48,433 nucleotides of DNA from Egibacteraceae bacterium (GTDB taxonomy: Bacteria; Actinomycetota; Nitriliruptoria; Euzebyales; Egibacteraceae): the NCBI GenBank assembly GCA_035540635.1, contig DATLGH010000037.1:1-48433 (forward strand). The letters are read 5' to 3'. Below the pieces are notes generated by a model. The model did no database searches, was not told the DNA's origin, and was given only the letters and a program-made list of their open reading frames with translations. Position 1 is the stretch's first letter. The number at the start of each line of letters is the position of its first letter. The position numbers and the translations under genes are program-made. This document shows positions 1 through 48,433 of the stretch, piece by piece.

Positions 1-667
1 GGGGAAGGTCCGCGGGCGCGGGCGCGGGCGGCGGTGCGGGGGAGGGCGCGGGCGCGGTTGGCCCTTCGGCGAGGCCCGCCGGGTCCGGGGGCACGGCAGC
101 CGGTGCGGATGCCGGGGGGGCGGCGCGGGCGGCTCCGGCCGGTCCCACGAAAGGACCCCCGATGGCGGGAAGCTCGCCAGGTGCCGGCACCCCGTCGCCC
201 GTGCGGGGGTCCTCGCCGGCGCCCCCGCTCCGGTCGACGAGCTCGCCGGCAAGGCGGGCGCTCGCGGCCGGGGACGGGGCGCTCGGCGCGCCGGCGTCAA
301 CGCCGATGACCGGCGCGGCGGTCGCCACGCCCCCCGCCGCCCCATCGGCGCGGCGGCCGGCCACGGACGGCGGGCCGGCGTCCGGCCAGCCTCCCGGCGG
401 ACCGGCGAGCGCCACCGCCACGGCGGCCCCCGCCAGCGAGCCCGGGTCGCCGTCGAGGCCGTGCGGGGCGGGCGCAGGCTCACCGCCTCCGTCGCCGTGC
501 GCCGGCTCACCGCGCCGGTCCCCCGCGGCGGGCGACCCCGCGACGGCGGGGTTCGCGCACGCGTCGAGCAGCAGCGCCGAGAAGTGCGGGGACACCGGAC
601 CGGCGTCGGCCGGGCGCGGTCCCCGGGCCGCCGGGGACACCGCGGGCAGGGGCATGGCAGTGCTCAT
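1..667 (-). CDS. fliK: Flagellar hook-length control protein FliK, N-terminal part (cut by left edge)
   Basis: The frame opens at an ATG at 667 (ATGAGCACTGCC) that overlaps the TGA of the preceding transglycosylase gene as ATGA, and stays open for about 222 codons to the window edge. The visible protein is Ala/Pro/Gly-rich low-complexity sequence with few hydrophobic residues. This is typical of the N-terminal half of FliK, the secreted ruler that sets hook length and switches the export gate. The conserved C-terminal FliK domain would lie beyond the edge, so the call rests on composition and on its place after fliF-G-H-I-J, where fliK normally sits. A different secreted flagellar protein cannot be excluded. 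Confidence 0.6.
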
Positions 668-1305
668 CGCAACCTCGCGTAGTAGTCGAGCACGCGCGGG
701 ACGTACGCCTGGGTCTCCGCGATGCGGGGGATGCCGCCGGCCTGCGCGACACGGCCGGGGCCCGCGTTGTAGGCGGCCAGGGCGAGCGCCGGTGAGCCGA
801 ACCGGTCGAGCTGGGCGCGCAGGTACCGGGCCCCGCCGAGCAGGTTGCTCGCCGGGTCGTGCGGGTCGACGCCCAGGCCGCGGGCAGTGCCGGGCATGAG
901 CTGGGTGAGCCCGGTCGCGCCGGCGTGCGAGCGCGCGTCCGCGCGGAAGCCCGACTCCGCCCAGACGAGCGCGGCGAGCAGCCGGGGGTCGACCCCGGCG
1001 CGGTCGGCGGCGTCGGCGATGGCCGGTGCCCACTGGCGCCCAGCCTCGGGCAGCCGTGCCGCCCACTCCGGGGCGCCGGCCGAGGGCGCGCTCACCACCG
1101 GGCCGCCTCCGGCCGCACCGACGCCGGCGGCGGACGACGGCGCCGGCGGCTGCCACACCGGCGCGGGTGCGGGCCCGGGGCGAGCCGGAGCCGCCGTGGC
1201 GGCGGTGGCCTCGGCGAGCGCCGCGGCGAAGCGCGCCGGGGGGACGAAGCGCTGCTGGATCTCGGCGATGCGGGAGAGCACCGCGGGAAGGCCGGCGACG
1301 GTCAC
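664..1305 (-). CDS. Lytic transglycosylase (SLT domain) in the flagellar operon
   Basis: 213 aa from a GTG at 1305 that overlaps the fliJ stop (GTGA). After about 90 residues of Ala/Pro-rich linker comes a lysozyme-like SLT fold: the catalytic-Glu motif ALVWAESGF, then [13 protein letters not shown], the [11 protein letters not shown] block, and a Tyr-rich end ([12 protein letters not shown]). These are the family-1 transglycosylase motifs. The enzyme cleaves peptidoglycan glycan strands. Its position between fliJ and fliK suggests that it opens the thick wall for rod passage, the job FlgJ does in proteobacteria. No N-terminal signal peptide is visible, so export through the flagellar type III apparatus is plausible but inferred. 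Confidence 0.85.
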
Positions 1306-1715
1306 GGCGCCTCCCAGCGCAGCAGCGCCGCCTCGTCGAGCGCGCTGTCCGCGGCGGCGCGGGCGGCGGCGGCCACCGCGTCCGCGCGACGCTCGGCGAG
1401 CTGCTCGGCGCTGCGCCGCCGCATCGACGCGAGCGACCAGGCGCGGGCCAGCGCGGCGCGGCGCTCGTGGGCGGCGGCCTCCTCGCCGAGCGCCTCGGTC
1501 ACGAGCTCGTGGCCGGCCAGCCGCTGCAGCTCGAGCGCCCGCAGCTCCACCGGCCGCAGCGACACCGCCGCGGGCGGGGGGTGGGCGGTGGCGCGCCGGT
1601 GCGCCACGAGACGCTCGGCGGCGCGGACGTCGCGCTCGGCCCCCGCGAGCACGCGGGCAGCGTGGCGCTCGGCAAGGGCCCGGACCCGCAGGACCGTGGC
1701 GATGCGGTTCCTCAC
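1302..1715 (-). CDS. fliJ: Flagellar export chaperone-like protein FliJ
   Basis: 137 aa, GTG start at 1715 with SD GGAGG just upstream and a GTGA overlap with the fliI stop. The protein is almost entirely charged, Ala/Arg/Glu-rich helix with no Cys, fitting the antiparallel coiled coil of FliJ. FliJ inserts into the FliI hexamer like the gamma subunit of F1-ATPase and shuttles export chaperones. Primary sequence of FliJ is poorly conserved; the assignment depends on length, coiled-coil composition and the fliH-fliI-fliJ order. Confidence 0.75.
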
Positions 1716-3013
1716 GGTGCCTCCTGATCGTCGCCGACGAGCGCAGCGAGGCGTGCCCAGGCGTCCTCGAAACCGGCCGGCTCACCGGAGTCCTGGCGGA
1801 GGAAGTCGACGATCGCCGGCTGCAGGGCCAGCCCCCGGTCGGCTTCGGGGTTCGTCCCGGGCGCGTACGCGCCGACCTCGACGAGGTCGCGGACCTCCGC
1901 CGCCGCGGCCAGCGCCGCTCGCGCCGCGGTGGCGGCTCGACGCCGCTCGGGCGTGACGACCTTGCCGGCGAGCCGGCTCAGGCTCGCGAGCGGGTCGATG
2001 GGCGGGTAGCGCCCGGCGGTCGCCAGGCGCCGGTCGAGCACCAGGTGGCCGTCGAGGATCGAGCGCGCCGCGTCGGCCACGGGGTCGTTCATGTCGTCGC
2101 CCTCGACGAGCACCGTGTAGAAGCCGGTGATCGAACCGGCGGTCCGCGGCCCGGCGCGCTCGAGCAGCCGGGGCAGGAGCGTGAACACCGACGGTGTGTA
2201 GCCCCGGGCCGTTGGGGGCTCCCCGGCCGCGAGGCCGACATCGCGCTGCGCCATTGCCAGGCGCGTGAGGGAGTCCATGGTCAGCAGCACGTCCGCCCCC
2301 CGGTCGGCGAACCACTCGGCGATGCGGGTCGCGAGGAACCCGGCGCGCAGGCGGACGAGCGGCGGCTCGTCGGAGGTTGCGACGACGACGACGGTGCGCG
2401 CCATGCCCTCGCTGCCGAGGTCGTCCTCGAGGAACTCGCGCACCTCGCGCCCGCGCTCGCCGATGAGCGCCACGACGTTCACGTCGGCGGTCGTGCCACG
2501 CACCATCATGCCGAGCAGCGTCGACTTGCCGACCCCGCTGCCGGCGAAGATGCCCATGCGCTGACCCCGGCCGACCGTGGCGAGGGTGTCGACGAGCCGC
2601 ACCCCCACCGGCAGCGGCTCGGTGATCCGCCGGCGGGCCAGCGCCGGCGGCACGTCGAGGTCGAGCCCGACCCGCTCGCCCGACAGGGGACCCCGACCGT
2701 CCACCGGGCGGCCGAGCGCGTCGAGGGTCCGCCCGAGCAGCCCCTCCCCGACGACGACGCCGGACGCCGCGCCCCCCACGGACACCCGGTCGCCTCGCGC
2801 CAGGCCTGCGGTGTCGGCCAGCAGCAGCGCCCGCACGCCCTCGGGGCCGAGGCCGACGACCTCCGCCGGCCGGTCTCCCGTCCCCGTGTGGACGGTAAGC
2901 GCGTCGCCGACCGCCAGGCGCAGCCCCCGCACCTCGACGTCGTGCCCGGCCACGCGGGCGATCGCACCCGTCGGAGAGCAGGCGTCCAGGCCACGCACCC
3001 GTGCGACGCTCAC
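1712..3013 (-). CDS. fliI: Flagellum-specific ATP synthase FliI
   Basis: 433 aa, the usual length for the family. GTG start overlaps the fliH stop (GTGA). Walker A is visible as [10 protein letters not shown], followed by [10 protein letters not shown], the Walker B region [17 protein letters not shown] and the [21 protein letters not shown] block characteristic of type III export ATPases. FliI hydrolyses ATP at the export gate on the cytoplasmic face of the flagellar base and helps unfold and deliver rod, hook and filament subunits. It is translationally coupled on both sides to its negative regulator FliH and its stalk partner FliJ. Confidence 0.96.
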
Positions 3014-3582
3014 CGCGGGGGCCCCAGCGCCGCCCGGACCGTGTCCCGGGCCGCTGCGCGGGTGAGCTCGGCGCGGGCCCAGCGCCCGGTGATCCGCGCC
3101 TCGCCCGCGGGCAGGCCCGGATCGGCGACGACGGCGACGCCGGCCTCGGCGCGCAGTGCCGGGGCCAGCGCCGGCACGTCGCCCGGGTTCGCGTGCACGG
3201 TGAGCTCGGGGTCGTCGAGCCGGCCGAGTGCGGCCCGCACCCGCTGGATTAGGACGGCCGCGCCGTCGGACGGCTCGTGACCGAGGACCGCCTCCGCGAT
3301 CGCTTCCGCGAGCTCGACGTCGGCGTCGACCTGCGCGAGGCGCAGGGCCCGGACCTCGGCGACCACGCCGGCGCAGGCGGCCTCGAGCACCCCGACGAGG
3401 CGCCGCGCCGCCGCGACGGCCTCGGCCCGGGCGGCCTCGGCACCGTCGCGCAGGCCCTGCGCGTACGCCGCCGCGGCGGCCTCGTCGACGCGGGCGCGGG
3501 TGAACGCGTCGAGCGCCGGCGCCGGCCCCGCGATCGGCCGCGGCTCGGCGAGCACCGTCGGGCGGGTCAGCAGCTCACTCAT
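3010..3582 (-). CDS. fliH: Flagellar assembly protein FliH
   Basis: 190 aa. N-terminal part is a long Ala/Glu/Arg helix (AAYAQGLRDGAEAARAEA) and the C-terminal part has the V-ATPase E-subunit-like pattern with LIQRVRAALGRL and the VVADPGLPAGEARI strand-turn seen in FliH/HrpE proteins. FliH binds FliI as a dimer, restrains its ATPase and docks it to the C-ring. The ATG at 3582 has no clear Shine-Dalgarno sequence: it directly follows the tandem repeat array at 3589-3794, and an ATG inside the last repeat opens a tiny frame that ends TCATGA over this start, so re-initiation is possible. Confidence 0.85.
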   Translation of the reverse strand: MSELLTRPTVLAEPRPIAGPAPALDAFTRARVDEAAAAAYAQGLRDGAEAARAEAVAAARRLVGVLEAACAGVVAEVRALRLAQVDADVELAEAIAEAVLGHEPSDGAAVLIQRVRAALGRLDDPELTVHANPGDVPALAPALRAEAGVAVVADPGLPAGEARITGRWARAELTRAAARDTVRAALGPPR

Positions 3583-3588
3583 GATGTC

Positions 3589-3794
3589 GACATACCGCTT
3601 CGCTGCTTGATGTCACGGATTGCGACATACCGCTTCGCTGCTTGATGTCACGGATTGCGACATACCGCTTCGCTGCTTGATGTCACGGATCTGGGACATA
3701 CCGCTTCGCTGCTTGATGTCACGGATCTGGGACATACCGCTTCGCTGCTTGATGTCACGGATCTGGGACATACCGCTTCGCTGCTTGATGTCAC
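3589..3794. repeat. Tandem repeat array of 35-36 bp units between fliG and fliH
   Basis: Five full units and a sixth partial one: 3589-3623 and 3624-3658 (35 nt, ending GATTGC), 3659-3694, 3695-3730 and 3731-3766 (36 nt, ending GATCTGG), and 3767-3794 (28 nt). The core beginning GACATACCGCTTCGCTGCTT and ending GATGTCAC is invariant. The unit carries short inverted ends, GACAT and ATGTC. On the coding strand the fliG stop codon TGA lies inside the outermost unit, so the array occupies the whole fliG-fliH gap. The 36-nt units can be read in frame as a 12-residue repeat, but the 35-nt units break that frame and it does not join fliH. Confidence 0.97.
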
Positions 3795-4822
3795 TCAATG
3801 AGCTCACCGTCGTTGCCGCGGTTGATGACGATCGCGCCCGCCTCGTCAAGGCGGCGGATGATCCGCACGACCTCGCTCTGGGCCTCCTCGACCTCGCGGA
3901 CCCGGGTGGGGCCGAGCAGCTCCGACTCCTCGACGAGCGACTCGCGGGCGCGCTCGGACAGGTTGCGCAGGACGGTCTCGCGGACGTCGCTCGACACGCC
4001 CTTGAGGGCGAGCGCCAGCCGCTTCACGTCGACCTGGCGGAGGACCTGCTGCACGGCGCGGTCGTCGAGGGTCACGATGTCCTCGAAGACGAACATCAGC
4101 GCCCGGACCTCCTCGGCGAGCTCGGGGTCGGCCGACTCGAGGTTGCCGAGGATCGCCCGTTCGGTGCCGCGGTCCGAGTGGTTGAGCAGCGCGGCGAGCT
4201 CGCGGACCCCGCCGCGCTCGTCGAGGCGGCTGCGCTCGAGCGAGCCGAGGCGCTCCCGCAGCGCCGCCTCCACCCGGGCTACGACCTCGGGTGACGTCGC
4301 GTCGAGGTTGGCCACGCGCATGGCCACCTCTGCCTGCACCTCCGGCTCGAGGCCGCCGAGTATCTGCGCTGCGAACCTCGCCGGCAGGTGCGCGAGGATG
4401 AGCGCCAGCGTCTGCGGGTGCTCGTCACGCAGGTGGCGGAGCACCTCGACGGGCTCGTGGACGCGCAGGAACTGGAACGGCGTCGTCTGGACCGTGGCGA
4501 GCAGGCGGTCGACGATGTCGTCGCCCTCCGCGCCCCGCAGCCGCCGGAGCATCTCCCGCGCGTGGCGCTCCCCTCCCGACACGAGGTGCTGGTGGGCGAT
4601 CGCCTCAGCGTAGAACTCCTCGAGGATGGCCTGGACCTCGTCACCGGCGACGTCGCCGAGTGTGGCGACCTCCAGGGCCACCTGCTCGACCTCCGCCTCG
4701 CTCAGGTGCCCGAGCACGCCCGCGGCCGCGTCGGGCCCCACGGCGAGCAGCACCGCAGCCGCCTTCTGCGCCCGCGTGCGCTGCGATACCCCCCCCAGCG
4801 CCTGGGTCACGAGACCGGTCAC
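3791..4822 (-). CDS. fliG: Flagellar motor switch protein FliG
   Basis: 343 aa from a GTG overlapping the fliF stop (GTGA). The middle domain has the diagnostic EHPQTLALILAHL motif and the C-terminal domain the charged torque helix block (DIVTLDDRAVQQVLRQVD, then LALKGVSSDVRETVLRNLS). FliG forms the top ring of the C-ring, couples to the MS-ring through its N-terminus and contacts the stator; it generates torque and switches rotation. The natural stop falls within the first repeat unit of the downstream array, so the very C-terminal residues border repeat-derived DNA. Confidence 0.96.
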   Translation of the reverse strand: MTGLVTQALGGVSQRTRAQKAAAVLLAVGPDAAAGVLGHLSEAEVEQVALEVATLGDVAGDEVQAILEEFYAEAIAHQHLVSGGERHAREMLRRLRGAEGDDIVDRLLATVQTTPFQFLRVHEPVEVLRHLRDEHPQTLALILAHLPARFAAQILGGLEPEVQAEVAMRVANLDATSPEVVARVEAALRERLGSLERSRLDERGGVRELAALLNHSDRGTERAILGNLESADPELAEEVRALMFVFEDIVTLDDRAVQQVLRQVDVKRLALALKGVSSDVRETVLRNLSERARESLVEESELLGPTRVREVEEAQSEVVRIIRRLDEAGAIVINRGNDGELIE

Positions 4823-6342
4823 GCCTGCCCCCGCCGGTCCGCGAGCCAGCCGCGCAGCAGCATGGCGATCTCCTCGGGCTGGCGCTGGAGGAGCTCGGCG
4901 ACGTCGGCCTGCAGGCCACCGGCGGTGACCCCGGCCGGCTCGGGCTCGGGCCGCTCGAGGACCCGGGTCTCCTCCTGGGCCGGCAGGATCGCGGTCCGCT
5001 GGCGGTCCACCTCCTGGACCCTGGTGGTGCGCCGGCGGGTCATGAGCAACAGCGCGAGCACGACGAGCAGCAGGACGAGGCCGCCGACGAGCTGGGGGAC
5101 GAGGTCGCCGAGGCGGCTTGCCTCCTCGGGCGCGGCCTCCTCGACCTGGGCGGGGAACGGCTGCGTGGACACCGCGATGACGTCGCCGCGCTCCGGGTCG
5201 AGGCCCAAAGCGGCCGACACGAGGCCCTCGATCTGGTCGTCGGGAGGGACCTGCGCGCCGGTGAGGCTGCCGTCGTCCATCACGATGGCCACCGACAGCC
5301 GCTGGACGCGGCCGGGAGCGGCGACCGTCCGGGTGGTGGTCTTGTCCACCCCGAACTCGCGGAGCGCCTCGTCGCGCTCGTAGCTGCTCTCCTGCCCCTC
5401 ACCCGCGAGCGGGCCGCCGTCGAGGCCGACCGCCCCGCCCGGCACCGCCCCGGTGCCCGCGAAGCGCTCGCCGCTCGTCTGCTCCTTCAACGTGACCTGG
5501 TTGTCGGGGTTGTAGCTCTCGGTCTCGGTGTGCTGCTCGTCGAAGTCGAGGGTGGAGCGCACGACCACCGACACGGGGCTGCCCTCGGTGACGCGCTCCA
5601 GCAGGGCGGTGATGTCCTCCGCGAGTCCCTTCTCGAACTCGCGGGTCTGGCGCAGGTTGCGGTTCGTCGCCGTGCTCGCGCCGCCGGCGTCACCCGGCGC
5701 GTGGAGGACGGCGCCCGACGCGTCGGCCACGGTGATCTGGGCGACCTCCAACCCCTCGACGGAGGAGGCGACGAGGAACGTCACCGCCTCGACCTCCCCG
5801 GGGGTGAGCGTGCGGGTCGTGGCGAGCAGGACGGACGCCGTCACTGGCTGCTGGCGTTCGGCGAACAGCTCCTCCTCGGGCAGAACGAGGTGGACGGTCG
5901 CCTGGCGGATCCCGTCCATCGCCGACAGGGTCTTCGCCAGCTCGCCCTCGAGCGCACGCTGGTAGCCCACGCGCTGGCGGAAGTCCGACACCGACAGGCC
6001 CTGGTCGTCGAGGAGCTCGTAGCCGGGTGGCTGGGTCGGGCCCGCGACGCCCTCGCTCGCGAGCGCCGCCCGCGTGGCGTAGAGGCGCTCCCGGGGGACG
6101 AGGACCCGCGAGCCGGCGGCTTCCAGGCGGTAGGGGACCCCCTGGGTCTCGAGCCCGTCGATGACCGCGGCGAGCGCCGCGTCGTCGAGACCGGTGTAGA
6201 GGACCGTGTAGCTGGGGGTGGTGATCCAGCGCACGAACAGCACGCCGAGCATGGCGAGCGCCGCCAGGGCCACGGCAATGCCGACGCGGTGCGCGACGGG
6301 CAGGGCGCGCACGAAGCCGGTGATGCGGTCGCGGATGTCCAA
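4819..6342 (-). CDS. fliF: Flagellar MS-ring protein FliF
   Basis: 507 aa. An N-terminal membrane segment (about residues 19-40, HRVGIAVALAALAMLGVLFV) precedes the YscJ-like ring-building domain (YTVLYTGLDDAALAAVIDGL, ARAAL, DFRQRVGYQRALEGELAKTL, VHLVLPEEELF) and a second membrane helix lies near residues 418-438 (LVPQLVGGLVLLLVVLALLL), followed by a short cytoplasmic tail that would bind FliG. It builds the MS-ring housing the export gate. The start codon is TTG at 6342 with an AGAGGA upstream; no ATG fits the conserved N-terminus. Confidence 0.95.
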   Translation of the reverse strand: MDIRDRITGFVRALPVAHRVGIAVALAALAMLGVLFVRWITTPSYTVLYTGLDDAALAAVIDGLETQGVPYRLEAAGSRVLVPRERLYATRAALASEGVAGPTQPPGYELLDDQGLSVSDFRQRVGYQRALEGELAKTLSAMDGIRQATVHLVLPEEELFAERQQPVTASVLLATTRTLTPGEVEAVTFLVASSVEGLEVAQITVADASGAVLHAPGDAGGASTATNRNLRQTREFEKGLAEDITALLERVTEGSPVSVVVRSTLDFDEQHTETESYNPDNQVTLKEQTSGERFAGTGAVPGGAVGLDGGPLAGEGQESSYERDEALREFGVDKTTTRTVAAPGRVQRLSVAIVMDDGSLTGAQVPPDDQIEGLVSAALGLDPERGDVIAVSTQPFPAQVEEAAPEEASRLGDLVPQLVGGLVLLLVVLALLLMTRRRTTRVQEVDRQRTAILPAQEETRVLERPEPEPAGVTAGGLQADVAELLQRQPEEIAMLLRGWLADRRGQA

Positions 6343-6369
6343 TGAAGAGGTCCTCTCGAGCGACTGGGC

Positions 6370-6657
6370 CTAGACCTGCAGCCGCATGATCTCCTGGTAG
6401 GCCTCCACCGCCCGGTTGCGGACGGCGACGAGCAGGTCGACGCCCACCGACGCCTTCGTCGTGGCGGCCATGAGGTCGGCGATCTGCGCTCCCCCGCCGG
6501 TGGCGACGTTCTTCGTGACGTGGTCGGCGGCGTGCTCGAGGGCGGAGACCTCGCTGAGGCCGCGCTGCATGGCGGCGCCGAAGCCGGGGGCGGCCGCCGG
6601 AGACGCGGGCGCTGTGGCGGCGACGGAGCCGATCGGGGGGATGGGAGGGATGGCCAC
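6370..6657 (-). CDS. fliE: Flagellar hook-basal body protein FliE
   Basis: 95 aa, GTG start at 6657 with GGAG upstream. The C-terminal half shows the FliE signature (VGVDLLVAVRNRAVEAYQEI followed by MRLQV), and the N-terminal part is Pro/Ala-rich. FliE joins the MS-ring to the proximal rod and is the first rod-type substrate of the export gate. It lies between flgC and fliF, the usual flgB-flgC-fliE-fliF order. Confidence 0.93.
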   Translation of the reverse strand: MAIPPIPPIGSVAATAPASPAAAPGFGAAMQRGLSEVSALEHAADHVTKNVATGGGAQIADLMAATTKASVGVDLLVAVRNRAVEAYQEIMRLQV

Positions 6658-6676
6658 GGGAAGTCGCTCCGGTTCG

Positions 6677-7087
6677 CTAGCGCTGACCGAGGCGGAGCGC
6701 GGCCTGGTAGGCCTCCCGCCCGGTGTCGATCGTGCGGAGGTTCGCCTGGTAGGTGCGGTTGGCGATGATGAGGTCGCTCATCTGCCCGGCGAGGTCGACC
6801 ACGGGCATGGTGACGAAGCCCTCCGCGTCGGCGAGCGGGTTCGCGGGGTCGTGGACGCGTGCGGGCTCCCTGCCGTCGGCGACGAGGGCGCGCACGGCGA
6901 CGCCCGACCCGCTCGGGGTGATCTCGCCCCCGAGCGACTGCGCGACGACGAGGCGGGCGCGGAAAGGCTGTTCGCCCGCCGCGCGCACGGTGTGCTGGTT
7001 CGCGATGTTGTGGGCGATCGTGTCCATCCAGTAGCGGGCGAAGCCCACCCCGGTGCGGCCGACGTCGATGGCGGAGAAGGCGCCCAC
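6677..7087 (-). CDS. flgC: Flagellar basal-body rod protein FlgC
   Basis: 136 aa from GTG at 7087, 2 nt after the flgB stop. The N-terminal rod helix contains MDTIAHNIANQHTVR, a variant of the ANNIANVNTPG motif, and the C-terminus has the paired rod helix DLIIANRTYQANLRTIDTGR. FlgC is one of the proximal rod proteins, forming the drive shaft with FlgB and FlgF. The central region (VRALVADGREPARVHDPANP) matches the FlgC pattern of a short beta insert. Confidence 0.94.
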   Translation of the reverse strand: MGAFSAIDVGRTGVGFARYWMDTIAHNIANQHTVRAAGEQPFRARLVVAQSLGGEITPSGSGVAVRALVADGREPARVHDPANPLADAEGFVTMPVVDLAGQMSDLIIANRTYQANLRTIDTGREAYQAALRLGQR

Positions 7088-7089
7088 CC

Positions 7090-7434
7090 CTACCGCCCTC
7101 CGATCGCGGCGCGCAGCATGCCGACCTTCGCGTTGTAGGAGTTGACCATCGCGTCGCGCAGGAGGTTGTCCTTCATCATCCCGACGATCTCGTTCTCCAG
7201 GTCCACGGTGCTGCCGCTGGGGTTGGGCAGCGACGGGTCGGGGCGCACCGCCGGCGCCGCCGCCCGTTCGGGTGACCCGCTTGCGAGCGCGGCCCGCAGG
7301 TTGCTCTCGAAGTCCACGCGGCCCGCCCGGAACCCGGGGGTGTTGACGTTCGCGACGTTGTGGGCGCGGACATCTGCCCGTCGGGAAAGCCCACGGACGG
7401 CGTACTCGATCGCGGCCAGCACGTCGCCGGACAT
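7090..7434 (-). CDS. flgB: Flagellar basal-body rod protein FlgB
   Basis: 114 aa. An in-frame ATG exists at 7455, but the ATG at 7434 is preceded by a strong SD GAGGAGGTGGAG, so I start there (MSGDVLAAIEY). The N-terminal helix carries the rod signature VRAHNVANVNTPGFRAGRVD, and the C-terminal helix MKDNLLRDAMVNSYNAKV packs against it in the assembled rod. It leads the flgB-flgC-fliE-fliF-fliG run and so probably marks the start of that transcription unit. Confidence 0.93.
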   Translation of the reverse strand: MSGDVLAAIEYAVRGLSRRADVRAHNVANVNTPGFRAGRVDFESNLRAALASGSPERAAAPAVRPDPSLPNPSGSTVDLENEIVGMMKDNLLRDAMVNSYNAKVGMLRAAIGGR

Positions 7435-7461
7435 CTCCACCTCCTCGTACGACAAGAGCGG

Positions 7462-7496
7462 ACGTCAGAAGGAGCCTGGCGGCTCTTCCCTGACGC
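7462..7496 (-). other. Imperfect inverted repeat between the fliS/T unit and flgB
   Basis: The arms GACGTCAGAAGGAGCC and GGCTCTTCCCTGACGCC are nearly complementary around a 4-nt loop. It lies in the 146-nt gap between the FliT-like stop and the flgB start. No T-run follows on the transcribed strand, so this is either a weak terminator for fliS/T or structure in the flgB leader. Confidence 0.45.
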
Positions 7497-7580
7497 CCGC
7501 TGCGATCCGTCTCTGCGAGCCGCTGCTCGAGCGGCTGGTTGTGTGGTGCGCGGTCCCCGTCGGCCGTGAGCCGCGGGGTG

Positions 7581-7895
7581 TTAAGGGCTGTCGCTGCTTT
7601 CCCCCGGCGCGTAGACCGCCGCGGCCCTGCGGCGCGCGGCGATGCCGCCGAGCTCCGCCGCCCGACCGTCCATGGCCGCGCGGATGCGACGCTCGCAGGC
7701 GATGGCGCGGGCGAGCAGCGCCTCGGCCGCCGCGGCGCACCCGCAGGCGCCGGTGCAGCGCTGGGGGTCGAGCGCCGCCACGTCGCATCCGGCGCCTTCC
7801 ACGGCGTCCCAGTCCTCGGCGGCGAGGGCGGTCTCGAGCCGGTCGAGGTACGTGGCGAACGCGTCGAGCGGCGCCTGGTGCGCCCCAGGTGTCAT
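7581..7895 (-). CDS. FliT-like small helical protein with a cysteine cluster
   Basis: 104 aa from ATG at 7895, overlapping the fliS stop as ATGA. It is predicted mostly helical (LDAFATYLDRLETALAAEDWDAVEG, LLARAIACERRIRAAMDGRAAEL) and occupies the fliT slot directly after fliD-fliS, so a chaperone role for the FliD cap is likely. Unlike classical FliT it carries four cysteines in a short stretch (GCDV...QRCTGACGC) plus one in the last helix (ACERR), which could bind metal or form disulphides. FliT homology is inferred from position, not from recognisable sequence identity. Confidence 0.55.
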   Translation of the reverse strand: MTPGAHQAPLDAFATYLDRLETALAAEDWDAVEGAGCDVAALDPQRCTGACGCAAAAEALLARAIACERRIRAAMDGRAAELGGIAARRRAAAVYAPGESSDSP

Positions 7896-8287
7896 CCCCC
7901 GACGGGCGCCGCACAGCAGGCGGTGGCCCACGCGTCGCGCAGGCCGGCCACGACGCTGCGCACGGCGGGGAGCTCGCTCGCATCCTTGCGGATGTTCGCG
8001 TCGAGCAGCTGCTCGAGGCAGAAGTCGTAGAGCGCCGCGAGGTTCGCGGCGATCTGACCGCCGCGGGCGACGTCGAGCGTGACCCGTAGCTCGGTGAGGA
8101 TGTCCTGAGCTCGTTGGAGCTCGCGGTTGGCGGACTCCGGGTCCGCCTCCGTCGCGCCGGGGTCGAGCGCCTGCGTTGCCCGGGTCAGCGCCGCGAGCGC
8201 CCCGTCGTAGAGCATGAGCACGAGCTGGGCGGGCCCGGCGGTCTCGACCGCCTGTGACTGGTAGTGGCGACGGCTGTCCGCGTACAT
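7892..8287 (-). CDS. fliS: Flagellin export chaperone FliS
   Basis: 131 aa, the usual length. The N-terminus has the conserved Tyr pattern (MYADSRRHYQSQAVETA) and the signature PAQLVLMLYDGALAALTRA, followed by the helix with ILTELRVTLDVARGGQIAANL and LYDFCLEQLLDAN. FliS wraps the C-terminal helices of flagellin and prevents premature polymerisation in the cytoplasm. It lies downstream of fliC-fliD, its client genes, and ends ATGA-coupled with the FliT-like gene. No strong SD precedes its ATG. Confidence 0.94.
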   Translation of the reverse strand: MYADSRRHYQSQAVETAGPAQLVLMLYDGALAALTRATQALDPGATEADPESANRELQRAQDILTELRVTLDVARGGQIAANLAALYDFCLEQLLDANIRKDASELPAVRSVVAGLRDAWATACCAAPVGG

Positions 8288-8318
8288 GGGATGCCTGTCG
8301 GCCGCGCCGGCGGGCGGT

Positions 8319-10208
8319 TTAGCCGCGCTGGGCGTTCAGCGACTGGATGTGGGAGGCCATCCACGCGCTCTGGGACTTCAGGCGGCCCATCGCGCTCTCG
8401 AGCGCGTTGAACTGGCGGCGCAGCGTCGTCTCCCGGCTCGCGAGGCGGACGTCGAACTCGGCGATGCGGTCGCCGAAGCGACGGATCTCGTTGGTGATGG
8501 ACTGCCGCGCGCGGGCGATCTCGCCCCCCGCGCCCTCGAACACCCGCACAGTCCGGTCGAGCGCGCCGCCGAGACCGGTGGTGAAGGTCACCTCGCCGAA
8601 CGCGCCCCCCGCGGCGTCGACGGTGTCCTGGGACGCGCTGACGCGCACGGACAGGCCGATCACGGCCCCGTCGGTGCCGGTCAGGGTGCGCCCCCGGCCG
8701 GTGGCCGCCAGGCCGCCGATCGTGCCTTCCACGTCGCTGCCGGCGTGCACGCCGTCGAGGCCGGCGTCGCCGCTGCCGGCGACGGTGAAGGCGTGCGCCG
8801 ACCCGTGCCGGGTCTCGGCCAGGTGCAGGCCGCCGTCCTTCACGGTCGCGGCCAGGGTCGACACGCCGTGCGCGGCGAGCGCGTCGCTGATCCGCCGCAC
8901 GGCGGTCGCCAGGTCGGCGCCCTCCTCGATGGACACGCTCACGCCCGCCCCGTTGCCGGTGGTGATCGTGAAGACCTTCGGCTCGCCGGTCGGCGGGAGG
9001 TAGGTCGCCCCGGTGACCGACGCGACGGTCGCCGCCCTGTCGATGCGCACCGCGTAGGTGCCGGCGGCGGTCGTGCCCGTCGCGGAGGCGTAGACGACAC
9101 GGGCGTCGGTGGCGGCCCCGGCACGGGCGAACAGCGCCGTGACCCGCTCGTAGCCGTCGGCGAGCGCCGCCCGCAGCCTCGCCTCGTCGAGGGTTACGGC
9201 GCCGTGGCGGTCCAGGCCGATGCCGACCTCGCTCGCGTGGCGGTCCACCCCGCCGAGGCCGGCGACGGCGCCCGATACCGCAGCGCGCAGGTCGCTGACG
9301 AGTCGGCGCAGCGTCGCGTTGCCCTGCAGCGGGCCGGCGCGGTTTGACTCGGCGTTGTACGAGGAGAGCTCTTTCATGCTCGCAAGAGCGCCGTTGAGGG
9401 CGTCGACGAGGCCGCGCACGGTCTTCACCGCGGCGTCGGCGTCGCGCCGGGTCGACACCGTTACGCACTGCGCGCCGGTGACCTGGCGCAGCTGGAGGGT
9501 GACGCCCTCGACGAGGTCGTTCACGGTGTTGGTGGGCCGGTGCACGTCGAGCGTGCCGACCCGCAGGTGCGCGTCCTCGCCGCGGCGCAGCTCCTCGACC
9601 GTGTCGAGCCCCGCGACCGCGCTCTGCAGGCCGAAGCGGGCCCCGGCGCCGCTGCCCGTCGCGGTGACGACGAGGCGGTGGGCGTTCTCGCCGGTCTTGA
9701 CCACCTGGGCGGCGACGCCGACCTTCGCCTCGGTGATGCGCTGGGCGAGCTGGTCGAGGGTGGTGTGCTCGTCGGTGGGCAGCGTGGCCAGCACCGTGCC
9801 GTCGCCGCGGGTCAGGGTCAGCGCGCCCTCGCCGACACGCGCATCGCGGGCGGTGTACGTCCCCCCCGCGGCGAGCTGGTGAGCCGACGCGAGACGGACG
9901 ACGGCGAGCTCCGTGGACCCCGGCGCCGGCGTGCCGCTCGCGGTGACGCTCACCGCCTCCGGGTTGCTGGAGGTCGCGGTGACGTGTTGGGCGAAGGTCT
10001 CCGGCCGGCGCAGGGCGTCGACGGCGGTGCGCACCGCGGACAGCCGCGTGGTGATGCGCCCCCACGCGTCGTCGACCTGGCGCAGGGCCGCCTGACGCTG
10101 CTCGAAGCGCACGACCGGGACCCGCTCGAGCGCCATGAGCTGGCGGATGATCCCGTCGGTGTCGAGGCCGGAGGAGATGCCACCGATCGAGAACATCGGG
10201 GTGCTCAT
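8319..10208 (-). CDS. fliD: Flagellar filament cap protein FliD
   Basis: 629 aa from ATG at 10208 with SD AGGAGG. The N-terminus shows the FliD_N signature (MFSIGGISSGLDTDGIIRQL, then RFEQRQAALRQVDDAWGRI) and the C-terminal helix (ALESAMGRLKSQSAWMASHI) is the FliD_C coiled coil. The long middle carries beta-rich Thr/Gly/Ala domains that are variable in the family and probably surface-exposed. FliD pentamers cap the growing filament and guide flagellin insertion. It lies between fliC and fliS on the same strand. Confidence 0.95.
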   Translation of the reverse strand: MSTPMFSIGGISSGLDTDGIIRQLMALERVPVVRFEQRQAALRQVDDAWGRITTRLSAVRTAVDALRRPETFAQHVTATSSNPEAVSVTASGTPAPGSTELAVVRLASAHQLAAGGTYTARDARVGEGALTLTRGDGTVLATLPTDEHTTLDQLAQRITEAKVGVAAQVVKTGENAHRLVVTATGSGAGARFGLQSAVAGLDTVEELRRGEDAHLRVGTLDVHRPTNTVNDLVEGVTLQLRQVTGAQCVTVSTRRDADAAVKTVRGLVDALNGALASMKELSSYNAESNRAGPLQGNATLRRLVSDLRAAVSGAVAGLGGVDRHASEVGIGLDRHGAVTLDEARLRAALADGYERVTALFARAGAATDARVVYASATGTTAAGTYAVRIDRAATVASVTGATYLPPTGEPKVFTITTGNGAGVSVSIEEGADLATAVRRISDALAAHGVSTLAATVKDGGLHLAETRHGSAHAFTVAGSGDAGLDGVHAGSDVEGTIGGLAATGRGRTLTGTDGAVIGLSVRVSASQDTVDAAGGAFGEVTFTTGLGGALDRTVRVFEGAGGEIARARQSITNEIRRFGDRIAEFDVRLASRETTLRRQFNALESAMGRLKSQSAWMASHIQSLNAQRG

Positions 10209-10283
10209 GGCGTCCTCCTGCGCGACGGGCGCGCCGCCCCCGCAAACATCCCGGAGGCGGCGGCCACCGCGTGCGAGTGGGAG

Positions 10284-11186
10284 CTAGCGCAGCAGGGACA
10301 GGACCGTCTGCGGGACCTGGTTGGCCTGCGCGAGCATCGCCGTGCCGGCCTGCTGGAGGATCTGGCTGCGCGTGAAGCTCACCATCTCCTCGGCCATGTC
10401 GGTGTCGCGGATGCGCGACTCGGCCGCCGACAGGTTCTCCGCGGCCACGGAGAGGTTGCGCACCGCCGACTCCAGCCGGTTCTGGGTCGCACCGAGCTCC
10501 GAGCGCACGGTGGAGGTGTTGGCGATGGCGGTGTCGAGCGTGGCGATCGCCGCGTCGGCGCCGGTGGTGAGGTCGATGGCGCCGAGGTCGACGCCGAGGA
10601 AGCCGTTCGTCGCGCTGCCCGTGTCGATCCGCAGGTCGGCGGTGATGGACAGCTGGTTCGCGGTGCCGTTGCCCGCGCCGACGTGGAACACCTTCGCGGT
10701 GCTCGCGGTGGGCGGGGTGGCCGGCACCGGCGGGGTCGCCGCCGGGTCGCCGGGGTCACCGGGGTCCGCGGCGACGGAGTAGTTGCCGAAGACCGAGCCG
10801 CCGGCGAACGTCGTGCGCCCACCGATGGCGGACAGCTCCGCGACGAGCTCGTCGACCTCGGCCTGCTCGGCCGCACCGTCGGATGTCGAGTTCGCCGCTG
10901 AAACCGCCAGGTCACGGATGCGCTGGAGGATGGTGTGCACCTCGTTCAGCGCACCCTCGGCGGTCTGCACGAAGCTGATGCCGTCCTGGGCGTTTCGGAT
11001 CGCCTGCTTCGTGCCGCCGATCTCGGCCCGCAGGCCCTCGGAGCGCACGAGACCCGACGCGTCGTCGGCAGCGCGGTTGATGCGGAACCCGCTCGACAGC
11101 TTCTCCAACGACTTGTTCATCTGGTCGTTGGTGACGTTGAGATTGCGGTAGGCGTTGAACGCCGCGATGTTCTGGTTGATGCGCAT
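10284..11186 (-). CDS. fliC: Flagellin
   Basis: 300 aa. I start at the ATG at 11186 (MRINQNIAAFNAYRNL) because GGAGGTT lies just upstream; the frame is open further 5' without flagellin homology. The D0/D1 N-terminus (SLEKLSSGFRINRAADDASG) and C-terminus (LSAAESRIRDTDMAEEMVSF, ILQQAGTAMLAQANQVPQ) are intact and classical. The central variable domain is short and contains a Pro-rich hinge (DPGDPGDPAATPPVPATPP). Flagellin polymerises into the filament. Only one flagellin gene is visible here. Confidence 0.97.
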   Translation of the reverse strand: MRINQNIAAFNAYRNLNVTNDQMNKSLEKLSSGFRINRAADDASGLVRSEGLRAEIGGTKQAIRNAQDGISFVQTAEGALNEVHTILQRIRDLAVSAANSTSDGAAEQAEVDELVAELSAIGGRTTFAGGSVFGNYSVAADPGDPGDPAATPPVPATPPTASTAKVFHVGAGNGTANQLSITADLRIDTGSATNGFLGVDLGAIDLTTGADAAIATLDTAIANTSTVRSELGATQNRLESAVRNLSVAAENLSAAESRIRDTDMAEEMVSFTRSQILQQAGTAMLAQANQVPQTVLSLLR

Positions 11187-11380
11187 GGAAAGAACCTCCG
11201 TGTTCTCTCGGTCGTCCCGGCGCTTCCGTGGCCGGGTCCCCCCTCCTGTCGGTCGCCCGCCGCCCGACTGAAGGAGAAAGATTGGCCGCCGCCCTGCGGC
11301 CGCGCGCACGCGACGGGCCGCCCAGGTCCCACCCTCCGCTACAAGCCCGTCTCAGAGCGGTGTCATCCACTCCGGAGCGT

Positions 11381-11420
11381 GAACCGCACCGGCCGCCCTC
11401 GGGCGGCGTGCGCGCGGTTC
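11381..11420. repeat. Nested inverted repeat (outer GAACCGC/GCGGTTC, inner GCCGCC/GGCGGC)
   Basis: GAACCGC at 11381-11387 is perfectly complementary to GCGGTTC at 11414-11420, and inside it GCCGCCC (11392-11398) faces GGGCGGC (11401-11407). There is no adjacent T-run on either strand, so a simple intrinsic terminator is unlikely; an operator or RNA structure in a long fliC leader is possible. Confidence 0.6.
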
Positions 11421-11452
11421 AGGGGCGTCCAGTATGGGGTCCCCGGCACCTG

Positions 11453-11471
11453 TCGCCGCCGTCGGCGGCGA
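11453..11471. repeat. Perfect 8-bp hairpin TCGCCGCC-GTC-GGCGGCGA
   Basis: The 8-bp arms are perfectly complementary around a 3-nt loop. It lies between the end of the FHA-LuxR gene and fliC. No T-tract follows, so it is at most a weak terminator. Confidence 0.55.
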
Positions 11472-11600
11472 GGGGCGCCTGCGTCGACCCACTGGTTGTG
11501 ATGTGAAGCCTCCGAGCGGTTGCGTGGAGGGCGGGCCTGGGCGGCCCGACGGGAGACAGCGTAGCGATCCGCTCGCCACCTGCAGCGGCCGGGCGGGTGG

Positions 11601-12188
11601 TCAGTCGTCCCCGACGAGGCCGAGGCGCATGGCCGCGGCGACCGCAGCGGTGCGGTTGCGGGCACCAAGGCGGTCGAAGACCTCCTGGCAGTGCGCTTTG
11701 ACGGTGCGCTCGGTGACGCCGAGGCGCTTGGCGATCTCGGGGTTCGTGAGGCCTTCCTGCAGGTAGCGCAGCACCTCGTGCTGGCGGGGCGAGAGCACGG
11801 GCTTGTCCTCGGCCGGCGCGAGTGGCTCGAGCATCTCGGTGGCGTCCTCGCGCTCCATCAGGGCGCTGCGGTCCTCGAAACGGGTCTCGACGCTGCCGAA
11901 CCGCACGACGTCGCCGTGGCGGAGGGCGCGGGAGCCGGTGATGGGCTCCCCGTTGACGAACGTGCCACCGGTGGAGCCGAGGTCCTCGAGCCAGATGGCG
12001 CCGCTCTGGCGGCGGACGAGCGCATGGGCACGGCTGACGTGGGGGTCGGCGAGGCACAGGTCGCTGTTGGCTCTGCGGCCGAGCACGAGCTCGTCGCCCT
12101 GGATCACCAGCTGCTCACCCCGCAGCGGCCCCTCGCCGGTGACGACGAACATCGGCAGGGGGGTGAGTCGTCTTGCGGGCCCTACCAC
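11601..12188 (-). CDS. FHA domain + LuxR-type HTH transcriptional regulator
   Basis: 195 aa from a GTG at 12188 with SD AAGGAGG; this start overlaps the last codons of the PHP gene. An ATG at 12152 is an alternative. The N-terminal FHA domain has the phosphothreonine-binding residues in LVLGRRANSDLCL, HVSRAHA and DLGSTGGTFVNG. The C-terminal GerE/LuxR helix-turn-helix is LSPRQHEVLRYLQEGLTNPE then IAKRLGVTERTVKAH. There is no receiver domain, so the input is probably a phosphothreonine on a partner, as in Ser/Thr-kinase signalling. It sits directly upstream of fliC on the same strand, which makes flagellin control plausible but unproven. Confidence 0.88.
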   Translation of the reverse strand: MVGPARRLTPLPMFVVTGEGPLRGEQLVIQGDELVLGRRANSDLCLADPHVSRAHALVRRQSGAIWLEDLGSTGGTFVNGEPITGSRALRHGDVVRFGSVETRFEDRSALMEREDATEMLEPLAPAEDKPVLSPRQHEVLRYLQEGLTNPEIAKRLGVTERTVKAHCQEVFDRLGARNRTAAVAAAMRLGLVGDD

Positions 12189-13042
12189 GGCCCCTCCTTC
12201 CGTTCCACGGCCGCATGTGCGGGTGCGCACCGTTCGCGCAGGGCCTCCACCGTGCCGGGAGCGGTAGTGCGCTCCCCGATCTTGACGGGTTTGCGGTCGC
12301 CATGAAAGTCGCTGCAGCCGGTGGCGAGCAGCTCCCGCTCGCGGGCGAACGCCCGCCAGAACGCGGCGGTCTCCGCGTCGTGGCCCGGATGGTCGGCTTC
12401 GACGCCTGCGAGGCCGACCGCGCAGAGCTCCTCGACGAGCGTCGTGCCGGTGGCCGTGGCGCGGGTCTCCAGGCCCGGATGGGCGATCACGGCCGCGCCG
12501 CCGGCGGCGCGGATGAGGCGGACGCCGTCGGCCGGTGCGAGCGCGTGCTTCGGCACGTACGCCGGCCCGCCGTCACGCAGGTAGTCGTCGAACGCGGTCC
12601 GCAGGTCGGGCACGACGCCGGCGTCGACCATGGCCGCGGCGATGTGCGGTCGGCCCACGGGCGCGCCGCCGGCGTGCGCGCGAACCTGCTCGGGGCTGCA
12701 GTCGACGCCGAGCTCGGCAAGGCGCGCGAGGATGCGCTCGGCCCGGCGGCTGCGCTCGTTGCGCAGCCGGTGGCACTCGGCGACGAGGCCGGGGTGCGCG
12801 GGATCGCACCAGTAGCCCAGGATGTGCACGCTGGACCCGGCGACCTCGGTCGACAGCTCGATGCCGGGCACGAAGGTCAGGCGGTGGCGGGCGCACGCCT
12901 CGGCGGCCTGCGCCCAGCCGGCGAGCGTGTCGTGATCGGTGAGGGCCAGCCCGCTCAGCCCCTCGGCGGCGGCCAGAGCGGCGTTCTGCTCGGGCGTTGT
13001 CGTACCGTCGGAGAAAACCGTATGGGTGTGCAGGTCGATCAC
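12182..13042 (-). CDS. PHP-domain phosphoesterase (nucleoside 3',5'-bisphosphate phosphatase / RNase AM-like)
   Basis: 286 aa from GTG at 13042. The polymerase-and-histidinol-phosphatase motifs are in order: DLHTHTVFSDGTTTPE (motif I), LALTDHDTL (II), VPGIELST (III), GRPHIAAAM, VIAHPG and the final GCSDFHGD. These His/Asp residues bind the trinuclear metal site. Family members such as E. coli YciV/RnmA remove 5' nucleotides from RNA and dephosphorylate pAp. The gene starts 6 nt after TAGATT with no SD, so it looks leaderless, and its stop overlaps the FHA-LuxR start. Confidence 0.88.
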   Translation of the reverse strand: MIDLHTHTVFSDGTTTPEQNAALAAAEGLSGLALTDHDTLAGWAQAAEACARHRLTFVPGIELSTEVAGSSVHILGYWCDPAHPGLVAECHRLRNERSRRAERILARLAELGVDCSPEQVRAHAGGAPVGRPHIAAAMVDAGVVPDLRTAFDDYLRDGGPAYVPKHALAPADGVRLIRAAGGAAVIAHPGLETRATATGTTLVEELCAVGLAGVEADHPGHDAETAAFWRAFARERELLATGCSDFHGDRKPVKIGERTTAPGTVEALRERCAPAHAAVERKEGPW

Positions 13043-13048
13043 GCCCTG

Positions 13049-13054
13049 AATCTA
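13049..13054 (-). promoter_or_regulatory. Probable -10 box TAGATT of a leaderless PHP-gene transcript
   Basis: TAGATT lies 6 nt upstream of the GTG start at 13042, so transcription would begin at or next to the start codon. No Shine-Dalgarno is present. No clear -35 is seen. Confidence 0.5.
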
Positions 13055-13172
13055 ACCCCAACGGCCGGCCGGCACTACCGGGAGGGGCGGCGGACGGCGC
13101 TCGCCGCTACGTGAAGGCGCTCTCGCCGGGTAGTCGAGCCCCTGCCGCCGTACTCCTCGTTCGCCGTCACCC

Positions 13173-13178
13173 TATGCT
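13173..13178 (+). promoter_or_regulatory. Probable -10 box TATGCT of a leaderless tldD transcript
   Basis: TATGCT is followed by GACGCG and then the ATG of tldD at 13185, the same 6-nt spacing seen for the divergent PHP gene. No Shine-Dalgarno and no good -35 are visible. Confidence 0.5.
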
Positions 13179-13184
13179 GACGCG

Positions 13185-14630
13185 ATGCGGGAGGAGGCCG
13201 AGACCGCCCTCGACGAGGCCGTGGCGGCCGGCGCGGAGTACGCCGACGTCCGGGCGGTCCTCGACGAGACGGAGTCGGTCTCCGTCCAGGACACCCGGGT
13301 GGAGGGCGTCGAGCGCCAGACGAGCCGAGGTGTCGGCGTGCGGGTGCTCGTTGGCGGTTCGTGGGGCTTCGCGGGCACTCCCCGCCTCGAGCGCAGGGGC
13401 CTGCAGGCGGCCGCCCGCACCGCCGTCGCGCTCGCCCGGGCGAGCGCGACGACGCAGCGGACCCCGGTGCGCCTCACGCCGGCCGAGGTCATGCGGGGCT
13501 CGTGGGCGACGCCGCACGCCACCGACCCGTTCGCCGTGGACCTCGGCGACAAGCTCGCGCTGCTGCTGGCGGCCACTGCCGCAGCCCGGACGGTTGCCGG
13601 CCTTACCCTCGCGCGGGCGAGCTTCGACGCCTGGCGCACGACGAAGTGGTTCCGCTCGAGCGAGGGGTCCGCCATCGACCAGACCATCCTCCAGGTGAGC
13701 GGGGGCGTGGACTGCGTGGCCGTGCGCGACGGGCAGGTGCAGTCACGCTCCTTCCCGAACTCCTTCCGCGGCTACGCGGGGACGGGCGGGTGGGAGGACA
13801 TCACCGCCCTGCGCCTGGCCGAGCAGGCGCCCCGCTACGCCGAGGAGGCCGTCGCGCTGCTGTCCGCCCCCGACCTGCCCGCCGACGTCGCGACGGTCGT
13901 CGTCGACGCGAACCAGCTCGCCCTGCAGATCCACGAGTCGGTCGGGCACCCGATCGAGCTCGACCGCATCCTCGGGTGGGAGGCCGCGTACGCGGGCACC
14001 TCGTTCCTGTCCCCGACCGACGCGGGTTCCCTGCGCTACGGTTCCCCGCTCGTCAACCTCACGCTCGACACGACGACCCCCAAGGCGCTCGGGACGTACG
14101 GGTACGACGACGAGGGCGTGCCCGCGGGGCGCCACCCTCTCGTCGTCGACGGGGTGCTCCGCGACTTCCTCACCAGTCGGGAGACCGCGCCACGAGTGTC
14201 GGAGTCGGCGCGGAGCAACGGCACGATGCGCGCCGACTCGTGGGCCACCCTGCCGCTCATCAGGATGACGAACATCCATCTCGAGCCGGGCGAGGGCAGC
14301 CTTGGCGAGCTCCTCGAGGACACCGGCGAGGGGGTGTTCCTCACGACCAACCGCTCGTGGTCCATCGACGACAAGCGGGTGAACTTCACCTTCGGCTGCG
14401 AGGCCGCCTACGAGATCCGCGGCGGGCGGCTCGGGCGGCTTTACCGCAATCCCACCTACACCGGGCGCACGACGGAGTTCTGGGGGTCGTGCGACGCCAT
14501 CGCCGGGCCCGGGGAGTGGACGGTGCACGGGACGCCGAACTGCGGGAAGGGCCAGCCGCCCCAGACGGCGAGGGTCGCGCACGGCACGGCACCGGCGCGG
14601 TTTCGCAACGTGCAGGTCGGGACGTCGTGA
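13185..14630 (+). CDS. tldD: Metalloprotease TldD
   Basis: 481 aa. The zinc-binding HExxxH motif is seen as QLALQIHESVGHPIELDRIL around residue 246, and the conserved C-terminal Cys region as NFTFGCEAAYEIRGG. TldD with TldE forms a heterodimeric protease that digests unfolded leader or antitoxin peptides inside a closed cavity. The stop overlaps the tldE start as GTGA, ensuring paired synthesis. The ATG appears leaderless (see the TATGCT at 13173-13178). Confidence 0.95.
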   Translation: MREEAETALDEAVAAGAEYADVRAVLDETESVSVQDTRVEGVERQTSRGVGVRVLVGGSWGFAGTPRLERRGLQAAARTAVALARASATTQRTPVRLTPAEVMRGSWATPHATDPFAVDLGDKLALLLAATAAARTVAGLTLARASFDAWRTTKWFRSSEGSAIDQTILQVSGGVDCVAVRDGQVQSRSFPNSFRGYAGTGGWEDITALRLAEQAPRYAEEAVALLSAPDLPADVATVVVDANQLALQIHESVGHPIELDRILGWEAAYAGTSFLSPTDAGSLRYGSPLVNLTLDTTTPKALGTYGYDDEGVPAGRHPLVVDGVLRDFLTSRETAPRVSESARSNGTMRADSWATLPLIRMTNIHLEPGEGSLGELLEDTGEGVFLTTNRSWSIDDKRVNFTFGCEAAYEIRGGRLGRLYRNPTYTGRTTEFWGSCDAIAGPGEWTVHGTPNCGKGQPPQTARVAHGTAPARFRNVQVGTS

Positions 14631-15982
14631 CCCTCCCCCTGCTCGGAGCCGACGGCTGCGAGCGCCTCGCCTTGCCGGCTCTCGCGCGTGACGGAGCGGC
14701 CGCAGTGGAGGTGGTCGTGCACCGCACCGTCGGGGGGGTGACACGCTTCGCGAACTCCGAGGTGCACCAGAACACCTGGGCGGAGGACGTGCTCGTCAAC
14801 GTGCGCGTCGTCACGCCCGACGGACGCGTCGGGGTCGCGGGCGCGCACACCGACGATCGCCGGGAGGTCGCCGCAGCCACCGAACGGGCACACGAGCTCG
14901 CGCGGGTTTCGACGGTGGACGGCGCGTTCCCCGGCCTCGCACCACCCGCCGTCACCGCCGGGGTGCAGGCCGACGCCGCCACGCTCGACGCGACGCCCGC
15001 CCAACGGGCAGCCGCCGTGCGCAAGGTGCTCGCCTCGACGCCGGCGGGCCTGCGCGCGGCCGGGGCCTACACGACGGGGGGCGCGGAGCTCGCGGTGTTC
15101 ACGAGCGCCGGCCAGCGCGCCTACACGCCGCTGTCGGTGGCACAGCTGACGCTCGTCGTCGACGGGCCCTCGTCGTCGGGCTACGCCGAGCAGGGCGGAC
15201 GCACGACGGAGGCCATCGACGCCGAGGCCGTCGCCCGCAACGCCGTGGGGAAGGCCCGTGCGGGCGCCAAGCCCGTCACGGTGGCCCCCGGAGACTGGCC
15301 GGTCGTCCTCGAACCCGCCGCAACGGGCACGCTCGTGCAGTTCCTCGCCTACCTCGGCTTCGGCGCGAAGGCGTATCTCGAGGGGCGCGCGTTCACGAGC
15401 GGGCGCATGGGCGCGCGCGTCGTCGCGCCCGAGGTCTCGATCGTCGACGATGCGCTCTCCCCCGACACCGTCGGCTTTCCCTTCGACTTCGAGGGCACCC
15501 CCAAGGAGCGTGTCGAGCTGCTGCGGGGCGGTGTCGTGTGGGGGGTCGTGCACGACCGGTTCACGGCGGCGCAGGCCGGCGTGGCCTCCACCGGCCACGG
15601 GCTGCTCGCGCCGAACCCCTACGGCCCACTGGCCCTGAACCCCGTGATGACCCCGGGCGAAGGAGGGCGCATCGACGAGCTCGTCGCCGGGTGCGAGCGC
15701 GGGCTGCTCGTCACGCGGTTCCACTACGCCAACGTCATCGAGCCGATGGAGACGCTGCTGACCGGCATGACCCGCGACGGCACCTTCCTCATCGAGAACG
15801 GACGCCTGTCCGCGGGGGTACGCAACCTGCGGTTCACCCAGTCGGTCCTCGGGGCGCTGCGCGAGGTCGACGCCGTCAGCTCCGAGACGGCCTATGCGTC
15901 GGAGCTGTTCTTAGCCGGGAGCCTCTTCCCAGCGCTGCGCCTGCCGGCGTTCACCTTCACCGGCACGACGACGTTCGGCTGA
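14627..15982 (+). CDS. tldE: Metalloprotease partner TldE/PmbA family
   Basis: 451 aa from GTG at 14627 overlapping the tldD stop. It has the PmbA pattern: early VTRFANSEVHQNTWAEDVLV, central PATGTLVQFLAYLGFGAKAY and late THE-like LNPVMTPGEGG and VTRFHYANVIEPMETLLTGM. It lacks the HExxxH zinc motif, as expected of the non-catalytic partner. Together with TldD it forms the proteolytic chamber. Confidence 0.93.
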   Translation: MTLPLLGADGCERLALPALARDGAAAVEVVVHRTVGGVTRFANSEVHQNTWAEDVLVNVRVVTPDGRVGVAGAHTDDRREVAAATERAHELARVSTVDGAFPGLAPPAVTAGVQADAATLDATPAQRAAAVRKVLASTPAGLRAAGAYTTGGAELAVFTSAGQRAYTPLSVAQLTLVVDGPSSSGYAEQGGRTTEAIDAEAVARNAVGKARAGAKPVTVAPGDWPVVLEPAATGTLVQFLAYLGFGAKAYLEGRAFTSGRMGARVVAPEVSIVDDALSPDTVGFPFDFEGTPKERVELLRGGVVWGVVHDRFTAAQAGVASTGHGLLAPNPYGPLALNPVMTPGEGGRIDELVAGCERGLLVTRFHYANVIEPMETLLTGMTRDGTFLIENGRLSAGVRNLRFTQSVLGALREVDAVSSETAYASELFLAGSLFPALRLPAFTFTGTTTFG

Positions 15983-15989
15983 CTACGGG

Positions 15990-16325
15990 CTACGGGCTGC
16001 CGGTGTCCCCACCGCCGGGCGCATCGACGTCGGGGGCCTCGAGGTCAGGGGCCTCGACGTCAGGGGCCTCGACGTCGGGCGCCTCGAGATCGGGGGCCTC
16101 CGGCGCCTCGATGTCGATGTCGGTGCCCGTGTCGGTGTCGGTGCCACCGCCGAGGTTGTTGATGAGGAAGAACACGAGCAGGACCACGAGGATCACGCCG
16201 ACGATCGCGGCGATGACCCCCCACGGCCCGCCGCCGCCGGGAGCAGGCCCGCTCTCGCGTACCACCTCCCGCTCGCGGGCGGGCTCACGCACCACTTCGC
16301 GCTCCGGGGGTGGTTGGGAAGCCAT
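15990..16325 (-). CDS. Small single-pass membrane protein with acidic EAPD repeats
   Basis: 111 aa, ATG at 16325 with SD AAGGAG. Layout: charged N-terminus with a duplicated EREVVRE motif (residues 8-24), one strong membrane helix (about residues 35-57, WGVIAAIVGVILVVLLVFFL), a Thr/Asp run and a C-terminal tail of five-residue repeats EAPDL/EAPDV (residues 73-103). The tail is highly acidic and Pro-rich, likely extended on the far side of the membrane. Similar small proteins are common in actinobacteria and have no known function. It is convergent with tldE. Confidence 0.75.
   Translation of the reverse strand: MASQPPPEREVVREPAREREVVRESGPAPGGGGPWGVIAAIVGVILVVLLVFFLINNLGGGTDTDTGTDIDIEAPEAPDLEAPDVEAPDVEAPDLEAPDVDAPGGGDTGSP
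16018..16107 (-). repeat. 15-bp repeats encoding EAPD(L/V) in the small membrane protein
   Basis: Units such as GGCCTCGACGTCGGG recur about six times with single-base variation, encoding the tail EAPDL/EAPDV. Copy number could vary without breaking the frame since the unit is a multiple of three. Confidence 0.7.
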
Positions 16326-16370
16326 GCGGGTCTCCTTCTCGCTCGTCGTTCTACGGGCGTGCTCATGACC

Positions 16371-16376
16371 TACCCT
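16371..16376 (+). promoter_or_regulatory. Probable -10 box TACCCT before the Nudix gene
   Basis: TACCCT lies 8 nt before the ATG at 16385 with no SD between them, consistent with a leaderless or nearly leaderless transcript. Confidence 0.4.
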
Positions 16377-16384
16377 GTGTCCGC

Positions 16385-16795
16385 ATGGGGGCAAACGCAG
16401 CGCCGGAGGTGGCGGTTGGGGCCGTCTGCGTGCGCGACGGACGCCTCCTGCTCGTGCAGCGCGCGCGGGGCAGCCACGCGGGCAGGTGGGCGGTCCCCGG
16501 GGGCCGGGTCGAGGCGGGCGAGTCCCTGGCGGCGGCCGTCACCCGCGAGCTCGCCGAGGAGACGGGCCTGCGCGGCAGGGTCACCGGCCTCTGCGGCGTC
16601 GCCGAACGCTGCGTCGACGGCCACCACTGGGTGATCCTCAACCACTGGGTCGCCGTCGGCCCCGGCGAGCCCGTCGCCGCAGACGACGCCGCGGCGGTGC
16701 GATGGGCCGGGCGCGACGCACTCGCCTCCCTCGACGCCGTGCCGCTGCTCGTGGAGTTCCTCACCGACCACGGCGTCCTCGCCCGACTGCGCTGA
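16385..16795 (+). CDS. Nudix hydrolase
   Basis: 136 aa. The full Nudix box GX5EX7REUXEEXGU is visible as GGRVEAGESLAAAVTRELAE followed by ETGL. The Glu residues bind the catalytic magnesium. The fold ends with the usual helix (LLVEFLTDHGVLARL). The substrate is a nucleoside diphosphate linked to another moiety, but nothing in the sequence fixes which. I choose the ATG at 16385; the frame is open further upstream without homology. Confidence 0.9.
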   Translation: MGANAAPEVAVGAVCVRDGRLLLVQRARGSHAGRWAVPGGRVEAGESLAAAVTRELAEETGLRGRVTGLCGVAERCVDGHHWVILNHWVAVGPGEPVAADDAAAVRWAGRDALASLDAVPLLVEFLTDHGVLARLR

Positions 16796-16825
16796 CCCGT
16801 CGGGCCGACCGCCTCGCTTCCCCGG

Positions 16826-17707
16826 CTACCGCCCCCCGGCGAGGTGGCGCTTCAGGAAGCCGGCCGCGACGGGCAGCAGGGCGTCGGGGTGCTCGAGCGC
16901 CATCTGGTGGCCGCCGCCGGGCAGCACCCACAGCTCGGAGTCGACCGTCAGGCGGGAGGCGAACGCCCGGGTGGTCGTCTCCGGCAGGACCCGGTCGTTC
17001 GACCCCACCGCGACGAACGTCGGCACGGCCTGGGCGCTCACGTCGGGCTTGTCCTCCGGGGTGAGCAGGATGGAACCGAGCCCCGCGAGGGTATAGCGGC
17101 GCACCGACAGCGGGTGGCGGCTCAGGGTCCGGGCGAGCCGGGGGTCCTCCGCGAGGTCGGCGGTGGCCACCACCGTCGACGCGGGGATGGTGATCGCCTC
17201 CTGACGCCGGGGGGAAAGGCGGCGGCGCAGGAGGCCCGCCGCCGGCAGCAGGACGCCCTGGCGGGTGCGCTGCAGGATCGGACGGATGTCGCGCAGGTCG
17301 AGCACGTTGTGGCAGGCCACGGCCCCCACCCCGCTGCCCTCGAGCGCGGCGTAGAACGCGAGGACGCCCCCGAGGGCGGTGCCGAACAGCCCCACCGGCC
17401 CTCCCCAGCGCTGCCGGGCGCAGGCGGTCGCCGCGGCCGCGGCGGCCATCGCCCCCCGGTACGTGAGGTGACCGCGGCGCCCGCCGCTGCGCCCGTGCCC
17501 CGGCCAGTCGAGGGCGAGGACGTTCAAGCCCTCGGCGGCGAGCCGCCGGTAGGGGTCGAAACCCACCACCGCCCCGCGAAGCACGTCGACGGCGGTGACG
17601 AGGCCGTGCAGGGCCACCACGGAGGGGCCGCCCGCCCCCGGACCGTCGTAGGCGACGAGACGCAGCGACGTCGCGTCGCTGGCCACCCACAGCTCCTCGC
17701 CGTCCAC
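16826..17707 (-). CDS. Alpha/beta hydrolase-fold protein lacking the nucleophile serine
   Basis: 293 aa from GTG at 17707, chosen because GGAGGGGC lies immediately upstream; the frame is open to 17836 but that extension has no SD and runs into the divergent gene. Motifs: VVALHGLVTAVDV (oxyanion HG), LALDWPGHGRSGG, then the nucleophile elbow GLFGTALGG, a late FVAVGSNDRVLP (acid) and GGGHQMALEHPD (His). In active members the elbow is GxSxG; here the codon is GCC, giving GTALG. The protein may therefore be catalytically dead, or use another residue. Confidence 0.8.
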   Translation of the reverse strand: MDGEELWVASDATSLRLVAYDGPGAGGPSVVALHGLVTAVDVLRGAVVGFDPYRRLAAEGLNVLALDWPGHGRSGGRRGHLTYRGAMAAAAAATACARQRWGGPVGLFGTALGGVLAFYAALEGSGVGAVACHNVLDLRDIRPILQRTRQGVLLPAAGLLRRRLSPRRQEAITIPASTVVATADLAEDPRLARTLSRHPLSVRRYTLAGLGSILLTPEDKPDVSAQAVPTFVAVGSNDRVLPETTTRAFASRLTVDSELWVLPGGGHQMALEHPDALLPVAAGFLKRHLAGGR

Positions 17708-17789
17708 GCCCCTCCGCGATCCTCGGTCGCCGCGCGAAAGGAGCGTAGCCGCCTTGGAAAGGCGCTGCCGAAGCCCGCCGAGGCGCCGA

Positions 17790-17795
17790 TATACT
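17790..17795 (+). promoter_or_regulatory. -10 box TATACT upstream of the unknown gene at 17830
   Basis: TATACT lies about 28 nt before the expected leader start; the gene's SD GAAAGGA (17814-17820) and ATG (17830) follow. A TTGGAA exists upstream but at too great a spacing to be its -35. Confidence 0.45.
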
Positions 17796-17829
17796 CGCGA
17801 TTCCGCGCTGCGTGAAAGGACTGGTGGGG

Positions 17830-18885
17830 ATGCCACGGGCGGAGCTGCACTATGCGCTGGCCCTCGATCGGGAGATCTACGAGGCGAGCCGCATCGACCC
17901 GTCGCTGCTCGACCCCGTGGTGCGCGTCGAGGACGGCCTTCCGGGCATGGCCCGCCCGATCGCGGTCCTCCGTGACTACCAGGGTCCGCAGGGCACCTAC
18001 ATCGAGCAGTTCGTGCTCCGCGACCGCAGGGGCCGCGAGCGGGCGAGCTCGCCTCCCCGGCGCATCGAGCTCGAGGGTCAGATGGCCCAGGACCGCTTCG
18101 TGTCGACGCTGCGCGACGTCGTCATCGAGAACCCCGACGAGCACACGCTCACCTTCTCCGTCGACGGGCGCGAGGTCGGGTCGATCCCGGTGTTCATCGA
18201 GGCTAGTTCGGGCGGCGACCTGCGCCTGGCGGCGGAGGAGACCTTCAAGAAGGCGGTCAAGAAGGGCACCATCCTCTGGCTCACGGTCCCCCAGCCCGAC
18301 GGCTCCCACCACGAGCAGCCCGTGTGGTTCGTGTTCGACGGCGGCAAGGTCTACGTGGTCTCCGGCCCGACGGAGCAGAACGTCCCGCACCTCGCCGACG
18401 CCGACGAGGTCGAGATCACCGCCCGCAGCAAGGACGTGCGCAGCCGGGTCAGCCGCGTGCCCGCCGCCGTGCGCGTGATCGCGCCCGAGGACCCGACCTA
18501 CATGCGGATCGTCGAGACGGCGTTGCCCAAGCGCCTCAACCTCACCGACCCGAACGAGGCCGCCGACCGGTGGAAGGCCAACTGCGCCCTCGTCGAGCTG
18601 ACGCCCCGCTTCCGCGACGAGGAGGAGCGCGCCCCGGCGGCGCGCGCGCCCGCCGCGGCGGCGGCGGCCCCAGCGGCCGCACCCGTCGCGAAGGAGGCAG
18701 CGCCGGCCGGCGGTGGGCAGGCCGAGCAGAAGGACGCCCACATCGAGCCGGAGATCGACAAGGAGGTCTTCGACCGGCTCATCGCCGAGGGCAAGTCCGA
18801 GCGCGTCGCCCGCGCGAAGGCCAAAGCCGCGTTCGTCCGCAAGGAGAAGCAGCGCATCGGCACGGGCGGGAGCACGCCGTCGTGA
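17830..18885 (+). CDS. Conserved protein of unknown function with a split-barrel-like middle
   Basis: 351 aa. The ATG at 17830 has SD AAAGGA; an in-frame GTG at 17812 has none and would sit at the predicted transcript start. Residues 1-130 are beta-rich with no recognised motif. The middle (WLTVPQPDGSHHEQPVWFVF, then KVYVVSGPTEQNVPHL and VEITARSKDVRSRVSRV) resembles a pyridoxamine-oxidase-like split barrel, but I cannot name a cofactor. An Ala/Pro linker follows, and the C-terminus is a basic helical tail (DKEVFDRLIAEGKSERVARA, KAKAAFVRKEK). The stop overlaps the epimerase start (GTGA), implying a shared operon. Confidence 0.6.
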   Translation: MPRAELHYALALDREIYEASRIDPSLLDPVVRVEDGLPGMARPIAVLRDYQGPQGTYIEQFVLRDRRGRERASSPPRRIELEGQMAQDRFVSTLRDVVIENPDEHTLTFSVDGREVGSIPVFIEASSGGDLRLAAEETFKKAVKKGTILWLTVPQPDGSHHEQPVWFVFDGGKVYVVSGPTEQNVPHLADADEVEITARSKDVRSRVSRVPAAVRVIAPEDPTYMRIVETALPKRLNLTDPNEAADRWKANCALVELTPRFRDEEERAPAARAPAAAAAAPAAAPVAKEAAPAGGGQAEQKDAHIEPEIDKEVFDRLIAEGKSERVARAKAKAAFVRKEKQRIGTGGSTPS

Positions 18886-19901
18886 GCGGCCACGTCACGC
18901 TCGTCACCGGCGGCACGGGGTTCCTCGGGTCGCACCTCGTGGAGGCCCTGCGCCGTCGCGGGAAGGCCGTGCGCACGTGCGGTCGCGGTGCCCGCCCACC
19001 GGGGCTGGCCGACGACGTGGACTACCGGCAGGCCGACCTCACGGCGGGGCCGCTCGACGCGCTCGTCGAGGGCACGGGCGCCATCGTGCACGCCGCGGGC
19101 GCCGCGAGCTCGACCTCCACGCCGCAGGAGATGGAGGCGGTCAACGTCGCCGGCACCCAGCACCTGCTGGAGGCCGCGTACGAGGCAGGGGTGCCACGGG
19201 TCGTGTACGTGAGCACCTCCTCGGTGTACGGCAAGGAGGTCGCCCTGCCGCAGCCGGTCGTCGAGGAAGCCGAGTGCCACCCGGGGCCCGGCTACGCGGA
19301 GAGCAAGTGGCGGGCCGAGCAGGCGGCGTGGGAGTTCACCCGCAAGGGCCTGCCGGTGACGGTGCTGCGGCCGGCGACCATCTTCGGGCCCGGGGCGGTG
19401 AAGCTCGTCGCGAGCACGATCCTCGACGCCGCGATCGAGCGCCACGCCGGCCTCGGCGCGTTCTCCGTCCCACGCGAACCCGTCGAGATGCGCCTCGTCC
19501 ACGTCGACGACGTCGTCGCGGCCTGCCTGCACCTCGCGCAGGTCGACGCGGCCCCCGGACGCGCGTTCAACCTCGACTCCGGCGTGTACCCGTCGAGCCA
19601 CGAGGTCGCCGCGGCCGTCACCCGGGCTCTCGGCATGGCGCTCGAGCTGACCGACGACCCAACCCCCGGGCTCTCCTACGAGGAGCGGCAGGCGACCCAC
19701 GACCGGATGCTCGCGGCCGGCATGCGCGGCGACATCATCCTGTCCAAGCAGCGCATCCGCTACCTCAACAAGGCCAACCGCAACAACCGGCTCAGCCTTG
19801 CGGCCCTGGCCGGCACCGGCTTCCGGCCCCGGGTGACCGGCATCCCCGGCGCGATCCAGGCGAACGCCGGGTGGTACGCCGAGCACCGCTGGATCATCTG
19901 A
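18882..19901 (+). CDS. NAD-dependent epimerase/dehydratase (extended SDR)
   Basis: 339 aa from GTG overlapping the previous stop. The Rossmann dinucleotide motif TGGTGFLGSHLVEAL opens the protein; the HAAG turn, the catalytic triad Ser in VYVSTSSVYG and the YxxxK as GYAESK follow; LRPATIFGPG and RLVHVDDVV are the usual SDR-e substrate-domain motifs. Such enzymes act on nucleotide sugars, sterols or flavonoid-like substrates; the precise substrate cannot be told. A C-terminal extension (LSKQRIRYLNKANRNNRLS) is longer than in minimal members. Confidence 0.9.
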   Translation: MSGHVTLVTGGTGFLGSHLVEALRRRGKAVRTCGRGARPPGLADDVDYRQADLTAGPLDALVEGTGAIVHAAGAASSTSTPQEMEAVNVAGTQHLLEAAYEAGVPRVVYVSTSSVYGKEVALPQPVVEEAECHPGPGYAESKWRAEQAAWEFTRKGLPVTVLRPATIFGPGAVKLVASTILDAAIERHAGLGAFSVPREPVEMRLVHVDDVVAACLHLAQVDAAPGRAFNLDSGVYPSSHEVAAAVTRALGMALELTDDPTPGLSYEERQATHDRMLAAGMRGDIILSKQRIRYLNKANRNNRLSLAALAGTGFRPRVTGIPGAIQANAGWYAEHRWII

Positions 19902-19953
19902 GACCATGGCGCCACCCCCGGTCTGCCGAGGGCGCGCCCCGCAGACCGTACCC

Positions 19954-19985
19954 TTGACCTTGAAGGAGGTTCAAGGTTCTACCTT
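19954..19985 (+). promoter_or_regulatory. MerR-type promoter: palindromic operator inside a long -35/-10 spacer
   Basis: A -35 TTGACC (19954-19959) and a -10-like TACCTT (19980-19985) are separated by 20 bp, which is too long for ordinary sigma-70 promoters. The spacer region carries a perfect palindrome, ACCTTGAA-GGAGG-TTCAAGGT (19957-19977). This geometry is the hallmark of MerR-family promoters, where the regulator distorts the overlong spacer. The start codon of the next small ORF follows the -10 by 6 nt. No merR gene is in the window, so the signal is unknown. Confidence 0.7.
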
Positions 19986-19991
19986 GGAGTC

Positions 19992-20114
19992 ATGAGCGTG
20001 GCCGAACGCCGCCCCGAACGCCGCATCGTGCGGGAGCCTGGCATGCCACTGGACCCGAGGACCCCTGAGCCGCCGCATGGCTTCGGGGCACGCGCCGACG
20101 AAAGGTGCCGGTGA
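19992..20114 (+). CDS. 40-codon ORF, probably leaderless, coupled to the sigma factor gene
   Basis: ATGAGCGTGGCC begins 6 nt after the -10-like box of the MerR-type promoter and runs 40 codons to a TGA that overlaps the sigma-factor ATG as TGATG. The product is Arg/Pro/Glu-rich (starts MSVAERRPERRIV) and has no recognised domain. It may act as a translated leader that delivers ribosomes to the sigma gene, or be a small protein. Coding status is inferred from promoter geometry and the stop/start overlap, not homology. Confidence 0.45.
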   Translation: MSVAERRPERRIVREPGMPLDPRTPEPPHGFGARADERCR

Positions 20115-21193
20115 TGGCGGCCCGCGCGCGCGTGCTTCACAGCCGGCGGAGGCCCCGACACGGTGAGCCCGCGGAGGCGGAGCCGCACGGTCGTGCCCCA
20201 AGTGCCCCGGAGAGCAAGGCGCTGCCCGAGGACCTGCTGAGCCTCTACTTCGCCGAGCTGCGCAAGGTGCGGCTGTTGACGTCGGAGGAGGAGAGCAGCC
20301 TGGCCCGCCAGATCGAAGCCGGCCGGGAGGCCGAGGCCCGCCTTGCCGACGAGGGGGCCCAACTCGATGTGACAACCCGGGCTGAGCTCTGCGAACAGGC
20401 AACGCAGGGCCGGGAGGCGTTCGACAGCTTCGTGTCGGCCAACCTGCGCCTCGTGGTGGCGGAGGCGACGAAGTTCGGCCGCCGGTCGCACCTCGACCTG
20501 GACGAGCTGATCCAGGAGGGCAACCTCGGGCTCATCCGGGCGGTCGAGAAGTTCGACTGGCGGCGTGGGCTGCGCTTCTCCACCTACGCCACCTGGTGGA
20601 TCCAGAAGGCGCTGCAGCGCGGCACGGCCCAGCACGAACGCACGATCCGGCTGCCCGCCGGCGTGCACGCGAGCCTCCTGAAGGTCCGTGCCGCCCAGTC
20701 GCGCCTGTGGGGCGAGCTCGGCCGAGCCCCCTGCATGGCCGAGCTCGCCGAGGCCACCAACCTCTCCGGGGACGAGGTCCGCGACGCGCTGGCGGCCGAC
20801 CTGGCCGTCCTGTCCCTCGACAAGCCAGTGAGCGACGAGGACGACTCCTGCGAGTGGGGCGGGATGCTCGCGCGGGCGACGGACTCCCCTCACGAGGAGG
20901 TGGTCGACCGGCTCTTCGTGGAGGACGTGCTCGCGACCGGCAGGCGGGAGCTGCCCGAGCGCAGCTGGTACGTGCTGTGCCGGCGCTACGAGCTGGAGGG
21001 CCACGAGGCCAAGACGCTCGTCGAGCTCGGCAAGGAGCTCGGGGTGTCGCGCGAGACTGTCCGCACGATCGAGCAGCAGGCGCTGGGACAGCTGCTGCGC
21101 GCGCTCCAGCGACCTTCCCTGCCCGCCGGCGGCACTGGCCCCGTCCTGCACGGCGAGCCCCCCGCGAACGTTCCCGTCCACGCCGGACACTAG
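20114..21193 (+). CDS. Sigma-70 family RNA polymerase sigma factor (group 2 type)
   Basis: 359 aa, ATG at 20114 with AAAGG upstream. Region 1.2 is DLLSLYFAELRKVRLLTSEE; region 2 is FVSANLRLVVAEATKFG through ELIQEGNLGLIRAVEKFDW and FSTYATWWIQKALQRG; region 3 follows (RLPAGVHASLLKVRAAQSRL); region 4 ends with ELGKELGVSRETVRTIEQQA. It lacks the long N-terminal region 1.1 of the primary factor, so I call it an alternative group 2 factor (SigB/HrdD type). The upstream MerR-type promoter suggests induction by a small molecule or redox cue. Confidence 0.92.
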   Translation: MAARARVLHSRRRPRHGEPAEAEPHGRAPSAPESKALPEDLLSLYFAELRKVRLLTSEEESSLARQIEAGREAEARLADEGAQLDVTTRAELCEQATQGREAFDSFVSANLRLVVAEATKFGRRSHLDLDELIQEGNLGLIRAVEKFDWRRGLRFSTYATWWIQKALQRGTAQHERTIRLPAGVHASLLKVRAAQSRLWGELGRAPCMAELAEATNLSGDEVRDALAADLAVLSLDKPVSDEDDSCEWGGMLARATDSPHEEVVDRLFVEDVLATGRRELPERSWYVLCRRYELEGHEAKTLVELGKELGVSRETVRTIEQQALGQLLRALQRPSLPAGGTGPVLHGEPPANVPVHAGH

Positions 21194-21331
21194 AGAAGCC
21201 CTCGCCTTCCGCCTGGGGGTACTGGGGCGGAACGCGACGTTCGGGGGCTCGTAACCGCGATTGGCCCGACCGGGGCGCCGGTTGCTCGCGGAAGCGGTCG
21301 GCCGGCTGCCGGGGGGCCGGCTGGGCGGGCA

Positions 21332-22552
21332 CTACGCGGGTGCGGCGCTCGCCGCGGCCGGCAAGCGGGCCCGCGCCAGGCGCATGAGCAGGGCGGCGAT
21401 CCCCGCCACCCCGGCCGCGCCTGCCCACGCCGCACCGAACGACACTGCCTGGGCGGTCACCCCGAACAGCAGCGGTCCGAGCGCGTTTCCGGCCGCGAGA
21501 CCCGCGACGCCGATGCCGGCCGCGGTCCCGGGCGCGTCCGGACGCGCCCGGACCAGGGAGAGGAACAGCAGTCCCGACCATCCCCAGCCCGCCGCGAAGG
21601 CGCCGACGGTGCCGGCGACGAGCAGCGGCCCGGTGCCGGTGGCGCCGAGCGCCATGGCACCGGCGCCCACGATCAGCATCCATGTGACGACGCCCAGCTG
21701 CGGACCGCCACGGCGGTCGGCGAGCACACCTGTGGCGATCCGGGCGATGATCCCCGCGACGCTGCCGACAGCGAGGAGCAGTCCGGCGCTCGACGGGGAC
21801 AGCCCCATGGCGACGGCGCTCTCGGTGAGAAATATGCCGACACCGCTCGCCGCCGCGCTTCCGAGTCCCGCCGCGGCGGCCACGAGCACGAACGCGGTGG
21901 GTGGTGAGGCGTCGCCCGTGCCCGTCGTCGCGGGGGCGGGCGCCGGAGCGATCGCGTCGGCACGCGTGGAGAGGTCGACCCGCGGCAGAATGACCGCAAG
22001 ACCCACGAGCGGTGCGAGCCCGATCACCGACGCCCAGCGCCAGCCAAACGTCAGGGCGATGCCGGGCACGGCCAGCCCCGCAGCGAGCGTCGCGATCGGG
22101 ATCGCCGCCTCCTTGAGCCCGAAGCCGAGACCCTGCCGGGAGACCGGTACCGCACGCGCGATGAGGATTGCCAGCCCCGGGTCGGTGAGCGCCAAGGCAA
22201 GCCCCGACAGGGCGAGCATGACCGCCACGTGCGCCCAGCTGCTGGCTGCGGCGAAGATGCCCACGAGCGCGAGGGCGCTCAGGCAGCTGCCGGTGAGCAC
22301 GGCGGTGCGTGCGCCGAGGCGGTCGGCCACGCGTCCGCCGATCGGCGCGGCGGCGGCGCCCGTCAGCAGCGCCCCGGACACCGCCATGCCGAGCGCCGCC
22401 TCGCTGAAGTCGAGCTCCGCGCGGATCTGCACCGCGAGTCCCCCGACGAGGAAGACGGGCAGCGCGGCGAGGACGAGCCCGCAGCACGCCACCGCCACGG
22501 CCAGGGCAGCGCCCCCGGCTTCAGCCATCGGCTCGCCCGATCCACCTGGCAC
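21332..22552 (-). CDS. MFS transporter
   Basis: 406 aa, GTG at 22552 with GGGAGAG upstream; an ATG at 22528 is the alternative. Twelve hydrophobic segments are readable. The MFS motif after helix 2 is GGRVADRLGARTAV, with a counterpart in the second half, TGVLADRRGGPQLG. A cytoplasmic Ala/Pro linker (about residues 206-222) separates the halves. The family exchanges small molecules, often drugs or cyanate/organic anions, for protons. The substrate is not indicated. It is convergent with the sigma gene and followed by the LppM-like gene. Confidence 0.9.
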   Translation of the reverse strand: MPGGSGEPMAEAGGAALAVAVACCGLVLAALPVFLVGGLAVQIRAELDFSEAALGMAVSGALLTGAAAAPIGGRVADRLGARTAVLTGSCLSALALVGIFAAASSWAHVAVMLALSGLALALTDPGLAILIARAVPVSRQGLGFGLKEAAIPIATLAAGLAVPGIALTFGWRWASVIGLAPLVGLAVILPRVDLSTRADAIAPAPAPATTGTGDASPPTAFVLVAAAAGLGSAAASGVGIFLTESAVAMGLSPSSAGLLLAVGSVAGIIARIATGVLADRRGGPQLGVVTWMLIVGAGAMALGATGTGPLLVAGTVGAFAAGWGWSGLLFLSLVRARPDAPGTAAGIGVAGLAAGNALGPLLFGVTAQAVSFGAAWAGAAGVAGIAALLMRLARARLPAAASAAPA

Positions 22553-22700
22553 GGCTCTCCCTGTCTGTGGCGCTCGCGGGACACATCATGCACGTGGGAG
22601 AGGTCCTCGCCGCCAGGCGCACGTGCAGGCAGGTGGTGTCGCCCGGTGGGCTCGGGGTCCCCTCGGCCACGTGTGCCGGAGTGGCAACCGCGGGGGCGCG

Positions 22701-23417
22701 TCAGCGCCGGCGGCGCACGACGACCAGGCGCCGCAGGACGAGCGCGGCGAACAGCATCCCGAGAACGGCGCCCACGACGAGTGGCCACAGCGGTGGCGGA
22801 GGCCGCTCCCCCACCGCGTGGACGGTCACCTGCTCACCGGGTTCGACCACCCAGGTGAGCACGCCGTCGTCCTGCCGCTCGGCGGTCGAGCCGAGAACGG
22901 GCCCGGGCAGGGCGAGGCGCACGGCGTAGCCGAACGCGGCCTCGTCGCGCAGGAGCGTGACGGCCTGCTCGGGGGTGAGCCCGAGCTCGGCGACGGCCTC
23001 GGTGGGCTGGAGGCCGGCGGCGCCCTCGACAACGAGCCGCTCGCCGTCGACCGTGACGCGCAGCGGCGACAGGAGCGCGACCTCGGGAGCGGCGAGGGCT
23101 CCCGCAAGGTCGGCGGCGAGACGCTGAAAGCCGGCGGGGTTGCGGGCGCGCGCAGCCAGCGCGACGGTGCGCCGCCCCCGCGCGTCGGTGGTGTCGGCGA
23201 CGTCCCACCCCCGGCCGAGCGCACGGCCGGCCGCCGCGAGGTCGTCGAGGGGCTCGGCGCCGGCCGTCCGCGCCCGCGTGAGCAGGTCGTCGTCGGCGGT
23301 CACCGCCACCTCGAGCCGTCCCCCGCCGTCGCGGTCGAGGGCCGCCTCGACGTCGAGGCGCAGCTCGCACCCCGCGCAGACGAGGACGAGCCCCGCGAGA
23401 ACCCACCGCGCCCACAT
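22701..23417 (-). CDS. LppM-like lipoprotein
   Basis: 238 aa. A lipoprotein signal (VLAGLVLVCAGC, lipobox cysteine near residue 17) is followed by beta-rich sequence (LRLDVEAALDRDGGGRLEVAV, LLTRA) of the LppM/DUF3153 type, and a C-terminal membrane helix (LWPLVVGAVLGMLFAALVL) with a basic end (RRLVVVRRRR). Mycobacterial LppM is a surface lipoprotein affecting phagosome handling; a role here is unknown. The ATG appears leaderless: TAGGTT at 23426-23431 is 8 nt upstream and no SD is seen. Confidence 0.7.
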   Translation of the reverse strand: MWARWVLAGLVLVCAGCELRLDVEAALDRDGGGRLEVAVTADDDLLTRARTAGAEPLDDLAAAGRALGRGWDVADTTDARGRRTVALAARARNPAGFQRLAADLAGALAAPEVALLSPLRVTVDGERLVVEGAAGLQPTEAVAELGLTPEQAVTLLRDEAAFGYAVRLALPGPVLGSTAERQDDGVLTWVVEPGEQVTVHAVGERPPPPLWPLVVGAVLGMLFAALVLRRLVVVRRRR

Positions 23418-23425
23418 CGCCGGAC

Positions 23426-23431
23426 AACCTA
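23426..23431 (-). promoter_or_regulatory. Probable -10 box TAGGTT before the LppM-like gene
   Basis: TAGGTT lies 8 nt upstream of the ATG at 23417 with no SD between them, suggesting a leaderless transcript. Confidence 0.45.
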
Positions 23432-23560
23432 GCGGACACGGGAGGGCGTACCGGCGAGCGTGCCCGCCGGCACGGGGTGGTCTGCGACGGCGACCCCCGC
23501 CCGATACGATGCCCCCGAGGGCCGAAGACGGCCTTTCCGACGACCGCGAGGAGTGCCTTC

Positions 23561-24673
23561 GTGCCGACCACCGAGCGGGTCCTGCAGGCCCTGGCCGGGG
23601 TTCCCGACCCGGACGTCGGCAAGCCCATCACCGAGCTCGGCATGGTCGACGACGTCGTCGTCGAAGGGGACAGCGTGCGGGTCGGCGTCCTCCTCACCGT
23701 CCCGCGTCACCCCGCCAAGGACGAGCTCACCCGGGAGGTCGGGGCGGCCCTCACCGCCCTCGACGACGTCGCGAGCGTGAAGGTCGAGCTGCGCGCGATG
23801 ACCGACGAGCAGCGCGCCGCCTACATCGCGAAGGTCCGCCCGCAGCGGTCCGGGGCGGGGGGGGATCCCGTCATCCCGTTCGCCCAGATGGACTCGACCA
23901 CGCGGGTGCTGGCCGTGGCCAGCGGCAAGGGCGGCGTCGGCAAGTCGTCGATCACGGCCAACCTCGCGGTTGCGCTAGCCCAGTCGGGCAAGAAGGTCGG
24001 CGTCCTCGACGCCGACATCTGGGGGTACTCGATCCCGCGGATGCTCGGGGTCACCGGACGGCCCGTCGCATTCGACAACATGGTGCTGCCGCTGCGCGCC
24101 CACGGGTGCAAGGTCATCTCGATCGGGTTCTTCGTCGATGCCGAGCGCCCCGTGATCTGGCGCGGGCCGATGCTGCACCGCGCGCTGCAGCAGTTCCTCG
24201 CCGACGTGTTCTGGGGCGATCTCGACTTCCTCGTCTGCGACCTGCCACCGGGCACCGGCGACATCGCGATCTCCCTCGCCCAGATGCTGCCGAACGCCGA
24301 CATGCTGATCGTCACGACCCCGCAGCAGGCCGCCCAGCGGGTGGCCCTGCGCGCGGGGCAGACGACCGCGCAGACGGGGATGCGCATCGGCGGGGTGATC
24401 GAGAACATGGCGGTGTTCGTCGCCCCCGACACCGGCAAGGAGTACCGCATCTTCGGCGAGGGCGGCGGCAAGCTCCTCGCCGCCGAGCTCGACACCGACC
24501 TGCTCGGCTCCGTGCCCATCGACCCCCGCCTGCGGGAGGGCGCCGACGCCGGCGTCCCCCTGGTGGTGTCCCACCCCGACTCCCCGGCGAGCAAGGTGCT
24601 GCGCGACATCGCGTCGCGGCTCTCCGCCCAGAAGGCGTCGCTCGTCGGCAAGTCGCTGCCCCTCATGGGCTGA
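23561..24673 (+). CDS. mrp: Mrp/NBP35-type ATP-binding iron-sulfur carrier
   Basis: 370 aa. GTG at 23561 with SD GAGGAG (23548-23553). The N-terminal MIP18/DUF59 domain (TERVLQALAGVPDPDVGKPI) is fused to a deviant Walker A P-loop (VASGKGGVGKSSITANLAVA), then DADIWGYSIPRMLG and the DLPPGTGDI switch. Mrp scaffolds carry Fe-S clusters to apo-proteins. The ApbC-type CxxC motif before the C-terminus is not seen; the region reads VAPDTGKEYRIFGEGGG, as in some actinobacterial Mrp forms. mrp also neighbours the sigE-tatB block in mycobacteria. Confidence 0.94.
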   Translation: MPTTERVLQALAGVPDPDVGKPITELGMVDDVVVEGDSVRVGVLLTVPRHPAKDELTREVGAALTALDDVASVKVELRAMTDEQRAAYIAKVRPQRSGAGGDPVIPFAQMDSTTRVLAVASGKGGVGKSSITANLAVALAQSGKKVGVLDADIWGYSIPRMLGVTGRPVAFDNMVLPLRAHGCKVISIGFFVDAERPVIWRGPMLHRALQQFLADVFWGDLDFLVCDLPPGTGDIAISLAQMLPNADMLIVTTPQQAAQRVALRAGQTTAQTGMRIGGVIENMAVFVAPDTGKEYRIFGEGGGKLLAAELDTDLLGSVPIDPRLREGADAGVPLVVSHPDSPASKVLRDIASRLSAQKASLVGKSLPLMG

Positions 24674-25280
24674 CTCGGGGGCGGGCGCGCCGCCAGCGGC
24701 GGCCGACCAGGCCGCTCCACAGGCCACCAACGACGAGGCCCAGCCCCGCCCCGCCGATGACGTCGGTCGGGTAGTGGACACCGACGTAGACCCGTGACAG
24801 GGCAACGTAGGCCCCGACGGCGGGTGGCAGCGCCACCGCCGCGGGCCGGAGGTGACCGGCCAGCACGCTCATGACGGCCATGGCGACCGCGGCGTGGCCA
24901 GAGGGGAACGACGAGCCCGCCGGCGGCCGGACGAGCCTTCGCACACCGTCGGCCTCGTAGGGGCGCAGCCGACCGACGCGGGTCTTGCTCGACTGCGCGA
25001 CGGTCCAGGCGAGCGTGCCGGTCCCGAGCACGTCGGCGGCCGCCTCGCGCCGGCCGGCGACGGCGAGCGCCGCGGCCATCCCCGCCACCGCGTACATCGA
25101 CCCGAGGTCGGTCGTGGCGCTCACGACCCGGTCGAGGACCGGTGAGCCGGCCCGCCGCACCGCGTCACCGGCGCGCACGTCGGCGCGCTGGAGCGTCGGC
25201 TGCCGCAAGGCGGCCGCGGACCCGGCGAGCACTGCCGCGCCGATCCCCGCCGCCACCGCCGACCGGTGGCGCGACCTCAC
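24663..25280 (-). CDS. PAP2-family membrane phosphatase
   Basis: 205 aa from GTG overlapping the tatB stop. The three phosphatase motifs are present in order: KTRVGRLRP, SSFPSGHAA and SRVYVGVHYPTDVIGG. Several hydrophobic segments flank them. Such enzymes remove phosphate from undecaprenyl pyrophosphate, phosphatidate or phosphatidylglycerol phosphate on the outer face of the membrane. Its last 11 nt overlap the end of mrp in convergent orientation. Sitting in the tatB operon suggests a cell-envelope role. Confidence 0.9.
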   Translation of the reverse strand: MRSRHRSAVAAGIGAAVLAGSAAALRQPTLQRADVRAGDAVRRAGSPVLDRVVSATTDLGSMYAVAGMAAALAVAGRREAAADVLGTGTLAWTVAQSSKTRVGRLRPYEADGVRRLVRPPAGSSFPSGHAAVAMAVMSVLAGHLRPAAVALPPAVGAYVALSRVYVGVHYPTDVIGGAGLGLVVGGLWSGLVGRRWRRARPRVSP

Positions 25281-25624
25281 GTCGCGTCAGGATCGAACGG
25301 CGGCGGTCCGGCCGCCTCCACGCTCGTCACCCACTGCCCGTCGCCGTCGGTGACCCCCGCAGGCGGGGCGAGCACGGCGGTGCGGTGCAGCTCCGTGCCG
25401 GTGGCCCGCAGCTCGTCGGCGACCCCACGGAGCTCGTCGATCTCGGCGGCGCGCTTCAGCTCGTCGAGCGTTTCCGCCGCCTCACGCTTGAACCGGGCGA
25501 TCATCCGGCCGGCGTTGCGCGCCATGCCCGGCAGGCGCTCAGGCCCGAAGATGAGCAGTGCGAGCACGGCGAGGGTGAGCAGCTCCCAGAACCCCGGGGT
25601 GCTGAACGCCAGCACGCCGCTCAC
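25277..25624 (-). CDS. tatB: Sec-independent translocase protein TatB
   Basis: 115 aa from GTG with SD GGGAGG. The single N-terminal membrane helix ends in the hallmark FGPERLPGMARNAGR, followed by an amphipathic helix (IARFKREAAETLDELKRAAE) and a variable tail. With TatA and TatC it moves folded proteins bearing twin-arginine signals across the membrane. It follows htrA in the same order as in mycobacteria (sigE-rseA-htrA-tatB), and is GTGA-coupled to the PAP2 gene. Confidence 0.9.
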   Translation of the reverse strand: MSGVLAFSTPGFWELLTLAVLALLIFGPERLPGMARNAGRMIARFKREAAETLDELKRAAEIDELRGVADELRATGTELHRTAVLAPPAGVTDGDGQWVTSVEAAGPPPFDPDAT

Positions 25625-25659
25625 CGTCGCTGCACCTCCCGTCCTTCCCGTCGCGGTGG

Positions 25660-26913
25660 CTACTGGTCGCGCGGCCGCTCGACGAGCACCACCTCCGCGG
25701 TGTGCTCCTCACCATCTCGAATGTACGTCACCGTGATCTGGTCGCCCACCGAGCGGTTGCGGACCTCGAGGACGAGGTCACTCATGGAGTCAATGGCGAC
25801 GTCGTCGATGCGGACGATGACGTCGTCGGGCTGCAGGCCCCCCTCCGCCGCCGGCGTGTCGGGCTGGACGAGCTCGACGTAGGCGCCTTCCTCGACGCCG
25901 AGTCGCTCCGCGAGCTGGTCGGACAGGTCGCCCCCCTGCACCCCGAGCAGCGGGTGGCGGACGAAGCCCTCCGCGATGAGCTCGTCGGCGATCGCGACCG
26001 CGGTGTTCGAGGGGATCGCGAAGCCCACCCCGGCGTTGGCGGGAGCGCCACCGGTCGTGAGGATGGCCGAGTTGATGCCGATGAGTCGGGCGTCGCCTCC
26101 GACCAGCGGGCCTCCCGAGTTGCCGGGGTTGATCGGCGCGTCGGTCTGGATGACGTTGAACATGGTCATGGGGGCCCGGCCGGGGCCGCTCACGGGGATG
26201 TCGCGGTTGAGCGCGCTCACCACCCCGGAGGTGACGGTTCCCTCCAGGCCGAACGGGCTGCCGACGGCGACCGCGAGCTCGCCGATGGCGAGGGCGGAGG
26301 AGTCCCCGACCTGGATCGCCGGCAGGCCCGTGCGGTCGACGCGGACGACGGCGAGGTCGTTGGCCGGGTCGGTGCCGACGACCTCCGCGTCGAGCCGTGA
26401 GCCGTCGGCGAGCACCACCTCGACCGATTCGGCGCCTTCCACGACGTGGTTGTTCGTGATGATGTGGCCGTCGGAGCGGTAGATGACCCCCGACCCGTTG
26501 CCCGCTCCCGGGCCGAACGGACCGTTGCCCTCGACGTCGACCTGCACGACGGTCGGCACGACGGCGGCGGCGATGGCGGCGACCCGGTCGACCCCGTCGG
26601 TCGTCTCCAGGGCGGGCGCGAACACCTCGCCGCCGTCGCCCACCGGCTGGACCGCGGGAGGGACGTCCGGGCTGCGGCGGTCCATGTAGGCGACCATCGT
26701 GCCGCTGCCGATGAGCGCGCCGGCGAGCGCAGCCATGAGCGCGACGACCGTGACGCGCACGCCCCGGGACCGGCGGCGGCGCCCGGCGGCACCGGACCCG
26801 GTCGGTCCGGACGGGATCCGCGGATAGGGCACCGGCCCGGACCGCTCCGCGGGCCGCGGGGGCGCGGGCAGCCGGAGGGTCGGGGCGTCGGGACGGGCGA
26901 GGTCGTCGGTCAT
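25660..26913 (-). CDS. htrA: HtrA/DegP-type membrane serine protease
   Basis: 417 aa from ATG at 26913 (GAGGA about 10 nt upstream); the frame is open to a GTG at 26979 but that overlaps the rseB-like gene end. A Pro-rich cytoplasmic N-terminus precedes one membrane helix (VTVVALMAALAGALIGSGTM). The trypsin-like triad is His in IITNNHVV, Asp in NDLAVVRV and Ser in NPGNSGGPLV. One C-terminal PDZ domain follows (LLGVQGGDL... GLQPDDVIVRIDDVAI). It degrades or refolds misfolded exported proteins and belongs to the SigE envelope-stress block. Confidence 0.95.
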   Translation of the reverse strand: MTDDLARPDAPTLRLPAPPRPAERSGPVPYPRIPSGPTGSGAAGRRRRSRGVRVTVVALMAALAGALIGSGTMVAYMDRRSPDVPPAVQPVGDGGEVFAPALETTDGVDRVAAIAAAVVPTVVQVDVEGNGPFGPGAGNGSGVIYRSDGHIITNNHVVEGAESVEVVLADGSRLDAEVVGTDPANDLAVVRVDRTGLPAIQVGDSSALAIGELAVAVGSPFGLEGTVTSGVVSALNRDIPVSGPGRAPMTMFNVIQTDAPINPGNSGGPLVGGDARLIGINSAILTTGGAPANAGVGFAIPSNTAVAIADELIAEGFVRHPLLGVQGGDLSDQLAERLGVEEGAYVELVQPDTPAAEGGLQPDDVIVRIDDVAIDSMSDLVLEVRNRSVGDQITVTYIRDGEEHTAEVVLVERPRDQ

Positions 26914-26957
26914 GTCCAGGGGGTCCTCGGTGCGCGCAGTGCCGGCCGGTGCGGTCT

Positions 26958-28097
26958 CTAGGGTGACACCCACTCCCACAGCCTCGCGAGGCCGCGGCGC
27001 AGTCGGTGGGGCAGGGTGGGCGCCTGCGGGCGAGGCAGTGACCGCGCGATCGCGACGAACTCCCGAGGCGGGGCGTCACCCACGAGGGAGAACGTCGTGC
27101 CCGATGCTTCCCAGACCAGCCGCTGGGGAACCGCGCCCGCCCATTCGTAGGCGGGCCAGCCCAGGTCGTCGGCGGGTTGCGCGCCGTCGGGCAGCGACGC
27201 CCAGTCGGGTCGGCCCTGCTGCTGGAACAGCGACACGGTGTAGAGCCCGTCACGGTAGACGAGATGCAGCGGCTGGCTGTCCGACCCGTCCACCGCGTAC
27301 ACCCCGACGGGCTCGTAGCCTCCCGGCAGCGAGGGGGGCACCGTCCATCCGGCCTCGCGCAGCGCAGTGAGCGCGCGGTCGTCGACCGGGGTGATGGCGC
27401 GGCTGCGCCGCTCCAGCGAGTCGCCGTCGTCGTCGCGTGCCGCCCGTATGCCCGCCCGCGCCGCGGTTCCCGGCCGCAGGTCGAGGGAGAGGTACGCGAC
27501 GAGGCGCAGCCGGCGGGAACCCTCGTAGGACTCGCGGCGCAGCACGAGGCCGCTGTCGTCGTCCACCCAGAGCCGCTCGCGCAGGCTGCCGTTGCCGCGG
27601 CGGCGCACCTCCAGGCGGGTGCAGGGACGGTCGAGCAGGCGGTCCTCGCCGGCGAGGGCGACCTCGTACTTCTCCTCGAGGGCACGCAGGGCCGCGTCCG
27701 GGCGGCCGGAGTCGACGGGGGGCAGGGGGGTGAGCCACCCCTGACGGTGGTCGACCATGTCGCCGCCCTCCTCGCCGAGACGCACGGTGAAGTCGTCGGG
27801 GGAGGACACCGTCAGGGTGTCGCGGTCGCGCAGCACGCGCGACAGGGCCACGTGGGGGTCACCGTCGGCCCAGACGATCCACAGCGCCTCCCCGGTGTAG
27901 CGGCGTTCCTGCGACGCCTCCCAGGCCCGCTGGAGCACCGGGCGCCACCCGTCGGCGTCAGGCGCCGGCCGCGGTTGGGCGCGCGCGGGGCCCGGTGCGG
28001 ACGCCCCGGCGGCCGAGGCGAGGAGCAGGGCCGCTCCCGTGGCACCCACGGCGAGCGCGAGGCTCCACCTGCCGCGACGCCGCCCGCCGCCGATCAC
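26958..28097 (-). CDS. RseB/MucB-like sigma-E regulatory protein
   Basis: 379 aa from GTG at 28097, overlapping the anti-sigma stop (GTGA). An N-terminal signal or anchor (WSLALAVGATGAALLLASAA) is followed by a beta-rich RseB/LolA-like domain (EALWIVWADGDPHVALSRVL, RLEVRRRGNGSLRERLWVDD, SGLVLRRESYEG) and a C-terminal RseB-like lobe with PVGVYAVDGSDSQPLHLVY. In gammaproteobacteria RseB binds the outer part of RseA and senses lipopolysaccharide or mislocalised lipoprotein. In this order it probably protects the anti-sigma from proteolysis. Its placement between rseA and htrA differs from mycobacteria, which lack it there. Confidence 0.78.
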   Translation of the reverse strand: MIGGGRRRGRWSLALAVGATGAALLLASAAGASAPGPARAQPRPAPDADGWRPVLQRAWEASQERRYTGEALWIVWADGDPHVALSRVLRDRDTLTVSSPDDFTVRLGEEGGDMVDHRQGWLTPLPPVDSGRPDAALRALEEKYEVALAGEDRLLDRPCTRLEVRRRGNGSLRERLWVDDDSGLVLRRESYEGSRRLRLVAYLSLDLRPGTAARAGIRAARDDDGDSLERRSRAITPVDDRALTALREAGWTVPPSLPGGYEPVGVYAVDGSDSQPLHLVYRDGLYTVSLFQQQGRPDWASLPDGAQPADDLGWPAYEWAGAVPQRLVWEASGTTFSLVGDAPPREFVAIARSLPRPQAPTLPHRLRRGLARLWEWVSP

Positions 28098-28549
28098 CGG
28101 CGGCCGTCGACGACCACCGGCGTGGACAGCGGCCCTCCGACCGTGTGGACGATGTGGTCGGCGACGTAGAGGTCCATCGGCACGTTGACGAGGCGGTCCT
28201 CGGGCGAGGAGCCGCCGCCCAGCGCGAACGCCGCGCCCCCGAGCATGCCCGCGACGACGGCCAGCGCCGCCGCAACCACCCGGCCGCCGGTGACGGCGAG
28301 TGCCGGGCCCTGCCGGCGGGGACCGGCGCCCGAGCGGGTCAGGTCGGGCAGGAGGTCGACGCCGTCGGGCAGGCGGCGAACCGGCAGGTTGCGGACGAGC
28401 ATCCGGGTGCGCCCGAGGCTCTCGACCTCGGCACGGCAGGCCGCGCAGCCGGCGAGGTGCGCCTCGACGAAGGCACGCCCGTCGTCGTCGAGCATGCCGT
28501 CGAGCCACGCCGAGTGCAGGGGCGCCGCCGCCGCACAGTCGTCACTCAT
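28094..28549 (-). CDS. rseA: Zinc-type anti-sigma factor (RseA-like)
   Basis: 151 aa from ATG at 28549, which overlaps the sigE stop region. The ZAS motif is seen as HLAGCAACRAEV (His-x3-Cys-x2-Cys). A single membrane helix lies near residues 83-103 (VVAAALAVVAGMLGGAAFAL), so the C-terminal 45 residues face outside. It binds SigE in the cytoplasm and releases it upon proteolysis or redox change. Adjacent gene order (sigE, rseA, rseB-like, htrA) supports that reading. Confidence 0.9.
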   Translation of the reverse strand: MSDDCAAAAPLHSAWLDGMLDDDGRAFVEAHLAGCAACRAEVESLGRTRMLVRNLPVRRLPDGVDLLPDLTRSGAGPRRQGPALAVTGGRVVAAALAVVAGMLGGAAFALGGGSSPEDRLVNVPMDLYVADHIVHTVGGPLSTPVVVDGRR

Positions 28550-29123
28550 CGCCGCTGGCCCCCCGCGTGCGCGCACGGTCGGCGGCCTCGCGCTCGAGGA
28601 AGTCACGCAGCTGCCTGCGGCCGCGGTGGATGCGCGAGCGCACCGTTCCTGTCGGCCAGCCGGTCGCCTCGGTGATCTCGTCGTAGGACAGCCCCTCAAC
28701 GTCGCAGAGGACCACGGCGAGACGGAACGGCTGGGACAGCTCGGCCAGGCCGCGTTCGAGGTTTGCCTCCAGGGTCCTTCGGTCCACGAGCTCCGCCGGG
28801 CCGGGCTCCTCGGAGACGGGGGTACGCCACTCCTCCTCGGGGAGGGTCTCGAGCCGCACCCGCTTGCGGCGGCGGACCTGGTCGAGGAAGAGGTTCTTCG
28901 TGATGCGGTACAGCCAGCCGTCGAAGGTGCCCGGCTGGTAGCGGTCGAGGTTGCCGTAGACGCGCACGAACACCTCTTGGGTGAGGTCCGCCGCGTCGTC
29001 GACATCGCCCGTGAGGCGGTAGGCGACGTTGTAGATCTTGTCGCCATAGCGCTCCGCCACCTCGTCCCACGACGGGCGCGGGTCGGGGCGGTGGACGTCG
29101 TCGTGGTGGGCTGGGGGCGCCAC
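28542..29123 (-). CDS. sigE: ECF sigma factor SigE type
   Basis: 193 aa, GTG at 29123 with strong SD GAGGAGGT; an upstream frame exists but lacks an SD. Region 2 is RYGDKIYNVAYRLTGDVDDA then DLTQEVFVRVYGNLDRY and GWLYRITKNLFLDQVRRR; region 4 is LAVVLCDVEGLSYDEITEAT then TGTVRSRIHRGRRQLR. This is an extracytoplasmic-function factor for envelope stress. A TAGGAT -10-like sequence lies at 29173-29178. The conserved neighbours match M. tuberculosis Rv1220c-Rv1224. Confidence 0.94.
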   Translation of the reverse strand: MAPPAHHDDVHRPDPRPSWDEVAERYGDKIYNVAYRLTGDVDDAADLTQEVFVRVYGNLDRYQPGTFDGWLYRITKNLFLDQVRRRKRVRLETLPEEEWRTPVSEEPGPAELVDRRTLEANLERGLAELSQPFRLAVVLCDVEGLSYDEITEATGWPTGTVRSRIHRGRRQLRDFLEREAADRARTRGASGDE

Positions 29124-29305
29124 GGCACCTCCTCGGGCTGCCGGCGGCCACTTGACCGGCAGCGGCAAGACCATCCTAGTGCGCACCACGTCTCCTTCCC
29201 CGCCGGGCGCCCGGTCACCGGCGTCGGTGCCCGACGGCCCGCTAGGCTGTCGAACGCCGTGCGGGACCCCCGAGGTTCCCCGGAGGCGGCGAGAGGAGAC
29301 GAGCG

Positions 29306-29950
29306 GTGCACACCGACGAGCGCATCACCGCCTACGTGCGCAGCTTCGACGAGCCGGAGGACGAGCCGCTGCGGGCCGCGAGGGCGCGCAGCGAGGAGGC
29401 CGACATCCCCGCAGTGTCACCCGAGACCGGCGCGCTGCTGCGCTTCTTCGCCCGGCTCATTAGCGCCCGCCACGTCGTGGAGGTCGGCTCCGGCGGCGGC
29501 TACAGCGGCATCTGGCTGCTCGGCGGCATGGACCCGCGGGGGGCGCTCACCACCATCGAGGTGGACCCCGACAACCAGGCGCTCGCCCAGCGCGCCTTCG
29601 GGGAGGCGGGGGTGTCGGACCGGGTGCGCTCGATGCGGGGCGCGGCGCTCGAGGTGCTGCCCAAGCTCGCCGACAGCCACTACGACATCGTCTTCCTCGA
29701 CGCGGTCAAGGCGGAGTACCCCGCCTACCTCGAGCACGCCCGCCGCCTCCTGCGCCCGGGCGGCCTCCTGCTCGCCGACAACGTCCTGTGGCACGGCACG
29801 GTGCCCGACCCCTCCGTCAGCGACCCCGACACCGCCGGTATGCGGGCCTTCAACGACGCGGTCCGCGACGACCCCGCGTTCACCGCCACAATCGTGGCGA
29901 TCGGCGACGGCGTGCTCGCCGGCGCCTACCACCCCGGCGACGGGCGATGA
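29306..29950 (+). CDS. SAM-dependent O-methyltransferase (Rv1220c-like)
   Basis: 214 aa from GTG at 29306 with SD GAGAGGAG. The class I methyltransferase motifs are VVEVGSGGGYSGIWLLGG (SAM loop), LTTIEVDPD, and YDIVFLDAVKAEYPAYLE with the metal-site Asp, then GGLLLADNVLWHG. This matches the catechol/caffeoyl-CoA O-methyltransferase superfamily. It is divergent from sigE, exactly as Rv1220c is from sigE in mycobacteria. Its substrate is unknown. A TAGGCT at 29243-29248 may be its -10. Confidence 0.9.
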   Translation: MHTDERITAYVRSFDEPEDEPLRAARARSEEADIPAVSPETGALLRFFARLISARHVVEVGSGGGYSGIWLLGGMDPRGALTTIEVDPDNQALAQRAFGEAGVSDRVRSMRGAALEVLPKLADSHYDIVFLDAVKAEYPAYLEHARRLLRPGGLLLADNVLWHGTVPDPSVSDPDTAGMRAFNDAVRDDPAFTATIVAIGDGVLAGAYHPGDGR

Positions 29951-30174
29951 GCGTCTGGTGCCTCACGACGTCGCCGGACAACCTCGCCGCGACCGCCGCA
30001 TCCGCGCCTGCTACGAGGACCGACTACGAGGTCGTGCGCGCAGCCCTGGCGGAGGCTGCGGGAGGCTCGCAGTGGTCGTCGGTCGCCGGGTTTCCTGTCC
30101 GGGGAGGCCGGCACGGCGGGGTCAGGCAGGGAAGAAGCGGAACTTCGTGGAGAGCTCGGCGGAGAAGGCCATGA
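29947..30174 (+). CDS. Short ORF after the methyltransferase, possible truncated gene
   Basis: 75 codons from an ATG that overlaps the methyltransferase stop as ATGA. The opening MSVWCLTTSPDNLAATAA faintly resembles the start of EVE-domain proteins, but nothing typical of the rest of that fold follows. The last 50 nt overlap the end of the convergent membrane-protein gene, and the tail is Arg-rich, as out-of-frame GC-rich DNA gives. It may be a remnant or not coding. Confidence 0.25.
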   Translation: MSVWCLTTSPDNLAATAASAPATRTDYEVVRAALAEAAGGSQWSSVAGFPVRGGRHGGVRQGRSGTSWRARRRRP

Positions 30175-30883
30175 TGACCGCGAGGTAGAACATGCCGGTC
30201 GCGGCCTGGATGGAGCGCCCTCCCTCCTGCGCGAGCTTCCAGACGAAGCCGGCGATGAGCGCGCAGATGGCGACGAGCCCGACGGCGAGCATGACGCTGA
30301 AGCCGGGCACGACGAGCACGGGCGAGAAGCCCCCGCCCATGTCGGGCGCCGGGTTGCGCGCCGACAGGGCCGCGGCGCCGACGGCCGCCACGACGCCGGC
30401 GACGTACCACCAGGCGCCGCGGATCATGTAGGCGTTGCTGAGGCGCCGCTCCACGAGGTACCAGTGGCCGAGCAGAAGCCCGAAGACCGTGGAGCCGAGG
30501 AACAGCGACCCGAGCGCGAGCTCGGCGACGGCCAGGCCCGGCTGGGCGCCATGGACGACGCCGAACAGCACGAGCGACGCGACGCCGGCCGCGGCCCCGG
30601 CGAGACCTACGGCGCGCGACAGCGCCTCCTGACGGGCGAGCAGGAGGACCTGCCAGACGACGAGCAGCGCCGCGAAGGCGCCGAGGGCGGTGACCTCCGG
30701 GCCGGCGACCTGGCCGCGGGTGATCGCCCAGGCCCCCGCGGCGCACAGCGCGAGCGTCGACCCGGTGAGCACGAAGAAGCCCCTGCGCACGGCACCCCAC
30801 ACGCCGCTGGCCCACAGCACCACCGCCCCGCCCACGGCGGCTTCGAGCAGGATGACGGACATGACCCCGAGCGGGCCGGACAT
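30122..30883 (-). CDS. Polytopic membrane protein of unknown function
   Basis: 253 aa from ATG at 30883 with SD GAGGAG; the frame upstream to 30991 has no SD and overlaps the divergent thioesterase. About eight hydrophobic helices are readable. Notable intramembrane residues are two His (LFGVVHGAQPG and GLLLGHWYLVERRLSNAYMI), and the end FSAELSTKFRFFPA is charged. I do not recognise the family. The paired His within helices could bind haem or metal, but that is speculation. Confidence 0.65.
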   Translation of the reverse strand: MSGPLGVMSVILLEAAVGGAVVLWASGVWGAVRRGFFVLTGSTLALCAAGAWAITRGQVAGPEVTALGAFAALLVVWQVLLLARQEALSRAVGLAGAAAGVASLVLFGVVHGAQPGLAVAELALGSLFLGSTVFGLLLGHWYLVERRLSNAYMIRGAWWYVAGVVAAVGAAALSARNPAPDMGGGFSPVLVVPGFSVMLAVGLVAICALIAGFVWKLAQEGGRSIQAATGMFYLAVIMAFSAELSTKFRFFPA

Positions 30884-30989
30884 CGGACTCCTCGCACAAC
30901 GACCGTTGGCACAGGCGGTTGCCCACACCGGATGGGGTCCATACTGCCAGCGGCCGACAGGACCGGCGAACCCCCGAGCAGGAGCGCAC

Positions 30990-31430
30990 ATGAACGACTA
31001 CCCAGAGTGCCGACCGGGGCGTCGCGCGAAGGTCAGCCTCGAGGTGACCGAGGGCGACACCGCGGCGGCGATGGGCTCGGGGGACGTCCCGGTGCTCGCG
31101 ACCCCACGGGTGCTCGCGCTGGCCGAGCAGGCCTCCGTGCAGGCCCTCGGCAGCTGCCTGCCCGAGGGCAAGACGAGCGTCGGCGCGTGGGTGGAGCTCG
31201 AGCACCTGCTGCCGAGCCACGTCGGGGAGACGGTCACCGCCGAAGCGGTCCTGCTCGGCGTCCACGGTCGGCGCCTCGAGTTCTCCATCTCGGTGAGGTC
31301 CGGGGAGGAGGAGGTCGCCCACTGCCGCCACCGCCGGGTGCTCGTCAGCCGCAGCCGCTTCGAGGCGCCCCAGCCCGTCGGGGAGCGCAGCTCGGTCGCG
31401 CCCCAGCTGCCGTTGAAGGGGCAGCGGTGA
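30990..31430 (+). CDS. FlK-like hot-dog thioesterase
   Basis: 146 aa, ATG at 30990 with CAGGAG upstream. The pattern PVLATPRVLALAEQASVQAL, then TSVGAWVELEHLLPSHVGET and ARRHRRVLV-like charged C-terminus fits the fluoroacetyl-CoA thioesterase subfamily of hot-dog proteins, with the Thr, Glu and His of the catalytic triad in ATP, AEQA and EHLLPSH. Most family members in bacteria hydrolyse or gate small acyl-CoAs; resistance to fluoroacetate cannot be inferred from sequence. It is followed by convergent pepA after 13 nt. Confidence 0.8.
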   Translation: MNDYPECRPGRRAKVSLEVTEGDTAAAMGSGDVPVLATPRVLALAEQASVQALGSCLPEGKTSVGAWVELEHLLPSHVGETVTAEAVLLGVHGRRLEFSISVRSGEEEVAHCRHRRVLVSRSRFEAPQPVGERSSVAPQLPLKGQR

Positions 31431-31443
31431 TGCGGCGGGCGGT

Positions 31444-32946
31444 TCAGCCGCGACGCTGCAGGTAGCGCGCGAGCATGCGCACGCCCGCGCCGGTCGCTCC
31501 CTTCGCGGTCGTGAACGCGTCGCCCTCCTCGCTGAACGCCGGCCCGGCGATGTCGAGGTGTGCCCACGGCCGCCCGCCGGTGAACTCCTTCAGGAACAGC
31601 CCGGCGACGACCGTCCCGGCCTCGCGCCCCTTCCCGACGTTCTTGAGGTCGGCTACCTCGCTCTTCAGGTGCTCGGCGTACTCCTGGGGCAGCGGCAGGT
31701 GCCAGACCTTCTCCCCCGTCGCGGCAGCGGCCTCCTGGAGCGCGCGCAGGAGGTCGTCGTCGGTGCCCATGAGCCCGGCGATCTTGGACCCGAGGGCGAC
31801 GATCTGCGCGCCGGTCAGCGTCGCGAGGTCGATGATCGCGTCGGGCTCGCGTTCCGCGGCGTAGGCGAGCGCGTCGGCGAGCACGAGGCGGCCCTCGGCG
31901 TCGGTGTTCATGACCTCGACGGTCGTCCCGTTGTAGTGGGTGAGGACGTCGGAGACGCGGATGGCCGCCCCCGACGGCATGTTCTCCGCCAGCGCGACGA
32001 GTCCGGTGACCTTCGTCGCCACGCCCAGACTGCCGAGCACCGACATGGCGCCAACCACCGCCGCGGCCCCGCTCATGTCGGACTTCATCGTCGTCATGCC
32101 CGAGGTCGGCTTCAGCGACAGCCCGCCGGAGTCGAACGTGATGCCCTTGCCGACGAGGGCGACGTGGCCGCTCGCCGCACTCGGCTCGTAGGTCAGCTCG
32201 ACGAGGCGGGGCGGCTCGCTCGACCCCTGCCCCACCCCGAGGATGCCGCCGAAGCCTCCTTCCGCGAGAGCCCGCTCGTCGAGCACCCGGATCCCGAGGC
32301 CGCACTCCGCGGCGATCTCGGCGATGCGGTCGGCCAGCGCGGGCGGGCGCTTGGCGAACGGCGGGGTGTTCACGAGGTCGCGTGCGAGGATCACCCCGCC
32401 CGCGACGATCGCGCCAGCCGTCACCCCCGCCTCCACCGCGCCGCCGTCGAGCCCCGACCCCGTGAGGATGCGGATCGCCTCGAGCGACGGCGTGTCGGCC
32501 TTCTTCGACCGGTAGCGGGTGTAGGCGTAGGCGCCCAGGGCGGCGCCTTCGGTGGCCGCCTGCGCGGCGGCGGCCGCGTCCTCGCCGACCGGGGTGTCGC
32601 CCGGGACGACGATCGCAAGGATCGAGTTCTTCGTCGCGTTGCGCGCCGCCGCGCCCGCCGCCTTGCGCAGGGTGTCGAGCGTGACGTCGTCCGGGGCGCC
32701 AAGACCGACGACGAGCAGGACCGGCGCACTCGCCCGGCTGCGCGTGGGCACCCGTGCCACGGCGCCGAGCTCGCCGTCGAACGCGACGCCGGCGAGCCAG
32801 CCCGCGAGGTCGATCTCGAGCGTCTCCCCGACCGCTATGGCGTCGGCACCGAGCACCGGCCCGTCCTCGCCGCGCGTGGCGAACACCGCCAAGGCGTCGG
32901 CCTCGACGGCTCCGGGGGCCTGCGGCGAGAACGCGAACGTCGGCAT
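31444..32946 (-). CDS. pepA: Leucyl aminopeptidase (M17)
   Basis: 500 aa. The M17 signature NTDAEGRLVLADALAYA is intact, and the metal-binding Lys/Asp residues are in LVGKGITFDSGGLSLKP, TMKSDMSGAAAVVGAM and IDLATLTGAQIVALG. The N-terminal domain (about residues 1-170) is the usual macro-like regulatory domain. The enzyme forms hexamers and releases N-terminal residues from peptides in the cytoplasm. An SD GAGAGGG precedes the ATG. Confidence 0.96.
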   Translation of the reverse strand: MPTFAFSPQAPGAVEADALAVFATRGEDGPVLGADAIAVGETLEIDLAGWLAGVAFDGELGAVARVPTRSRASAPVLLVVGLGAPDDVTLDTLRKAAGAAARNATKNSILAIVVPGDTPVGEDAAAAAQAATEGAALGAYAYTRYRSKKADTPSLEAIRILTGSGLDGGAVEAGVTAGAIVAGGVILARDLVNTPPFAKRPPALADRIAEIAAECGLGIRVLDERALAEGGFGGILGVGQGSSEPPRLVELTYEPSAASGHVALVGKGITFDSGGLSLKPTSGMTTMKSDMSGAAAVVGAMSVLGSLGVATKVTGLVALAENMPSGAAIRVSDVLTHYNGTTVEVMNTDAEGRLVLADALAYAAEREPDAIIDLATLTGAQIVALGSKIAGLMGTDDDLLRALQEAAAATGEKVWHLPLPQEYAEHLKSEVADLKNVGKGREAGTVVAGLFLKEFTGGRPWAHLDIAGPAFSEEGDAFTTAKGATGAGVRMLARYLQRRG

Positions 32947-33034
32947 GCGAAGAGCCCTCTCGGCTGGCGGTCGAACCTGGCTGGCGGCGGGGGCCGAGTC
33001 TAGCCGCCAACCGCGGGTAGCCCCGACCGGGCAC

Positions 33035-33040
33035 TACACT
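33035..33040 (+). promoter_or_regulatory. Probable -10 box TACACT before the cupin gene
   Basis: TACACT lies 8 nt upstream of the ATG at 33049 and no SD is seen, again consistent with leaderless transcription. Confidence 0.45.
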
Positions 33041-33048
33041 CGCGCGTC

Positions 33049-33504
33049 ATGGGACCGGCCAACGATGCGGCAGGCGGGTTCACGCCTACGGCCGTGGACC
33101 TCCGCGACTACGTGTACTTCCAGGAGGCGGGCCCCGCGACGCGACGGGTGTTCGCCACCGACGTCGTCGCCGTCGACCTCACCGGGTTCGAGCCGAAGCA
33201 GGAGACCGAGGTCCGCGCGTTTCGCACCGCCGACGCGGTGTACACGGTGCTCGGCGGCCGGGCCTGGGTGGTCACCGACGAGGCGGAGGTGACGCTCGAG
33301 CCGCTGCAGTCGCTCATGGTCCCCGCGGGGGTGCCGCACGCGGTGCGCAACGACGCCCCCGACCCGCTCATCCTCCAGATCGTCGTCAGCCCGCCCGACG
33401 ACGTGCCGGCGCCCCCCGCAGGACCGGCGGAGCCACCGGGGGCAGGCGGGCGGGAGCCGAGGGCGTCGCTGCTCGACCGGGTGCGCCGGACGCTCGGGGG
33501 CTGA
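33049..33504 (+). CDS. Cupin-domain protein
   Basis: 151 aa. The cupin barrel is readable in TADAVYTVLGGRAWVVTDEA (motif 1 region, with Gly-rich turn) and LMVPAGVPHAVRNDAPDPLI (motif 2, PxGxxH). Motif 1 lacks the usual HxH pair, so metal binding would rely on fewer ligands or be absent. A short Pro-rich linker and a basic C-terminal end (SLLDRVRRTLGG) follow. Function is not predictable; cupins range from enzymes to sensors. Confidence 0.78.
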   Translation: MGPANDAAGGFTPTAVDLRDYVYFQEAGPATRRVFATDVVAVDLTGFEPKQETEVRAFRTADAVYTVLGGRAWVVTDEAEVTLEPLQSLMVPAGVPHAVRNDAPDPLILQIVVSPPDDVPAPPAGPAEPPGAGGREPRASLLDRVRRTLGG

Positions 33505-33554
33505 GGGCCGCGCGGCGTCCTGCCGGCACGGCCGGAGTCCTCCGCTGCCTGCCA

Positions 33555-34079
33555 TCAGCGCGGGCGCGGCACGAGGTCGAAGTGCCCCGACAGCGCGCCG
33601 TCGGGGAGCTCGAGACGCATGCGCCCGGCGTAGCGACGGTCCTCCTCCACGACGGTGACCGCGAGGGCGCCGCCTACCGCGCGTTGGCGGAAGTCTTCAC
33701 CGACGAGCACCTCCACGACAACGACATCACGGACGGCGTCGCACGCGCGCCCCGAGCAGCCCGGGTCGTCCACGGGGACCGTGCGGCCCGCGACGAGCGC
33801 TCCGGGGTTGCGGATCGCGATGGTGACCGGACCGCCCCGAAGGTCACGCGACACGACGCAGAGGTCGCGGCCCGTGCCGACAGGGCCACCGCAGTCGCCG
33901 AAGACGAGATCCGGCGAGCCGTCGCTGACCGCCACCTGGGCCCCCGCGAGCGTGCCGGACAGCTGCAGTCCTGCCCGTCCGTCGCGGGGCTGGGGTGTCC
34001 GCGGCTGCTCGCCGGTGCCGCACGCGACGAGCAGTGCGGCGGCGGACAGCAGCGCGAGCGCGCGTGGGACGCGACTCAG
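33555..34079 (-). CDS. Lipoprotein of unknown function, apparent CTG start
   Basis: 174 aa. A lipoprotein signal (RALALLSAAALLVACG) is clear, with lipobox LVAC. No ATG, GTG or TTG precedes it in frame after the cbbX remnant; the only candidate is a CTG at 34079 that overlaps the cbbX stop TGA as CTGA, mirroring the ATGA/GTGA couplings elsewhere in the window. The mature part is beta-rich with four further cysteines (GDCGG, DLCVV, GCSGRACDA) that could form two disulphides. I do not recognise the family. Confidence 0.6.
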   Translation of the reverse strand: MSRVPRALALLSAAALLVACGTGEQPRTPQPRDGRAGLQLSGTLAGAQVAVSDGSPDLVFGDCGGPVGTGRDLCVVSRDLRGGPVTIAIRNPGALVAGRTVPVDDPGCSGRACDAVRDVVVVEVLVGEDFRQRAVGGALAVTVVEEDRRYAGRMRLELPDGALSGHFDLVPRPR

Positions 34080-34486
34080 CTGTTGTCGTCGAACACGCGG
34101 CTTTGGGTGATGTCCTCCGTCGTGATGAGCATGAGGTCGCGCTTGCCGACCTTCTCCCCGCCCCCGGAGAGCAACCGGCTGGCCTGACGCAACCGCGCCC
34201 GCTCGAGCGCGTTGCGGACGCTCCGCGCGTTCGCGAAGCGCAGGCTGCTCCATGCGACGCTCGAGGTACTCGAGGAAGACCTCGCGCGCCTCGGGCGTCA
34301 ACTCGTAGTTCTCCTGGTCGAGCATGAGATCACCGATCTGGATGAGCTCCTCACAAGGTGGCCCTTGCGGATGTAACCGAAGCCGTGGAGCAGTTCGGCC
34401 ATGCGCATCGCCACGGTCGTCTTGCCCGTCCCGGGGCTGCCGGTGAACGACATGCCGGCCGCCGGTAGCCCACGCTTCGGACGCAT
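34076..34486 (-). pseudogene. cbbX: Broken cbbX (red-type Rubisco activase) remnant
   Basis: Three pieces in order on the minus strand match CbbX. Piece 1 (34486 to about 34352) has the Walker [21 protein letters not shown], then [14 protein letters not shown]. About 100 residues are missing next, including Walker B (FIDEA), sensor 1 and the arginine finger. Piece 2, in another frame, reads [20 protein letters not shown] through YLERRMEQP. An extra T near 34242 then shifts the frame to piece 3, FANARSVRNALERARLRQAS, ending TTEDITQSRVFDDNS. The N-terminal helices before Walker A are also lost. CbbX remodels inhibited red-type RuBisCO using ATP; this copy cannot work. Confidence 0.93.
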
Positions 34487-34610
34487 GTTGCGTCCTGGTG
34501 GCTGGATCAGGTCAGCCGGTGAGGGTCCGGCCCGGTCATGGTGGTGCGGGGTGACGACCGGGCGGGGACGCTGGCGAGAGCACGGCGGCGATCGCCAGAG
34601 GGTGCCACCT

Positions 34611-35534
34611 TCAGCCCCGGAGGATCCGCCTCCCTTCGGCCGTCGCCTTCAGGCTGCCGCCGGGCCCCACCATCGATCTCGCCAGTGCGAGGGCAGTCGG
34701 GCCAAGCGGTTTACCCGAGTAGGAAACCAGGTGCCACGGCCGCTCGATGGGGGTGAAGGGACAGTCCCACACAGAGATGGATCCCTGGGAGATGCGGTCG
34801 GCAGCGGCGTCGAGTGCGATCAACCCGACCCCCAGCCCCATCGCCACACCTCGCTCGATGGCGGCGTTGGAGCCGAGGACCATCTTGGGCGGATCGATGC
34901 CCAGCTCGTCGAGCAGGGAGTCGACCGCAGCGCGCGTCCCAGATCCCGGTTCGCGCAGCAACCAGGTCTCGCGCGCCAGGTCGTGCACCGCATCGCCGTC
35001 CCGTGGCGTCCCCAAGGCGGGGCCGACGACGACGAGTCGGTTCTCGCCACGGGCCAGGGTATCCGCCGGGACGGCTACCGGCGGACGCCCGGCGACGACG
35101 AGGTCCGCTTGGTGGTGACGCAAGGCCTCCCACACGGTGGTGCGGTTCCCGACCTTGATGGTCACACCTGTTTGGGGATGCTGCTCGCGAAAGCGGGCGA
35201 CGACGGGCAGGAGCACACGCTCGGCCGCCGTGGCCACGGCGACGAGGCGAACGATGCCGTTTGCCGGGTCTTCGATGCTGCGGGCGCGACGGGAGCCTTG
35301 TTCAAGAAGGCCGAGGCTGGTGCGTACGTCGTCGGCGAAGGCCGCTCCGGCCGTGGTGAGGCGGAGGCCGCGGCCGTGGCGGGCGACGAGTGCCACACCC
35401 AGCTCCCGCTCGAGGTTGGCCACCGCGGCCGAGACGGCTGGCTGCGACACGAAGAGGGATTCGGCTGCGATCTGGACCGACCCCGCGTCCGCCACCGCGA
35501 GGAACGTGCGGAGCTGCCTCAACGTCATAGCCAT
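34611..35534 (-). CDS. cbbR: LysR-type regulator CbbR
   Basis: 307 aa. The N-terminal winged HTH reads [20 protein letters not shown] then [20 protein letters not shown], typical of LysR proteins, and the effector domain has the CbbR-like stretch [20 protein letters not shown] and [21 protein letters not shown]. CbbR activates Calvin-cycle operons and senses metabolites such as RuBP or NADPH. It lies downstream of dabA on the same strand, not divergent from cbbL as in many autotrophs. A second in-frame ATG two codons in is an alternative start. Confidence 0.88.
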
Positions 35535-35822
35535 GGGTGCTCAAAAGTCAATCGTTCAGGGCGCACCCGCCACGGCGTCGATGAACAGCTCGATGAGGCC
35601 GCCAGCGGGGCTTGCCGGGAGAGGTCGAGCGGCTTGCCCACATCGCCGCGTCGACGACAGGCCGGGGAGACAGTTGTCCCGCGTGCCACTATGGAGCGGA
35701 ACGTGCCGTCGTGCCTGTCCTCGAGCCGGCGCCGGAGGCCCGTGACGAGCGCGACCCTGTTTTCGGGCACGACGGTGATGGGCATGGACGGGCCGGCACG
35801 GTGGGAGGCAGGCATTCCCAGC
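35535..35822. other. 288-bp gap between dabA and cbbR, possible gene remnant
   Basis: No intact gene is seen. On the minus strand one frame ends with GGLIELFIDAVAGAP followed by TGA, which reads like a genuine protein C-terminus, and another frame contains MPITVVPENRVALVTGLRRR. They are in different frames. This could be a decayed small gene, but I cannot name it. No clear cbbR promoter or SD is visible. Confidence 0.35.
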
Positions 35823-38474
35823 TCATCGAACCTCGAGCGATGCGTTGGTGTGATCCACGCCATCGTCGGCGGGACGCCACGTCGTCCACGTGCCGCCCGG
35901 GCTGCGGATGGACCAGGGCTCGTGCCCGTGCGAACGGCCGGCCACGGTGATCCACTTCCCGCCGATCAGTTCCTGGAGCACCTGGTTGCGCTGGATGATC
36001 GCATCGGTGCGCTCAAGGGGCGCCTGGATGATCGCGAGCAGGCGCAGCGGTTCGTGCATGCGACGCTCTCCAACGCCCACCGCCTGCGCGGGGAGGCCGA
36101 CCTGGAGGTCGCCCCCCTCGCCGAGGCCGACGCCGATGCCGCCCACCGGGTTGTGCAGCGTCTTGTCTCCCGCGCCGAACTGGTCGGGATCGACCGACGA
36201 GAAGTAGTACTGAGCGGAGATCCACTGGCCGACGACGAGCGGCGCGGTGAGGATCGTCTCCAGGGCGCTGCCGTCGCCATCGCCCTCCGCATCGTAGGAG
36301 TGCAGGAACACGCGACATGCCAGGTCGAGTCCGGCGGTGAGCGAGCGGGGTCCGACGACGAACGCAGCATTGCCGGCGAGCCCCCACTCAGGACGCACCT
36401 GCGCCCAGTCGTACCCGCGGACCCGGACCTTCCGGGGATCTCCCGGGAGCCGCCTGGCGCGCTCGCGTGCGAGCCGTTCACCGGCCACCGCGACGTCCCG
36501 CTCGAAGGCTGCGACCAGCCGTTCGTGGCTGTCCGGTACGGCCTCGCGGTCGAGAACGGTCACTTCGTCGGAGGCGGTGTCGTGCTGGGCGGCAACGAAG
36601 AGGGTGTCGTCGGGCACCGTGATGCCTCGCTCTTTGAGCCCGGCACGGACCCCAGGGTCGTTGAGGATGGCCACTGCCACTCGGGCGCTGGGCCCACCGG
36701 GGGCGCCGCCGCACGCGCCGCAGTCATAGGAGGATGCGTGCGGGTTGTTGACGTTGTGGCTGCCGTGCCCGCAGAACACGACGAGCCGGGCGAAGCGGGT
36801 CAAGCCCATGGTCCGGACGATGCTGTCGGCGAAGGAGACCCGCTCCCCGAGCGCCAAGCCGGAGCTGCCGTCGCGTTCCGCCTCGACAACCGGGCGTGTC
36901 TGCGGGGAGGCTAGTCGGCGCGTCATCAGCGTCAGGCGACGCGCCAAGCCTGGTGCCAGCGTCCTGGCCGCGGCCACGGGACCCATGAGGTAACCCGCCG
37001 CCTCGGCGAGCACGAACGGACCGTCCAGGCTCTCTTTGGGGGCGTGGAAGGTCTCCCGTGCTGCGCCGGCGGCTCGCCGGGTGGTGAGGTAGCCGAGGGC
37101 GCTGTCAGGGACGAGCGGCTGCTCGGCGACCTCGTGGTCAGCCGTCAGCAGCGGAGGGCAGCGCGGCTGGCTCACCGTCGACCCCAGCTGCCGCCAGCGC
37201 ACGGGAACGCCGAAGAACCCGGCGAACCCCATGGTCTCGTAGGGGCCGCATGTCTCCAGGTGCCGTTCCAGGCCCTCCGAGCGCACGTCGATGCAGAATG
37301 CCGCTTGCACGTCCGGCCGCTCGGTCGCCGGGCCGGGGTCCGGGCGGCTCAGCAGCCCCAGCAGACGATCGCGGAAGTTGCCCTCCTGCGCCTCGAGCCA
37401 CAGCGACTTCCGTATCGACGGCGGCACCTGCTGCAGGACGTCACGCACGGCGGAGGTGGCGGAGGGATCGTCGGAGGTGGTGCCGAGAGCGGCGAGCACC
37501 GCCGTCACCCGGTGCTCGAGGAGGTTCTCGACCATCTGGTTCTCGTGCTGCGGGGGCTGCCGGCCCGGGCCCAGCGCTGGGCCGCCCTGAGGGTCGACGC
37601 CGGTCAGCGACGGGCGGGGGAGCGCAGCTGCGCCATGGGCCGCCGTTGCCGTGGCGGCCACCTGCGCGGCGAGCAGGTCCACGAGGCGCAACGGGGGACG
37701 ATCGTGGTCGGGCGGAGCCCACTCGTCGTACCAGCGCGCGTACCCGGCCCAGCCCGGAAGCCGGCCGAGGTGCTCGCGAAGGGCGTCGACGCGATCGCCG
37801 TCGTCGACATCCAGCGCGTCGAGGGAGGCGGCGAGTGCCTCGACCGGATCGTCAGGTAGTTGGGCCAGCCACTGCATGCCGGTCGGGCCAGCGAGGCGCC
37901 GGAGCCGCCGGTCGTGTCGCGCGAGCTCTCGCCACGCACGGAAGAACCCGTGCTCGCGGCGGGGCATGGGCCATGGGACGCCGGTCTCGTCGACGAAGAC
38001 TGCACACCACGCGGCCACGAGCCAGCTGACCGCTCGGACGGTCTCTACATTCGTACGGCCGACCCGATCGCCGGCGGTGTCCCGGGGCTTGTCGTCCGGT
38101 CCCACGAGCAGGTCCAAAAGGACGATCTCCACCGCATCGACCGTTCGCTCCCCGATCTCGAGGTTGGCCTGCGGCGCGAGCTTCGGGGCGACTTCGATGA
38201 TGGCGTGCCGGAGATCGGCATCGGTGATGACCCCGCGCTCGTGGGCATCGCGGAACGCGGCGAGCGTCATGTGGGTGCGTGCCCGCAACCACCGGCGGGC
38301 GACGGCGGTGGCGTCGTCGAAGGGCAGGTGCTGCAGGCCGAGGAGGGGATTGACCGCCACGAAGCTGGTCAGCGGCCAGAGCGGAGCGATGATCTGCGCC
38401 GCTTTGGAGACATCGGCGAGGAGTTCGGTGTGGCGGGCAGATCGTCCGCGGCGGCCGTTGCTTCGGTTGCTCAT
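35823..38474 (-). CDS. dabA: DabA, zinc subunit of the DAB inorganic-carbon transporter (DUF2309)
   Basis: 883 aa from ATG at 38474, which overlaps the dabB stop as ATGA; the frame upstream is the shadow of dabB. The carbonic-anhydrase-like zinc site is recognisable: AFCIDVRSE (Cys and Asp) and FCGHGSHNVNNPHASSYDCG (His and Cys). The beginning has the family motif FVAVNPLLGLQHLPFDDA. With DabB it takes up inorganic carbon as bicarbonate in the cytoplasm, driven by a cation gradient. In the cbb/cso operon it would feed bicarbonate to the carboxysome. Confidence 0.95.
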   Translation of the reverse strand: MSNRSNGRRGRSARHTELLADVSKAAQIIAPLWPLTSFVAVNPLLGLQHLPFDDATAVARRWLRARTHMTLAAFRDAHERGVITDADLRHAIIEVAPKLAPQANLEIGERTVDAVEIVLLDLLVGPDDKPRDTAGDRVGRTNVETVRAVSWLVAAWCAVFVDETGVPWPMPRREHGFFRAWRELARHDRRLRRLAGPTGMQWLAQLPDDPVEALAASLDALDVDDGDRVDALREHLGRLPGWAGYARWYDEWAPPDHDRPPLRLVDLLAAQVAATATAAHGAAALPRPSLTGVDPQGGPALGPGRQPPQHENQMVENLLEHRVTAVLAALGTTSDDPSATSAVRDVLQQVPPSIRKSLWLEAQEGNFRDRLLGLLSRPDPGPATERPDVQAAFCIDVRSEGLERHLETCGPYETMGFAGFFGVPVRWRQLGSTVSQPRCPPLLTADHEVAEQPLVPDSALGYLTTRRAAGAARETFHAPKESLDGPFVLAEAAGYLMGPVAAARTLAPGLARRLTLMTRRLASPQTRPVVEAERDGSSGLALGERVSFADSIVRTMGLTRFARLVVFCGHGSHNVNNPHASSYDCGACGGAPGGPSARVAVAILNDPGVRAGLKERGITVPDDTLFVAAQHDTASDEVTVLDREAVPDSHERLVAAFERDVAVAGERLARERARRLPGDPRKVRVRGYDWAQVRPEWGLAGNAAFVVGPRSLTAGLDLACRVFLHSYDAEGDGDGSALETILTAPLVVGQWISAQYYFSSVDPDQFGAGDKTLHNPVGGIGVGLGEGGDLQVGLPAQAVGVGERRMHEPLRLLAIIQAPLERTDAIIQRNQVLQELIGGKWITVAGRSHGHEPWSIRSPGGTWTTWRPADDGVDHTNASLEVR

Positions 38475-40120
38475 GTGGATCGTGTCGATCGGGCCGGCTC
38501 CGGCTCCGTGCGCGGGTGAAACTGGCGGGATTCTGGCACGGGCGCTACCCCTGTCGAACTGCCTCGGGTCGTCAACGGGGCGGAGACGGGCGCCGAGGTG
38601 AGCACGAGTGCGTACATCCGGCTGCGCAGCGTGCGCATCCGCTCCCCTGGAGTGAGCCAGACGGCGGCGACCAGGAGCGCGATCGCCGCGAGCGTGGCAA
38701 CGAGGAGAGTGGCGCTGACCGGCTCGGGAACCTCGGCGGGCGCCGCGCCAGCGACGAAGGTCTCCACGGCGGTCAGCCCACCGACGTAGGCGAACACTCC
38801 GGCGGCGCCACCGAGTGCCGCGCTTGCGACTGCCGGGACGGGCCGGAACGGCGCCGCGTGCAGCCACCCACTGACGGCCCGGGCTGCCGTCGCCCACGCG
38901 AACACCGTCATGAGCACAAACGCCGCCGTCGACAGGTGCGGCTGGAAGATCAGGTGCGCGGCCACAAGTGCCGCGGCCGGCACGAGCAGCGCGACGCCCA
39001 GCCGAACGCTCCGGGCGACGCCATGTGGGACAGGCCGTTGCTCGTGGCGGAGATGGTCCGTTACCGCGCTGCCGGCCCCGAGGAACAGCGCTGCCTTGTA
39101 CATCCCGTGCCCGACGATGTGGAGCAACGCCGCGGAGAACGCTCCTATGGCCACCTGCACCGTCATGAACCCCATCTGCCCTGCCGTGGACCACGCCAGG
39201 TTCCCCTTCACGTCGCTGCGCACCAGCATCACGGTCGTCGCGTAACAGGCAGTGACGGCACCCGCTGCGTAGGCCATGTGCGTCGCCGCGGCCGACGACC
39301 CGAACACCGGAGCGAGTCGCACCAACAGCATGCCGGCGCCGTTGACCACGCCTGCGTGGAGCAGCGCTGACACCGGCGTGGGCGCTGCGATCGTGGACGG
39401 CAGCCACTGGTGCAGGGGTACGAGCGCGGACCGGGAAATGCCGGCAATGGTCAGGAGCACGGCGACCACCCACAACACGTTCCTACCGAGCACCGGGATC
39501 GACGCGTTCGCGAGCTCCTCGGCGGCCCGGGCCGGCCAGCGGAGGTCGAGCTCGCCGACGGAGACGACGGCGAGCAGAGTGGCCACCAAGAGCGCGGTGT
39601 CCCCCACCCAGAGCATGCGCAGGGTCCGCTGGGCCGAGCGCCGCGCCGGTGTCCAGGTGGCCCGGTGGGTGACCAGCCCAGCCAACGCGAGGCCGGCCAG
39701 GATCCAGGAGGCGGTCAGCAGGCTGAGGGTGGCGGCGAAGGCCACTGACGTCGTCGCCGCTGTCAGCAGCGAGGCCAGTGCGAAGAAGCGGCGCTCCCGC
39801 AGATCCATCTGCAGCTGGCGGCCGGCGAAGGACTGCACGACCCAGCCGACACCGGTGGTGAGCAAGCCCAACATTGCGGTGACGCGAGTTGCATGCAGGC
39901 CCACGAGCGCACCGCCATCGCCCCCCTCGACCACGGCTGCGATCGGTCCGTCCACAGCCACGACGACCATCACGACGACCGTCGCGGCGAACGCGGCAGA
40001 GGCCCCACGTACCGCCCATCGGGCGGACCGCTCTCCGACGGGGCGCGCGACGGCGATCGCCGCGGCGGCGATCGCGGGCAGCGCGGGGACGACGAGCACG
40101 AGCATCGCAGGCGGCGTCAT
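38471..40120 (-). CDS. dabB: DabB, membrane subunit of the DAB inorganic-carbon transporter
   Basis: 549 aa with many membrane helices of the NADH dehydrogenase ND5/MrpA type: SALVPLHQWLPSTIAAPTPV, SALLHAGVVNGAGMLLVRL and GHGMYKAALFLGAGS are the antiporter-like motifs with conserved Lys/His. DabB is thought to provide the cation channel that energises DabA. The start is ATG at 40120 in frame with no competing upstream start. The C-terminus (about 40 residues after the last helix) is Pro/Ser/Arg-rich and not part of the conserved core. Confidence 0.93.
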   Translation of the reverse strand: MTPPAMLVLVVPALPAIAAAAIAVARPVGERSARWAVRGASAAFAATVVVMVVVAVDGPIAAVVEGGDGGALVGLHATRVTAMLGLLTTGVGWVVQSFAGRQLQMDLRERRFFALASLLTAATTSVAFAATLSLLTASWILAGLALAGLVTHRATWTPARRSAQRTLRMLWVGDTALLVATLLAVVSVGELDLRWPARAAEELANASIPVLGRNVLWVVAVLLTIAGISRSALVPLHQWLPSTIAAPTPVSALLHAGVVNGAGMLLVRLAPVFGSSAAATHMAYAAGAVTACYATTVMLVRSDVKGNLAWSTAGQMGFMTVQVAIGAFSAALLHIVGHGMYKAALFLGAGSAVTDHLRHEQRPVPHGVARSVRLGVALLVPAAALVAAHLIFQPHLSTAAFVLMTVFAWATAARAVSGWLHAAPFRPVPAVASAALGGAAGVFAYVGGLTAVETFVAGAAPAEVPEPVSATLLVATLAAIALLVAAVWLTPGERMRTLRSRMYALVLTSAPVSAPLTTRGSSTGVAPVPESRQFHPRTEPEPARSTRST

Positions 40121-40157
40121 CTCGACCGCGGCACCGTTCGCAGCAAACGCCGGACTG

Positions 40158-41189
40158 TCATTCGATCGTCAGGTGCTGCCTCGCCCGGCCCTGCGGTACC
40201 TCCCCGTTGCCACCCGACGTCGAGAGGCGGGAGATGTCGACCGCCACACCCAGCGCTCCTGCAGAGCGCGCTGCGCCAATGTCACCAGGCCCCAACCCCC
40301 CTTGCGCGTAGACGGGCAACGGGCTGGCCGCTACCAGCTCCTGCAGGCCGTCCCAACCCAGCGGCTGGTCTTCAGGGTGCGAAGCCGTGGGGAGAACCGG
40401 TGACACGAGGGCGACGTCGGCACCCACCGCTCTTGCCCGCTCGAGGTCCCGTGCGTTGTGAGCTGACACCGCCCACAGGCGCGTCGGCGGCCGCTCTATC
40501 AAGCCGGCCAGCGCGGCGGCGCTGCTGTGCAGCCCGCAGGCACCGGCCTGGCGTGCCTCGAGCGCCGTCCCGGACAGGAGGAGGCGCAGCCCGGTCCCCC
40601 GCCTGAGCTGGCGCAGCCGGCGGGTGAGCTGGACGCGCTGAGCCGGCGCGAGCTCCGACGCTCGCACGATCAGGAGCCGCAGGCCGGCGGCAACCAACGA
40701 CGGGATCCTCGCCAGCAGCTCGTCAGGAGCGCCCGGCGCCCGGTTCACCCGAGCGACCGCCACCAGCTCGGGGAGCGCCAACGTCGCAAAGGCGAGCTCG
40801 TTGCTCGGCAGCAAGGGCCCCACCGTCGGGCGGGCGGGGTCCACCCATGCCAGCTGCTGGCCTTCCCTGCCGTTCGGCTCGCCCGACCACCGGCGCACGT
40901 GGAACCAGTGCAACCGCACCCGCTTGGCCGGGAAGTCGTGCTCGTAGACCCGCCAGGGCGCGAGTTCGAGGGCGCGTACGCCGACCTCCTCGAGCAGCTC
41001 GCGCGCCGCTGCTTGGGCCGCGCTCTCACCCGGATCGACCTGGCCCCCGGGGAGCTCCCAGAAGCCGGCCGCGTCCTTGCCGGCCTTGCGTTCTGCCAGC
41101 AACACGCGCCCGTCGGACGCGCGGAGCACGCCGACCGCCACGTCCACCACGGGACGACCCACGAGGGGGAGACGGCGGGAAGGCAGCAT
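40158..41189 (-). CDS. Nudix hydrolase fused to a ThiE/TenI-like domain
   Basis: 343 aa. Residues 1-130 form a Nudix (MutT) domain with the box GGQVDPGESAAQAAARELLE followed by EVGV. Residues 155-320 resemble thiamin-phosphate synthase/TenI (RLWAVSAHNARDLERARAVG, ADVALVSPVLPTASHPEDQP, LPVYAQGGLGPGDIGAARSAG). This fusion is well known in gammaproteobacteria, where its role is unclear. Its position between carboxysome and dab genes, with the ATG overlapping the upstream stop (TGATG), places it in the cso operon. The physiological substrate is unknown; repair of oxidised nucleotides is one option. Confidence 0.85.
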   Translation of the reverse strand: MLPSRRLPLVGRPVVDVAVGVLRASDGRVLLAERKAGKDAAGFWELPGGQVDPGESAAQAAARELLEEVGVRALELAPWRVYEHDFPAKRVRLHWFHVRRWSGEPNGREGQQLAWVDPARPTVGPLLPSNELAFATLALPELVAVARVNRAPGAPDELLARIPSLVAAGLRLLIVRASELAPAQRVQLTRRLRQLRRGTGLRLLLSGTALEARQAGACGLHSSAAALAGLIERPPTRLWAVSAHNARDLERARAVGADVALVSPVLPTASHPEDQPLGWDGLQELVAASPLPVYAQGGLGPGDIGAARSAGALGVAVDISRLSTSGGNGEVPQGRARQHLTIE

Positions 41190-41443
41190 CAGTCCGGCCA
41201 GACGGGTAGCGGGTACAGCCCAGGAGATCGCCCTGGCGACTGCTTCTTCGCTCGGTCATCACGGTCCACTTGCCCGGTCTCCGTCGGAGGGGCCGAGTCC
41301 CCACCGTCATCCCTCGTCGGAGGTTCTTCGGCGACGGGTTCGCCGTCGGGGCCCAGGAGTTCGGTGCTGTCCTCCGTCGCCGCTTTCGTCGACTCCTCGC
41401 TCGCGGGGGTGGCAGCGCGGCGCCCCTTTTTGGCGGGGGCCAT
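41189..41443 (-). CDS. Disordered acidic small protein in the carboxysome operon
   Basis: 84 aa. It begins MAPAKKGRRAATPASEES (basic) and is then Asp/Glu/Pro/Thr-rich with no predicted fold. It lies 1 nt after the stop of the PCD-like gene and its TGA overlaps the next ATG, so it is translated as part of the operon. I recognise no family. Such a charged disordered peptide could be a scaffold or linker binding RuBisCO or shell proteins, but this rests on position only. Confidence 0.6.
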   Translation of the reverse strand: MAPAKKGRRAATPASEESTKAATEDSTELLGPDGEPVAEEPPTRDDGGDSAPPTETGQVDRDDRAKKQSPGRSPGLYPLPVWPD

Positions 41444-41444
41444 C

Positions 41445-41720
41445 TCAACCCGCCTTCACGGTGGCGAGTGCCTCGGCGCGGGCGGCGAACTCCCGTGCTG
41501 CCGCGCCGATGCCCGCTCCAGCCGAGCCATACACCGTGACGTTGACGTGTGTCCGGTTGAAGCTCAGATCCGGATAGAGCCCGGTCTCCTTCGACAGGCC
41601 CGCGAGCCGGTCGAGGTAGGCTCGTGTCTCAGGGTAGGCGGCGAACTCGAAGCGGCGGTACAGCGACGGTGGTCGCTCGACCTCCGTCCAGCCCTCCGGC
41701 CATCGGGATTCCGTGGTCAA
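41445..41720 (-). CDS. PCD-like Rubisco assembly factor (acRAF-type)
   Basis: 91 aa from TTG at 41720, chosen for the SD GAGGAG; the ORF upstream is a different shadow. The pterin-4a-carbinolamine dehydratase-like fold shows in SLYRRFEFAAYPETRAYLDR and LYPDLSFNRTHVNVTVYG. Members in carboxysome operons have lost dehydratase activity and act as chaperones for RuBisCO large-subunit assembly. The location after csoS1 is canonical for acRAF. Confidence 0.85.
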   Translation of the reverse strand: MTTESRWPEGWTEVERPPSLYRRFEFAAYPETRAYLDRLAGLSKETGLYPDLSFNRTHVNVTVYGSAGAGIGAAAREFAARAEALATVKAG

Positions 41721-41743
41721 TCTGGTTCTCCTCGTCCGTGAAG

Positions 41744-41785
41744 GGGGATCCCGCAACGCCAGCCAGACTGGCGTTGCGGATCCCC
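41744..41785 (-). other. Long stem-loop between csoS1 and the acRAF gene
   Basis: A 19-nt arm (41744-41762, starts GGGGATCCCGCAACG) pairs with an 18-nt arm (41768-41785, CTGGCGTTGCGGATCCCC) with a single bulged C and a CCAGA loop. This is the strongest hairpin in the window. No run of T follows on the transcribed strand, so it may act as a partial terminator or as an RNA-stabilising barrier that keeps csoS1 mRNA levels above the downstream dab genes. Confidence 0.85.
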
Positions 41786-41860
41786 GCCCAGCTGGGCGCC
41801 TGCGCTCAGCTCGCAGCCCCGGAGTGCCGCGGGGGAGCGAACAGCTCGTCTGGAGGACGC

Positions 41861-42193
41861 CTACACCGGTGCCACCTGGGTTTCGTGGGCGCCTTCGGGA
41901 AGGATCTGCTCCACCTCGCCGTGCGGCCGGGCGATGATGTGCGCGGCGGCCATGCCGTCGCCCACGCGCTCGCACGCATCAGCCCCGGCACGGACTGCGG
42001 CGTTGACCGCGCCCGTCTCGCCACGGACCAATACGGTGACGTAGCCGCCGCCGACGAACTGGCGGCCGATCAGCCGCACCTCTGAAGCCTTGGTCATGGC
42101 GTCGGCAGCCTCGATCGCCGGGACGAGTCCCCGGGTCTCGATCATGCCAAGGGCAATGCCCATAGTCTCGCTTCTTCCATTGTTGCTGGCCAT
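41861..42193 (-). CDS. csoS1: Carboxysome shell hexamer protein CsoS1 (BMC-H)
   Basis: 110 aa with SD AAGGAGG before the ATG. The BMC fold is readable in ALGMIETRGLVPAIEAADAM, KASEVRLIGRQFVGGGYVTV and AVRAGADACERVGDGMAAAH. Hexamers tile the facets of the shell and their central pores pass bicarbonate and RuBP. Only one CsoS1 paralogue is present in this window, whereas many proteobacterial operons hold three. Confidence 0.96.
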   Translation of the reverse strand: MASNNGRSETMGIALGMIETRGLVPAIEAADAMTKASEVRLIGRQFVGGGYVTVLVRGETGAVNAAVRAGADACERVGDGMAAAHIIARPHGEVEQILPEGAHETQVAPV

Positions 42194-42248
42194 CTGCTTC
42201 CTCCTTAGGTGAGTTAGCTCGGGTGGTACCGGGTGGGGGTGGACCGAG

Positions 42249-42509
42249 TCAGGCGCGCCAGCGCTCCTCGCTCCAGTGGTCGATGATTCCGCCGATGGTC
42301 AGGTCGGTGGTGATCGTCGGATCGCCGGTGGCATGGCGGGCCGCCGAGGTGCGCATGGTGATGACGAAGTCGCCCGGCTTTGCGCCGACCGGGTCGAGCG
42401 CCACTTCCAGGTCGCCGCCGTCGTCCTCGACCACCCGCAGCGACTTGCTTTGGAGCGGGGGGACTCGGCTGGTGGTGACGAGGTCGCGCACGACGCGGTG
42501 GATGTTCAT
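42249..42509 (-). CDS. csoS4B: Carboxysome vertex pentamer protein CsoS4B (BMC-P)
   Basis: 86 aa from ATG overlapping the csoS4A stop (ATGA). The EutN/CcmL-type fold is seen in LQSKSLRVVEDDGGDLEVAL, DPVGAKPGDFVITMRTSAAR and TIGGIIDHW. Pentamers cap the vertices of the shell and seal it. With CsoS4A it forms the two pentamer proteins typical of alpha-carboxysomes. Confidence 0.93.
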   Translation of the reverse strand: MNIHRVVRDLVTTSRVPPLQSKSLRVVEDDGGDLEVALDPVGAKPGDFVITMRTSAARHATGDPTITTDLTIGGIIDHWSEERWRA

Positions 42510-42838
42510 CGTCGCCGCCCACCGGCCGCAGACGAGGCAGCCGACTCCACGGCGTGCAGCTGCGTTTCCTCGGCCTCCTCGTCTCCCGGACTCTCCTCGT
42601 CCCAGTAGTCGATGATGCCGACGATGGTGAGGTCGCTCGGGTAGTCCTTGTGGCCGGCGGCTTCGCGTGCCGCCGAGCTGCCCACGGCGATCACCCAGTC
42701 GCCGGGCTTGCAGCCGACGGGGTCGACCGCCACCTGCTTGCCTCCCTTCTGGTCCTGGACAACCAGGAGCCGGTGGAGTTCGAGGCCGCTGATGCGGGCG
42801 GTGGCGACCAGCGTGCCTTCGACGCAGAAGATCTTCAT
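42506..42838 (-). CDS. csoS4A: Carboxysome vertex pentamer protein CsoS4A (BMC-P)
   Basis: 110 aa from ATG at 42838 with SD GGAGG, overlapping the csoSCA stop. The conserved opening MKIFCVEGTLVATARI, LELHRLLVVQDQ, DPVGCKPGDWVIAVGSSAAR and LTIVGIIDYWDEE match the vertex protein family. A C-terminal acidic then Arg-rich tail (DEEAEETQ... GGRRR) of about 25 residues extends beyond the usual end. Confidence 0.93.
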   Translation of the reverse strand: MKIFCVEGTLVATARISGLELHRLLVVQDQKGGKQVAVDPVGCKPGDWVIAVGSSAAREAAGHKDYPSDLTIVGIIDYWDEESPGDEEAEETQLHAVESAASSAAGGRRR

Positions 42839-44421
42839 CGCCGTGCCTCCTTCGTTCGCGCTCCGGGTGGGCACGAGCCCGGCGGGGCGTCGCCCTCGGC
42901 CTCGACCACCTCCAGGCGCGACCTGTCTCGCGTTCGCACGACCCCTTGGGTGACGAGGCCAGCGGGGCCGGCCGCACCCGCATACCGGGCCTCGATCGCC
43001 GCGGCAAGGCGGCGAGCACGTGCGTGCGCCCTGGCGCTGGCGCCCGGGATGCGCTCGTCGTAGGCGACGTGCACGAGCACCGGCACCCCAACCCCGTGCG
43101 GCGCGTTCATACTCGCGAGCACCCGGATGCCGATGTCGAGGTCGGCGGCGCCTTCCTCGAGGGTGCTCATCTGCGCCTGGAAAGTGAGGTTGCGCAGCTG
43201 AACGTCGTCCATCGCGTCGCCGGCAACGATCAGCTTCTCGCCGTGGCCGGAATCCGCGTACCTTCCGCCGCTCCAGCCGAGCACCGCGTCGACCTCTCCG
43301 ATGTTGTTCTTCAGCAGGTAGCCGCACAGCCAGCGCATGCCCTCGGTCGCGGCGTCGGCCGCGTCCACGCCGGCGCAGTCGGCGACCGCGTGGCGGATGA
43401 ACTCCTTGGCGGCCTCGCGCTCGAGGCTCGCCGTCTGCTCGTAGAGCGTGGCGCTGGAGACGAAGCGGTCCACGTCGGTCCGACCGGCGGCATCGGGAAC
43501 GTGGACGCGGATGGCGTCGGTGTCCGTGTCCACCCCGACGAGCAGCGTGGCCACGCTCGCCGCGCAGCACTGGGTGGACTCGACCGCACCCTCGAGCTCC
43601 TGGAGCCGCGCCAACAGTGCGGTCGCGGCGCGCTCGTCGTCACTGTCGAACGCGGCACAGCCCTCGTGGCGTGGGTCGACGCTGCTGAAGTGGTAGAGCC
43701 CGATCTTCAGGTAGCGCGTGGGCTCGCTGGCGTCGTTCGGCCAGCCCTCGCGCCAGCGTCGCAGCTCCACCGCTTCCCAGCGGTGCAGCGCGTCCTCGAC
43801 GTCGAACATCGCGCCGACATACGCGTCCCGCCACACGACGACCGCGGGCGGCACCCGCAGGATGAAATCCACCGCCCCGGCGAGGCGCCCGTCAGCGCAG
43901 GCGGTGATGTCGACCGCGTGGAAGCCGAAACGCCGGATCAACACCTCGGCGCTCTCGCCCTCGTCGAGCAGCCGTGCGAGGTTCCGGTCGAACTCGCGCT
44001 CGACCAGGTTGCGGAAGGTCCCGAGCACGCAACGGGCGTGGATGCGACCGAGGTCCAGCGGTGTGCTCCAGGACGACTCGAGCTCAGCCGCCGGGATGTC
44101 GACCCTGAGCGAGTCGGCCAGCTCGCGATGCGCCTGTTCGGGGAAGCCGTCGTCAAACTGGCGCGGTGCCAGCCGGCGAAGGACGGGCTCGATGAGCGCG
44201 AACGCGGCCGCGATCTCCTCGGCCCGCTGCTTCAGGGCGGCGGTGAGCGCCGGCTCGGCCAGCGGATGCTCACCCGCTGGCAGGGTGAGCCCGTACGCCC
44301 CGTTCCGGACTGGCTGGCCCGGCGACGACGTCACCGTCGCCACCGCGCTCGAGCGTGGCCAGGCCGCAGCCTGGTCCCAGGGAGCACGGCAGCGCCCGTC
44401 GGGCTGGAGCAGGGACTTCAT
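42835..44421 (-). CDS. csoSCA: Carboxysomal carbonic anhydrase CsoSCA
   Basis: 528 aa from ATG overlapping the csoS2 stop (ATGA). It has the epsilon/beta-type zinc site: Cys and the Asp-Arg dyad in DITACADGRLAGAVDF, then His and Cys in LYHFSSVDPRHEGCAAF. It converts bicarbonate to CO2 inside the shell. The N-terminal region (AEPALTAALKQRAEEIAAAF) and the duplicated C-terminal domain, lacking a second zinc site, are as in the family. Length is close to the typical 510-530 residues. Confidence 0.95.
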   Translation of the reverse strand: MKSLLQPDGRCRAPWDQAAAWPRSSAVATVTSSPGQPVRNGAYGLTLPAGEHPLAEPALTAALKQRAEEIAAAFALIEPVLRRLAPRQFDDGFPEQAHRELADSLRVDIPAAELESSWSTPLDLGRIHARCVLGTFRNLVEREFDRNLARLLDEGESAEVLIRRFGFHAVDITACADGRLAGAVDFILRVPPAVVVWRDAYVGAMFDVEDALHRWEAVELRRWREGWPNDASEPTRYLKIGLYHFSSVDPRHEGCAAFDSDDERAATALLARLQELEGAVESTQCCAASVATLLVGVDTDTDAIRVHVPDAAGRTDVDRFVSSATLYEQTASLEREAAKEFIRHAVADCAGVDAADAATEGMRWLCGYLLKNNIGEVDAVLGWSGGRYADSGHGEKLIVAGDAMDDVQLRNLTFQAQMSTLEEGAADLDIGIRVLASMNAPHGVGVPVLVHVAYDERIPGASARAHARARRLAAAIEARYAGAAGPAGLVTQGVVRTRDRSRLEVVEAEGDAPPGSCPPGARTKEARR

Positions 44422-46751
44422 CCTTGGCCACCCCCGGAGACGGTGACCATTGCCGCCGCCTTCGGGTTCCAGCCGGAGCGGCCGGTGACCTTCTGGTCCT
44501 CGGGCGGTGCTCCGGGCGTGGCCAGGTGCCGGAACTTGAGCGCGCCCGCCCAGCCGTTGGGCTCGCCGCCGCCCTCGCTGGGGTTGCGCCCGGCTGCGAT
44601 GTAGCCCTCGGTCCCGGTGACCCGGTCGTGGGCCGTCCAGGCGGCGGGGGAACCGGTGATCGGACGACCGTCGGTGCGCCCCTCGCCCGTGACCGCCGGT
44701 GGCTTGCCGTTACGGTTCAGCCGGGGCCGGAACAGGAACTCGTTGTTGCCGGTCACCTTGCCTTCGCCGACGGCGAAGGACCCGGTGATGGAGCCAGGCA
44801 CGGTGGAAGCGGGCGGCGCCGCGTTGTCGGTCTCGGCGTCGTCGCTCTCCCTGCCTGCCAGGCGCCGCGCCAGGGCCCCCGGGAAGGGCTGCCAGCGGGC
44901 CCAGTCGTCGGCCGCCGGCTCCGCGGCCCGCAGATCGCCGTAGTAGGACGTGCCGGTGACAGTGTGCCGCTGGCCGCGCTCGGTGCCGGTGACCGCCTCG
45001 GCGGGCACGGGAAGGTCGCCGGTCACGGCCACACCTTCCGGCCTGGACGCGAGACGCTGGGCCGCGGACTCGCCCTCGTCGGGCTCGCACCAGCCGAAGA
45101 TGGTGGATGGCCCCTGGTAAGGCGTGCCGGTCAGCGGGCGGCAGGCACCCGGCTCGTCGCCGGTGACGTTGGGGCGGTGCTCCACGCTGGGACCGGTGAC
45201 GCGCTGGCCCCCCCAAGTCTGCGCCACCGTCACCTTGCCGGCGGTCACCGGGTCCAGACGCGCCCGGTTGAGGTGCGCGGCCGGCGCGGTACCGCCACCG
45301 GTGCCGCCGCACTCGCTGGAGTACGAGGAAAGGTCCTGGTACTGGTCGCCGGTGATCGGGCGGCAGACGCCGGCCTCGTTCCCGGTGACGCGCGCGCTGC
45401 GGCCGACGGCCGTGCCGGTGACGGCCAGCCCGCCGTCGGTGGTCGCCAGCCCGGGCCCGTCCCCGTGCGAGGCGGCTATTCCAGGCTGGATGACCGCGGT
45501 CGCTCCGTGCGGGTCGGCCCGGCGCGGGAACTGCGTGGAACGGTAGGCGCCGTCGCTGCGTGGGGTCAGGTCGTCGTCCAACTTCTGTTCGGCTTCGCCG
45601 GTGATGCGGAGGTGCTCGCCGGCCTCGTCACCGGTGATGGGCACCTTGCCGCGAACCGTGGTGCCGGAGACGACGAGGCCCTGGGGCGTGCGTACCAGCC
45701 CGACCTTCGGCCCAGCGCCCAACGCGGGGGCCGACCCGTCGGCCGCGACGTACTGCGTGCCCGACACCGGGAGCGCGGCGCCGGGCTCGTCGCCCGTGAC
45801 CCGCACGCCCGGACCGATCCGCAGCCCGGTCACGCCCTGGCCGCCGTGGGTGGGCGACACGATCACCTTGGGCGGGTACCGGACCCCGCCCTCCCGCTGG
45901 GGCCTGCTGATCCCTGCGCTGCCGAGGCGGCTCGCCTCGGCGCGCCGAGCCCGGGCCTGCTCACGACCCGAGCCAACGCCGTCCACCTGCGGCTTCTCCG
46001 CGGCGGGCGGCGCGCCGGCACGGGGTGCAGCCGCCACCCCGTCACCGCCGCCGTCCAGCGCCTGCTTGCCCTGGGACAGCTGACGGCGGCGCTGCATGGA
46101 AAGCGCGCGGCCGAGGTGGGCGTCGGCCACGCCGGCGGTCGCGACCGCCGGCCCCCCCGGAGCCCCGTGCGCGCCGCTCGGAGCGCCCTGACCGCCGGCG
46201 GCGGCGGGCGGCGCGCCGGCGCCCGCGCCGGCCTCGCCGTCCAGCGCCTGCTTGCCCTGAGACAGCTGACGGCGGCGTTGCATGGAGAGGACGCGGCCGA
46301 GGTGGGCGTCGCCCACGCCGGCGGTCGCGACCGCCGGCCCCCCCGGAGCCCCTTGCGTGCCGTTCGACGCGCCTTGACCGTCGGCGGCGGCGGGCGACGC
46401 GCCGTCGCCGTCCAGCGCCCGCTTGCCCTGGGACATCTGGCGGCGGCGTTGCATGGAGAGGGCGCGGCCGAGGTGGACGTCGCCCACGCCGTCGGTCGCG
46501 ACCGCCGTCCCCCTCGGAGCCCCTTGCGTGCCGTTCGACGCGCCTTGACCGGTGGCAGCGGCGGGCGGAGCCCCCGCGCCGTTGACCTGCAGGTTCTCCG
46601 CGGCGGGAGGCGCGCCGTTGCCGCTCAGCGCCTGCTTGCCCTGGGACAGCTGGCGGCGGCGCGACATCGCCGCGGTGCGGCCGTCACGGGCAGCATGTTG
46701 CAGCTCGGCCAGCTCACCGCTGTCGTCGGCTTGGACCGCGTACATTCCCAT
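44418..46751 (-). CDS. csoS2: Carboxysome scaffold protein CsoS2
   Basis: 777 aa with SD GGAGGTG before the ATG at 46751. N-terminal region (about residues 20-235) has four RuBisCO-binding repeats of the form SRRRQLSQGKQAL or QRRRQLSQGKQAL. The middle region (about 305-600) has five VTG/ITG-rich repeats such as VTGNEAGVCRPITGDQYQ; two carry Cys, and this is fewer than the six or seven usual in proteobacteria. The C-terminus (about 640-777) has ITGSFAVGEGKVTGNNEF and ends KVTGRSGWNPKAAAMVTV, the shell-binding part. CsoS2 condenses RuBisCO and joins it to the shell. Confidence 0.95.
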   Translation of the reverse strand: MGMYAVQADDSGELAELQHAARDGRTAAMSRRRQLSQGKQALSGNGAPPAAENLQVNGAGAPPAAATGQGASNGTQGAPRGTAVATDGVGDVHLGRALSMQRRRQMSQGKRALDGDGASPAAADGQGASNGTQGAPGGPAVATAGVGDAHLGRVLSMQRRRQLSQGKQALDGEAGAGAGAPPAAAGGQGAPSGAHGAPGGPAVATAGVADAHLGRALSMQRRRQLSQGKQALDGGGDGVAAAPRAGAPPAAEKPQVDGVGSGREQARARRAEASRLGSAGISRPQREGGVRYPPKVIVSPTHGGQGVTGLRIGPGVRVTGDEPGAALPVSGTQYVAADGSAPALGAGPKVGLVRTPQGLVVSGTTVRGKVPITGDEAGEHLRITGEAEQKLDDDLTPRSDGAYRSTQFPRRADPHGATAVIQPGIAASHGDGPGLATTDGGLAVTGTAVGRSARVTGNEAGVCRPITGDQYQDLSSYSSECGGTGGGTAPAAHLNRARLDPVTAGKVTVAQTWGGQRVTGPSVEHRPNVTGDEPGACRPLTGTPYQGPSTIFGWCEPDEGESAAQRLASRPEGVAVTGDLPVPAEAVTGTERGQRHTVTGTSYYGDLRAAEPAADDWARWQPFPGALARRLAGRESDDAETDNAAPPASTVPGSITGSFAVGEGKVTGNNEFLFRPRLNRNGKPPAVTGEGRTDGRPITGSPAAWTAHDRVTGTEGYIAAGRNPSEGGGEPNGWAGALKFRHLATPGAPPEDQKVTGRSGWNPKAAAMVTVSGGGQG
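46053..46540 (-). repeat. Three near-identical long repeats in the csoS2 N-region
   Basis: DNA units beginning near 46053, 46237 and 46409, each about 170-185 bp, encode GQGASNGTQGAPGGPAVATA-like linkers plus DAHLGRALSMQRRRQLSQGK. Two of them differ by only a few bases over most of their length, implying recent expansion or gene conversion. A fourth, more diverged copy of the binding motif lies nearer the 5' end. Confidence 0.85.
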
Positions 46752-46753
46752 GC

Positions 46754-47032
46754 TCAGCCACCTCCGCCGCGGTGGACGATGAGAGCCGGCGCGACGGCGC
46801 CGGCTGCAGCGGCCGTCCGGTCACCGCCGCCGTTCAGCGCCTGCTTGGCGGGAGCACGGAGCTCGGCCTCCCGGAACCCGATGCGCACCCGCTCGTGCGC
46901 GGGCGCCAAAGCCGGCCGGCCGGCGGCGAGCGCTCGGCGCCGCGACATCGCCGCAGCGCGGCCCTGACGGGCAGCACCTCGGAGCGCGGCGGCGTAACCG
47001 CTGTCGGCGGTCTGGACCACGCGCATTCGCAT
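46754..47032 (-). CDS. Stand-alone mini-CsoS2 (CsoS2 N-terminal-like small protein)
   Basis: 92 aa from ATG at 47032, 2 nt after the cbbS stop, with GGAG about 10 nt upstream. Residues 3-42 align with the start of CsoS2: RVVQTADSGYAAALRGAARQ then GRAAAMSRRRALAAGRPAL, against YAVQADDSGELAELQHAARD then GRTAAMSRRRQLSQGKQAL. A second half-motif (PAKQALNGGGDR) follows. It contains no middle or C-terminal scaffold repeats and stops 2 nt before the csoS2 ATG, which has its own SD, so it is a separate gene. It likely carries one RuBisCO-binding motif. Confidence 0.8.
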   Translation of the reverse strand: MRMRVVQTADSGYAAALRGAARQGRAAAMSRRRALAAGRPALAPAHERVRIGFREAELRAPAKQALNGGGDRTAAAAGAVAPALIVHRGGGG

Positions 47033-47034
47033 TC

Positions 47035-47433
47035 TCAGCGGGCTCCATTGGAGCGGGCTCCATTGGAGCGGGCTCCATTGGACGCCCACTGCCCCAGGCC
47101 GGCATCAGCCCGGTGGACGATGAAGGCCGTGCCCTGACTCTGCATGTAGTTGTCGTAGCCGAGGAGGCGCACGTGGTGACCGGGATTGGCGCGGTGGCAC
47201 TCGTCGAGCTCGGCCAGGACCTTGTCGACCGACCGCTCACCGAAGAGCGGGAGCTTCCACAGGTACCAGAAGTTCGAGAAGGACTTCTCGGGCTCCGTGT
47301 GTTCGATGGCCGGTATCCAGCCGGACTCGATGATGTACGCGATCTGGTAGCGGAGCCGCTCGGGCGTCATCGGTGGCAGGTAGGAGAAGGTCTCCACATG
47401 GCGCGGGGTGGGCGGGTAGGGCTCAACGTGCAT
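47035..47433 (-). CDS. cbbS: RuBisCO small subunit, with repeat-extended C-terminus
   Basis: 132 aa, ATG with SD AAGGAGAG. The family pattern is clear: [60 protein letters not shown] and [14 protein letters not shown]. The core ends near residue 111; an added tail follows with three identical SNGAR repeats, encoded by perfect 15-bp DNA repeats. Form I small subunits usually stop near 110-118 residues. The tail may be free on the outside of the holoenzyme. Confidence 0.95.
47038..47082 (-). repeat. Three perfect 15-bp repeats at the cbbS 3' end
   Basis: GCGGGCTCCATTGGA is repeated three times without mismatch (47038-47052, 47053-47067, 47068-47082), encoding [15 protein letters not shown] in cbbS. 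The last copy also supplies the GGAG that would act as SD for the mini-CsoS2 gene. Confidence 0.97.
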
Positions 47434-47498
47434 TCAATCTCTCCTTGAGGGGAGGGTGAGGCGCCGAGGGGGTGGAACCCGCGACCAGTCCTTTGCGA

Positions 47499-48433
47499 TC
47501 ATGAGGTGGCTGCTCCCTCGAGCTTGTCCACGGTCTCGAACTCGAACTTGATCTCCTTCCAGGTCTCCATCGCCACCGCGAGCTCGGGGCTGTGGCGGGC
47601 CGCCTCGGTCAAGATCTCGCGACCCTCGAGTTCGACTTCCCGGCCCTGGTTCCGTGCCTCCACGCAGGCCTCGAGCGCCACCCGGTTGGCGTGGGCGCCG
47701 GCTGCGTTGCCCCACGGGTGGCCGAGCGTCCCGCCGCCGAACTGCAGGCAGGCGTCATCGCCGAAGATCGCCACCAGTGCGGGCATGTGCCAGACATGGA
47801 TGCCTCCGGAGGCAACGGGAATCACGCCGGGCATCGATCCCCAGTCCTGGTCGAAGAAGATGCCGCGCCTGCGGTTCTCGGGCACGAAGGACTCCCGCAG
47901 GAGATCAATCCAGCCCATGGTGGCCTGGCGATCGCCCTCGAGCTTGCCGACCACGGTGCCGGCGTGGAGATGGTCGCCCCCGGACAGGCGCAGGCACTTG
48001 GCGATCACCCGGAAGTGGATGCCGTGCATGGGGTTGCGGTCGATCACCGCGTGCATGGCACGGTGGATGTGGAGCAGCATGCCGTTCTCGCGACACCAGT
48101 TCGCCAAACCCGTGTTGGCGGTGAAGCCGGCGGTGAGGAAGTCGTGCATGATGATCGGGGCGCCCAGCGACTTGGCGAACTCGGCCCGCTTGTACATCTC
48201 CTCCGGGGTGGACGCGGTGACGTTGAGGTAGTGGCCCTTGCGCTCGCCGGTCTCGGCCGTGGCCTTGTGTACCGCTTCCATCACGAATTCGAAGCGGTGG
48301 TTCCAGCGCATGAACGGCTGGCTGTTGATGTTCTCGTCGTCCTTGGTGAAGTCGAGCCCGCCTCGGAGGCACTCGTAGACGGCACGCCCGTAGTTCTTGG
48401 CCGACAGGCCGAGCTTGGGCTTGATCGTGCAGC
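47499..48433 (-). CDS. cbbL: RuBisCO large subunit, C-terminal two thirds (cut by right edge)
   Basis: About 310 residues are visible; the N-terminus lies past the edge. The active-site Lys in [20 protein letters not shown], the carbamylated Lys in [17 protein letters not shown], the His of [10 protein letters not shown] and loop 6 [17 protein letters not shown] are all intact. These are form I features, and the direct link to cso genes indicates form IA. It carboxylates RuBP inside the carboxysome. The gap to cbbS is 65 nt with a good SD. Confidence 0.97.

Follow-up and report, generated by a model that had tools for sequence, protein, structure and literature searches.

The short CcmM isoform of beta-carboxysomes (M35), which arises from an internal translation start and carries several SSUL domains, is a short scaffold form that condenses RuBisCO. 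In alpha-carboxysomes, the N-terminal repeats of CsoS2 are reported in PMC11365436 to bind RuBisCO multivalently and with low affinity. PMC10614612 attributes this binding to a RxxxxxRRxxxxxxGK motif and to CbbL Y72 and CbbS Y96, at a site common to CsoSCA; it also describes the CsoS2 motif in a few CsoSCA proteins of Prochlorococcus and considers RuBisCO sites to be in surplus. CsoS2A, a short isoform of Halothiobacillus neapolitanus, is made by programmed frameshifting according to PMC12918739. The valency of CsoS2 is thought to set RuBisCO condensation and loading into alpha-carboxysomes. A separate gene of the kind reported below is not described in the literature searched.

The window, i.e., the whole 48,433-nucleotide stretch of DNA that was analysed, has such a gene (the mini gene) between cbbS and csoS2. 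The features of this region, in window coordinates, are:

47035 to 47433, minus strand: cbbS, the apparent parent of the mini gene tail; its C-terminus has three copies of a 15-bp tandem repeat.
46754 to 47032, minus strand: the mini gene, 92 aa, consisting of a CsoS2 N-terminal start, one RuBisCO-binding motif and a CbbS-derived tail.
46916 to 46960, minus strand: motif 1, RAAAMSRRRALAAGR, residues 25-39, fitting the CsoS2 motif RxxxxxRRxxxxx(x)G[KR] (definition from PMC10614612).
46823 to 46849, minus strand: remnant of CsoS2 repeat 2, AKQALNGGG, residues ~62-70; the whole repeat is kept in the orthologues of loci L019 and L029.
46757 to 46792, minus strand: tail, APALIVHRGGGG, copied from the cbbS 3' end.
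46752 to 46767, minus strand: junction, GCGGAGGTGGCTGAGC, preceding the csoS2 ATG, where the final mini gene codons contain the csoS2 ribosome-binding site, in a stop-2 nt-start arrangement of the coupling type.
44418 to 46751, minus strand: csoS2, 777 aa, with four N-terminal RuBisCO-binding repeats; the apparent parent of the N-terminal part of the mini gene.

The open reading frame runs from an ATG at 47032 to a TGA at 46756-46754, exactly as a sequence-only reading of the window had given it, although the strand (minus) was unnamed there. Both the 2 nt between the cbbS stop (47037-47035) and the mini gene start and the separate stop ahead of an SD-led csoS2, noted in that reading, are seen in the sequence. 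Another 2 nt separate the mini gene end from the csoS2 ATG (46751), and a GGAG-type ribosome-binding site precedes both starts.

The first ~40 residues copy the CsoS2 start in diverged form, as had been claimed, with 50% tblastn identity over 56 aa (E 2.8e-8), far beyond chance. The single RuBisCO-binding-like motif previously assigned to the window copy is also present; a motif of this type occurred in 1.25% of shuffled mini peptides. The final ~12 residues and their DNA (FIVHR...) are copied from the C-terminal end of CbbS, with 24-26 of 36 nt identical to the cbbS end in each of four carriers (see below), against 21-22 for the best chance match in 4 kb downstream. The anatomy given by the sequence-only reading was right for the CsoS2-like start and missed the CbbS-derived tail and the repeat 2 remnant. 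No RuBisCO_small domain (PF00101) was matched, the CbbS-derived part being limited to the tail residues. The absence of shell-binding repeats stood up to profile searches: the mini peptide matched no Pfam domain even at E 1, the CsoS2 middle-region VTG/Y/C repeats (PF12288) included, and no NCBIfam domain, and its end is the CbbS-like tail in place of the C-terminal repeats and C-terminal peptide. Pfam coverage of CsoS2 consists of CsoS2_M (PF12288) only.

The mini peptide resembles the CsoS2 N-terminal domain in its start, its helical RxxxxxRRxxxxx(x)G[KR] motif and its operon place beside cbbS, but it is encoded separately, lacks the middle and C-terminal shell-binding repeats, has 0-2 motifs instead of about four and ends in a CbbS-derived tail. 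Like CsoS2A, it is a second CsoS2-type product with a RuBisCO-binding end and less shell binding, whereas CsoS2A comes from the same gene as CsoS2 and retains, besides the N repeats, most of the middle region. It shares with the CsoSCA N-terminal peptide of alpha-carboxysomes the character of a short disordered segment for the same RuBisCO site (predicted for the mini peptide); the CsoSCA peptide, however, belongs to an enzyme, which it recruits as cargo. M35 is alike as a short scaffold form, but the protein is unrelated.

A CsoSCA profile scan of genome contigs yielded 80 cso loci, among which three close loci carry a mini gene in the same slot, the conservation on which the earlier proposal had turned:

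L019, 4938 to 5357: mini gene of 139 aa with two motifs; tail PPVLIVHRSGAR.
L029, 5180 to 5485: mini gene of 101 aa with two motifs; tail APAFVVHRGGAG.
L020, 5543 to 5695: mini gene of 50 aa with no motif; tail APAFVVSRGGAG.

N-terminal RuBisCO-binding repeats of the CsoS2 kind thus number one in the window, two in L019, two in L029 and none in L020, and the peptide is not consistently "monovalent", as had been supposed. Three carriers share an identical arginine core, RxxxxxRRRxLxxGR; in L020, motif 1 is lost and motif 2 degraded, with the frame, start and stop of the ORF retained. The CsoSCA tree joins the four carriers in one clade (100/99), within which the window and L019 group together (98/93), and L021 branches next (100/98). 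In this sister locus csoS2 lies directly behind cbbS with no mini gene, and nothing like the mini gene was found in ~60 further cso loci, in G520 or in the Acidimicrobium-type locus L017, in agreement with the earlier remark that it is not standard in cso operons. The cbbS-csoS2 gaps of non-carrier loci are mostly <110 nt, and the longer ones contain no CsoS2-like ORF. A peptide search of 61 relatives and an operon search in the window's family and class returned no further copy.

A frameshifted csoS2, already discounted in the sequence-only reading, is rejected by the three independent orthologues and the gene's own start and stop. An assembly or sequencing artefact, or a single broken csoS2 frame, might be suspected in a multi-contig draft genome; its probability is practically negligible, since three independent assemblies have the same gene, diverged in sequence, with its own start and stop and a full csoS2 behind it.

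The succession of CsoS2 start, repeats 1 and 2, CbbS end and full csoS2 is what would be expected if a segment running from the cbbS 3' end through the csoS2 start and repeats 1-2 had been duplicated in tandem, and all four carriers have both the CsoS2-homologous start and the CbbS-homologous tail. We consider it very probable that the mini gene arose when the cbbS-3'/csoS2-5' junction was partially duplicated in tandem in a common ancestor of the four cso operons. The original csoS2 5' end would then have become a short gene that terminates in the second copy of the cbbS end and is followed by a complete csoS2. Motif 1 of the mini gene reads RRRALAAGR or RRRALSAGR, like repeat 1 of the L021 CsoS2 (RRRALSAGRTAL) and near proteobacterial first repeats, and the linker of the window copy, APAHERVRIGFREAEL, matches proteobacterial PPASERVRSGFREAAM (60% over 35 aa including the motif). 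Repeat 1 of the neighbouring full csoS2 is now RRRQLSQGKQAL, resembling its own other repeats, and has probably been homogenised. Because the mini gene motif, unlike that repeat, is of the L021 and proteobacterial type, the short gene appears to keep the old CsoS2 start. AAGRPAL, previously taken for a weakened motif, is instead the ancestral type of CsoS2 repeat 1, the outgroup L021 having SAGRTAL. A scaffold built of short repeats could in this way shed new genes through junction duplication. The separate gene for a split-off CsoS2 N-terminus is real, of simple origin and kept in a small transferred clade.

The cbbS end itself (47037-47082) comprises 3.1 perfect copies of the 15-bp unit, by which CbbS is extended C-terminally, as (SNGAR)x3, past the RuBisCO_small domain. 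The CbbS end is also extended in L029, and L019 and L020 have no extension. The junction between cbbS and csoS2 seems to be a hot spot of duplication.

The mini ORF is open and abuts csoS2 in 4/4 carriers, as is rarely expected from neutral drift, and every length change is a multiple of three. In neutral simulations (star tree with assumed rates, indicative only), the probability of all four remaining open was <=0.02 without indels, and all four were open in 0/150 runs with indels. The dN/dS of the mini gene was 0.48 for L019-L029 (pN/pS interval below 1), 0.64 for the window and L029, 0.86 for the window and L019 (indistinguishable from neutral) and 1.4-1.8 in pairs with L020. For csoS2, the corresponding value over the first 45 codons was 0.4-1.2; since the CsoS2 N-terminus is also weakly constrained, such tests on the mini gene are low in power. 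By segment, motif 1 shows purifying selection in some carrier pairs, with pN/pS 0.32 for L019-L029 (p 0.004) and 0.40 for the window and L029 (p 0.06), p being per segment and uncorrected for the segments tested; the leader and tail gave no purifying signal. That the gene is a decaying duplication relic, still open by chance, would fit the high values in L020 pairs, the variable length, the motif loss and the scarcity of stops in GC-rich DNA. The simulations, which rarely left all four frames open even without indels, the purifying signal in L019-L029 and the retention of the gene through a between-class transfer make this quite improbable.

The product would be a largely disordered peptide in which one or two RuBisCO-binding motifs form helices. 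AlphaFold2 predicted a helix at residues 8-36 with modest confidence and a second at 45-59 with low confidence, followed by disorder; a PDB sequence search with the mini peptide returned no meaningful match. By alignment, the window and L019 have the CbbS partner tyrosine, where L029 and L020 have F, and CbbL Y72 is present in L019, L020 and L029, the window contig stopping before that part of cbbL. In the csoS2 motifs of the window, L019, L029, L020, L021 and proteobacterial relatives, five residues separate RR from GK, compared with six in the published motif.

From its motif, the peptide would be predicted to bind the same RuBisCO site as CsoS2 and CsoSCA without shell linkage, and the mini gene may tune RuBisCO packing. 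We give nearly even credence to a role in which the peptide would occupy this site at low valency and would thereby act as an accessory modulator of RuBisCO condensation. If RuBisCO sites are indeed in surplus, a capping peptide would have to be abundant. A stand-alone low-valency peptide, split off the CsoS2 start, that would regulate condensation in alpha-carboxysomes as a competitor of CsoS2 and CsoSCA for one RuBisCO site is unlikely. The two complete motifs of L019 and L029 could instead make the peptide a structural linker that cross-links RuBisCO in the lumen, as PMC9314367 proposes for the truncated isoform CsoS2A of Halothiobacillus. With one complete motif in the window copy and none in L020, such a linker is very unlikely.

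The stop-2 nt-ATG spacing between mini gene and csoS2 recurs in three carriers and is even tighter in L019. The short gene is likely to be translated with the rest of the operon, in coupling to csoS2. The mini gene could then be a translational-coupling leader, with ribosomes ending on the csoS2 ribosome-binding site within the last mini gene codons and starting csoS2, and the peptide itself idle. Loss of both motifs in L020 with the ORF kept counts against a strictly needed binding role and is best explained by coupling. On the other hand, constraint in the other three carriers is strongest on motif 1, and no new leader was needed, csoS2 already lying directly behind cbbS before the duplication (L021); an idle leader, the chief alternative, is possible but on balance doubtful. 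The complete reading, in which the duplication gave rise to a peptide that is translated in coupling with csoS2, binds RuBisCO at low valency and plays an accessory role, is tentative and falls somewhat short of even credence. The gene would part the RuBisCO-binding from the shell-binding end of CsoS2 naturally, and its 2, 1 and 0 motifs in close relatives would form a ready-made valency series, making it a candidate part for carboxysome engineering.

Host kinship was assessed from RecA and Mrp, rpoB being missing from the window's multi-contig draft genome. The window host belongs to a different class from the L019 and L020 hosts, which represent different families within the class of G134. 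The RecA extein of the window's genome is 84-86% identical to those of same-family/same-order genomes and 75-76% to those of the L019 and L020 genomes, and CsoSCA of the window is 81-85% identical to that of the other carriers. The cso operon was found in none of the other genomes among 21 of the window's family. With one CsoSCA clade spread over hosts of different families and two classes, the operon appears to have moved together with the short gene. A mis-binned contig was considered and rejected: the Mrp ATPase encoded on this contig shares 84% identity with that of a same-genus genome and 50-51% with those of the three other carriers, so the contig is placed correctly and the operon alone was transferred.

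A quite different cso operon, with a CsoSCA 37% identical, occurs at L018 (G051), in the same class as the window, which suggests repeated acquisition of carboxysomes by this class. Window positions 35823-40120, a few kb away from the cso genes and on their strand, encode DabA and a Proton_antipo_M (DabB-like) protein, a probable inorganic carbon transporter adjoining the carboxysome operon. RecA of the window's genome has intein-like inserts, one at a site common to L125 (G419, another class) and a second at a site common to L124 (G418) (loci L126, L127, L125, L124); a split recA is also present in a genome of the window's genus.
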